In this document: piece by piece, positions 1 through 39,261 of the stretch
Layout: each line of letters begins with the position of its first letter
Numbering within the stretch: position 1 is the first letter of the stretch
Assembly (NCBI GenBank): GCA_902805535.1
Contig: CADCTN010000124.1
Location: 1-39,261 of the forward strand
Direction: 5' to 3'
DNA length: 39,261 nucleotides
Source of the DNA: an uncultured Blastococcus sp.
Lineage (GTDB): Bacteria > Actinomycetota > Actinomycetes > Mycobacteriales > Geodermatophilaceae
The notes under the pieces: generated by a model
What the model saw: only the letters and a program-made list of their open reading frames with translations
What the model was told of the DNA's origin: nothing
Databases searched by the model: none
Made by a program: the position numbers and the translations under genes

Positions 1-1326
1 GGGTGGACCGACAAGGTCGACACCGGGATCCCCTCGCCGGTGAGCGGCACGCTCCTCGAGATCACGGCCAACGAGGACGAGACCGTCGACGTCGGTGCCC
101 AGCTCGCGGTCATCGGCACCGGCGGCGGCTCGTCCGCGCCGGCGCCGCAGCAGGAGGCACCGCAGCAGGAGGCACCGCAGCAGGAGGCACCGAAGCAGGA
201 GGCGCCGGCCCAGGAGAAGCCCCAGGCCGCTCCGGACGCCAAGCCGGCGGCGCCGGCCACCGCGACCGCGCAGCCCGGTGGCGACTACGGCGCCAGCGGC
301 GCGCAGCCCGCGCAGTCGCCGACGTCCGCACCCCCGCCGCAGGTCGCTCCCCAGGCCCCGGCCGCGCAGCAGTCCTCCGGTGACGGCGGTGGCGCGTACG
401 TGACGCCGCTCGTGCGCCGGCTCGCCGCGGACAAGGGCGTCGACCTGGGCTCCCTGTCCGGTACCGGCGTCGGCGGCCGGATCCGCAAGCAGGACGTCCT
501 CGCCGCGGCCGAGCAGGCCGCCGCGCCGGCGGCCGCGCCCGCCGCCGCGAGCTCGGGTGGCGCACGCACCCCGTCACCGGCCGCCACGCCGGACAGCTCG
601 GTGCGTGGCCGCACGGAGAAGATGTCGCGGCTCCGGACGGTCATCGCCCGCCGGATGGTCGAGTCGCTGCAGGTGAGCGCGCAGCTGACCACCGTCGTCG
701 AGGCCGACGTCACCCGGATCGCGAACCTGCGCCAGCAGGCGAAGAAGGACTTCGAGACCCGCGAGGGCGTCAAGCTCTCCTTCCTGCCGTTCTTCGCCAA
801 GGCCTCCATCGAGGCGCTCAAGTCCCACCCGTCGGTGAACTCCTCGATCGACCAGGAGGCCGGCACCGTCACCTACCACGACACCGAGAACCTCGGCATC
901 GCGGTGGACACCGAGCGGGGGCTGCTCGTCCCGGTCATCCACGACGCGGGCGACCTCAGCCTCGGCGGTATCGCGCGCAAGATCGCCGATCTGGCCGAGC
1001 GCACCCGGACGAACAAGATCACCCCGGACGAGCTCGGTGGCGGGACGTTCACGCTGACCAACACCGGCAGCCGTGGAGCCCTCTTCGACACCCCGATCAT
1101 CAACCAGCCGCAGGTGGCCATCCTCGGCGTGGGATCGGTGGTCAAGCGCCCGGTGGTGGTCAACGACCCGGAGCTCGGCGAGGTCATCGCCGTGCGGTCG
1201 ATGGTGTACCTGGCCCTCACCTACGATCACCGCATCGTCGACGGTGCCGACGCGGCCCGCTTCCTCACCACGGTGCGCGAGCGGCTCGAGGCCGGCCAGT
1301 TCCACGGCGAGCTCGGGCTCGGGTAG
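1..1326 (+). CDS. sucB/dlaT: Dihydrolipoamide acyltransferase, E2 of 2-oxoacid dehydrogenase complex (5' truncated)
   Basis: E2 core enzyme of the pyruvate and/or 2-oxoglutarate dehydrogenase complex; it passes acyl groups from its lipoyl arm to CoA. The frame is open from base 1, so the start and the first half of the lipoyl domain lie outside the window. The lipoyl-lysine motif TDKVDT is present, with the lysine at bases 13-15. Then come an Ala/Pro/Gln linker with five-residue repeats, an E3/E1-binding domain (about 397-513, [10 protein letters not shown]...GRIRKQDV) and the acyltransferase domain (about 600-1320). The latter ends in the catalytic motif DHRIVDG, with His at 1228-1230. lipB and lipA, which make and attach its cofactor, lie downstream. 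In actinobacteria one E2 may serve both complexes, so succinyl- versus acetyltransferase is not settled from sequence. Confidence 0.95.
148..222 (+). repeat. 15-bp tandem repeat coding QQEAP linker
   Basis: Three identical 15-base units (CAGCAGGAGGCACCG) at 148-192 are followed by two diverged units to 222. They are in frame and encode QQEAP-type repeats in the flexible linker after the lipoyl domain. Such repeats vary in copy number between strains and are prone to slippage. Confidence 0.9.
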
Positions 1327-1364
1327 CAGAAGAAGGCCCCTGCCCCACACCACTCGCAGGTGCG

Positions 1365-1392
1365 CGGCGGGTCCCCTGCCGGGGACCCGCCG
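1365..1392 (+). terminator. GC-rich hairpin after the E2 gene
   Basis: The arm GGCGGGTCCCC (1366-1376) and its exact complement (1381-1391) enclose the loop TGCC; one more C-G pair closes the stem at 1365/1392. No U-tract follows. It lies 39 bases after the E2 stop and 25 bases before the next start, so it could end or attenuate read-through. Confidence 0.6.
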
Positions 1393-1416
1393 TCGCCCAC
1401 GCCTGGAGGAGACTCG

Positions 1417-2322
1417 ATGAAGATCGCTGTGTCCGGCGCCTCGGGGCTCATCGGGGGGGCGCTCGTGCCCGGCCTGCGCGCCGACGGGCACGAGGTCATG
1501 ACCCTCGTGCGGCGGACTCCGCGGACCGCGGACGAGCACCGGTGGGACCCGCAGCACCGTCGGATCGACCCGGTGCTGCTCGCTGACGTCGACGCCGTCA
1601 TCAACCTCGGTGGGACGCCGATCCGCCCCCGGCCGTTCACCGCGGGCTACCAGGAACGCCTGCTCTGCAGCCGGCTGGACGCCACGACGACGATCAGCGA
1701 GGCCCTCGCGGCCGCCGCGGCGGCCGACCCCGGCCGGTCCCGCGTGCTGCTCTCGGCGTCGGCGGTCGGCTACTACGGCGACACGGGCTCCCGGACCGTC
1801 ACCGAGCGGGACCGACCCGGGGCGGACTTCCTGGCCCAGCTGTGCGTCCAGTGGGAGGCGGCGACCGCGCCGGCGGAGGCCGCGGGCATCCGGGTGGTGC
1901 ACCTGCGCACCGGCCTGGTCCTCGGCCGTGGCGCGATGCTGCTCAAGGTGCTCGGCACGGTCGTCCGGCTCGGTCTCGGTGGCCGGTTGGGCAGCGGCCG
2001 GCAGTACTGGCCCTGGATCAGCCTGGACGACGAGATCGGGGCGATGCGCCACCTGCTGACCGCCGACGTCTCCGGGCCGGTCAACCTGACCGGCCCCGTG
2101 CCGGTCACCAACGCGGAGTTCACCCGGGAGCTGGCCAGGCAGCTGCACCGCCCCGCGGTGCTGCCGGTGCCGGGCTTCGCGATCAACCTCGCGCTCGGTG
2201 AGTTCGGCCGGTCCAGCGTGACCGCCGGCCAGCGGGCGATGCCGGTGCGCCTGGAGGAGTCCGGCTACCGGTTCACCCATCCCGACCTGACCTCGGCGCT
2301 CCGGGCGGCCACCGCCCGCTGA
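1417..2322 (+). CDS. TIGR01777-family NAD(P)-dependent epimerase-like protein
   Basis: A 301-residue extended short-chain dehydrogenase-like protein. The N-terminus has the Rossmann nucleotide-binding motif GASGLIGGAL (residues 7-16) and LVRR after the second strand. SASAVGYYGD marks the family's active-site region. The C-terminus matches the DUF1731-type end (GQRAMPVRLEESGYRF...HPDLTSAL). The family is widespread (YfcH, cell-division-linked SulA homologues) but its substrate is unknown. The ATG at 1417 is chosen because GGAGGA lies seven bases upstream and it begins exactly at the first Rossmann strand; an upstream in-frame extension would run through the terminator-like hairpin. The same gene follows the E2 gene in mycobacteria (Rv2216). 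Confidence 0.9.
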   Translation: MKIAVSGASGLIGGALVPGLRADGHEVMTLVRRTPRTADEHRWDPQHRRIDPVLLADVDAVINLGGTPIRPRPFTAGYQERLLCSRLDATTTISEALAAAAAADPGRSRVLLSASAVGYYGDTGSRTVTERDRPGADFLAQLCVQWEAATAPAEAAGIRVVHLRTGLVLGRGAMLLKVLGTVVRLGLGGRLGSGRQYWPWISLDDEIGAMRHLLTADVSGPVNLTGPVPVTNAEFTRELARQLHRPAVLPVPGFAINLALGEFGRSSVTAGQRAMPVRLEESGYRFTHPDLTSALRAATAR

Positions 2323-2336
2323 CCCGCCGCGGGTCC

Positions 2337-3956
2337 TCACCCGAGCCGCTGCGCGCTCTGGATCCGCCACCCGGCCGGCGTCCGCATCAGCACCATCCGG
2401 ACGGTCGCCTCCGCCCGCCCCGGCACCGACCGCACCGCAGGCCCCTCCGGATCGGCGGCGGCCACCACCTCGTAGCCGGCCCACCGGTCCACCAGATCCA
2501 TCTCGACCCGGCCGGGCTCCGCCGCGGCCGCCGTCACGGCGACGACGGTCGGGGCGAACCCGCGCAGCGCCTCACCGGCCGCCGCGAGGCTCCGGGCGTG
2601 CTCCTCGTCCGCGGCCCGCAGCGGGCTCCCTTCCGCGTAGACGTCCGCGAGCCCCGCCGGCGAGCCGGCCACGAAGGCCGCCGCCCGTCGGTCGTAGAGC
2701 TCGGTCACCACCGCCCGCCAGCCTTGGACGGAGGTCGGGGCCTCCTGGCGGTCGGCCACGGGGACGGCGGCACCGGTCGGCGGGGCAGGGGTGGTCGGCG
2801 GGGCCTGCGGCAGGTCCGACCCGACCGCCGCGGACACGGTTCCCGCATCGACGCCGGCCGCGTCGCCCCCCGCCCAGCGGATCCCGACCCAGCCAACCGC
2901 GACGAGCAGCGCCAGCGCACACACCAGCACCGCGCTCCGGGGCGTCACGACCCGCGCCCCGCCCCGGAGCCGGTCCCGCACCTGCGCTCCGCGTCCGGGC
3001 GCCCCCGCGATGACCGGCGCCGGACGGGCACGCCGGCCGGGCACCTGGTGGGTGAGCTCGGTGCGCGGCCCCCGGTCGGTCCGTCCCAGCTCGGCGTCGG
3101 GCACACCGTCGGCGGGGAGCCGGACGGGCTCGGGCCGGCACGCGTGCCGCAGGTCGAGCGCGAACGCGGCCGCCGACCCGCGGTCGTGCGGATCGGCGGC
3201 CAGGCCGCGGTGGATTACCGCGACGAGCGCGGCGGGTGCGTCGGGCGCCAGCTCCGCGAGGTCCGGGAGGTGCCCACCGGCGGCGACCGCGAGGGTGTCG
3301 GCCGGCGTCGCGGCGTTCCAGGGCGCGATGCCGGTGAGTGCGTGGAAGGCCGCGGCGGCGACCCCGAACACGTCCGAGGCCGGCCCCGGCGCACCACCGC
3401 GCGCCACCGTGGGGTCGACGTAGGGCGGCGTGACCTCCGCGGCGGCGGTCTCCCCGAGCACCCGGGCCACGCCCAGGTCGGTGAGCACCGGGCGCCCTTC
3501 GGCGGTGAAGACGATGTTGCCCGGCGACAGGTCGCCGTGGACGACGCCCGCGCCGTGGGCGTGCGCGAGGGCCGCGGCCACCGGCGCGATCGCCGTCACG
3601 ACCTCTCCCGGGCGCAGCCGCCCGCGCCGTGCCAGCAGCGCCGCCAGGCTGCCGCCGGCGAGCAGCTCCAGCACGAGGGCGACGCGGGCGACCCCACCGC
3701 GCCGCGGCTGGTGCACGACCTCGATGAGGCGGACCAGGTGCGGGTGGTCCAGAGCGCCCAGCATGACCGCCTCGCGGGCCTGGCGCTCCGGCTCCCCCGC
3801 CACGAGCACCTTGACGGCGACCGCCTCCCCGCCCCGCCGCGGCAGCGCCCGCCAGACCTCGCCGGAGCCACCGCGCCCGAGGAGGGTCTCGAGGACGTAA
3901 CCGGGGACCACGGGCGGGGCGGGTTCCGGCTCCGCGGGCGGGGCGGCAGCAGGCAT
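2337..3956 (-). CDS. Membrane serine/threonine protein kinase (PknB-like domain)
   Basis: A 539-residue protein with an N-terminal kinase domain (about 18-270), a charged/Pro linker, one membrane span (about 338-360) and an external C-terminal domain of about 150 residues resembling a DUF4440/NTF2-type stress module, which was not identified firmly. Visible kinase elements are the glycine-rich loop GRGGSGEV (27-34), Lys49 in VAVKV, and Asp142 and Asn147 in HGDLSPGN. The catalytic loop lacks the usual Arg (HGD for HRD), and the DFG motif reads DLG (160-162), so activation-loop regulation may be atypical. The gene is divergent from the FAD oxidoreductase, with a 92-base shared promoter region. 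Its own -10 element abuts the ATG. Substrates are unknown. Confidence 0.85.
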   Translation of the reverse strand: MPAAAPPAEPEPAPPVVPGYVLETLLGRGGSGEVWRALPRRGGEAVAVKVLVAGEPERQAREAVMLGALDHPHLVRLIEVVHQPRRGGVARVALVLELLAGGSLAALLARRGRLRPGEVVTAIAPVAAALAHAHGAGVVHGDLSPGNIVFTAEGRPVLTDLGVARVLGETAAAEVTPPYVDPTVARGGAPGPASDVFGVAAAAFHALTGIAPWNAATPADTLAVAAGGHLPDLAELAPDAPAALVAVIHRGLAADPHDRGSAAAFALDLRHACRPEPVRLPADGVPDAELGRTDRGPRTELTHQVPGRRARPAPVIAGAPGRGAQVRDRLRGGARVVTPRSAVLVCALALLVAVGWVGIRWAGGDAAGVDAGTVSAAVGSDLPQAPPTTPAPPTGAAVPVADRQEAPTSVQGWRAVVTELYDRRAAAFVAGSPAGLADVYAEGSPLRAADEEHARSLAAAGEALRGFAPTVVAVTAAAAEPGRVEMDLVDRWAGYEVVAAADPEGPAVRSVPGRAEATVRMVLMRTPAGWRIQSAQRLG

Positions 3957-3962
3957 GACGGG

Positions 3963-3968
3963 ACGGTA
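3963..3968 (-). promoter_or_regulatory. -10 element of leaderless kinase transcript
   Basis: TACCGT on the minus strand, with six bases between it and the ATG at 3956. Initiation 6-7 bases after the -10 would place the 5' end at the start codon. No Shine-Dalgarno sequence precedes the ATG. Confidence 0.55.
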
Positions 3969-4036
3969 GGACGACCGGCACCGGGCCCGCTCCGGTTGTC
4001 CACAGGGCGGCCCCCGCGCCCGTCAGCACGCCGGGT

Positions 4037-4042
4037 TACCGT
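4037..4042 (+). promoter_or_regulatory. -10 element of leaderless FAD-oxidoreductase transcript
   Basis: TACCGT followed by six bases and the ATG at 4049, a mirror arrangement of the kinase promoter on the other strand. No ribosome binding site is visible. Confidence 0.55.
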
Positions 4043-4048
4043 CGGCCG

Positions 4049-5296
4049 ATGTCGTCGCGGGCCGAGGTCGTGGTGGTGGGCGCCGGGCTCGCCGGGCTGT
4101 CGGCGGCCACCCGGCTGTCGGCCGCCGGGCTCGACGTCCAGGTCGTCGAGGCCGGCGGGCACGCCGGCGGCCGGCTCGCGACCGAGCGGATCGACGGGTT
4201 CGTCGTCGACCGGGGCTTCCAGGTGCTGAACACCGGTTATCCGCGGGCCGCCGACCTGGACCTGGCGGCGCTGCGGTTGGGCTGGTTCCGGCGCGGCGCC
4301 GTGGTCCGGGTCGACGGCCGGGCGCACCGGGTCGTCGACCCCCGTCAGCGCCCTGGCCGAGTGCTGGACACGGCCACCGCGCCGATCGGTTCCGTGCGCG
4401 ACAAGGCCGCGCTCGCCGCCTTCTCCCTGCGCGCCGGGTACTCCCCGGTGCGCCGCCTGCTCGGGGCGGAGGAGCGGACGGCGGAGCAGTCACTGAGGGC
4501 CGCGGGCGTGGGAGACACCGCACTGGACCGGTTCTTCCGGCCCTTCCTGGCCGGCGTGCTGCTGGAGGACGAGCTGGCCACCTCCAGCCGGTACCTGGAC
4601 CTGCTCTGGCGCTCCTTCGTCCGGGGGTCGCTCGGGCTCCCCGCCGACGGCATGCAGGCGGTCGGCGAGCAGCTGGCCGGTCGCCTGGGGGCCGATCGTC
4701 TCCACCTGCGCACCCCCGTGCGCTCCGTCGCGCCGGGCTCGGTGACGACGGACTCCGGCCGGTGGAGCGCGGACGCCGTCGTCGTGGCCACGGACCCGGA
4801 GACCGCCGCGCGGCTGCTGCCGGCCGTCGAGGCGTCCGCGCCCCGGCGGGTCACCACCCACTTCCACGTGCTGCCCGGGTCGCCGTGGGACGAGCCGCTG
4901 ATCGTCCTCGGGCAGCCGGGCGGGAGGCTGGTGAACAGCGTGGTGCTGTCGGACGCCCAGCCGCGTTACAGCCCCGACGGGCGCGCCCTGGTGGCCAGTT
5001 CCGGCCTGGCGCCGACCCGCGCGGAGGAGGTCCGCGACGAGATCGCGGCGCTGCACGGCGTCGCCCCCTCCGACCTCGAGCTCCTGACCTCCGTCACCGT
5101 GCCCGGCGCCCAGCCGGCCGCCGTCCCGCCGCTGCGGCTGCGCCGGCCCGTCGAGCTCGGCGACGGTCTCTACGTGTGCGGCGACCACCGCGACACCCCG
5201 TCCATCCAGGGCGCCATGGCCAGCGGCGCCCGCGCCGCCCGCGCCGTCCTGCGCGCGCTGCGCCCCGCCCCGCCCGACGACCCGAGGACCTCCTGA
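4049..5296 (+). CDS. NAD(P)/FAD-dependent oxidoreductase (amine oxidase/phytoene desaturase-like)
   Basis: A 415-residue flavoprotein. The N-terminal dinucleotide-binding fold is clear: VVVVGAGLAGLSAA (about 7-20), the ribose-binding acid in VVEAGGHAGGRL, then GFVVDRGFQVLNTGYP. The C-terminus has the second FAD motif, GDHRDTPSIQGAMASG followed by AARAV, typical of the amine oxidase/protoporphyrinogen oxidase/carotenoid desaturase superfamily. No carotenoid genes are nearby, so the substrate cannot be named. The stop overlaps the next start (TGATG at 5294-5298), which points to translational coupling with the peptidase E-like gene. Confidence 0.85.
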   Translation: MSSRAEVVVVGAGLAGLSAATRLSAAGLDVQVVEAGGHAGGRLATERIDGFVVDRGFQVLNTGYPRAADLDLAALRLGWFRRGAVVRVDGRAHRVVDPRQRPGRVLDTATAPIGSVRDKAALAAFSLRAGYSPVRRLLGAEERTAEQSLRAAGVGDTALDRFFRPFLAGVLLEDELATSSRYLDLLWRSFVRGSLGLPADGMQAVGEQLAGRLGADRLHLRTPVRSVAPGSVTTDSGRWSADAVVVATDPETAARLLPAVEASAPRRVTTHFHVLPGSPWDEPLIVLGQPGGRLVNSVVLSDAQPRYSPDGRALVASSGLAPTRAEEVRDEIAALHGVAPSDLELLTSVTVPGAQPAAVPPLRLRRPVELGDGLYVCGDHRDTPSIQGAMASGARAARAVLRALRPAPPDDPRTS

Positions 5297-6030
5297 TGCC
5301 CGCCGCCCAGCCGACCGTCCTGGCCACCAGCATGGGGTTCGCCTCCCGGGGCCGGGGCCCCTACGACTGGCGCCCCGGGCCGGTGTTCGACCTGGCCGTG
5401 GAGCTCGCGGGCGCGCCCGAGCGGCCCCGGCTCTGCTACCTCGGCACGGCCACCGGCGACGACCCCGTGCGGGTGGCCGGCGTCTACGGCGCCTTCGCCG
5501 GCAGCGCCGTCCAGGTCAGCCACCTGAGCCTGTTCCCCATGCCGACCGTGCCGGACGTGCGCGCCCACCTGCTCGCGCAGGACGTCGTCTGGGTCGGCGG
5601 CGGGAGCGTGGCCAACCTGCTGGCCGTCTGGCGGGTGCACGGCCTGGACGAGATCTTCCGCGAGGTGTGGGAGGCCGGGGTGGTGCTCGGCGGGGTGTCC
5701 GCCGGCTCGCTGTGCTGGCACATCGGCGGCACCACCGACTCCTACGGGCCGGACCTGCGCCCGGTCACGAACGGCCTCGGCCTCATCCCGACGTCCAACG
5801 GGGTGCACTACGACTCCGAGGAGCAGCGCCGCCCGCTCTACCACCGGCTCGTCGCCGACGGCGCCCTGCCCGGTGGTCACGCCACCGACGACGGCGTCGG
5901 GCTGGTCTACCGGGGCACCGAACTGGTGGAGGCGGTGGCCGACCGCCCGGGCGCGGCCGCCTACCGGGTGGAACGCGGCCCGGACGGCACGGCCGTCGAG
6001 ACCCGCATCGAACCGCGGCGACTCGGCTGA
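5296..6030 (+). CDS. Peptidase E-like protein (MEROPS family S51)
   Basis: A 244-residue cytoplasmic protein of the dipeptidase E/cyanophycinase superfamily, a class I glutamine amidotransferase-like fold with a Ser nucleophile. The nucleophile elbow is GVSAGS, with Ser135, preceded by [21 protein letters not shown] further on supplies a likely catalytic His and acids. PepE cleaves N-terminal Asp from dipeptides; actinobacterial paralogues are largely uncharacterised, so the specificity is inferred. The ATG overlaps the stop of the upstream FAD oxidoreductase by one base. A longer in-frame reading into that gene exists but is not needed. lipB follows after 22 bases with its own promoter. Confidence 0.85.
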
Positions 6031-6039
6031 GCCGCGGCA

Positions 6040-6045
6040 TACGCT
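6040..6045 (+). promoter_or_regulatory. -10 element of leaderless lipB transcript
   Basis: TACGCT, then seven bases, then the GTG at 6053. It supports this GTG over the in-frame GTG at 6047 and over the longer upstream reading. No Shine-Dalgarno sequence is present. Confidence 0.55.
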
Positions 6046-6052
6046 GGTGGCC

Positions 6053-6697
6053 GTGAGCGAGCTGCGAGTCATCCGGGCGGGCACGGTTCCCTACGAGCAG
6101 GCCTGGGCGCGGCAGCGCGAGCTGCACGCCCAGCGGGTCGCCGGCGAGGCACCGGACACGCTGCTGCTGCTCGAGCACCCGCCGGTCTACACGGCCGGCA
6201 AGCGCACCGAGCCGCACGAGCGGCCCTTCGACGGCACCCCGGTCATCGACGTCGACCGCGGCGGGAAGATCACCTGGCACGGCCCCGGGCAGCTGGTCGG
6301 CTATCCCATCGTGGCCCTGCCCGACCCGGTCGACGTCGTGGCCTACGTGCGCCGGCTCGAGGAGGCGCTGATGGGGGTCTGCGCCGGCGTCGGGCTCGCC
6401 ACGATCCAGGTGGACGGCCGCAGCGGCGTCTGGGTGGCGGCCGACGGCCCCCGTCCCGAGCGCAAGGTGGCGGCCATCGGCGTCCGGGTCGCCCGCGGCG
6501 TCACCATGCACGGCTTCGCGCTCAACTGCGACCCCGACATGACGGCGTTCGGCAACATGGTCCCGTGCGGCATCCCGGACGCGGGGGTCACGTCGCTGAG
6601 CGCCGAGCTGGGCCGCGACGTGCCCGTTGCCGAGGTCATCGACGCCGTCGAGTCGGCGATGCGCGCGGCGCTCACCCAGACCCACGCGCCGGCCTGA
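6053..6697 (+). CDS. lipB: Lipoyl(octanoyl) transferase
   Basis: Transfers octanoate from octanoyl-ACP to lipoyl domains, the first step of endogenous lipoate synthesis in the cytoplasm. The 214-residue product has the usual length for the family. It shows the [18 protein letters not shown] substrate-pocket motif, Lys138 in RKVAAIGV and the acyl-thioester Cys172 in [13 protein letters not shown]. The GTG start at 6053 is chosen because the protein then begins SELRVIRAG, as in homologues, and a -10 element lies seven bases before it. In mycobacteria lipA follows directly; here leuS, a GGDEF-EAL gene, an LLM gene and a helical membrane-protein gene separate the two. Confidence 0.95.
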
Positions 6698-6708
6698 CGG
6701 CGGCCTCT

Positions 6709-6759
6709 GTCACTCCAGGACGTCGGTCACCCCAGGACGTCGGTCACCCCAGGACGAAG
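6709..6759. repeat. 17-bp tandem triplication over the leuS stop codon
   Basis: Three tandem 17-base units: GTCACTCCAGGACGTCG (6709-6725), GTCACCCCAGGACGTCG (6726-6742) and GTCACCCCAGGACGAAG (6743-6759). The last unit is the end of leuS, including its stop. The other two fill the spacer to lipB, as if the leuS 3' end had been duplicated outward. Confidence 0.9.
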
Positions 6760-9635
6760 TTGACCAGCCGGCCGGGGACGGCGACGACGCGGCGCACGGC
6801 CGCGCCGTCGAGGTAGCCGGCGATCTTGTCGTCCGCCCGGGCCGCCGCCTCCAGGGCCGCGGCGTCGGCGTCCGCAGGCACGCTGACCTGCGAGCGCACC
6901 TTGCCGTTGACCTGGACGGCGACCCGCACCGTGTCCTCGACCAGCCACCGCTCGTCGGCCACCGGGAACGGGTGCCAGGCCGAGGACCCGTCGTGGCCCA
7001 GCCGGGTCCACAGCTCGTCGGCCAGGTGCGGCGCCAGCGGGGCGACCAGCAGCACGAGCGTCTCCACCACCGGCCGCGGGACCGGCGACGTGGCCCCGTA
7101 GGCCTGGGTCAGGTGGTTGGTCAGCTCGGTGATCCGGGCGATCGCGATGTTGAACCGCAACGTCGTGAAACCGTCCCGGACGCCGGCGATGGTGCGGTGC
7201 AGCGCGCGCAACGTCTCCTCGCCGGGCTCGACGTCGTCCGCGGCGCGGACCGCGCCGGTCTGCTCGTCGAGCACCACGCGCCAGATCCGCTGCAGCAGCC
7301 GCTGCGACCCCACGACCGCCTTGGTCTCCCACGGCCGGGACTGGTCCAGCGGACCGGTCGACATCTCGTACACCCGGAACGTGTCCGCCCCGAAGGCGCC
7401 GATCATCTCGTCCGGCGTGACCATGTTCTTGAGGCTCTTGCCGATCTTCCCGTACTCGCGGTCGACCGGCTTGCCCTCGTGGAAGAACTGGCCGTCCTTC
7501 TCGACCACCTCAGCGGCCGGCACGTAGAAACCGCGCTCGTCGGTGTAGGCGAAGGCGGAGATGTAGCCCTGGTTCACCAGCCGGCGGAACGGCTCCTCGC
7601 TCGAGACGTGGCCCAGGTCGAACAGCACCTTGTGCCAGAACCGCGCGTACAGCAGGTGCAGGACGAGGTGCTCCACGCCGCCGACGTACATGTCCACGCC
7701 GCCGAGGTCACCGGCCCCGCGCGGACCCAGCCAGTACTGCTCCAGCTCCGGGTCGACCATGCGCTCGTCGTCGCCGGGGTCGAGGTAGCGCAGGTAGTAC
7801 CAGCACGACCCGGCCCAGTTGGGCATCGTGTTGGTCTCGCGGCGGTACTTCCTCGGGCCGTCGCCCAGGTCCAGCTCGACCGTCGTCCACTCGGTGGCCC
7901 GGGACAGCGGCGGCTCCGGGGCGGAGTCGACGTCGTCGTCGGAGAACGTCTTGGGCGAGTAGTCCTCGACCTCGGGCAGCAGCACCGGCAGCATCGACTC
8001 GGGAACGGCGACCGGCAGGTCGTCCTCGTCGTACACGATGGGGAACGGCTCGCCCCAGTACCGCTGCCGGCTGAACAGCCAGTCGCGCAGCTTGTAGGTG
8101 GTGGTCGCCTCGCCGTGGCCGTGCTGCACCAGCCAGTCGGTGATGCGCGCGATCGCCTCCACCTTGCCCAGTCCGTCCAGCGAGATCTCGTCGTTGGCGG
8201 AGTTGATCATCGAACCGGCGCCGGTGTACGCGCCGCCCACGAAGTCCGCCGGCGGCGCGACGGTGCGGACGACCGGCAGCCCGAAGGCCTCGGCGAACTC
8301 GAAGTCGCGGGTGTCCTCACCCGGCACGGCCATGATCGCGCCGGTGCCGTAGCCGGTCAGCACGTAGTCGGCGACGAAGACCGGCAGCTCGCGGCCGTTG
8401 ACCGGGTTGACGGCGGAGACGCCCAGCCACACGCCGGTCTTCTCGCGGCCGGCGTCCTGGCGGTCCAGCTCCGACCGGCGGGAGGCCTGCCGCTGGTAGG
8501 CCCGTACCGCCTCGGCGGGGGTGGTCGCTCCCCCGGTCCAGCGTGGGGTGGCGCCCTCGGGCCAGGCGGCCGCGGTCAGCGACCCGACCAGCGGGTGCTC
8601 GGGCGCCAGGACCAGGTAGGTCGCGCCGAACAGGGTGTCGGGGCGGGTGGTGAAGACCTCGATGGTGTGCTCGCCGGCCGCGAACCGCACCTTCGCCCCG
8701 GTCGAGCGCCCGATCCAGTTGCGCTGCATCACCTTCGCCGAGTCCGACCAGTCCAGCCGGTCCAGGTCGTCGATCAACCGGTCGGCGTAGGCGGTGATCC
8801 GCATCACCCACTGCTTGAGCGGCCGCCGGAACACCGGGAAGTTGCCCCGCTCGGAGCGACCGTCGGCGGTCACCTCCTCGTTGGACAGCACCGTGCCCAG
8901 ACCGGGGCACCAGTTCACCGGCGCCTCGTTCAGGTAGGCCAGCCGGTGGGCGTCGACGACCTTGCGGCGCGCGAGGTCGTCCAGCTCGGCCCACGGCTGT
9001 CCCGAGGGGTTGGTGCCCGGCCCCGGCTGCCGCGTGCCGGCGTCCAGCTCGGCCACCAGCTCGTCGATCGGGCGGGCCTTGCGGGCGGTCTCGTCGAACC
9101 AGGCGCCGAACAGCTGCAGGAAGATCCACTGGGTCCACTTGTAGTAGCCCGGGTCGATCGTGGCGAAGCTGCGGCGGTCGTCGTGGTCCACGCCCAGCCG
9201 GCGCAGCTGGGCCCTGATGGCCGCGATGTTGGCCTCGGTGGTGACCCGGGGGTGCTGCCCGGTCTGGACGGCGTACTGCTCGGCGGGCAGACCGAAGGCG
9301 TCGTAGCCCATCGGGTGCAGCACGTTGTCGCCGTCCATCCGCCGGAAGCGGCTGGTGACGTCGGTGCCCAGGTAGCCCAGCGGGTGCCCGACGTGCAGCC
9401 CGGCGCCCGAGGGGTACGGGAACATGTCCATCACGAAGTACTTGGGCCGGTCGGCGACCCGGTCGAAGCCCGCGCTCAGCCGACCGGTCGGGTTGGGCGT
9501 GTGGAACGTGCCGCCGGCCTCCCAGCGGTCCTGCCAGGCCAGCTCGATCTGCTGGGCCAGCGCCGGGGTGTAGCGGTGCGGGGGGACGTCGCCCGACGTC
9601 GGCTCGGCGTTCGGCTGGTCGGCGGTCTGGCTCAT
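6744..9635 (-). CDS. leuS: Leucyl-tRNA synthetase
   Basis: Charges tRNA-Leu with leucine. The 963-residue length and layout are those of a bacterial class Ia LeuRS. The HIGH-type motif is HVGH (81-84) within [16 protein letters not shown]. The CP1 editing domain shows [19 protein letters not shown]. The KMSKS loop reads KIGKS (730-734), followed by LKN, as in other actinobacteria. An anticodon-binding domain and a C-terminal tail follow. The ATG at 9635 agrees with the usual N-terminus. Translation is separated from the promoter by a 136-base leader that encodes a Leu-rich peptide and carries a terminator hairpin, so expression is probably set by charged tRNA-Leu. The gene converges with lipB. 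Confidence 0.97.
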
Positions 9636-9685
9636 CGCTGGTGCTCCCGGGTTCCAAGCAGTGGTGCGCTACCGACGGCGGACAC

Positions 9686-9710
9686 AAATAAACCCCTCAC
9701 TCAGGAGGGG
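9686..9710 (-). terminator. Intrinsic terminator of the leuS attenuator
   Basis: On the minus strand CCCCTC (9710-9705), loop CTGAGT, GAGGGG (9698-9693), extended by an A-T pair at 9711/9692, is followed directly by TTTATTT (9692-9686). This is one of the few hairpins in the window with a U-rich tail. It lies 50 bases before the leuS start and points towards it, so it must be controlled if leuS is to be expressed. Confidence 0.75.
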
Positions 9711-9743
9711 TCGCCGTGCTGTCTGAGCGTCTCAGGTCAGCAC
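9698..9743 (-). promoter_or_regulatory. Leucine attenuator: pause stem and alternative antiterminator
   Basis: Stem 1 pairs GTGCTG (9743-9738) with CAGCAC (9721-9716) and CTGAG (9735-9731) with CTCAG (9727-9723); it includes the leader stop codon. The 3' part of stem 1, CGCTCAG (9729-9723), can instead pair with CTGAGTG (9704-9698), which forms the loop and right-arm edge of the terminator. This gives a 7-bp antiterminator with one G-T pair. A ribosome stalled at the Leu codons would free CGCTCAG and block the terminator, the classical three-element arrangement. The pairings are read directly from the sequence; the mechanism is inferred. Attenuators of this kind have been predicted before leuS in some Streptomyces. 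Confidence 0.7.
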
Positions 9744-9772
9744 GGCCGGTGGAGCAGGAGCCGCCTGGTCAC
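9737..9772 (-). CDS. leuL-like: leuS leader peptide with three consecutive Leu codons
   Basis: An 11-codon open frame (GTG start, peptide VTRRLLLHRPC read literally, first residue Met) with CTC CTG CTC in a row and a TGA inside stem 1 of the attenuator. The -10 element TAGGCT ends six bases before the GTG, so the peptide is probably translated from a leaderless mRNA. Position, Leu run and overlap with the stem are what a ribosome-mediated leucine attenuator needs. There is no other reason to call so short a frame. Confidence 0.7.
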   Translation of the reverse strand: MTRRLLLHRPC

Positions 9773-9778
9773 CCCGCG

Positions 9779-9784
9779 AGCCTA
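9779..9784 (-). promoter_or_regulatory. -10 element of the leuS leader transcript
   Basis: TAGGCT on the minus strand, six bases before the leader-peptide GTG at 9772. The transcript would start at or near that GTG and carry about 137 bases before the leuS ATG. No clear -35 is visible. Confidence 0.5.
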
Positions 9785-9936
9785 CCGCTACGCCGCCCGG
9801 GGCCGGTCGCCCTCGGAGTCGCTGACGGCGACCGGCTTCCGGGGACCGGGATGTCATCCGTACGGGCGTGGTCTCCGCGGCTGGAGTGCAGACCGGCGCG
9901 ATCGCGACCGATACGAGTTGTGTGCAAGAGGATGTC

Positions 9937-12204
9937 GTGCCGACGACTCGGCTGGCGTGGTCCCGGACCGTCCTGATCGGCACGGTGCTCGCCCTCGGGC
10001 TGTTCGCCACCGGGGTCGGGCTCCGGCCGGCCGGCGACTCGTGGGCAGCCGTGTACGACCTCGGCCTCTACAACACCGTCTATGCCGGCGCAGCCCTCGT
10101 GTGCCTGCTCGCCGTGCGCCGTCCGGGTCCCGACCGCCTCGCCTGGGCCGCCCTCGGAGTCGCGATCCTGCTCGGCGTCCTGGGCAACCTCGTCTACACG
10201 CTGGCGATCGCGCCGATGGACGACGAGCCGTTCCCGTCGATCGCCGACCTGTTCTACCTCGGGTACTACCTGCCGCTCTACGTCGCCCTGATCTGCCTCA
10301 TCCGCACCCGGGTGTCGCGGTTCCACGCCAGCATGTGGCTCGACGGCGTGGTCGGCGCGCTCGGCGCCGGCGCCCTCTCGGTCGCGGTCCTGCTCGGGCC
10401 GGCCCTGGAGGTGAGCGACGGGACGATCGCAGCGGTCGTCACCAGCCTGGCCTACCCCATCGCCGACGTCGTCCTCCTCGCCCTGCTCGTGGCCGTCGGC
10501 GCCATCCTGGGCGTGCGGCGCGACCGGACCCTGCTCCTGCTCGGCGCCGCCATCGTGGCCAACCTCGTCGGCGACATCGTCTTCCTCGACCTGGGCACCC
10601 AGGGCATCTACGTCGAGGGGGGTCCGCTGGACCTCACCTGGCTGATCGCGGTCACCCTCATGGCGGTCGCCGCCCACTGCAGCGATCCCCACCCCGCGGT
10701 GCGCACCGCCACCACGCGGGTCGGCTGGCGCGTGCTGGCCGTTCCGCTGGTGTGCAACGTCGGGAGCCTGGTCGTGCTCGGCGTCGACAGCGGCAGCCGC
10801 TTCAATCCGGCCGCGGCCTGGCTGGCCGTCGGCTGCGTGCTGGCGGCGCTGGCCCGCGTGGCGATCACGTTCCGCGAGGTGCGGGCCTTCAACGAGGTCA
10901 GGGAGCAGGCGCGCACCGACGAGCTGACCGGGCTGCCGAACCGCCGCGCCCTGTTCGAGCAGATGACCGCGGTGCTCGACACGGCGTCGGCCCAGCGTCC
11001 GGCCGCCCTGCTGCTGCTCGACCTCGACGGTTTCAAGGAGGTCAACGACAGCCTGGGGCACCATGCCGGCGACCACCTGCTGCGCCAGGTCGGCCCACGG
11101 CTGCGGCCGGCCCTGCGCACGGGTGACCTGCTCGCCCGGCTGGGCGGCGACGAGTTCGCCGTCCTCCTGCCGGACGCGGCGCTGGACGAGGCCGAGGCGC
11201 TCGCCCTCCGCCTCCGGGAGCTGATCCAGGAGCCCGTCACGGTGGAGGGCATCCGACTGCACATCGGCGTCAGCGTGGGGGTGGCCGGCGCGCCCGTTCC
11301 GGCTGCCACGGTGGAGGAACTGCTGCGGTGCGCGGACGTCGCGATGTACGCCGCCAAGAACGCCCGGTCCGGGGTCCTCGTCTACGTCCCGGACCCGCGC
11401 GGGGGCACCGGTGACCGGTTGCGGACCATGGAGGACCTGCGGACGGCGCTGGCGCGAGACGACCAGCTTGCGGTCTACCTGCAACCGCAGGTCGACCTCC
11501 TCGACGGCGCGGTCGTGGGGGCGGAGGCCCTCGTGCGATGGCGGCATCCCGTCCGGGGCCTGCTGAACCCGTCGGACCTGCTGCCCGCCGCCGAGCAGGC
11601 CGGCCTGCTGCGACCGCTGGCGGATGCGGTGCTGGAGCTGGCGCTCACGGCCGCCGCCGGTTGGTGGCCCACCCGACCCGTGCCCGTGTCGGTCAACCTG
11701 TCGGCCGCCAACGTCACCGACCTCGACCTCCCCGGGAAGGTCGCCCAGGCACTGGTCCGCCACGGCCTTCCCGCCCGGGCGCTCACCCTCGAGCTCGTCG
11801 AGGACACCCTGATGTCGGACCCGGAGCGCGGTCGCCAGGTCCTCGGGGAGCTGCGTCGGCTGGGAGTCCGCACCTCCATCGACGACTACGGCACCGGCTA
11901 CAGCTCGCTGGCCTACCTCCGGAACCTCCCGGCCGACGAGCTCAAGCTCGACCGCAGTCTCACCTTCGACGTCGGCACCGATCCCCGCGCCGCCGCGATC
12001 GTCCGGCACACCGTGGCCCTGGTCCACGACCTCGGCATCTCCCTCGTCGCCGAAGGTGTCGAGGACGACGCGACCGGCCTCGTCCTGCGCGACCTCGGCT
12101 GCGACGTCGCCCAGGGCTTCGCCATCGCCCGTCCGATGCCGGTGGCGGACTTCCTCACCTGGCTGGACCGTCCCATCCGACCGCTGGCCGGCTCCCGCCT
12201 CTGA
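9937..12204 (+). CDS. Membrane GGDEF-EAL protein (diguanylate cyclase and phosphodiesterase)
   Basis: A 755-residue cyclic-di-GMP turnover enzyme. About ten hydrophobic segments (residues 8-310) form a putative membrane sensor. The GGDEF domain follows (GGDEF at 403-407), with an inhibitory-site RTGD placed five residues before it. The EAL domain (EAL at 530-532) keeps the residues expected for catalysis: SVNLSA, LELVEDTL, DDYGTGYSSL, LKLDRS, AEGVED and AQGF. Both activities therefore look possible, so net synthesis or breakdown cannot be told. The GTG at 9937 is chosen because AAGAGG lies six bases upstream; an in-frame GTG at 9868 would add 23 residues without a site. The gene converges with the LLM oxidoreductase after only 11 bases. 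Confidence 0.9.
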   Translation: MPTTRLAWSRTVLIGTVLALGLFATGVGLRPAGDSWAAVYDLGLYNTVYAGAALVCLLAVRRPGPDRLAWAALGVAILLGVLGNLVYTLAIAPMDDEPFPSIADLFYLGYYLPLYVALICLIRTRVSRFHASMWLDGVVGALGAGALSVAVLLGPALEVSDGTIAAVVTSLAYPIADVVLLALLVAVGAILGVRRDRTLLLLGAAIVANLVGDIVFLDLGTQGIYVEGGPLDLTWLIAVTLMAVAAHCSDPHPAVRTATTRVGWRVLAVPLVCNVGSLVVLGVDSGSRFNPAAAWLAVGCVLAALARVAITFREVRAFNEVREQARTDELTGLPNRRALFEQMTAVLDTASAQRPAALLLLDLDGFKEVNDSLGHHAGDHLLRQVGPRLRPALRTGDLLARLGGDEFAVLLPDAALDEAEALALRLRELIQEPVTVEGIRLHIGVSVGVAGAPVPAATVEELLRCADVAMYAAKNARSGVLVYVPDPRGGTGDRLRTMEDLRTALARDDQLAVYLQPQVDLLDGAVVGAEALVRWRHPVRGLLNPSDLLPAAEQAGLLRPLADAVLELALTAAAGWWPTRPVPVSVNLSAANVTDLDLPGKVAQALVRHGLPARALTLELVEDTLMSDPERGRQVLGELRRLGVRTSIDDYGTGYSSLAYLRNLPADELKLDRSLTFDVGTDPRAAAIVRHTVALVHDLGISLVAEGVEDDATGLVLRDLGCDVAQGFAIARPMPVADFLTWLDRPIRPLAGSRL

Positions 12205-12215
12205 CGTCGCCCCGC

Positions 12216-13145
12216 TCAGCGCAGCTGGGGCGCCACCTCGGCGGCGACCAGATCGAGGTGGTCGAGGTCGGCGAGGTCGAGCACCTGCAGGTAGACCCGC
12301 TCGGCGCCCGCCTCCGCGTAGCGGCCGAGGACGTCGACGGCCTGCGCGGGCGTGCCCGCGACGCCGTGCGCGCGCAGATCGTCGACGTCCCGGCCGATCG
12401 CGGCCGCGCGCCGGGCGATCTGGGCCTCGTCCTTCCCGACGCAGAGGACCAGCGCCGAGCTGCAGACCAGGGACGACGGATCCCGGTCGGCCTCCTCGCA
12501 GGCGTTCCGCACGGCGGCGAACAGCCGCTGGTTGTCCCCTACCGACGCGAAAGGCACGTTGAACTCGGCTGCGTAACGGGCCGCCAGCCGTGGCGTCCGC
12601 TTCTCTCCCCGGCCGCCCACCAGGATCGGGATGCCGCCCTCCTGGACGGGCTTGGGCAGGGCCGGGGACCGGGACAGCCGGTAGTGCCGCCCGGCGAAAT
12701 CGAAGGTCTGCCCCGGCGGGGTGCTCCACAGCCCGGAGACGACGGCCAGCTGCTCCTCGTAGCGGTCGAAGCGCTCGCCCAGCGACGGGAACGGGATGCC
12801 GTAGGCGGTGTGCTCGTCCTCGAACCAGCCCGAGCCGATGCCCAGCTCCACCCGGCCGCCGCTCATCTGGTCGACCTGCGCGACGGAGATGGCCAGCGGG
12901 CCGGGCAGCCGGAAGGTCCCCGCCGTCATCAGGGTGCCCAGCCGGATGCGGCTGGTCTCCCGGGCCAGCCCGGCCAGCGTGACCCACGCGTCGGTCGGGC
13001 CGGGGAGCCCGTCGCCACCCATCGTCAGGTAGTGGTCGGACCGGAAGAACGCGTCGAAGCCGGTCTCCTCGGTGCGCCGGGCGACGGCCAGCAGGTCGTC
13101 GTACGTGGCGCCCATCTGGGGCTCGGTGAAGATCCGCAGCAGCAC
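12216..13145 (-). CDS. LLM-class F420-dependent oxidoreductase (TIGR03560-like)
   Basis: A 309-residue luciferase-like TIM-barrel monooxygenase. Family features include FRSDHYLTMGG near residue 40, VTLAGLARETSRIRLGTLMT, GRVELGIGSGWFEDEHTAYGIPFP and GGRGEKRTPRLAARYA. Actinobacterial members of this subfamily usually use coenzyme F420; the substrate is unknown. The GTG at 13145 is chosen because TAGCGT lies six bases before it and the protein then starts at the first barrel strand (LLRIFTEPQ). It is divergent from the Ala-rich protein gene and convergent with the GGDEF-EAL gene. Confidence 0.88.
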   Translation of the reverse strand: MLLRIFTEPQMGATYDDLLAVARRTEETGFDAFFRSDHYLTMGGDGLPGPTDAWVTLAGLARETSRIRLGTLMTAGTFRLPGPLAISVAQVDQMSGGRVELGIGSGWFEDEHTAYGIPFPSLGERFDRYEEQLAVVSGLWSTPPGQTFDFAGRHYRLSRSPALPKPVQEGGIPILVGGRGEKRTPRLAARYAAEFNVPFASVGDNQRLFAAVRNACEEADRDPSSLVCSSALVLCVGKDEAQIARRAAAIGRDVDDLRAHGVAGTPAQAVDVLGRYAEAGAERVYLQVLDLADLDHLDLVAAEVAPQLR

Positions 13146-13151
13146 GCCTGG

Positions 13152-13157
13152 ACGCTA
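13152..13157 (-). promoter_or_regulatory. -10 element of leaderless LLM oxidoreductase transcript
   Basis: TAGCGT on the minus strand with six bases to the GTG at 13145. There is no Shine-Dalgarno sequence. Confidence 0.55.
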
Positions 13158-13258
13158 TCGAGCCCCGCCCTCCGCCGCCGTCCCGGCTGCTCCGGGGTGT
13201 GCTCCTCGCCCGGACCGGGCAGGATGATGCGAGACGATCAAACTCGGAGGTGCAGCTC

Positions 13259-14335
13259 GTGTTCCGCAAGAAGACGCGTGGTCAGGTCATCGGCGCCGAG
13301 CTCCAGGAGGGTTTCGCCCACATCGGGGTGGCGGCCACCGAGGCCGGCCGCCTCGCTGCCGAGCAGCTCGGGCCGCGCGTCGCCGCTGCCCGGGAGGCCG
13401 CCGTGCCGGCGTTCGACGCAGCGCAGAAGGCCGCAGCGGTGAAGGTGGCCCCCAAGGTCGCGGCCGCCGTGGCGGCCGCCGCACCGGCGTTCGACGCAGC
13501 TCGCGACGCCATCACGCCCCGGGTGGAGGCGGCCCGCGGGGCCGCCGCTCCCCGGGTCACGGCCGCGCAGGTGGCTGCCGCCAAGGCGGCCGCAGATCTC
13601 GGGCCGCGCATCGAGGCGGCCCAGAAGGCCGCCCAGAGGGCGCTCAAGGACGACGTCGTCCCCCGGCTCGAGGCAGCGCAGATCGCGGCGCTCGCCTACG
13701 CCACCCCCCGCGTGGCCGCTGCCCGCGGTGCCGTGACACCGGCGCTGGACAGCGCCCGCGAGACGCTGGCCGCCGGAGTGGACAGCGCCCGCAGCGAGCT
13801 GGAGGCCCGCCGGGCGGAGGTGGCCGCGGCGGCTGTCGCCTCCACCCGCAGGGCGCGCAAGGTCGCGAAGAAGGCGCGCAAGCAGGCCGGCAAGAAGCAC
13901 CGGGAGTTCGAGAAGTCGGCGCTGGCCACGGCGAGGACGGTGCGGCGGAAGGCCGGCATCGAGCCCGAGCCGCGGCGCCGCTGGCCGTGGGTGTTCCTGG
14001 CCCTCGCCGTGGGTACGGCCGTCTTCGCGTTGCTCCGTCGCAAGCAGGACGACGCGTGGACCCCCGCCCCGGCGGGCGACGGTCCGGTGCCCAGCTACCG
14101 AGAGGACCCCGTGCCCAGCTCCGACAGCACCTCCGGCAAGACCGTGTCCACCGCCGACACCACCGGCGACTCGTCTCCCGCCGAGTCCGACATGGGCGTG
14201 CGCGACGCGCAGCTCGTCGACGGGGACGGCCCCGACAGCGCGACCGTCAACGGCTCCGACGCCCCCGAGCCCTTCACCTCAGGTGGCGGCGCGGGCGCGG
14301 GACCGACCGCCGGGCCGGACGACCGGCAGGTCTGA
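13259..14335 (+). CDS. Ala-rich amphipathic-helix protein with one membrane span (DUF5324-like)
   Basis: A 358-residue protein of unknown function. Residues about 20-200 are Ala-rich helix broken by Pro in a recurring pattern PR(V/I/L)xAA(Q/R)xA, partly with 11-residue spacing, resembling apolipoprotein-type amphipathic helices. A very basic stretch follows (about 200-215, RRARKVAKKARKQAGKKH), then one membrane span (about 240-256, WVFLALAVGTAVFALL). The acidic Ser/Thr/Gly-rich tail of about 95 residues looks disordered. The layout resembles Streptomyces DUF5324 proteins. The GTG at 13259 is chosen for GGAGG at 13246-13250; a GTG at 13250 overlaps that site. A membrane-associated or nucleoid-contacting structural role is possible but only inferred. 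Confidence 0.75.
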   Translation: MFRKKTRGQVIGAELQEGFAHIGVAATEAGRLAAEQLGPRVAAAREAAVPAFDAAQKAAAVKVAPKVAAAVAAAAPAFDAARDAITPRVEAARGAAAPRVTAAQVAAAKAAADLGPRIEAAQKAAQRALKDDVVPRLEAAQIAALAYATPRVAAARGAVTPALDSARETLAAGVDSARSELEARRAEVAAAAVASTRRARKVAKKARKQAGKKHREFEKSALATARTVRRKAGIEPEPRRRWPWVFLALAVGTAVFALLRRKQDDAWTPAPAGDGPVPSYREDPVPSSDSTSGKTVSTADTTGDSSPAESDMGVRDAQLVDGDGPDSATVNGSDAPEPFTSGGGAGAGPTAGPDDRQV

Positions 14336-14350
14336 GCGCCTCATCACATC

Positions 14351-14385
14351 CGACGCCCCCGTCGCCGCTGGCGACGGGGGCGTCG
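14351..14385 (+). terminator. 16-bp perfect hairpin before lipA
   Basis: GACGCCCCCGTCGCC (14352-14366) pairs exactly with 14370-14384 across a GCT loop, and a further C-G pair closes the stem at 14351/14385. No U-tract follows, as is usual at this base composition. It lies 15 bases after the preceding stop and just before the lipA -10 element, so it probably insulates lipA. Confidence 0.75.
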
Positions 14386-14397
14386 TGCGTCCCGGAG

Positions 14398-14403
14398 TAC
14401 CGT
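14398..14403 (+). promoter_or_regulatory. -10 element of leaderless lipA transcript
   Basis: TACCGT, then seven bases, then the ATG at 14411. This favours 14411 over the in-frame GTG at 14402, which overlaps the -10 itself. Confidence 0.55.
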
Positions 14404-14410
14404 GCAGATC

Positions 14411-15385
14411 ATGAGTGAGACCGCCGTTCCGACGTCCTCAGCGGCATCGACGATCGAGCCGGCGGGCCGGAAACTCCTCCGCCTCGAGGTCCGCAACAGC
14501 CAGGTGCCGATCGAGCGCAAGCCCGAGTGGATCAAGACCCGGCTGAAGACCGGCCCGGAGTACACCGAGCTCAAGTCGCTGGTGCGCCGCGAGGGTCTGC
14601 ACACCGTCTGCGAAGAGGCCGGGTGCCCCAACATCTACGAGTGCTGGGAGGACCGGGAGGCCACGTTCCTCATCGGTGGCGACCAGTGCACCCGGCGCTG
14701 CGACTTCTGCCAGATCGACACCGGCAAGCCCGCCGACTTCGACGCCGACGAGCCGCGCCGGGTCGCCGAGAGCGTCGCCACCATGGGCCTGCGGTACGCC
14801 ACGATCACCGGCGTCGCCCGCGACGACCTGCCCGACGGCGGCGCCTGGCTCTACGCCGAGACCGTGCGCCAGATCCACGCCCAGCTGCCCGGGTGCGGCG
14901 TCGAGCTGCTCATCCCCGACTTCAACGCCGAGCCCGATCAGCTGGCCGAGGTCTTCTCCTCCCGCCCGGAGGTGCTGGCGCACAACGTCGAGACCGTGCC
15001 GCGGATCTTCAAGCGCATCCGCCCCGGGTTCCGGTTCGATCGCTCCCTCGCCGTCATCACCGCCGCCCGCGAGGCCGGCCTGGTGACCAAGTCCAACCTC
15101 ATCCTCGGGATGGGCGAGGAGCCGCACGAGGTCGTCGAGACCATGCAGGCCCTGCACGAGGCCGGCTGCGACCTGCTCACCATCACGCAGTACCTGCGCC
15201 CCTCGCCGCGGCACCACCCCGTCGTCCGCTGGGTGAAGCCCGACGAGTTCGTCGGCTTCCAGGCCGAGGCGGAGCGGATCGGTTTTCCGGGCGTGCTGGC
15301 CGGCCCCCTGGTGCGCAGCTCCTACCGCGCCGGCCGGCTCTACCAGCAGGCCGTCGAGGCCCGGGGTCTGACCCGCACGGTGTGA
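14411..15385 (+). CDS. lipA: Lipoyl synthase (radical SAM)
   Basis: Inserts two sulfurs into the octanoyl group on lipoyl domains, using S-adenosylmethionine and two 4Fe-4S clusters. The 324-residue protein has the auxiliary-cluster cysteines Cys67, Cys72 and Cys78 ([12 protein letters not shown]) and the radical SAM cysteines Cys93, Cys97 and Cys100 (CTRRCDFC). Near the end the RSSY motif (LVRSSYRAG) supplies the serine ligand of the auxiliary cluster. All key residues are present. It follows a strong hairpin and has its own promoter, so it is likely transcribed apart from lipB. Its clients include the E2 protein at the left edge of the window. Confidence 0.97.
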
Positions 15386-15395
15386 GGCCGCGGTA

Positions 15396-15437
15396 GGGCC
15401 CGCCGCGAGCTCGCGACTGACGAGGGGCGGCGGGTCC
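15396..15437 (+). terminator. Hairpin between lipA and the DUF4191 gene
   Basis: GGGCCCGCCGC (15396-15406) pairs with GCGGCGGGTCC (15427-15437), with one G-T pair and a 20-base loop. It lies 10 bases after the lipA stop and ends six bases before the next -10 element. Confidence 0.5.
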
Positions 15438-15443
15438 TCCGAC

Positions 15444-15449
15444 TATCGT
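15444..15449 (+). promoter_or_regulatory. -10 element of leaderless DUF4191 transcript
   Basis: TATCGT, then GGGGGC, then the ATG at 15456. This is among the best matches to TANNNT in the window. Confidence 0.55.
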
Positions 15450-15455
15450 GGGGGC

Positions 15456-16289
15456 ATGGCACGCAGCAAGCCCACAGACGCGACCGCTCCGAGCGGCAAG
15501 GCCGGCCGCGGTCCCCAGAACGGTGGGCGCGGGCGTTCCTCCGGCTCCACCGCCGTCGGCGCCGAGTCGGTTCCGCTGAACCGGAAGGGCAAGCCGAAGA
15601 AGCAGCGGCTCAAGAAGCTCGGCAGCCAGGCCCGCATGATCAAGCAGGCCTACACGCTCACGCGCAAGAACGACCCCAAGCTGCCCTGGATCATGCTCAT
15701 CTGGTTCGTCGCGGTGGCCGCCGTCGTCGAGCTGATCGGCATCCTGCTCAGCTCGCCGTTCATCGTCCTGCCGCTGGCCCTGGTCTCCGGTGGCCTGGCC
15801 GCGCTCGTCATCTTCGGCCGACGGGCCCAGGGCTCGGCGTACCGCCAGGTGGAGGGTCAGCCAGGCGCTGCCGCGTGGGTCCTCGAGGGCATGCGCGGTG
15901 ACTGGCGGGTCACCTCCGGCGTCGCCGGGACCCAGCAGATGGACGCCGTCCACCGGGTGCTCGGCCGTCCCGGCGTGATCCTGGTGGCCGAGGGCGTGCC
16001 GGCCCGCGTCCGTGGACTGCTCGCCCAGGAGAAGAAGAAGGTCGCCCGGGTCGTCGGCGACGCCCCCATCTACGACATCGTCGTCGGTGACGACGAGGGC
16101 CAGATCCCGCTGCGCAAGCTGAGCACGCACGTCATGAAGCTCCCCCGCAACCTGTCCGCGGCCGAGGTCAACGCCCTGGGCAAGCGGATGAGCGCTCTGG
16201 GCGGGGCCCGGATGCCGGTGCCGGGCGGCCCGCTGCCGGGCGGCAAGCAGATGTCGATCAGCCAGCGTCAGGTCCGCCGCCGCGGCTGA
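15456..16289 (+). CDS. DUF4191 family membrane protein
   Basis: A 277-residue protein with a basic, Ser/Gly-rich N-terminus (about 1-60), then two adjacent hydrophobic segments (about 70-90 and 95-112) and a mixed soluble C-terminal domain (GRRAQGSAYRQVEGQPGAAA..., DAVHRVLGRPGVILVAEG). It matches the conserved actinobacterial protein between lipA and glnA1 (Rv2219 in M. tuberculosis). Function is unknown. The position next to an RDD protein is conserved in the clade. The start is fixed by the abutting -10 element. Confidence 0.85.
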   Translation: MARSKPTDATAPSGKAGRGPQNGGRGRSSGSTAVGAESVPLNRKGKPKKQRLKKLGSQARMIKQAYTLTRKNDPKLPWIMLIWFVAVAAVVELIGILLSSPFIVLPLALVSGGLAALVIFGRRAQGSAYRQVEGQPGAAAWVLEGMRGDWRVTSGVAGTQQMDAVHRVLGRPGVILVAEGVPARVRGLLAQEKKKVARVVGDAPIYDIVVGDDEGQIPLRKLSTHVMKLPRNLSAAEVNALGKRMSALGGARMPVPGGPLPGGKQMSISQRQVRRRG

Positions 16290-16322
16290 GCCTCGAGCCG
16301 CCGATGGCGAACGAGCACGTGT

Positions 16323-16380
16323 TCAGCACGCGTCGAGGGCCGACCGGTCGGCGCCGCGGGCAGCCATGGGTGCGTGCTGA
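16323..16380. terminator. Bidirectional hairpin between convergent DUF4191 and RDD genes
   Basis: Outer arms TCAGCACGC (16323-16331) and GCGTGCTGA (16372-16380) are exact complements. Inside lies the perfect 14-bp palindrome GCCGACCGGTCGGC (16339-16352). It lies in the 108-base gap between two convergent stops and could serve both. Confidence 0.45.
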
Positions 16381-16397
16381 TCACACCCGCCGCCCGT

Positions 16398-16817
16398 TCA
16401 GTCCTTGACGACGGCGGTCCCGGTGAGCCGGTCGTGCAGTCCGCGCCCGTCGGCGTCGACCAGCAGGGCCGGCACCAGCAGGCAGAGCAGCCCGGTGCGG
16501 ACGACGGCGCGCCACGGAGCCAGCCGCTGACCCGGCCGCGGGTGGGCCAGCCGGAGGCCGAGCAACCGCATGCCCGGGGTCTGCCCGAGGAGTGCGAGCG
16601 TGAGGACGGTGACGACGGCGAAGGCGACCAGGGCCCAGTTGCCCGGCAGAGCGGGTGCGGTGAACAGGCCGGCCACCAGCGCGGAGCCGAGGGCATCGAC
16701 CACGAAGGCGACGGCGCGCGTGCTGAAGGACGCCAGCGAGCCCGGACCGTCGGCCGGCAACCCCAAGGAGGCGCCGCGCACGCGGTCCTGAGAGGGTGGC
16801 TGCACATCACTCACCAT
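16398..16817 (-). CDS. RDD family membrane protein
   Basis: A 139-residue small membrane protein. Family marks are the Arg and Asp in [27 protein letters not shown] between the second and third hydrophobic segments, and [15 protein letters not shown] at the end. Three hydrophobic segments are seen (about 33-52, 58-76 and 105-120). Function is unknown; some RDD proteins have been linked to ion or solute transport. A longer reading to 16991 would pass through the glnA1 promoter. The ATG at 16817 is preferred because TACGCT lies seven bases before it. It corresponds to Rv2219A and is divergent from glnA1. Confidence 0.85.
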
Positions 16818-16824
16818 GCACGTC

Positions 16825-16830
16825 AGCGTA
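16825..16830 (-). promoter_or_regulatory. -10 element of leaderless RDD-protein transcript
   Basis: TACGCT on the minus strand, seven bases before the ATG at 16817. It decides the short start of this gene. Confidence 0.55.
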
Positions 16831-16895
16831 GGACGAGTTCCGAGCCGTGCCCGGGAGCCCCGGACCGGTCGCCCCGGCGACACGCGGGGAGCGTT

Positions 16896-16933
16896 GTTAC
16901 CGCCCCGAAACACTCGGGACACGGGAGGGCAAC
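16896..16933 (+). promoter_or_regulatory. GlnR-type box upstream of glnA1
   Basis: Four 5-base elements, each separated by exactly six bases: GTTAC (16896), GAAAC (16907), GACAC (16918) and GCAAC (16929). This matches the actinobacterial GlnR a-site/b-site pattern gTnAC-n6-GaAAC repeated twice, the second pair being degenerate. It lies 51 bases before the glnA1 ATG and just upstream of a possible -10 (TAACTT, 16944-16949), where an activator would bind. Nitrogen-responsive activation is inferred. Confidence 0.65.
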
Positions 16934-16983
16934 TCCCCGCTCGTAACTTTCGGTTCGGCAGTCCGCCCACTCCCGGAGGATCG

Positions 16984-18417
16984 ATGTTCACCAGTCCCGA
17001 CGAGGTCGCCGCCTACATCCGCGACAACGACGTCGAGTACGTCGACGTCCGCTTCTGCGACCTCCCCGGCGTCATGCAGCACTTCACCATCCCGGCGTCG
17101 ACGTTCGGCGAGGACACGTTCTCCGAGGGCCTGGGCTTCGACGGTTCGTCGATCCGCGGTTTCCAGGCGATCAACGAGTCCGACATGCTGCTGCTGCCCG
17201 ACGCCAACAGCGCGTTCCTGGACCCGTTCCGGACGCACAAGACGCTGAACGTCAACTTCTTCATCCACGACCCGATCACGCGCGAGGCCTACAGCCGCGA
17301 CCCGCGCAACGTGGCGAAGAAGGCCGAGGCGTACCTGGCCAGCAGCGGCATCGCCGACACCGCGTACTTCGGCCCCGAGGCCGAGTTCTACGTCTTCGAC
17401 TCGATCCGGCACTCGACGGGGATCAACGAGGGCTACTACCACATCGACTCGGTCGAGGGTTCGTGGAACTCCGGCTCCGTGACCGGCGAGAACGGCGGCC
17501 CCAACCTGGGGTACAAGACCCGCGCCAAGGGCGGCTACTTCCCGGTCGAGCCCTACGACCACTTCAGCGACCTGCGGTCGGACATGATGACCAACCTGAC
17601 CAACGCCGGGCTGCAGCTCGAGCGCGGTCACCACGAGGTCGGCACCGGCGGTCAGGCCGAGATCAACTACAAGTTCGACACGCTGCTGCGGTCGGCCGAC
17701 AGCCTCATGCTCTTCAAGTACATCGTGAAGAACACCGCCTGGGCCGCCGGCAAGAGCGCCACCTTCATGCCCAAGCCGCTGTTCGGTGACAACGGCTCCG
17801 GCATGCACTGCCACCAGAGCCTCTGGAAGGACGGCGAGCCGCTCTTCCACGCCGAGACCGGCTACGCGGGCCTGTCGGACATGGCCCGCCACTACATCGG
17901 GGGCCTGCTGGCCCACGCGCCGTCCCTGCTGGCCTTCACCAACCCGACGGTGAACAGCTACCACCGCCTGGTGCCCGGCTACGAGGCCCCGATCAACCTG
18001 GTCTACTCCGCGCGCAACCGCTCGGCGTGCCTGCGCATCCCGATCTCGGGCGACAGCCCCAAGGCCAAGCGCATCGAGTTCCGCGTCCCCGACCCGTCGG
18101 CCAACCCCTACCTCGCCTTCTCGGCGATGCTCATGGCCGGCCTCGACGGCGTGAAGAACAAGATCGAGCCGCCGGCCCCGGTCGACAAGGACCTCTACGA
18201 GCTGCCGCCCGAGGAGGCCCTGGGCATCGAGAAGGTGCCCGCGTCGCTGGACGCCGTCCTCGACCGGCTCGAGGTCGACCACGACTACCTCATCGACGGT
18301 GGGGTGTTCACGCCCGACCTGATCGAGACGTGGATCGAGTACAAGCGCGAGCACGAGATCGACCCGATCCGCCTCCGCCCGCACCCGCACGAGTTCGCGA
18401 TGTACTACGACATCTGA
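16984..18417 (+). CDS. glnA: Glutamine synthetase, type I-beta (adenylylation-regulated)
   Basis: Makes glutamine from glutamate, ammonia and ATP; the main nitrogen-assimilation enzyme, acting as a cytoplasmic dodecamer. The 477-residue length fits GSI-beta. Visible motifs are [10 protein letters not shown], the metal-binding [41 protein letters not shown] and [10 protein letters not shown]. Tyr405 in [10 protein letters not shown] is the adenylylation site, so it is the expected target of GlnE encoded downstream. GGAGGA at 16975-16980 precedes the ATG. A GlnR-type box lies upstream and a 22-bp stem terminator follows. In mycobacteria glnE is the next gene; here about 12.7 kb intervenes. Confidence 0.97.
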
Positions 18418-18433
18418 GACGCGGTAGCAGTCC

Positions 18434-18491
18434 CGATGAGTTCGCACGGGCCGCCAGCACAGCACCAACGGCGGCCCGTGCGGACTCGTCG
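18434..18491. terminator. 22-bp stem terminator after glnA
   Basis: Arms 18434-18455 and 18470-18491 pair over 22 bases with two G-T pairs, including the exact block GCACGGGCCGCC / GGCGGCCCGTGC, around a 14-base loop. This is the longest stem in the window. It lies 16 bases after the glnA stop and marks the left border of the accessory block. Confidence 0.8.
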
Positions 18492-18631
18492 TCGTGGGCA
18501 GACCGCGTTCCGACGTCTCGGTGCAGTCGCCGAGCGTCGTTACCGGGGCGTGAGCCGAGACGCGCCACCGCAGCGGGCGAACCTTTCAGCGATGGCCGTC
18601 GTGTGTTCTCCCACCCGTCGAGACGGCCCGG

Positions 18632-19858
18632 CTACGTGACGGCCCGCACCGATCGCGCCGGCCAGACGATGAACGTGCCCACTGATCCGGCTGCGCCGAC
18701 GAGCGCGGCGGCGACGAGCAGTTGTGGCGCCGGCAGAACGGGGGTCAGCGAGCTGACGACCAGCGGGAACGCGAAGCCGATATATGTGAGGACGTAGAAG
18801 ATGCTGGTCAGAGTGGCCAGGTCTCTCGATGACGCCAATGCCTCGACGCACCTCAATCCACTGACGAGCAACAACCCGTATGCCCCGCCGAGAGTGATCG
18901 AAGTCGGGATGAGCAGTACGGCGTAGTGCGTATGTGCGGTCGCCGCCGCCATGAGCATCCCCGCCACGAGTGCACCGAGTCCGACCCGGTAGGGCACGGC
19001 AGGCGCACGGGCCGCGAGACCACGCGCCCACGGTTGAACGAGCACGCCAACGCCCAGGGTCACCGCGGCGGCGATACCGCTGGCAACCACCCGGAATTCT
19101 CCGAGCCCGACCAATCCCGGAAGTACGGCGAAAGGCGTCGTGGCAGCGCCGAATACCCAGGGCGCGGTGGGGAGGATGACTTTGAGGAAGACACCGCTTC
19201 GCAAGGCATCTCCGATCCCAGAGGTTGCCTCGTCGCTTCCGCCTCGCGGTGACGTCATGGTCTCCGGCGCTTTCCACATGAAGGGCAGCAGCAGGGCGAC
19301 GAGCACGAGGTGCACGATGTATGAGGTCGACTCCGGCCCGGGCAACCATTGCGCAGTCATCCCTGCAATGAGCGGACCCGCGGCGAATCCGGCGCTGAGG
19401 GCGACCGCTGCACGGGTCACTCCGGACGATTGTGCTCCCGCTCGATCGGAGAGCTCCTTCACCCAGGCGGTTCCGGGCCCGAACGTCGCGCCGGCGGCGA
19501 TTCCTACGAGGATGCGACCGAGGAGGAGGCCCATGAACGAGTCGCCTGCGAGCAGGAGAATCCCGGAACCGACCGCCGACAGCAACAACGCCGGGATGAC
19601 GACGACTCGGCGACCCCAGCGATCCGATACCGGAGCCAGGAGCAACAATGCCGGCATCAGGCCGAGGGCGTAGGCGCCGAACAGGGCCGCCACCTCGACC
19701 GAACTGAGCGATGCGCGGTACACGTGCAGGAGTGCGGCGAACATGTTGGCACCCCAGGCGACGACGAACATTGCCAGAGCTGCGCTCACCCAGGAACGGG
19801 ACGCGCTGTTCCGAGGTGACGTCACTCCACTTTTCTGACCTGTGTATTCACTGGTCAT
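18632..19858 (-). CDS. MFS transporter
   Basis: A 408-residue protein with about twelve hydrophobic segments. The MFS signature between segments 2 and 3 reads PVSDRWGRR (about 77-85), and segment 4 carries GRILVGIAAGATFGPG. Homologues export drugs or take up small molecules; no substrate can be named. The gene and its upstream neighbour are visibly less GC-rich than the rest of the window and use more A/T-ending codons, which suggests acquisition. It starts 14 bases after the DUF1330 stop, so the two are probably co-transcribed. Confidence 0.85.
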   Translation of the reverse strand: MTSEYTGQKSGVTSPRNSASRSWVSAALAMFVVAWGANMFAALLHVYRASLSSVEVAALFGAYALGLMPALLLLAPVSDRWGRRVVVIPALLLSAVGSGILLLAGDSFMGLLLGRILVGIAAGATFGPGTAWVKELSDRAGAQSSGVTRAAVALSAGFAAGPLIAGMTAQWLPGPESTSYIVHLVLVALLLPFMWKAPETMTSPRGGSDEATSGIGDALRSGVFLKVILPTAPWVFGAATTPFAVLPGLVGLGEFRVVASGIAAAVTLGVGVLVQPWARGLAARAPAVPYRVGLGALVAGMLMAAATAHTHYAVLLIPTSITLGGAYGLLLVSGLRCVEALASSRDLATLTSIFYVLTYIGFAFPLVVSSLTPVLPAPQLLVAAALVGAAGSVGTFIVWPARSVRAVT

Positions 19859-19872
19859 TCTCGTCTCCCCGC

Positions 19873-20169
19873 TTACGGCTGATCGACTCCGTCGATCACG
19901 AAGACCTGGTAGTCAGCTCCTCGATGGCGGTGAATCATCGCCTGCTGATACCGGTCGCTGTTGTACCACTCCCTCGCTGCGTCCATGGATGGGAAGCGAT
20001 TGATTGCGACACCGTCCAGGTCATCTCCTTCGAGGACATCGAGCTCCCCGTACGCCGCGATCGGCGTGACTTCGTGCCCCTCTCGAGCCAGCTTTGCCAT
20101 CGTGCGATACGTCGCCATCTCGTGGTCGTCGCTGGTTCCTTTCCGGATCATGACGACGTAGGCGCTCAC
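19873..20169 (-). CDS. DUF1330 family small protein
   Basis: A 98-residue ferredoxin-like alpha/beta-barrel protein of the DUF1330 type. It begins SAYVVMIRKG, contains YGELDVLEGDDLDGVAINRFPSMDAAREWYNSDRYQQAM, the hallmark region, and ends shortly after a strand near FVIDGV. The function of the family is unknown. The GTG start overlaps the TGA of an upstream open frame (GTGA at 20166-20169), which suggests it was once the coupled distal gene of an operon. The MFS gene follows after 14 bases. Base composition matches the MFS gene. Confidence 0.8.
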   Translation of the reverse strand: MSAYVVMIRKGTSDDHEMATYRTMAKLAREGHEVTPIAAYGELDVLEGDDLDGVAINRFPSMDAAREWYNSDRYQQAMIHRHRGADYQVFVIDGVDQP

Positions 20170-20420
20170 GAGTGGCCGTTCAGGAGGTTGATCGACCCGA
20201 CGGCGGCCGGTCCGGATGGCGCGGGGTCATGGCCCGAGACAGGTAGCCCGGACTCGACATCGTCCATCCGAAGCGTTCGGGCCTCAGTCGACGATGTATC
20301 GGAGATCCTGAAGTACGGGTCCTTGTCCACTGCGGTGCTCGATTCGTCGAAATGGCATGGGGGATCGTGCGGGAGGTAATCGGTGACGTCGCACTCGACA
20401 GCGTGTGCGGGGCGATGGTG
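20166..20420 (-). pseudogene. Possible 3' remnant of a gene coupled to DUF1330
   Basis: The minus-strand frame ending at 20166 reads plausibly protein-like over its last 75 or so codons (...DPYFRISDTSSTEARTLRMD...SINLLNGHS). Its TGA overlaps the DUF1330 start as GTGA. Upstream the frame becomes Arg/Pro-rich and loses protein character, and no start with a ribosome binding site is seen. I do not recognise the family. The simplest reading is a truncated or decayed gene; chance is not excluded. Confidence 0.3.
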
Positions 20421-20576
20421 GAGTTCCGCAGGGCTGCGCTCACGGTGGCGCCGGCCCCACACCTGCAGCTGTTGCTGTGCCGGCCCGCGAGTGCGAGTTG
20501 CCCGCTCCCTGGTCGGGCTGGTGGCACGACCGGACCGCAACCCCGGCCGAACGGGTCGGCTGGACCCGACCGGCCC
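20421..20576. other. Gene-poor stretch left of the NmrA-like gene
   Basis: With the remnant this makes about 400 bases (20170-20576) without a supportable gene. Open frames on both strands are Arg/Pro/Gly-rich shadows. No hairpin with a U-tract and no promoter pattern stood out. Confidence 0.5.
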
Positions 20577-21275
20577 CTAGAGACCCGGCTGCCAAGGGCC
20601 GGACCTGATCGCTGACAGCGCCGCGTCGATGGGCTGCGAGCCTGTGGTGATCTCGATGGCGAGTCGGTTGAGCTGGGGTGCGAAGACGGCGTGCGCGATG
20701 GCGGCGGCGACGTCGGCTCGCGGGATGTCGCCGTAGGTGATGGCCACTCCGGCGTCGACCCGCCCTGTGCCGGGGTCGTCGGTGAGGGTGCCGGGCCGGA
20801 TGATCAACCAGTCGAGTTCGGTGCCGGACAGGTGGACGTCAGCGGCTCGCTTGGCCTCCATGTACCGCTCGAAGCCCGGGCCGGGTGACTTCTCGCCCCG
20901 CCAGGCGTCCATGAACACCGACACCAGCACGAACCGGCGGACCCCCGCCAGGGCGGCGGCGTCGGCTGCCTTCATGGCGCCGCGCTCGTCGATCGCGGTC
21001 ACCATGTCGGGGTTGCCGCCGGCGCCGGCAGTGAAGACCACGGCATCGTGACCTGCCATGGCCGCGGCGAGGGTCTGCGCCGAGTCGTCGACCAGGTCGC
21101 CACGCACAGCCATCGCCCCGGTGGCCTCGATCGCGGTCGCCTGCGACGGCTGACGGTGCAGCCCGCTGACCCGGTGTTCCTGCTCCCGCAGGAGGCGCAC
21201 GACGTGCTGGCCCACACCGCCTGTCGCGCCGATGAGGAAGACACTGCCAACGCCGGTGTGCGTGGATGCCGTCAT
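20577..21275 (-). CDS. NmrA/atypical SDR-like NAD(P)H-binding oxidoreductase
   Basis: A 232-residue protein. VFLIGATGGVGQHVVRLL (about 12-29) is the nucleotide-binding motif of atypical SDRs and is followed by a basic GLHRQPSQ turn that favours NADPH. DAVVFTAGAGG and RRFVLVSVFMDAW match the NAD(P)H-binding (PF13460) family, as does LDWLIIRPGTLTDDPGTG. The role is unknown; relatives act as reductases or redox sensors. The ATG at 21275 has GAGGAG six bases upstream; a longer frame to 21359 lacks a site. It stands alone on the minus strand. Confidence 0.85.
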   Translation of the reverse strand: MTASTHTGVGSVFLIGATGGVGQHVVRLLREQEHRVSGLHRQPSQATAIEATGAMAVRGDLVDDSAQTLAAAMAGHDAVVFTAGAGGNPDMVTAIDERGAMKAADAAALAGVRRFVLVSVFMDAWRGEKSPGPGFERYMEAKRAADVHLSGTELDWLIIRPGTLTDDPGTGRVDAGVAITYGDIPRADVAAAIAHAVFAPQLNRLAIEITTGSQPIDAALSAIRSGPWQPGL

Positions 21276-21626
21276 GTAGTGCTCCTCGTCGATGTTCTCG
21301 ATCACTGGGCGGGGTGTGTGGCTTGTTCGGAGGCTGCATGGGCTCGATGTGCCGGGCACGTGTCATCGAGTTCGTCGTCCAGATCTGGAGCGCGGTGAGA
21401 CTGGACCGTGCCGGTATGCGGGCTTCGCTGGCGTGCGGCAGCCGAGGGCATCGAAGACCAGGCCGCGGCGCACTGCTCGGCCTGGACCAGCGGTCCGGTA
21501 CCTACCGATCGAGAGAGCACCCCGCAGGTGCGGGGCCGGTCATCCGCCCTGGCTGTGGGTCCGGCGGCGTGGGGCAGACCCGTCCGGGTGCGGCCGTGGG
21601 GCCCACCCCCGGACAGGTCGCCCCGG
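21276..21626. other. Intergenic stretch with one 8-bp inverted repeat
   Basis: About 350 bases with no supportable gene on either strand. The inverted repeat CCAGGCCG (21458-21465) / CGGCCTGG (21478-21485) with a 12-base loop is the only structure noted. Promoter signals for the NmrA-like gene should lie near 21290-21340 but none is clear. Confidence 0.5.
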
Positions 21627-21656
21627 GTCAGGCCTGCGTCAGGCCTGCGTCAGGCC
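21627..21656. repeat. 11-bp tandem repeat over the DJ-1-like stop codon
   Basis: GTCAGGCCTGC occurs at 21627-21637 and 21638-21648, with an eight-base partial third copy to 21656. The stop codon of the gene on the minus strand (21639-21641) lies inside the second unit. This is the same kind of 3'-end duplication as at leuS. Confidence 0.9.
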
Positions 21657-22328
21657 GTGGCGGGCGATCAGCGCGGTCGCGGCGGCCGTCGACGACCCCG
21701 GGTTCTGACCGGTGATCAGCAGGTCGTTCTCGACGACGTGCGTACCCCAGTCGGCGGTCTTGCTGTAGTTCCCGCCGAGCTTCGTCAGCTCGTCCTCGAC
21801 CAGGAAAGGAACCACGTCGGTCAGGCCGACGGCCTCCTCCTCGGTGTTGGTGAAGCCGGTGACGGCCCGGCCCTGGACCAGCGGCGTCCCGTCCTCGTTG
21901 GTGACGTGGCGCAGCACACCGGGGGCGTGGCACACCAGCGCGACGGGCTTGCCCGAACGCACCGTGTCCTCGATCAGCTGCACCGAGTTCTTGTCCTCGG
22001 CGAGGTCCCACAGCGGACCGTGCCCACCCGGGTAGAAGACCGCGTCGAAGTCCGCGGCGGACACCGAGTCCAGGCGCACGGTGTTGGCCAGCGCGGCCTG
22101 CGCCTCAGGGTCGGCGTCGAAGCGGCGCGTCATGTCGGTCTGGGCCTTCGGTTCGGCGCTCTTGGGGTCGACCGGGGGCTGGCCGCCCTGGGGCGAGGCG
22201 AGCACGGTCTCGACGCCCGCGTCGCGGAAGGTGTAGTACGGCGCGGCGAACTCCTCCAGCCAGAAGCCGGTCTTGCGGCCGGTGTCACCGAGCGTGTCGT
22301 GCGAGGTCATGACCATCAGTACCTTCAT
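21639..22328 (-). CDS. DJ-1/PfpI family protein (Hsp31-like)
   Basis: A 229-residue class I amidotransferase-like protein. The nucleophile elbow is LVCHAPG, with Cys133 and His134, and an N-terminal acid in FWLEEFAAPYY (Glu25/Glu26) fits the Hsp31/YraA-type triad. FYPGGHGPLWDL precedes it as expected. Members are chaperones, glyoxalase III or deglycase-type stress proteins; the exact activity is not decided by sequence. AAGGAG lies five bases before the ATG. The upstream 710 bases hold no recognised gene, so it is monocistronic. Confidence 0.88.
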   Translation of the reverse strand: MKVLMVMTSHDTLGDTGRKTGFWLEEFAAPYYTFRDAGVETVLASPQGGQPPVDPKSAEPKAQTDMTRRFDADPEAQAALANTVRLDSVSAADFDAVFYPGGHGPLWDLAEDKNSVQLIEDTVRSGKPVALVCHAPGVLRHVTNEDGTPLVQGRAVTGFTNTEEEAVGLTDVVPFLVEDELTKLGGNYSKTADWGTHVVENDLLITGQNPGSSTAAATALIARHGLTQA

Positions 22329-23040
22329 GGTTCTCCTTCAGGCGGGCGGGCCGGTCGGGCGGGTCCAGGTGGGTGCTGCGGGGGCGATCGGTGCGGCAAG
22401 TCCTGGGCACCGGGATCGAGAAGACGCACCGGCGTCCACGGGTGGTCGGCCTCAGGTGACGGGTACGTGGCCCTCCCGCCCTCGTCGACTCGTGGCAACG
22501 GAGTCGTTGCCATCTGTGCCGTGGAGGTGGGGGTGCATTACAGGTGCAGCTGGAAGCGCCTGACCGCCATGGCGCGGTCGAGCGGAGCCGGGCTGCGCAC
22601 GTCGCCGACCTCGGACTGGTCCTCGGTCCCCCACCGGAGGACGCGTTCGAGCTGACCCGGGTCCACGGAGCTGGGCCCACGTCTGCGGTGGGGAACCGTC
22701 GCAACGATTGGACCGGCCCGCCATCGACGCACGCCAGCGGATGAAACTGCAGCTGACACCACGGCCGGGCGGATTCCCGGTGACGGGTCACCCGACGGCG
22801 AGGAGCGTCACGGCATCTTCCCGGCGTGGACACCGGCCGGTAACCGGAGCGCTCGTACAGTGGAGGCGTGCCCCGAGGGGCACGGACCGGCCGAGGACCG
22901 CGTCCCGCCGACGGCGAGGCGCGCGAGGTCCGGTACCGGCGATGACGCCGGCTCGCATCGTGGCGACCACCCGCACGTGCGCCGCAACCGGCGTCCACCC
23001 CTCAGACCTGACTGCACGCCACACACGGAGGACAGACATC
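22329..23040. other. 712-base stretch without a recognised gene
   Basis: Open frames on both strands are Arg/Pro/Gly-rich and lack ribosome binding sites. A short plus-strand frame at 22544-22744 and its minus-strand counterpart at 22538-22762 have somewhat protein-like segments but no recognisable family. The promoter of the DJ-1-like gene and that of the small gene at 23041 should lie here; neither shows the TANNNT-start pattern. Confidence 0.5.
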
Positions 23041-23505
23041 ATGACGTCAGTACGACCCACGCGCATCGACGACCACGGCGACCGGTTCCCCGGCGCTCTC
23101 CCCGCAGCGCCCGCTGCGCACACCCGCGGCGCGGATCAGCGGCTGGTGCGCATGCACTCGGCGTACGTCGCCAAGGCCAACTCCCTGGTCGAGGCCGACC
23201 GCGATGAGCTGGCGGCCGGAATGGCCGACGCCTTCGCCGCCGAGTCCTCCGCCACCGACCACGCCCACCATGCCGGCCGCGGTGGCGCCGGCCGAGGGGC
23301 GCCCAGCCGCGGCCAGGACGGCCGGCTCACCCGCCTGGGCCGGTTGACCCGCAGGTCCCTGCGGCGGTTCGACCGCTACACCCTCGACGTCTTCAACGCC
23401 GGCTGGCATCGCGCGGCCCTCACTCATCCCACGGAGGTCTCCAGCACCAGCTCCTGCGCACGGGCCGGGAACCAGCGGGCGACCAGCCACTCCGCCGCCG
23501 AGTAG
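23041..23505 (+). CDS. Hypothetical protein
   Basis: A 154-residue charged protein of unknown family. A likely helix at about 33-60 (RLVRMHSAYVAKANSLVEAD) is followed by a His/Gly-rich turn and a basic segment (LTRLGRLTRRSLRRFDRY, about 100-117). The ATG has GGAGGA about 11 bases upstream within ACGGAGGACAGACATC. Its last 82 bases overlap the 3' end of the convergent DUF1353 gene, and the tail after about residue 127 looks less natural, so the real C-terminus may have been changed. No membrane span is seen. Confidence 0.5.
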   Translation: MTSVRPTRIDDHGDRFPGALPAAPAAHTRGADQRLVRMHSAYVAKANSLVEADRDELAAGMADAFAAESSATDHAHHAGRGGAGRGAPSRGQDGRLTRLGRLTRRSLRRFDRYTLDVFNAGWHRAALTHPTEVSSTSSCARAGNQRATSHSAAE

Positions 23506-23969
23506 ACGGCCAGTGCCGGCAGGATGGCGAGGCCGGGCGGGAGCACCAGCGGGGCGGCCAGCACCGACAGCACCAGCACACCCGGCGCGCTGATCAGCCA
23601 GCCCCGGCGACGCCGCTCGTCGGTCAACGCCCCCCACCGGACCCCGGTCCACATCAGCCAGCGCCGCAGGACCGGGACGCCGCTCTCCCGCATGACCCGG
23701 CGGAAGATGCCGTCCGCATCCCGCGAGGTCACCAGCCCGGTGCGCAAGCCCTCGGTGATCAGCCAGTCGTGCAGGATCGCCGCGAGCGTGTACGCGCCGA
23801 ACCGCGGGACCAGCCAGGTGACCGGGCGCGGCACCGTCGCGAAGTCGGTGCGGAACCCGGCCGGCACGACGAACCGGTCCCGGCGGCCCCGGTAGACCAG
23901 TGCGTCGACCAGCGCCCACGTGCTGGCGTCGACGCGGCGGACGGTCAGGGAACCGGGTTCGAAAGGCAC
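23424..23969 (-). CDS. DUF1353 family protein with hydrophobic C-terminal segment
   Basis: A 181-residue protein. The DUF1353 core is clear: RFVVPAGFRTDFATVPRP, then AYTLAAILHDWLITEG, as in phage- and genome-borne members whose function is unknown. The C-terminal third adds a hydrophobic stretch (LISAPGVLVLSVLAAPLVLPPGLAILPALAVYS) that could be one or two membrane spans. The GTG at 23969 is chosen because a start further upstream would run into the preceding dehydrogenase gene; its site is weak. It follows the xanthine dehydrogenase-type operon by 35 bases on the same strand and may be co-transcribed. Confidence 0.75.
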   Translation of the reverse strand: MPFEPGSLTVRRVDASTWALVDALVYRGRRDRFVVPAGFRTDFATVPRPVTWLVPRFGAYTLAAILHDWLITEGLRTGLVTSRDADGIFRRVMRESGVPVLRRWLMWTGVRWGALTDERRRRGWLISAPGVLVLSVLAAPLVLPPGLAILPALAVYSAAEWLVARWFPARAQELVLETSVG

Positions 23970-24004
23970 GGCCCACCCTGCGTCACCCGGCGCCGATCCG
24001 CAGC

Positions 24005-26299
24005 TCAGGTGCCGGTGATGTGCTCCGGGCGGATGGGCACCCGGCGCAGCGCCCTGCCGCACGCGGCTCGGACGGCCGCGGCGACGGCAGGACCCGAGGA
24101 GATGGTCGGCGGCTCCCCCACCCCGCGCACGCCGTACGGCGCGTGCGGATCGGCGTACTCCAGGACCTTCACCTGCATCGGTGGCATGTCGAGGATCGTC
24201 GGGATGAGGTAGTCGGTGAACGACGGATTGCGCACGTGGCCGTCGGTCACCACGACCTCCTCCATCAGCGCGAGGCCCATGCCCTGCGCCGAGCCGCCGT
24301 GGATCTGGCCGACGACGGCGTCGGGGTTGATCGCCTTGCCGACGTCCTGCGCGGTGTCCAGCGCGACCACCTTCACCAGCCCGAGCTCCACGTCCACGTC
24401 CACCACGGCGCGGTGCGCGGAGAAGGCGAACTGCACGTGGGCGTCGCCCTGACCGGTCTCGGGGTCGATCGCGTGGGTGGGCCGGTGCCGGTACTCGACG
24501 GTCTCCTCGACGGCGTCCTCACCCAGGACGTCGGCGAGCCCGGCCAGGACCTCCCCCGAGCCGCCGACGATCTTCTCGCCGTCGAGCCGCAGCCCCGCGA
24601 CCTCCCGACCGAGCGACAGCGCCGCCCGCTCCAGGACGACGGCCCGCACCGCCTCGCAGGCCGCCTTCACCGCGCCCCCGGTGACGTAGGTCTGCCGCGA
24701 CGCCGACGTCGACCCGCCGGACCCCACCGCGGTGTTCTTCGGGTGGACGACGACGCGCTCCACGCCCAGCTCGGTGCGGCAGATCTGCTGCTCGACGGTG
24801 ATCAGCCCCTGCCCGACCTCGGCCGCCGCGGTGTGCACGGTGGCCACGGCCTCGCCGCCGGTCATCTCCAGCCGGACGCGGGCGGTCGAGTAGTCGTCGA
24901 AGCCCTCGGAGAAGCCGACGTTCTTGTAGGTGACCGCGTAGCCGATCCCCCGGACCACGCCCTCGCCGTGCGTGGTGTTGCCGACCGCGCCGGGCAGCGA
25001 GCGCAGGTCCGGCTCGTCCTCGCGCTCTGCCGGCAGCGGGAGGTCGGACACGATCTGCAGCAGCTCGGCCACCGGCGCCGCGGAGTCGATGACCTGCCCG
25101 GTGATGTTGCGGTCGCCCTCCCGCATGCCGTTGAGCTGCCGGATCGCGATCCGGTCCACGCCGACGACGTCGGCCAGCTCGTCCATCAGCGCCTCGTGGG
25201 CGAACGCGGCCTGGACGCAGCCGAAGCCGCGCATCGCGCCGCACGGCGGGTTGTTGGTGAACACCCCGTAGGCGTCGACCGCCACGTTCGGGATCCGGTA
25301 CGGGCCCAGCCCGAGGGTGCCGGCGTTGCCCACGACCGCGGCGGTGGAGGAGGCGTACGCGCCGCCGTCGAGCACCGTGCGGGCCCGGGCGTACACCAGG
25401 GTGCCGTCGCGCTCGGCGCCGAACTCGTAGGTCAGCCACGCGGGGTGCCGGTGCACGTGCCCGAAGAACGACTCCTCGCGGCCGTAGGACATCTTCACCG
25501 GCCGGCCGGTGCGCAGGGCCAGCAGGCAGGCGTGCACGTGGACGGAGAGGTCCTCCCGCCCGCCGAACGCGCCGCCGACGCCGGCCAGGTGCAGCCGCAC
25601 CTTCTCACTCGGCATGCCGAGCGCCAGGCACATCTGCCGCTGGTCCACGTGCAGCCACTGGGTGGCGACGTACAGGTCGACCCCGCCGTCCTCGGCCGGG
25701 ACGGCGAGCCCGGACTCCGGCCCCAGGAAGGCCTGGTCCTGCATGCCGACCTCGAAGTCCAGCGACACGACGACCGGCGCGGTGACCGACGGGTCCCCCC
25801 GCCGCAGCTGCAGGTGCCGGACGAGGTTGCCGGGCCGGTGCACCGGCGGGGCGTCCTCGTCCATGGCCCGCAGCGGGTCGGTGACGGCGGGCAGCACCTC
25901 GTAGTCGACCCGGATCCGGGCGGCCGCCCGGCGGGCGGTCTCCGGGTGGTCGGCCGCCACGAGCGCCACCGGCTCGCCCTCGTAGCGGACGAACTCCGAG
26001 GCCAGCACCGGCTGGTCGGCGTGCTCCAGGCCGACGGCGTTCTCGCCGGGGACGTCGTCGGCGGTGAGCACCGCCGTGACGCCGGGAACGGTGAGCGCCT
26101 CGGTGATGTCGATGCCGCGGATGCGGGCGTGCGGGTGCGGGCTGCGCAGCGTCACCCCCCACACCATGTCGTCGTGCCAGAGGTCGCTGGCGTAGGCGAA
26201 CTCGCCGGTGACCTTGAGCGTCCCGTCGGGGCGCAGTGCGCTGTCCCCGATCCGTCCCGCAGGCGTGGTGGTCGTCCGGGTGCCGACGTCGGTGCTCAT
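24005..26299 (-). CDS. pucD/xdhA-like: Xanthine dehydrogenase-type molybdopterin-binding subunit
   Basis: Large catalytic subunit (764 residues) of a molybdenum hydroxylase, acting on purines or related aldehydes/N-heterocycles in the cytoplasm. Family marks are GEFAYASDLW near the N-terminus, GVGGAFGGREDLSVHVHA, CGAMRGFGCVQAAFAHE, AAEVGQGLITVEQQ and, near the end, GVRGVGEPPT, whose Glu is the active-site base. Overall resemblance is to the XdhD/PucD branch, but substrate class cannot be fixed. The ATG overlaps the stop of the iron-sulfur subunit (ATGA, 26296-26299). Order FAD, 2Fe-2S, Mo subunit is the common operon order. No XdhC-type maturation gene is seen in the window. Confidence 0.9.
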   Translation of the reverse strand: MSTDVGTRTTTTPAGRIGDSALRPDGTLKVTGEFAYASDLWHDDMVWGVTLRSPHPHARIRGIDITEALTVPGVTAVLTADDVPGENAVGLEHADQPVLASEFVRYEGEPVALVAADHPETARRAAARIRVDYEVLPAVTDPLRAMDEDAPPVHRPGNLVRHLQLRRGDPSVTAPVVVSLDFEVGMQDQAFLGPESGLAVPAEDGGVDLYVATQWLHVDQRQMCLALGMPSEKVRLHLAGVGGAFGGREDLSVHVHACLLALRTGRPVKMSYGREESFFGHVHRHPAWLTYEFGAERDGTLVYARARTVLDGGAYASSTAAVVGNAGTLGLGPYRIPNVAVDAYGVFTNNPPCGAMRGFGCVQAAFAHEALMDELADVVGVDRIAIRQLNGMREGDRNITGQVIDSAAPVAELLQIVSDLPLPAEREDEPDLRSLPGAVGNTTHGEGVVRGIGYAVTYKNVGFSEGFDDYSTARVRLEMTGGEAVATVHTAAAEVGQGLITVEQQICRTELGVERVVVHPKNTAVGSGGSTSASRQTYVTGGAVKAACEAVRAVVLERAALSLGREVAGLRLDGEKIVGGSGEVLAGLADVLGEDAVEETVEYRHRPTHAIDPETGQGDAHVQFAFSAHRAVVDVDVELGLVKVVALDTAQDVGKAINPDAVVGQIHGGSAQGMGLALMEEVVVTDGHVRNPSFTDYLIPTILDMPPMQVKVLEYADPHAPYGVRGVGEPPTISSGPAVAAAVRAACGRALRRVPIRPEHITGT

Positions 26300-26766
26300 G
26301 CCTGCGCCTGCCGTGAGGCGGCCAGCCGGACCGCGTCGAGGATCTTCTCGTAGCCGGTGCAGCGGCAGAGATTGCCCGCCAGGGCCTCGCGGATCTCGAG
26401 GTCGGACGGGTCGGGCACCCGCTCGATCAGGTCGTGGGCGGCCACGAGCAGCCCAGGGGTGCAGAAGCCGCACTGGACGGCGCCGGCCTCGACGAACGCC
26501 TGCTGCACGGGGTGCAGCTCGCCCTCGGTGGCCAGGCCCTCCACGGTGGTCACCTCCCGGCCGATCGCCTGCCCGGCCGCCACCAGGCAGGCGCAGACCG
26601 GCTCGCCGTCCAGGTAGACGGTGCAGGACCCGCACTCGCCCTGCTCGCAGGCGTTCTTCGACCCGGGCAGGCCCATGCGCTCGCGCAGCACGTAGAGCAG
26701 GCTCTCGCCGGCCCAGACGTCGTCGACCTCGTGCTGGGTCCCGTTGACGGTGGTGGTGATGCGCAC
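26296..26766 (-). CDS. pucE/xdhC-like: Xanthine dehydrogenase-type 2Fe-2S subunit
   Basis: Small electron-transfer subunit (156 residues) with two 2Fe-2S clusters. The plant-ferredoxin-type cluster uses Cys40, Cys45, Cys48 (CEQGECGSC) and Cys60; the helical-domain cluster uses Cys99, Cys102 (CGFCTPG), Cys134 and Cys136 (CRCTGY). The GTG at 26766, two bases after the stop of the FAD subunit, gives the normal N-terminus (VRITTTVNG). A longer frame to 26961 overlaps the FAD gene and is rejected. The end overlaps the molybdenum subunit start by four bases. Confidence 0.93.
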
Positions 26767-26768
26767 GG

Positions 26769-27677
26769 TCAGGCCGCCTTCCGCGGATCGTTCCGGTACT
26801 GGGCCCACGCCCAGGTGGCGGCGCGTCGCGCCATCACCGACAGGGAGTGCCGCCGGTAGGCCGCGCTCCCCCGGACGTCGTCGATGGGGGACGCCGCGGC
26901 GGCCACCCGCTCCCCGAAGGCACGCGCCAGGCCGTCGGGCAGCTCTCCGCGCGACTCCCACAGGCCCGCGGACTCGAGCTCGCCGGCGAGGAACTCCTCC
27001 GCCTCCGGCGCCCGGCGCGGCGTGGGGGCAGCGGAGCCGATCCCCGTCCCGACCGCCTTCCGGTCCGGGTGCAGCGCGCAGGCGAACGCCGACACCGCGA
27101 TCACCATGGCGTTCCGGGTGCCGACCTTGCAGTACTGCTGGGGCCCCGCGGCCACGGGCACCAGGACCGCCGCGATGAGCTCGTCGCCGGCCAGGGCGTT
27201 GCGCTTGACCCCGGTGAAGAACTCCGTTGCCGGGATGCGCCGGGTGCCACGGGCGGCCGACTCCACCTCGATCACCGCGCCGGCGGCCAGCAGCGGCGGG
27301 TGGGCGTCACCGGCCGGCGACGCCGAGCCGAGGTTGCCGCCGACGGTGCCGCGGTTGCGGATCTGCGGGGAGCCCACCGTGCGGGCGGCCATCGCCAGCC
27401 CCGGCAGCTGCGCGCCCAGGTCGTCGATGATCCGGGCGTAGGGCACGCCGGCGCCCAGCCGGACCGTGCTGCCCCCACCCACCCCACCGGCGCCGTCCTC
27501 GACGGCCCACTCCCGCAGCCCGGTCACCCGGCCCAGGTCGAGCAGGGCGCCCGGACGCCGCCGGTCGAAGTTCAGGTCGACCATGACGTCGGTGCCGCCC
27601 GCGATGGCGACGGCATCGGGCCGCTCGGCTCGGGCCGCGAGGGCGTCGGCCCACGACGTCGGTTGCAGGAAGTCCAT
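26769..27677 (-). CDS. pucC/xdhB-like: Xanthine dehydrogenase-type FAD-binding subunit
   Basis: FAD-binding subunit (302 residues) that passes electrons on to NAD or another acceptor. It shows AIAGGTDVMVDLNFDRRRP (FAD pyrophosphate loop), RTVGSPQIRNRGTVGGNLGSASPAGDAHPPLLA and FFTGVKRNALAGDEL, all typical of the CO-dehydrogenase-type flavoprotein family. The ATG at 27677 has GAGGGG upstream and gives the usual start, MDFLQPTSWADAL. It is the first gene of the three-subunit operon. An imperfect palindrome (TCTTCCCGGGAGA, 27704-27716) lies about 30 bases upstream and may be an operator. Confidence 0.92.
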   Translation of the reverse strand: MDFLQPTSWADALAARAERPDAVAIAGGTDVMVDLNFDRRRPGALLDLGRVTGLREWAVEDGAGGVGGGSTVRLGAGVPYARIIDDLGAQLPGLAMAARTVGSPQIRNRGTVGGNLGSASPAGDAHPPLLAAGAVIEVESAARGTRRIPATEFFTGVKRNALAGDELIAAVLVPVAAGPQQYCKVGTRNAMVIAVSAFACALHPDRKAVGTGIGSAAPTPRRAPEAEEFLAGELESAGLWESRGELPDGLARAFGERVAAAASPIDDVRGSAAYRRHSLSVMARRAATWAWAQYRNDPRKAA

Positions 27678-27800
27678 CGATGCCCCTCGCCGTAGACCGG
27701 AAGTCTTCCCGGGAGACAACCGTGCCGGGCCGGGTGTGGCAAGGGCGCCACGATCTCCGTTACCCGACCGCCGGACGAGATGAGCCGGGCCGGCCCGCCC

Positions 27801-28646
27801 TCAGCCGGTGCGCCGGGCCACCGCACGGGCCGCGACGCGGCGGACGCGGTCGGCCTGACCGGACAGGACGCGGTCCATCGTCCGGCCGACCGGCGGCAGC
27901 TCAGCGAGGCGGGCGAGCCCGGCCCACCGCGGGACGGCGACGGTGCGCGAGCCCCGGGCAGCCAGGCAACGCGCGATCTGCGCGCCGACCCGGTCCGGAG
28001 CCATCCCCCGGGAGAGCCGGCCGGCGGCATCGGCGTCGGACTCCGGCGCGTGCCCGTGCCCGCGGGCCAGCCACTCGGTCTCCACGAAGAACGGATTGAC
28101 CGTGTGCACGCGGACGCCGCGGGCGGTCACCTCCCGCCGGAGACCCTTGACGAACCCGTGCACGCCGGCCTTGGTCGCCGAGTAGACCGTCAGCGGCGGG
28201 ACCTGGGACCAGGCCGCCACCGAGGACACGGCCACCACGTCGGCCCGGCCGTGCTCGCGGGCCGAGGCCAGCAGGTGCGGGAGCGCCAGCCTGGTCAGCT
28301 CGATGACCCCGGTGAGGTTCAGGGCCACCATCCCCTCGACCACCTCGCCGGGCATGTCCTCGAGCAGCCCGGCCCAGCCGAGCCCGGCGTTGAGGACGAT
28401 CCCGTCGAGACGGCCGTGCTCCTCGAGGACCCGGCCGACCAGCCGGGCGCGGTCGGCCGCGTCCGCGGCGTCGGCCACCACCCCGGTGACGCCCGGGAGG
28501 CCCCCGATGGCCTCGTCCAGCCGGTCCCCGTGCCGGGCGCAGGTGGCGACCCGGATGCCCTGCGCCGCGAGCCGCTGCACGGTCGCCCGACCGATGCCCG
28601 CGCTGCCGCCGGTGACCAGCACGACCCGTTGCTCCATGGCGGCCAT
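27801..28646 (-). CDS. Short-chain dehydrogenase/reductase
   Basis: A 281-residue classical SDR. TGGSAGIG (about 12-19) binds the cofactor, ATCARHGDR after the second strand suggests NADPH, NAG is present in VLNAGLGWAG, and the catalytic Ser and YxxxK are seen in VAVSSVAAWS and YSATKAGVHGF. The C-terminus is extended and Arg-rich (RVRRVAARAVARR), as in membrane-associated SDRs. The substrate is unknown. The ATG at 28646 is taken; a second ATG at 28637 is equally possible. It is divergent from the diiron protein gene with a 74-base shared region carrying a perfect palindrome. Confidence 0.88.
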   Translation of the reverse strand: MAAMEQRVVLVTGGSAGIGRATVQRLAAQGIRVATCARHGDRLDEAIGGLPGVTGVVADAADAADRARLVGRVLEEHGRLDGIVLNAGLGWAGLLEDMPGEVVEGMVALNLTGVIELTRLALPHLLASAREHGRADVVAVSSVAAWSQVPPLTVYSATKAGVHGFVKGLRREVTARGVRVHTVNPFFVETEWLARGHGHAPESDADAAGRLSRGMAPDRVGAQIARCLAARGSRTVAVPRWAGLARLAELPPVGRTMDRVLSGQADRVRRVAARAVARRTG

Positions 28647-28675
28647 GGCCGGCTACTACCCGCGGGGGACATCAC

Positions 28676-28689
28676 ATGCCCGCGGGCAT
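28676..28689. promoter_or_regulatory. Perfect 14-bp palindrome in the divergent SDR/diiron promoter region
   Basis: ATGCCCGCGGGCAT is its own complement. It ends 18 bases before the -10 of the diiron protein gene, so it covers the -35 position, and lies 30 bases from the SDR start. Placement suits a repressor or dual regulator of both genes; the regulator is unknown. Confidence 0.4.
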
Positions 28690-28707
28690 CGAATCCCGAT
28701 CGCGGGG

Positions 28708-28713
28708 CATGAT
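28708..28713 (+). promoter_or_regulatory. -10 element of leaderless diiron-protein transcript
   Basis: CATGAT (one mismatch to TANNNT), then seven bases, then the ATG at 28721. It supports that ATG over the in-frame ATG at 28676, which falls inside the palindrome. Confidence 0.45.
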
Positions 28714-28720
28714 CGGGACC

Positions 28721-29734
28721 ATGCGTCTGCCCGCGCCCCGTGGACCGCTGAGCGAATCGCTCTGCCGCGACCTGCTCACCCGCACCTCGCCCTCCGCCAC
28801 CACCGTCCAGCGCGCCGACCGCCTGGCCGCGGCCGGCGCCGGCGCGCTCACCGACGAGGACCTGCAGATCAGCCTCGCCGTCCTCTACGAGCTGCACTAC
28901 CGCGGCTTCGACGGCGTCTCGGAGGACCGGGAGTGGGACCCCGACCTCCTGCGCCTGCGCGCCGGGCTCGAGCGCCGTCACCTCGACGCGCTGCGGCAGG
29001 CCGTCGGTCCGATCCAGGTCGGCGAGGAGTCGATCGACCGGCAGCTGGTCTCGCTCGTCGACGCCGACGACGGCCCGTCGCTGTCCTCGTTCATGGCCAA
29101 GCAGGGCACGCTCGAGCAGTGGCGGGAGTACCTCACGCTGCGGTCGGTCTACCACCTCAAGGAGGCCGACCCGCACACCTTCGCCATCCCCCGGCTCTCC
29201 GGCCGGACGAAGGCCGCGATGGTGGAGATCCAGGCCGACGAGTACGGCGGCGGCTCCGCCGCCCGGATGCACAGCGAGCTCTTCGCCGGGCTGCTGGACG
29301 CCCTCGGCCTCGACGACGCCTACGGGGCGCTGTGGGACGACGCCCCGGCCCCGGCGTTCGCCTCGGTCAACACGATGTCCCTCTTCGGCCTGCACCGGCG
29401 CTGGCGCGGCGCGGCCCTGGGCCACCTGACGGCGGTCGAGATGACGTCGTCGGAGCCCAGCCGGCGCTACTCGGCCGGACTGCGCCGGCTGGGCTACGAC
29501 GCGCGGGTGACCGTCTTCTACGACGAGCACGTGGAGGCCGACGCCGTGCACGAGCAGATCGCCTCGGTGGACATGTGCGGCTCGCTCGTCGCCGGCGAGC
29601 CGCACCTGGCCGCCGACGTGCTGTTCGGCGCCGCCTGCTCGCTGGCGATGGACGGCCTGGCCGCCACCCACCTGCTGGGGGCCTGGGAGGCCGGCCGCTC
29701 GGCGCTGCGCGGGGAGCGTCCGCTCGCCGCCTGA
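28721..29734 (+). CDS. Iron-containing redox enzyme family protein (haem-oxygenase-like diiron fold)
   Basis: A 337-residue protein of the haem-oxygenase-like superfamily (PF14518 type). Possible metal ligands lie in four helices: YELHYRGF (about 56-63), YHLKEADPH (144-152), EIQADEYGGGSAARMH (169-184) and FYDEHVEADAVHE (267-279). The EIQADEYGGG segment is especially typical. Characterised relatives are O2-activating diiron oxidases/oxygenases that desaturate, cleave or N-oxygenate small molecules; the substrate here is unknown. A gene for a CDGSH iron-sulfur protein lies 1 kb downstream on the other strand, a pairing seen in other actinobacteria and perhaps an electron donor. Confidence 0.8.
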   Translation: MRLPAPRGPLSESLCRDLLTRTSPSATTVQRADRLAAAGAGALTDEDLQISLAVLYELHYRGFDGVSEDREWDPDLLRLRAGLERRHLDALRQAVGPIQVGEESIDRQLVSLVDADDGPSLSSFMAKQGTLEQWREYLTLRSVYHLKEADPHTFAIPRLSGRTKAAMVEIQADEYGGGSAARMHSELFAGLLDALGLDDAYGALWDDAPAPAFASVNTMSLFGLHRRWRGAALGHLTAVEMTSSEPSRRYSAGLRRLGYDARVTVFYDEHVEADAVHEQIASVDMCGSLVAGEPHLAADVLFGAACSLAMDGLAATHLLGAWEAGRSALRGERPLAA

Positions 29735-29772
29735 CCGGCTCCGGTCCCCTGGGCGCCGGCCCCGGCGTCAGC

Positions 29773-30654
29773 TCACCGGCGCGTCCCCACCTCGGCCCGG
29801 CGCGACGAGCGGGTGATGGCCCAGCCGAACACCGCGGCCACCGGGAACATCAGCACGCCGTAGACCGCGGCGGGCACCGCGAGCTCGACGCTGCCCAGCA
29901 CGCTGATCGCGACCGCGATGGCGAGGGTGCTGTTGTGGATGCCGATCTCGAAGGCGCTGGCGATGGCCTGCCATTCGGTCACGCCGAGCAGGCGCGGCAC
30001 CAGCAGGCCCACCGTCAGGCTGAGCACGCAGAACAGCACGGCCGGCAGGCCGATGTCGCGCAGGTAACCGGCGATGTTCTCCCGCTCGGCCACCATCGTG
30101 CCGACGATCACCAGGGCGAGGACCACCGCCGACAGGATCCGCACCGGCTTGTCCATGCGGTCGGCGAACTCCGGGGCGCGCTGCCGGACGAGCATGCCGA
30201 CGGCCACGGGCACCAGCACCACGGCGAAGACCTGCACGGTCTTGCCGAACTGCAGCCCCAGGGAGCCGGCGTCGGCGGGGTCGAACCACTGGATCGCCAG
30301 GTTGGTGATCACCGGCAGCGTTCCGACGGCGATCAGCGAGTTCACCGCCGTCAGCGTGATGTTGAGGGCGACGTCGCCGCGGAAGAGGTGGCTGAACAGG
30401 TTGGCGGTCGTGCCGCCGGGCGAGGCGGCGAGCAGCAGCATCCCGACCGCCAGGATCGGCGGCAGGTCGAAGGCGAGGACCAGCCCGAAGCAGATCGCCG
30501 GCAGGACCAGCAGCTGCAGCAGCAGCGCGATGACCACCGCCTTCGGCTGCCGGCCCACCCGGCCGAAGTCGCCCGGCGTGAGCGACAGGCCCAGGCCGAG
30601 CATCACGATGGCCAGGGCTGCAGGCAGCAGGACGGTGGCGAGCGGGGAGTCCAC
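29773..30654 (-). CDS. Bile acid:sodium symporter (BASS) family transporter
   Basis: A 293-residue membrane protein with about nine or ten spans. Family motifs are AASPGGTTANLFSHLFRGD (about 77-95), NITLTAVNSL and, in the second half, EIGIHNSTLAIAVA, the crossover regions that bind sodium in bacterial ASBT structures. Bacterial members carry organic anions such as pantoate or other carboxylates; the substrate is not known here. The GTG at 30654 has GGAG six bases upstream. It lies 74 bases after the CDGSH gene on the same strand and may be co-transcribed. Confidence 0.88.
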   Translation of the reverse strand: MDSPLATVLLPAALAIVMLGLGLSLTPGDFGRVGRQPKAVVIALLLQLLVLPAICFGLVLAFDLPPILAVGMLLLAASPGGTTANLFSHLFRGDVALNITLTAVNSLIAVGTLPVITNLAIQWFDPADAGSLGLQFGKTVQVFAVVLVPVAVGMLVRQRAPEFADRMDKPVRILSAVVLALVIVGTMVAERENIAGYLRDIGLPAVLFCVLSLTVGLLVPRLLGVTEWQAIASAFEIGIHNSTLAIAVAISVLGSVELAVPAAVYGVLMFPVAAVFGWAITRSSRRAEVGTRR

Positions 30655-30728
30655 GGGGCGCTCCGATCACGGGAACGGCCCCGGCGGGCCGTCGGGCGGG
30701 ATGTCCGGTGCATCCTGCGTCATGCTGG

Positions 30729-31079
30729 TCAGTTCCCGGAGCGGCGGGCCTCGCGGAGGGTCTGGGCGGCCGGCCGCGGCCGGCTCGGGGCGCTGGGCGC
30801 GGAGAAGCCGGAGCGCTTGTGGGACCCGTCGCAGAACGGCTTGATGCCGGACTTGCCGCAGCGGCACAGCGCGATCGTGTCGCGGCCCGGGTCGATCTCG
30901 TCGCCGTCCTGGTCCAGCAGCCGGAAGTCCCCGCGCACGATGAGCGGACCGTCCCGGTAGGGCGTGATCGTCGCGCCCGGGCTCTCGGCGGGGCCGGCCT
31001 CGGCGTCGTCGGGCGGCTCGGGCTCGGTGGACAGGAAGCGCGACACGCTCCTGCACTGCCCCGGGCTCCGCGTCGGCAC
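30729..31079 (-). CDS. CDGSH iron-sulfur domain protein
   Basis: A 116-residue protein carrying a complete CDGSH motif: Cys72, Cys74, Cys83 and His87 in CRCGKSGIKPFCDGSH, the three-Cys one-His ligand set of a redox-active 2Fe-2S cluster. Residues 36-70 (ATITPYRDGPLIVRGDFRL) match the short beta domain seen before the motif in actinobacterial members. The start is uncertain: GTG at 31079 lacks a site, and GTG at 31046 has AGGAG too close. Neither choice affects the cluster. Likely partner: the haem-oxygenase-like diiron protein nearby, by analogy with other actinobacteria. Confidence 0.85.
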   Translation of the reverse strand: MPTRSPGQCRSVSRFLSTEPEPPDDAEAGPAESPGATITPYRDGPLIVRGDFRLLDQDGDEIDPGRDTIALCRCGKSGIKPFCDGSHKRSGFSAPSAPSRPRPAAQTLREARRSGN

Positions 31080-31118
31080 ACGCCGGCCCGGTCGGTCGCT
31101 GTCGGTGTGCCGGTGGGT

Positions 31119-34100
31119 TCAGCCGTCCGCCGCCCGGCCGTAGAAGACCTGCTCGACGATGGCCCGGGCGCGTCGGGTGGCCCGCCGGTAGTCGTCGAGG
31201 AACTGCCCCGGACCGGTGTCGGGCCCGTAGCCGCACGCGTGCGCGACACCGGCCAGCTCGAGGCCGGGGCGGGGCAGCTGGTCGCTGGGGCGTCCCCGCA
31301 CCAGGAAGATCGCGTTGCGGGCCCGGGTGGCCAGCTCCCACGCCGAGCGCAGCGCGTCTGCCTGACCGCGGGTGAGCAGACCGGCGTCGTCGAGGGCGCC
31401 GAGCGCCTCGACCGTCGGCTGCACCCGGAGCTCCCGGACCTTGGCGGCGTGCTGAAGCTGGAGCAGCTGCACCGTCCATTCCACGTCGGCCAGGCCACCG
31501 CGTCCCAGCTTCGTGTGCGTCGCGGGGTCGGCGCCCCGGGGCAGCCGCTCGCGCTCCACGCGGGCCTTGATCCGGCGGATCTCGGCGACCTGCTCGTCGC
31601 TGACACCGGCCTCCGGGTAGCGGATCGGGTCGATCATCGCGACGAAGTCCTCGCCGAGCCGCTGGTCGCCGGCCACCGGCACGGCGCGCACCAGTGCCTG
31701 GATCTCCCACACCGAGACCCACCGCTCGTAGTACTCGCGGAAGGCCGACAGGCTCCGGACCAGCGCCCCCTGCCGGCCCTCCGGCCGGAGGTCCGCGTCC
31801 ACCTCGAAGGCCGGATCCGGCGCCGGCTCGGCCAGCAGGCGCCGCAGCGTGTGGGCGACGGCGTTGGCCGCCGCGGTGGCCTTGCCCTCGTCCGCGGCGT
31901 CCCGCGCGCGGTGGACGAACAGCACGTCGGCGTCCGAGCCGAAGCCCATCTCCCCCCCGCCGAGACGGCCCATCCCGATGACGGCGAGATCCATGGGCAT
32001 GTCCGCGGCGTCGAGGCCGGAGTCCAGGGCGTGCGCCTTCGTCGCGACGTCCAGGCCGACCTGCAGCGTGGCGGTGGCGATGCCGGTGAGCGCCTGGCCG
32101 AGCCGGACGACGTCCAGCCGCCCGAGCAGGTCGGCCGCGGCCACCCGCAGCAGCTCCTGCCGGCGGAGGCCGCGCAGCACGCGGATGCCCTCCTGGGGGT
32201 CCGGCGCACGTCCGGCGGCCGCCCGCCAGGCCTTGGCCAGGACGACGGCCGGACGCGGCTCCAGCTCCGCGTCGTCGGCGAGCAGCCGCAGCGCCTCGGG
32301 GGTGCGCGTCAGCAGCGAGGCGACGTACTGGCTGGAGCCCAGGAGCTGGGCGAGCCGCTCGGCTACCTGACCCTCGTCGCGCAGCAGCCGCAGGAACCAC
32401 TGGTTGCCGCCGAGCGCCTCGCTGACCTGCCGGTAGGCCAGCAGGCCGGCGTCGGGGTTCGGGCACGAGGCGAAGGTCTGCAGCAGGACCGGCAGGAGGT
32501 ACTTCTGCATGGACGCGGAGCGCGAGACCCCGCCGGTCAGCGCCCCCAGGTGCCGCAGGGCGCCGTCGGGGTCGGCGAAGCCCAGGGCGCGCAGCCAGTC
32601 CCCCGCGGCCTTCGACCCCAGGGCGAGGTGCTCGCCCGGCACCCGGGCCACCGCCGAGAGCAGCGGCCGGTAGAAGAGCTTCTCGTGCAGCCGCCGCACC
32701 TCACGGGTGTGCAGCGACAGCTCGGCGGCCAGGACGTCGGCGGCCTCCCCCCGGTGGTCGGGCTTGTAGCCCAGGGAGCGCGCCAGCCAGCGCAGCTGCT
32801 GCTCGTCGGTGGGCAGCAGGTGGGTGCGCCGCAGGCGCATGAGCTGGAGGCGGTGCTCGACGGTGCGCAGGAACCGGTAGGAGGCGATCAGCGTCCCGGC
32901 GTCCTCCCGGCCCACGTAGCCGCCGGCCGCGAGCGCCTGCAGCGCCGGCAGCGTGCCACCGAGACGCAGCGTGGGATCGACGCGGCCGTGCACCATCTGC
33001 AGCAGCTGGACGGCGAACTCCACGTCCCGCAACCCGCCGCGGCCGAGCTTGAGCTCGCGCTCGGCCTGCGCGGGCGGGATGTTGGCCTCCACCCGCCGGC
33101 GCATGGCCTGCACCTCGCCGACGAAGCCGGGCCGGTCACCGGCCTTCCACACCAGCGGCCAGAGGGCCCCGACGTAGGCCAGCCCGAGGTCGGGGTCGCC
33201 GGCCACCGGGCGCATCTTGAGCAGCGCCTGGAACTCCCACGTGCTGGCCCACTGCTGGTAGTACGCCTCGTGCCCGGCGACCGTGCGGACCAGCGCGCCG
33301 GCCTTGCCCTCCGGACGCAGCGCCGCGTCGACCTCCCACGCCGCCTCGCGGCAGATGCGCATGAGAGCGACGGCCACCCGCGTCGCGCTGGACAGGGCCG
33401 CGCTCTCCGTCTGCCCGTCCACCACGCGGTCCACCGGATCGACGGGCTCGGCGACGAAGACGACGTCGACGTCGCTGACGTAGTTGAGCTCCCGGCCGCC
33501 GGTCTTGCCCAGCGCGATGACCGCGAAGCGGCAGGGGGCGGCCGAGGCCGGCTGCTCGGCGACGGCGAGCGCGAGCCCGGCGGTCAGGACGGCGGCGGCG
33601 ATGTCGGCCAGCTCGGCGGCCGCGTCCTCCGCGGGCAGCCCCTCCCCCAGGTCCCGGCCGGCCAGGGAGAGGATGGCCCGGCGGTGGGCCAGCCGGAGCT
33701 GCCGGACGCGCTGCGGCGAGGCGTCCGGCGCCGCCTTCCCCAGCCGGACGCCCCAGGGCGGGTCGTCGGGGTCGGCGCCCACCGCCGCCAGCATCCGGCT
33801 CCGCAGCTCCTCGGCCGACGGCCCGGACGCGCCGAGGAAGATGCCCTCCCCGTCCTCCTCGAGCACGGTCCAGTCGGTGGGGTGGGCGGCGAGGTGGTCG
33901 GCCAGACCCGAGCTGGCGCCCAGCACCGACAGCAGGCGGCTGCGCAGCAGGCCCGACCCGCGCAGGCGGGCGAGCAGCGCCGCGGCCGCCTCACCGGAGG
34001 CGTCGGTCGTGTCCAGCGCCTCGACCAGCCGGTGCAGGGACCGGAGAGCGAGGTCGGGATCACCGGCGCGGGCGAGGGCCGCGACCACCGGACCGGCCTC

Positions 34101-34241
34101 GGGGTCGGCGGGCTCGTTGCGTTCCAGGTCCCACAGCCCCAGCGCCGGGTCCGAGAGGAGCACGGCCGCGCGGGCGCCGTCCTCGAAGCCGAAGCGGACC
34201 AGCCGCACGACCGCCGGCCGTGGGACCTCCGCAGCGGTCAT
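31119..34241 (-). CDS. glnE: Bifunctional glutamine synthetase adenylyltransferase/deadenylylase
   Basis: Adds and removes AMP on the regulatory tyrosine of glutamine synthetase. The 1040-residue protein has two nucleotidyltransferase domains. The N-terminal (deadenylylating) one shows GKTGGRELNYVSDVDVVFV, the C-terminal (adenylylating) one shows GMGRLGGGEMGFGSDADVLFVH; both keep the Asp pair that binds metal. Arg-rich helical linkers lie between. The ATG at 34241 overlaps the stop of the upstream amidotransferase gene (ATGA); a longer frame to 34400 is rejected for that reason. GlnA1 with its target Tyr405 is encoded 12.7 kb to the left, GlnA2 just to the right. Length is slightly above the mycobacterial protein. 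Confidence 0.95.
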   Translation of the reverse strand: MTAAEVPRPAVVRLVRFGFEDGARAAVLLSDPALGLWDLERNEPADPEAGPVVAALARAGDPDLALRSLHRLVEALDTTDASGEAAAALLARLRGSGLLRSRLLSVLGASSGLADHLAAHPTDWTVLEEDGEGIFLGASGPSAEELRSRMLAAVGADPDDPPWGVRLGKAAPDASPQRVRQLRLAHRRAILSLAGRDLGEGLPAEDAAAELADIAAAVLTAGLALAVAEQPASAAPCRFAVIALGKTGGRELNYVSDVDVVFVAEPVDPVDRVVDGQTESAALSSATRVAVALMRICREAAWEVDAALRPEGKAGALVRTVAGHEAYYQQWASTWEFQALLKMRPVAGDPDLGLAYVGALWPLVWKAGDRPGFVGEVQAMRRRVEANIPPAQAERELKLGRGGLRDVEFAVQLLQMVHGRVDPTLRLGGTLPALQALAAGGYVGREDAGTLIASYRFLRTVEHRLQLMRLRRTHLLPTDEQQLRWLARSLGYKPDHRGEAADVLAAELSLHTREVRRLHEKLFYRPLLSAVARVPGEHLALGSKAAGDWLRALGFADPDGALRHLGALTGGVSRSASMQKYLLPVLLQTFASCPNPDAGLLAYRQVSEALGGNQWFLRLLRDEGQVAERLAQLLGSSQYVASLLTRTPEALRLLADDAELEPRPAVVLAKAWRAAAGRAPDPQEGIRVLRGLRRQELLRVAAADLLGRLDVVRLGQALTGIATATLQVGLDVATKAHALDSGLDAADMPMDLAVIGMGRLGGGEMGFGSDADVLFVHRARDAADEGKATAAANAVAHTLRRLLAEPAPDPAFEVDADLRPEGRQGALVRSLSAFREYYERWVSVWEIQALVRAVPVAGDQRLGEDFVAMIDPIRYPEAGVSDEQVAEIRRIKARVERERLPRGADPATHTKLGRGGLADVEWTVQLLQLQHAAKVRELRVQPTVEALGALDDAGLLTRGQADALRSAWELATRARNAIFLVRGRPSDQLPRPGLELAGVAHACGYGPDTGPGQFLDDYRRATRRARAIVEQVFYGRAADG

Positions 34242-34969
34242 GCCGGCTGCTGGGCGCGGGTACGGACCAGGTCGACGAACCGGCCGGCGAAGGGGCGCCA
34301 GGTCTCCTCGACGTGCGGATGGGCCGCGTCGGAGAGGCGGCAGATCGTCTCGCGGTCGTGCGGGCTGGCGGCGACGCCGACCGCGTCCCGCGCCGCCCAC
34401 TCGTGGATGATCTCCGGCGCCGTCTCGATGTGGAACTGCAGCCCGTACACGTGGCGGCCCACCCGGAAGGCCTGGTGGGGGTACATCGGGCTGCTGGCCA
34501 GCAGCGTGGCGCCGGAAGGCAGCTCGGAGATCTCGTCGTGGTGGAACTGGAGCACGTCCGGGGTGAGCGGCAGCGGGGCGAACACCGGGTCACGGTCGGC
34601 CGCGTCCCGCTTGGCGACCAGCGACGCGCCCACCTCCGGCCCCTCGATGCCCACGCGCACGCGTCCGCCCCCGGCCTGGGCCAGCAGCTGGGCGCCGAGG
34701 CAGATCGCCAGCGTGGGGAAGTCCGCCCCCAGCGCCTGCCTCAGCAGCTCGCGCACACCGGCGAGCTCGGGGCTGGTCGCGTCGTCGTCCAGGGCCGACT
34801 GCGGACCGCCCAGGACGACCATCCCGTCGAACCCGTCGAGTGAGTCCGGCAGCTGGTCGCCGGGGCCGGCACGACGCTCGTCCAGCTCGGCCCCCGCGTC
34901 CCGGAGCCACTGGCCCAGCCGGGCGGGCGGGTCGGTCTCGTGCACGACGACGACGAGCAGGCGTTCCAC
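34238..34969 (-). CDS. Class I glutamine amidotransferase domain protein
   Basis: A 243-residue stand-alone GATase of the GMP-synthase-subunit type. The catalytic triad is Cys90 (AICLGAQLLAQAGGG), His180 and Glu182 (YGLQFHIETAPE). MVVLGGPQSALDDD supplies the oxyanion-side glycines. Such proteins release ammonia from glutamine or hydrolyse gamma-glutamyl compounds; the acceptor is unknown. The GTG at 34969 has TAAGCT seven bases upstream. The stop overlaps the glnE start by four bases, so it is translationally coupled to glnE, placing a glutamine-consuming enzyme in the glutamine-synthetase control operon. Confidence 0.88.
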   Translation of the reverse strand: MERLLVVVVHETDPPARLGQWLRDAGAELDERRAGPGDQLPDSLDGFDGMVVLGGPQSALDDDATSPELAGVRELLRQALGADFPTLAICLGAQLLAQAGGGRVRVGIEGPEVGASLVAKRDAADRDPVFAPLPLTPDVLQFHHDEISELPSGATLLASSPMYPHQAFRVGRHVYGLQFHIETAPEIIHEWAARDAVGVAASPHDRETICRLSDAAHPHVEETWRPFAGRFVDLVRTRAQQPA

Positions 34970-34976
34970 GGAGGTG

Positions 34977-34982
34977 AGCTTA
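34977..34982 (-). promoter_or_regulatory. -10 element of leaderless amidotransferase-glnE transcript
   Basis: TAAGCT on the minus strand with seven bases to the GTG at 34969. It would drive both the amidotransferase gene and glnE, and suggests they are separate from glnA2 although on the same strand. Confidence 0.5.
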
Positions 34983-35043
34983 TGGAACGGCCCGCTCGCC
35001 GGGACCCGCGGCGTGCGCTGCGCGTCTCGGGCGAGGGGATCCT

Positions 35044-36393
35044 TCAGAGGCCGGGCAGGTAGCGGCGCAGCTCGAAGGGGGTGACGTTGCGCCGGTAGGA
35101 GTTGAACTCCTCCCACTTGTTCCGCAGGAAGTGCTCGAACACGTGCTCGCCCAGCGTCCCGGCGACCAGCTCGCTGCCCTGCATCGCGGTCAGCGCCTCC
35201 CCCAGCGACACCGGGAGGTCCTCGTACCCGGCCGCGCGCCGCTCGGTGTCGGTGAGGGACCAGACGTCGTCCTCGGCCTCGGGCGGCAGCTCGTAGCCCT
35301 TCTCGATCCCGCGCAGCCCGGCGGCCAGCAGGACGGCGAAGGTGAGGTAGGGGTTGCAGGCGGAGTCCGGCGAGCGGATCTCGACGCGGGCCGACTGCGC
35401 CTTGCTCGGCTTGTACGAGGGCAGCCGTACCAGCGCGGAACGGTTCGCGCGTCCCCACGTGGCGGCGGTCGGCGCCTCGGTGCCGGCCAGCAGCCGGCGG
35501 TAGGAGTTCACCGTCTGGTTGGTGACGGCGGTGTACTCGCGGGCGTGGGTGAGCAGCCCGGCGATGAACTGCTTGCCGGTCGTGGACAGCCGCATCGGGT
35601 CCCCGGCGTCGTGGAAGGCGTTGCGGTCGCCCTCGAAGAGCGACACGTGCGTGTGCATCGCCGAGCCGGCCAGGTCGGTGAACGGCTTGGGCATGAAGGT
35701 GGCGTAGACGCCCTGGGCGAGCGCGACCTCCCGCACCACGTGCCGCAGCGTCATGATGTTGTCCGCCATCGACAGGGCGTCGGCGTAGCGCAGGTCGATC
35801 TCCTGCTGCCCGGGCGCGACCTCGTGGTGGCTGAACTCCACCGAGATGCCCATGGCCTCGAGCGCGAAGACCGCCTCCCGGCGGAAGTCGTGCGCCACGT
35901 TGTGCGTGGACAGGTCGAAGTAGCCGCCGGTGTCGGCGGGCTCCGGCGGCCGGCCGTCGGTGGGCAGGTCCTTGAGCAGGAAGAACTCGATCTCGGGGTG
36001 GGTGTAGAAGGTGAAGCCCATGTCGGCGGCCTTCGCCAGGGTGCGCCGCAGCACGTGCCGCGGGTCGGCCCACGAGGGCGATCCGTCGGGCAGCGTGATG
36101 TCGCAGAACATCCGCGCGGTGTCGCTGGCGCGCCCCTCCCGGCCCGGCATCACCTGGAAGGTGCCGGGGTCGGGCTTGGCGAGCATGTCGGACTCGTAGA
36201 CGCGGGCGAAGCCCTCGATGGCCGAGCCGTCGAAGCCGATGCCCTCGGCGAAGGCGGCCTCGATCTCGGCCGGCGCGACCGCCACGGCCTTGAGGTAGCC
36301 CGAGACGTCGGTGAACCACAGCCGGACGAACCGGATGTCGCGCTCTTCCAGGGTGCGCAGGACGAACTCCTGCTGTCGGTCCATGCTCGCCAT
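35044..36393 (-). CDS. glnA2: Glutamine synthetase, type I, GlnA2-like
   Basis: A 449-residue GSI close in sequence to mycobacterial GlnA2 (FVLRTLEERDIRFVRLWFTDV near the start). Active-site motifs are intact: GFDGSAIEGFARVYESDM, HPEIEFFLL, APGQQEIDLRYADAL, GSAMHTHVSLFEGD and RSALVRLP. The adenylylation region reads DVWSLTDTE, with Trp where GlnA1 has Tyr, so it is probably not a GlnE target. The ATG at 36393 is used; the in-frame ATG at 36384 (MDRQQEF) matches the mycobacterial start and is equally likely. A GlnR-type half box lies 15 bases upstream. It may act in a minor or specialised glutamine pool. Confidence 0.93.
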   Translation of the reverse strand: MASMDRQQEFVLRTLEERDIRFVRLWFTDVSGYLKAVAVAPAEIEAAFAEGIGFDGSAIEGFARVYESDMLAKPDPGTFQVMPGREGRASDTARMFCDITLPDGSPSWADPRHVLRRTLAKAADMGFTFYTHPEIEFFLLKDLPTDGRPPEPADTGGYFDLSTHNVAHDFRREAVFALEAMGISVEFSHHEVAPGQQEIDLRYADALSMADNIMTLRHVVREVALAQGVYATFMPKPFTDLAGSAMHTHVSLFEGDRNAFHDAGDPMRLSTTGKQFIAGLLTHAREYTAVTNQTVNSYRRLLAGTEAPTAATWGRANRSALVRLPSYKPSKAQSARVEIRSPDSACNPYLTFAVLLAAGLRGIEKGYELPPEAEDDVWSLTDTERRAAGYEDLPVSLGEALTAMQGSELVAGTLGEHVFEHFLRNKWEEFNSYRRNVTPFELRRYLPGL

Positions 36394-36407
36394 GATCGCG
36401 TCCGCTC

Positions 36408-36423
36408 GTTTCCGGGATGTGAC
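36408..36423 (-). promoter_or_regulatory. GlnR-type half box before glnA2
   Basis: On the minus strand GTCAC (36423-36419), six bases, then GAAAC (36412-36408): one full a-site/b-site pair of the GlnR pattern. No second pair is evident. It lies only 14-15 bases before the ATG, so it may repress or simply sit within a short leader. Confidence 0.45.
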
Positions 36424-36548
36424 AGCCCTGCCGTTCGGTCCCCACCCTGCCCCGTCGGGGTGAGCTCGTCACGGAACCGGGCGGCTTCTTCTCCTGCCGG
36501 TCGCCGTCCGGACGGGTGCCCGCCTCGCCGCGCGCGCCGGTCCGAGAC

Positions 36549-36554
36549 CAGACT
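36549..36554 (+). promoter_or_regulatory. -10 element of leaderless nadE transcript
   Basis: CAGACT (first base differs from TANNNT), seven bases, then the GTG at 36562. It supports 36562 over the in-frame GTG at 36580. Confidence 0.4.
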
Positions 36555-36561
36555 GTGCGGC

Positions 36562-38397
36562 GTGAGCGATCGAGGATCTGTGCAGCTGCGGGTGGCGATG
36601 GCCCAGGTGGACACCCGGGTCGGGGACATCGAGGGCAACAGCGAGCTCGTGGTGCGGTGGACCGCGCGGGCGGCGCAGGAGAACGCGCACCTCGTGGTCT
36701 TCCCCGAGATGACGCTGACCGGCTACCCGCCCGAGGACCTCGTGCTGCGGGAGTCCTTCGCCCGCGCCAGCGAGCGCTCGCTGGTCGAGCTCGCGGCCAC
36801 CCTCGCCGACCAGGGGCTCGGCGGCATCGCCGTCGTCGTCGGGTACCTCGCGCACACCCGGGGCGCCGGCCCGGCGCCGGTCGACTCGACGCCCGCCGAC
36901 GACGACCGCCCGGGCGACGCCAATCCGCGCCGCGGCGCGCCCCGCAACGCCGCGGCACTGCTCTTCGGCGGCGAGGTCGTCGTCCGCTACTACAAGCGGC
37001 ACCTGCCCAACTACGGCGTCTTCGACGAGGCCCGGTACTTCGTGCCCGGCACCGAGCTGCCGATCGTGCGGCTGCACGGCATCGACGTCGCGCTGACCGT
37101 CTGCGAGGACCTGTGGGTGGAGGGCGGCCCGTGCGGGGTCGCCGGGCAGGCCGGGGTCGACCTGGTCGTCTCCCCCAACGCCTCCCCCTACGAGCGGGCC
37201 AAGGACGACCTGCGGCTGCCGCTGGTCCGCCGCCGGGCCGCCGAGGCGGGCGCGACGATCCTCTACTGCAACCAGGTGGGCGGCCAGGACGAGCTGGTCT
37301 TCGACGGCGACTCGATGGCCGTCGCCGCCGACGGCACGCTGCTGGCCCGCTCCCCCCAGTTCGTCGAGCACCTGGCCACCGTCGACCTGGACCTCGACCC
37401 GTCGTCGGTGCCCGAGCGCCGCGAGGGCCGGATCGGGCCGATGACGGTCACCCGGCACGTGGTGTCCGAGGAGCCGGTGGCCGGGTTCGACCGGCGCCCC
37501 TCGACCGTCGCCGAGCCGCTCGGCGACAGCGAGGAGGTGTGGCGCGCGCTGGTCCTGGGGCTCAGGGACTTCATCGACAAGAACGGCATGCCGTCGGTCG
37601 TGCTCGGCATGTCCGGCGGCATCGACTCGGCGCTGGTCGCCGCACTCGCCGTCGAGGCGCTGGGCGCCGACCGGGTGCACGGGGTGGGCCTGCCGTCGAA
37701 GTGGTCCAGCGAGCACTCGCTGTCCGACGCCGAGGACTCCGCCCGCCGCCTGGGGATGCACTACTCCGTCGTCCCCATCGCACCGATGGTCGACGCGTAC
37801 GAGGCCTCGGTCGAGCTCTCCGGGGTGGCCGCGGAGAACCTGCAGGCCCGCGTGCGCGGCACGCTGCTCATGGGCCTGTCCAACCAGCACGGGCACCTGC
37901 TGCTGGCGACGTCGAACAAGAGCGAGGTGGCCGTCGGCTACTCGACGCTCTACGGCGACGCGGCCGGCGGGTTCGCCCCGATCAAGGACGTGCCCAAGAC
38001 GTTGGTGTGGGACCTCGCCCGCTGGCGCAACGCCTCCGCCCGCGACCGCGGCGAGACCGAGCCGATCCCGCAGAACTCGATCGACAAGCCGCCGTCGGCC
38101 GAGCTCGCACCCGGCCAGCAGGACAGCGACTCGCTGCCCTCCTACGAGGTGCTCGACGCCGTCATCGCCGACTACGTCGACCGCGACCTCGGCATGGCCG
38201 AGCTGCTGGAGCGCGGGCACGACCCGGAGATCGTGGCCCGGGTGCTGCGGCTGGTCGACACCGCGGAGTTCAAGCGCCGGCAGTCCGCTCCCGGCACCAA
38301 GATCAGCCTCAAGGCGTTCGGCCGCGACCGCCGGCTGCCCGTGACCAACCGGTGGCGGGAGACCCTGCCCACCGTGCGCGAAGGAGCCCAGTCATGA
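36562..38397 (+). CDS. nadE: Glutamine-dependent NAD+ synthetase
   Basis: Last step of NAD synthesis: amidates deamido-NAD using ammonia from glutamine. The 611-residue protein joins an N-terminal nitrilase-type glutaminase (Glu49 in [15 protein letters not shown], Lys145 in [15 protein letters not shown], Cys181 in [11 protein letters not shown]) to a C-terminal synthetase with the P-loop SGGIDS (about 351-356) and [25 protein letters not shown]. All catalytic residues are present. A 20-residue acidic/Arg insert near 103-125 ([17 protein letters not shown]) lies in a surface loop. The GTG at 36562 follows a -10 element; GTG at 36580 is the alternative. The stop overlaps the panB start (ATGA, 38394-38397). 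Confidence 0.95.
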
Positions 38398-39013
38398 CGG
38401 AGTCGGTCCTGTACGGCGGGACGTCGAGCACGCGGGTGCGGATCCACCACCTGCAGCAGGCCAAGGAGCGGGGCGAGAAGTGGGCGATGCTCACCGCCTA
38501 CGACACCTACAGCGCGGCCATCTTCGAGGAGGCCGGCATCCCGGTCATGCTCGTCGGCGACTCCTCGGGCAACGTCGTCCTCGGGCACAGCAGCACGGTG
38601 CCGGTGACGGTCGAGGACCTGCTGCTGATGACCAAGGCGGTCACCCGCTCGACCACGCCCTCGGCGGCTTCCGGGTGCAGGGCCGCGGCGCGGGGGCCGA
38701 GCAGCTGCTCGCCGACGCCCGCGCGGTGCAGGAGGCGGGCGCGTTCGCCGTCGTCCTGGAGATGGTGCCCGCGGCGATCGCCGCCGAGGTCACCAAGGAA
38801 CTGACCATCCCCACGGTCGGCATCGGCGCCGGTGTCGACTGCGACGCGCAGGTGCTCGTGTGGCCGGACATGGCCGGGCTCAACGGCGGCCGGGTGCCGA
38901 AGTTCGTGAAGAAGTACGCCGACCTGCGCGGGGAGCTGCTGCGCGCGGCCCAGGAGTTCGCCGACGAGGTCCGCGGCGGCGTCTTCCCGGGGCCCGAGCA
39001 CTCCTTCGACTGA
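38394..39013 (+). pseudogene. panB: Ketopantoate hydroxymethyltransferase, internally deleted and frameshifted
   Basis: PanB makes ketopantoate, a precursor of pantothenate and CoA. The first 85 codons are normal (AAGGAG site seven bases before the [13 protein letters not shown] with the metal-binding Asp). The frame then changes near 38640-38655 to the normal C-terminal half, from [11 protein letters not shown] through [27 protein letters not shown] and FPGPEHSFD, ending at 39013. By comparison with E. coli PanB about 70 codons are missing, including DLPF (metal Asp) and the K-x-E segment of the active site; the loss is of length 1 modulo 3. As read, the ATG frame gives only 136 residues and stops at 38804. 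Either a real null allele or an assembly error in GC-rich sequence. Confidence 0.85.
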
Positions 39014-39042
39014 TCGACCTCCGGCCGATCGACCGCGGCCAA

Positions 39043-39261
39043 TCACCGTCCCCCGGCTGCGCGGAGCTCCTTCGTCACGCCATCCCGGGACCCTCCGGGC
39101 CCCACTCGGCGCGACCCGCGAGACGTCGCTCGGAGCAGCAGCCCGTAGCCCAGCGCGTTGAGCCCGAACGCGGTCGCGTAGACGGCCAGCTGCGTCCCGG
39201 TCGCGTGCTCGTCGAGCCCCAGCGGGCCGAAGAAGTAGTGGCCGAGGAAGCCGCCGTCGTA
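39043..39261 (-). CDS. C-terminal fragment of a membrane protein (start outside window)
   Basis: An open minus-strand frame runs from the window edge to a TGA at 39043-39045, giving 72 residues. It begins YDGGFLGHYFFGPLGLDEHA, then has a hydrophobic segment (GTQLAVYATAFGLNALGYGLLL) and a basic, Gly/Arg-rich tail. The pattern is that of the last membrane span and cytoplasmic tail of a larger protein, but the family is not recognised. It converges with panB after 29 bases. Confidence 0.55.
   Translation of the reverse strand, partial: YDGGFLGHYFFGPLGLDEHATGTQLAVYATAFGLNALGYGLLLRATSRGSRRVGPGGSRDGVTKELRAAGGR

Follow-up and report, generated by a model that had tools for sequence, protein, structure and literature searches.

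Upstream of leuS, the gene for leucyl-tRNA synthetase, the genome of an uncultured Blastococcus sp. carries a short ORF with three consecutive Leu codons followed by two hairpins, and the question raised by this locus is whether, and by what means, the decoding of these codons decides between termination and transcription of the gene. The window analyzed is the whole stretch of 39,261 nucleotides from contig CADCTN010000124.1, of which positions 9784-9685 of the minus strand are of concern here. An earlier note on this DNA had read these positions as a ribosome-mediated leucine attenuator in which a 7-bp pairing competes with the terminator. Classical attenuators before leuS have been predicted in Streptomyces avermitilis and Streptomyces coelicolor, according to the passages on these genes in PMC1262725.

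The anatomy of the leader is confirmed. A -10 element of the form TANNNT (TAGGCT, 9784-9779) lies 6 nt upstream of a GTG start codon (9772-9770), a leaderless-type arrangement, and the ORF that begins there (9772-9737; GTG ACC AGG CGG CTC CTG CTC CAC CGG CCG TGC TGA) comprises 11 codons and a stop, and encodes VTRRLLLHRPC, with CTC CTG CTC in a row at 9760-9752. The last of these codons (CTC, 9754-9752), referred to below as the control codon, ends 5 nt before hairpin 1 (9746-9713), the 5′ arm of which (9746-9738) takes up the last codons and the stop, and the 3′ arm of which is 9721-9713. The TGA (9739-9737) thus does lie in the hairpin, as had been noted, but the stem is one of 9 bp at the base and 5 bp (9735-9731/9727-9723) above a small internal loop, not of 11 bp. 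One base further on, an intrinsic terminator hairpin (ACCCCTC-CTGAGT-GAGGGGT, 9711-9692) is followed by the T tract TTATTTG (9691-9685) and by a block conserved in the family (TGTCCGCCGTCGG, 9684-9672). The presumed controlled gene, leuS (9635-6744, minus strand), starts with ATG at 9635, 56 nt from the end of the terminator, and was identified by TIGR00396 (880.6 bits against a cut-off of 548.4) and by Pfam domains. The predicted fold of 9771-9684 has an energy of -41.5 kcal/mol, compared with -29.1 (sd 3.45) for shuffled sequences (z -3.6), with none of 200 shuffles being as good. The -10 element, GTG-started frame, Leu run, and terminator with its T tail were therefore all found where they had been placed upstream of leuS.

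A perfect 10-bp inverted repeat (GCCGGTCGCC/GGCGACCGGC, 9836-9802) was also observed on the upstream side of the leader promoter, in the interval that separates this promoter from a divergent GGDEF-EAL gene at 9868; in this neighborhood, the 40 nt before the -10 element are poorly conserved among relatives.

To see how far the arrangement is kept, leuS upstream regions were located through LeuS matches, whether or not a leader was present, and a leader was then scored by rule, wherever TANNNT was followed at a distance of 4-8 nt by a small ORF containing adjacent Leu codons (FL or L-x-L being accepted as well). In the family of the window, 111 of the 112 genomes searched gave a leuS match, and upstream DNA was taken for 110 of these; from the order, 40 regions were hand-chosen among the listed matches and 39 were obtained (a second copy in genome G054 was left unused, one stretch of G135 reached beyond its contig, and G066 was not in the set). 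The sequence sets used here and below overlap, and are not independent. Over all 164 leuS loci, a leader was found at 151 (136 distinct leaders), and was absent by the rule at 13. Within the family, it was present in 109 of 110 distinct upstream regions, bearing out the proposal of a leuS attenuator outside Streptomyces, in another actinobacterial family. In the order, it was present in 27 of 39 regions, the 12 without it including all three loci of one family (f8); L183-L185 may carry altered leaders. In the single family exception (L049), the Leu run contains one additional base that disrupts the reading frame, both hairpins being kept; it represents either an assembly error or a natural mutant. 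At five of the order loci scored as leader-less (L174, L179, L180, L206, and L208), a -10-like box was seen by eye some 6-9 nt upstream of the start codon of leuS, a position that would suit a leaderless leuS at these loci.

The distance between TANNNT and the start codon in the 136 distinct leaders is 6 nt in 66, 7 nt in 68, and 8 nt in 2, with none at 4 or 5 nt. The Leu run is kept as well, LLL being present in 119 and LL in 134 of the 136. The window thus has, immediately upstream of leuS, the small ORF with adjoining Leu codons that is expected of a leader of the Streptomyces lividans leuL2 type discussed below. Conservation is local. In 101 family sequences—a set including the window but not the most distant genera (L132-L139)—the mean information per column is 1.56 bits for the ORF (99 sequences) and 1.71 bits for the block from strand 2 to the terminator, compared with 0.51 bits over the 40 positions upstream of the -10 element and 0.41 bits further downstream, indicating more than chance. 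Furthermore, within the 52 nt after the terminator, TANNNT is absent from 100 of the 101 family sequences and present in one; a separate leuS promoter, or a transcript start downstream of the hairpin, is therefore not indicated.

The block just after the T tract (9684-9672 in the window), which contains TGYCC, is kept in 98 of the 109 leaders of the family and recurs in other families, and the same position in the Streptomyces leaders examined mostly holds a different sequence, such as CGTTTC. Two roles were considered for it and dropped. Its reading as the start of a second ORF was abandoned on inspection by eye, there being single-base indels among relatives. As a partner of the junction between hairpin 1 and the terminator, it did not outdo all three controls in six families (f1, f2, f11, f15, f5, and f16); in f1 (109 sequences), the values were -11.37 for own pairs, -11.13 for shuffled sequences, and -14.92 for foreign junctions. 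Own pairs beat all three controls in f3, f4, and f12 (7 sequences).

In a first alignment (A1), consisting of 43 of 45 leaders selected by hand from the family and the order, after exclusion of L196 and L198 for their long loops, hairpin 1 and the terminator are 99.3% paired, and 43 cells show double changes compared with 11.5 in shuffled alignments, with none of 500 shuffles being as high. A second alignment (A2) of 100 hand-chosen loci gave 99.1% of cells paired and 103 double-change cells compared with 27.0 (again none of 500 as high), counts that lean toward the model, as do those given below for the stop, the control codon, and mutual information in the same 100 leaders, since A2 was aligned with the covariance model built from A1 (R1) and its class loci had been found with R1. 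Double changes occur in five of the eight counted pairs of hairpin 1 and four of the six counted pairs of the terminator (A2). A hairpin with a T tract, as expected of an intrinsic terminator, was found in 133 of the 136 leaders; L201-L203 showed no terminator within the search range, and are missing from the terminator folding, duplex, and junction-pairing comparisons (n = 133). In all 100 aligned leaders, the gap between hairpin 1, as counted, and the terminator is 0-3 nt. The stop codon is less constant: in 93 of these leaders it lies 7 nt inside hairpin 1, in four it precedes the hairpin, and in three it comes later; hairpin 1 is thus kept whatever the position of the stop. Indeed, in L227, L236, and L237, the peptide ends in LLLT or LLLA, TAG immediately precedes hairpin 1, and the hairpin arm is kept. 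A role at the peptide level for the conserved Pro-Cys/Arg end was considered and is unlikely, because some leaders stop earlier or run past it and the hairpin stays.

In the 100 aligned leaders, exactly 5 nt separate hairpin 1 from the end of a codon that reads CTT in 86 cases and CTC in the remaining 14, whereas the two codons preceding it are CTG in 27 and 44, respectively. Counted from the other side, the fifth codon before the stop encodes Leu in 128 of the 136 leaders (CTT 109, CTC 19, and CTG 0). Among the Leu codons of leuS in 13 relatives, CTG accounts for 73%, CTC for 21%, and CTT for 4.6%, and CTT makes up 0.8% of Leu codons in four genes of the window. What is fixed is therefore the distance between the control codon and hairpin 1, and not that between the stop and the hairpin, CTY being at 5 nt in 100 of 100 leaders and the stop being variable. 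CUU and CUC are both decoded by the tRNA-Leu with a GAG anticodon, and, from what is known of ribosome footprints, the base of hairpin 1 should be covered when the CUY codon occupies the ribosomal A site. The locus thus possesses a leader peptide with control codons and a first (protector) hairpin within ribosome reach of them, as in a classical attenuator. The rule offered by these counts—a CUY codon, usually the rare CUU, located 5 nt upstream of the hairpin—is precise and testable.

These features are best read as those of a leuL2-type, ribosome-mediated transcription attenuator of leuS that would sense charged tRNA-Leu, a reading to which we give a probability of roughly 0.8. Sensing of tRNA-Leu is the part well supported by the sequence comparisons; its coupling to termination is what we infer. 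Two readings that dispense with decoding may be set against it. In the first, there is no regulation, and the small leaderless ORF together with a leaky terminator would merely set a low level of leuS; the Leu run, the CTT or CTC at a fixed distance, and the compensatory changes would then be hard to explain without decoding-dependent control, which makes this reading very improbable. In the second, the leader would be a riboswitch, a T-box, or a protein-binding RNA working independently of translation, which might account for an RNA that is conserved and structured and that includes a conserved block after the terminator; the conserved sequence is nevertheless a Leu-coding frame with its start at promoter distance, and a search of Rfam returned no match at gathering thresholds over the window, nor any at E≤1 over 9600-9900, T-box included. 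Such a leader is regarded as the least probable of the readings considered. Also counting against attenuation is the S. coelicolor ilvB leader, in which changes of the control codons are said to have been without effect on regulation (as cited in the relevant passage of PMC1262725).

The part of the original proposal that did not fare well is the competing helix, in which CGCTCAG (9729-9723) was taken to be the antiterminator strand pairing with 9704-9698. In a classical three-helix attenuator, this pairing would form upon ribosome stalling. It is in the right place, the complementarity is present in the window, and the window's duplex scores -11.1 kcal/mol; in the four sequences with a CTGAGTG loop, the window being one of them, the duplex averages -9.40 with their own post-stop regions, compared with -6.46 for foreign post-stop regions and -6.92 for shuffled ones. 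A three-hairpin model has, moreover, been reported for the Corynebacterium glutamicum ilvBNC attenuator in the corresponding passages of PMC11857589. Yet one of the four CTGAGTG sequences (L100) yields only a weak duplex (-7.2), and the complementarity between 9729-9723 and 9704-9698 is in part a consequence of the sequence of the apical stem, CTGAG/CTCAG. More generally, a duplex between the post-stop region and the terminator loop beats both controls only in the CTGAGTG class and in a single further leader (L138), and the order leaders score -8.18 with their own partners and -8.14 with swapped ones. The helix is thus not a conserved feature: across the 43 leaders of A1, it is paired in 53.1% of cells compared with 51.8% in shuffles, 102 of 500 of which are as high. 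Of the covariation looked for in three helices, that of hairpin 1 and the terminator was found and that of the competing helix was not.

Searches not tied to this particular pairing gave the same picture. The post-stop sequence beats its own shuffles as a partner of terminator strand 3 in 12 of 133 leaders, and of strand 4 in 40 of 133. A mutual-information scan of 100 leaders returned hairpin 1 and the terminator as its top two pairs and no strong complementary pair between the post-stop region and the terminator, the best such pair (z 3.4) being non-complementary, and the complementary-looking ones reaching z 2.3 or less. An imperfect pairing seen by eye in masked prefix folds (CA-GCA-c-GG/CC-TGC-g-TG) was dropped after duplex comparison. 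No conserved 2:3 antiterminator exclusive with the terminator was therefore found in the sets analyzed, and a classical three-helix attenuator is considered unlikely here. Overall, the proposal of a leucine attenuator of leuS stands as regards its Leu codons, spacing, hairpin 1, and terminator, which are conserved, with the two helices covarying, but not as regards the competing helix. The leuL2-type leader of leuS is therefore described as working like a ribosome-mediated attenuator, and is not called a classical three-helix one.

With the assumed antiterminator in doubt, the testable question becomes how a stalled ribosome stops termination without a conserved competing helix. One answer would be a two-helix device, in which termination would be favored by hairpin 1 itself, perhaps through pausing or through stacking on the adjacent terminator, and in which a stalled ribosome would permit read-through simply by keeping hairpin 1 from forming. 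Two helices only were found to covary, hairpin 1 ends 0-3 nt before the terminator throughout A2, and it is from hairpin 1, not from the stop, that the control codon keeps a constant distance, all of which accord with such a device. Thermodynamically, however, the terminator needs no hairpin 1: the median predicted probability of the terminator (n = 133) is 0.999 in free RNA, 0.999 with a stalled ribosome, and 0.998 when blocked through the stop, with values below 0.5 in three, two, and six leaders, respectively. Before the 3′ arm of the terminator emerges, pairing of the terminator loop is predicted to rise from 0.40 in free RNA to 0.61 when a ribosome occupies the last Leu codon and 0.74 when masked to the stop, while pairing of the 5′ arm hardly changes (0.29, 0.24, and 0.29). 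This rise upon blocking of hairpin 1 leaves room for a weak, non-conserved, and transient competitor, with which it would also fit. The two-helix device is thus a possible, albeit tentative, account of the coupling.

The attenuator reading preferred here would operate as follows. Transcription would start at or next to the GTG, and a 70S ribosome would load on the leaderless mRNA; for Blastococcus, the leaderless start, with which the promoter spacing agrees, and the leucine response are both suppositions, a leaderless start having been reported for the S. lividans homolog (leuL2 passage of PMC8079986). When charged tRNA-Leu is ample, the ribosome would pass CTC CTG CTC, reach the stop, and leave, after which hairpin 1 would form, the terminator would form beside it, and transcription would stop. 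When charged tRNA-Leu is short, the ribosome would wait at the Leu codons, chiefly at the CUY codon at its fixed distance from hairpin 1, and its leading edge would cover the base of that hairpin, so that RNA polymerase would read into leuS and the supply of synthetase would be restored. Loss of hairpin 1 may bring about read-through via a weak, non-conserved, transient pairing, which in the window would be that of 9729-9723 with 9704-9698, or through some other effect.

The spread of the element was followed with R1, which had been built from family and order loci only. It matched 107 of 108 family genomes, the unmatched one (G081) also being without a leuS match, and in all 107 the best match lies just upstream of leuS (tables compared by eye). 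Across the class, matches were obtained in 140 of 296 genomes drawn (E≤0.001, under stricter filters), and not in the other 156; of 30 class loci retrieved, 29 hold a recognizable LeuS N-terminus, which was not recognized in L229. Among named leuS loci (the best 80 of at least 582, grouped by record title), R1 detects the leader at 39 of the 46 actinobacterial loci and at none of 34 others, one further match of 13.9 bits being ignored. All 32 Streptomyces loci within these best 80 of at least 582 are matched, at 55.8-80.5 bits (E 2.8e-11 to 2.5e-17). Judged by LeuS, and again among the best 80 of at least 582 loci, the nearest named relatives are Blastococcus, Geodermatophilus, and Modestobacter, at 83-88% identity. 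The leuS leader is thus no Streptomyces oddity, being spread over a large part of the class and standing before leuS in almost all genomes searched within the window's family.

Weaker R1 matches in family genomes led to two further leader types of similar plan. The first is an Ile-rich leader before the citramalate synthase gene (cimA), with peptides such as MDSTRTILIT, MHTTGSIIV, and MHTSGTIIIA, and with a hairpin starting at the stop followed by a terminator. It was present in 17 of 17 cimA loci examined, which were chosen because R1 matched them: L239, in the window's own genome (contig C112, 4533-4648, minus strand; MDSTRTILIT), and L240-L247, L249-L251, L253-L256, and L258. The gene downstream was confirmed for L239 (TIGR00977, 614.8 bits against a cut-off of 450). 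This leader is a candidate isoleucine attenuator, and no report of a cimA leader was found, by title or abstract, in the literature searched. The second is a Val/Leu leader (ending, for example, in VNLVVA) with a hairpin and terminator before ilvB, seen in L240, L241, L248, L252, and L257; it lies near position 500 in L240 and near 480 in L241, some 8 kb from the cimA leader in both, and a downstream acetolactate synthase was confirmed for L240. The leuS leader may be a two-helix attenuator without an antiterminator, in which the ribosome would read an invariant CUY codon exactly 5 nt from a covarying hairpin next to the terminator, and loss of this hairpin alone would let RNA polymerase through; leuS (Leu), cimA (Ile), and ilvB (Val/Leu) would then be served by a similar plan. 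We regard this proposal as rather speculative; if true, the two-helix plan would be a general design in these actinobacteria, distinct from the trp-type three-helix switch.

With respect to known systems, the literature search, most subscription papers being beyond its scope, found no report of a leuS leader outside Streptomyces, and the passages matching "leus" in PMC3896937, PMC11995493, and PMC9413887 describe none. The LEU element before leuA is, like the present leader, an actinobacterial leader ORF that contains a run of Leu codons, but is described in the relevant part of PMC1262725 as a pseudoknot, a stem of which pairs the Leu codons with the leuA Shine-Dalgarno sequence. The gene in the window is leuS, not leuA, and a covarying terminator is present. 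Leaderless poly-Cys ORFs in mycobacteria are reportedly attenuators; to judge from the title of the report alone (Canestrari 2020, as cited in PMC13236596), they share with the present leader a leaderless ORF with control codons, and differ in responding to cysteine.

Closer in plan is the ilvB-II motif, or ilvBNC attenuator, of Corynebacterium, in which, according to the corresponding passages of PMC10272879 and PMC11857589, a uORF extends over most of the first helix, the second helix is the terminator, both helices covary, and the control codon in C. glutamicum is the Leu codon CUU. It differs in regulating the synthesis of branched-chain amino acids rather than leuS, and in having an antiterminator, modeled there with mutational tests (PMC10272879; PMC11857589). 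For the two Streptomyces leuS cases, antiterminator hairpins are likewise stated in the text and legends consulted of PMC1262725, whereas none is conserved in the sets analyzed here.

The closest counterpart is leuL2 of S. lividans TK24, which, in the passage of PMC8079986 devoted to it, encodes MRAVRLLLSEPR, lies before leuS, is transcribed leaderless, and has a hairpin and a U stretch downstream. The Streptomyces loci examined here yield the peptide MRAVRLLLSEPR or close variants of it. Shared with the leader of the window are the short ORF, the LLL run ending a few codons short of the stop, the hairpin and U stretch, and the position directly before leuS; the window's leader differs in coming from another family, in its GTG start, in a peptide ending in PC and not PR, and in a shorter loop of hairpin 1. 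As judged by model and peptide, the leader of the window is the same element as S. lividans leuL2, and this element is more widespread than reported in the papers found.
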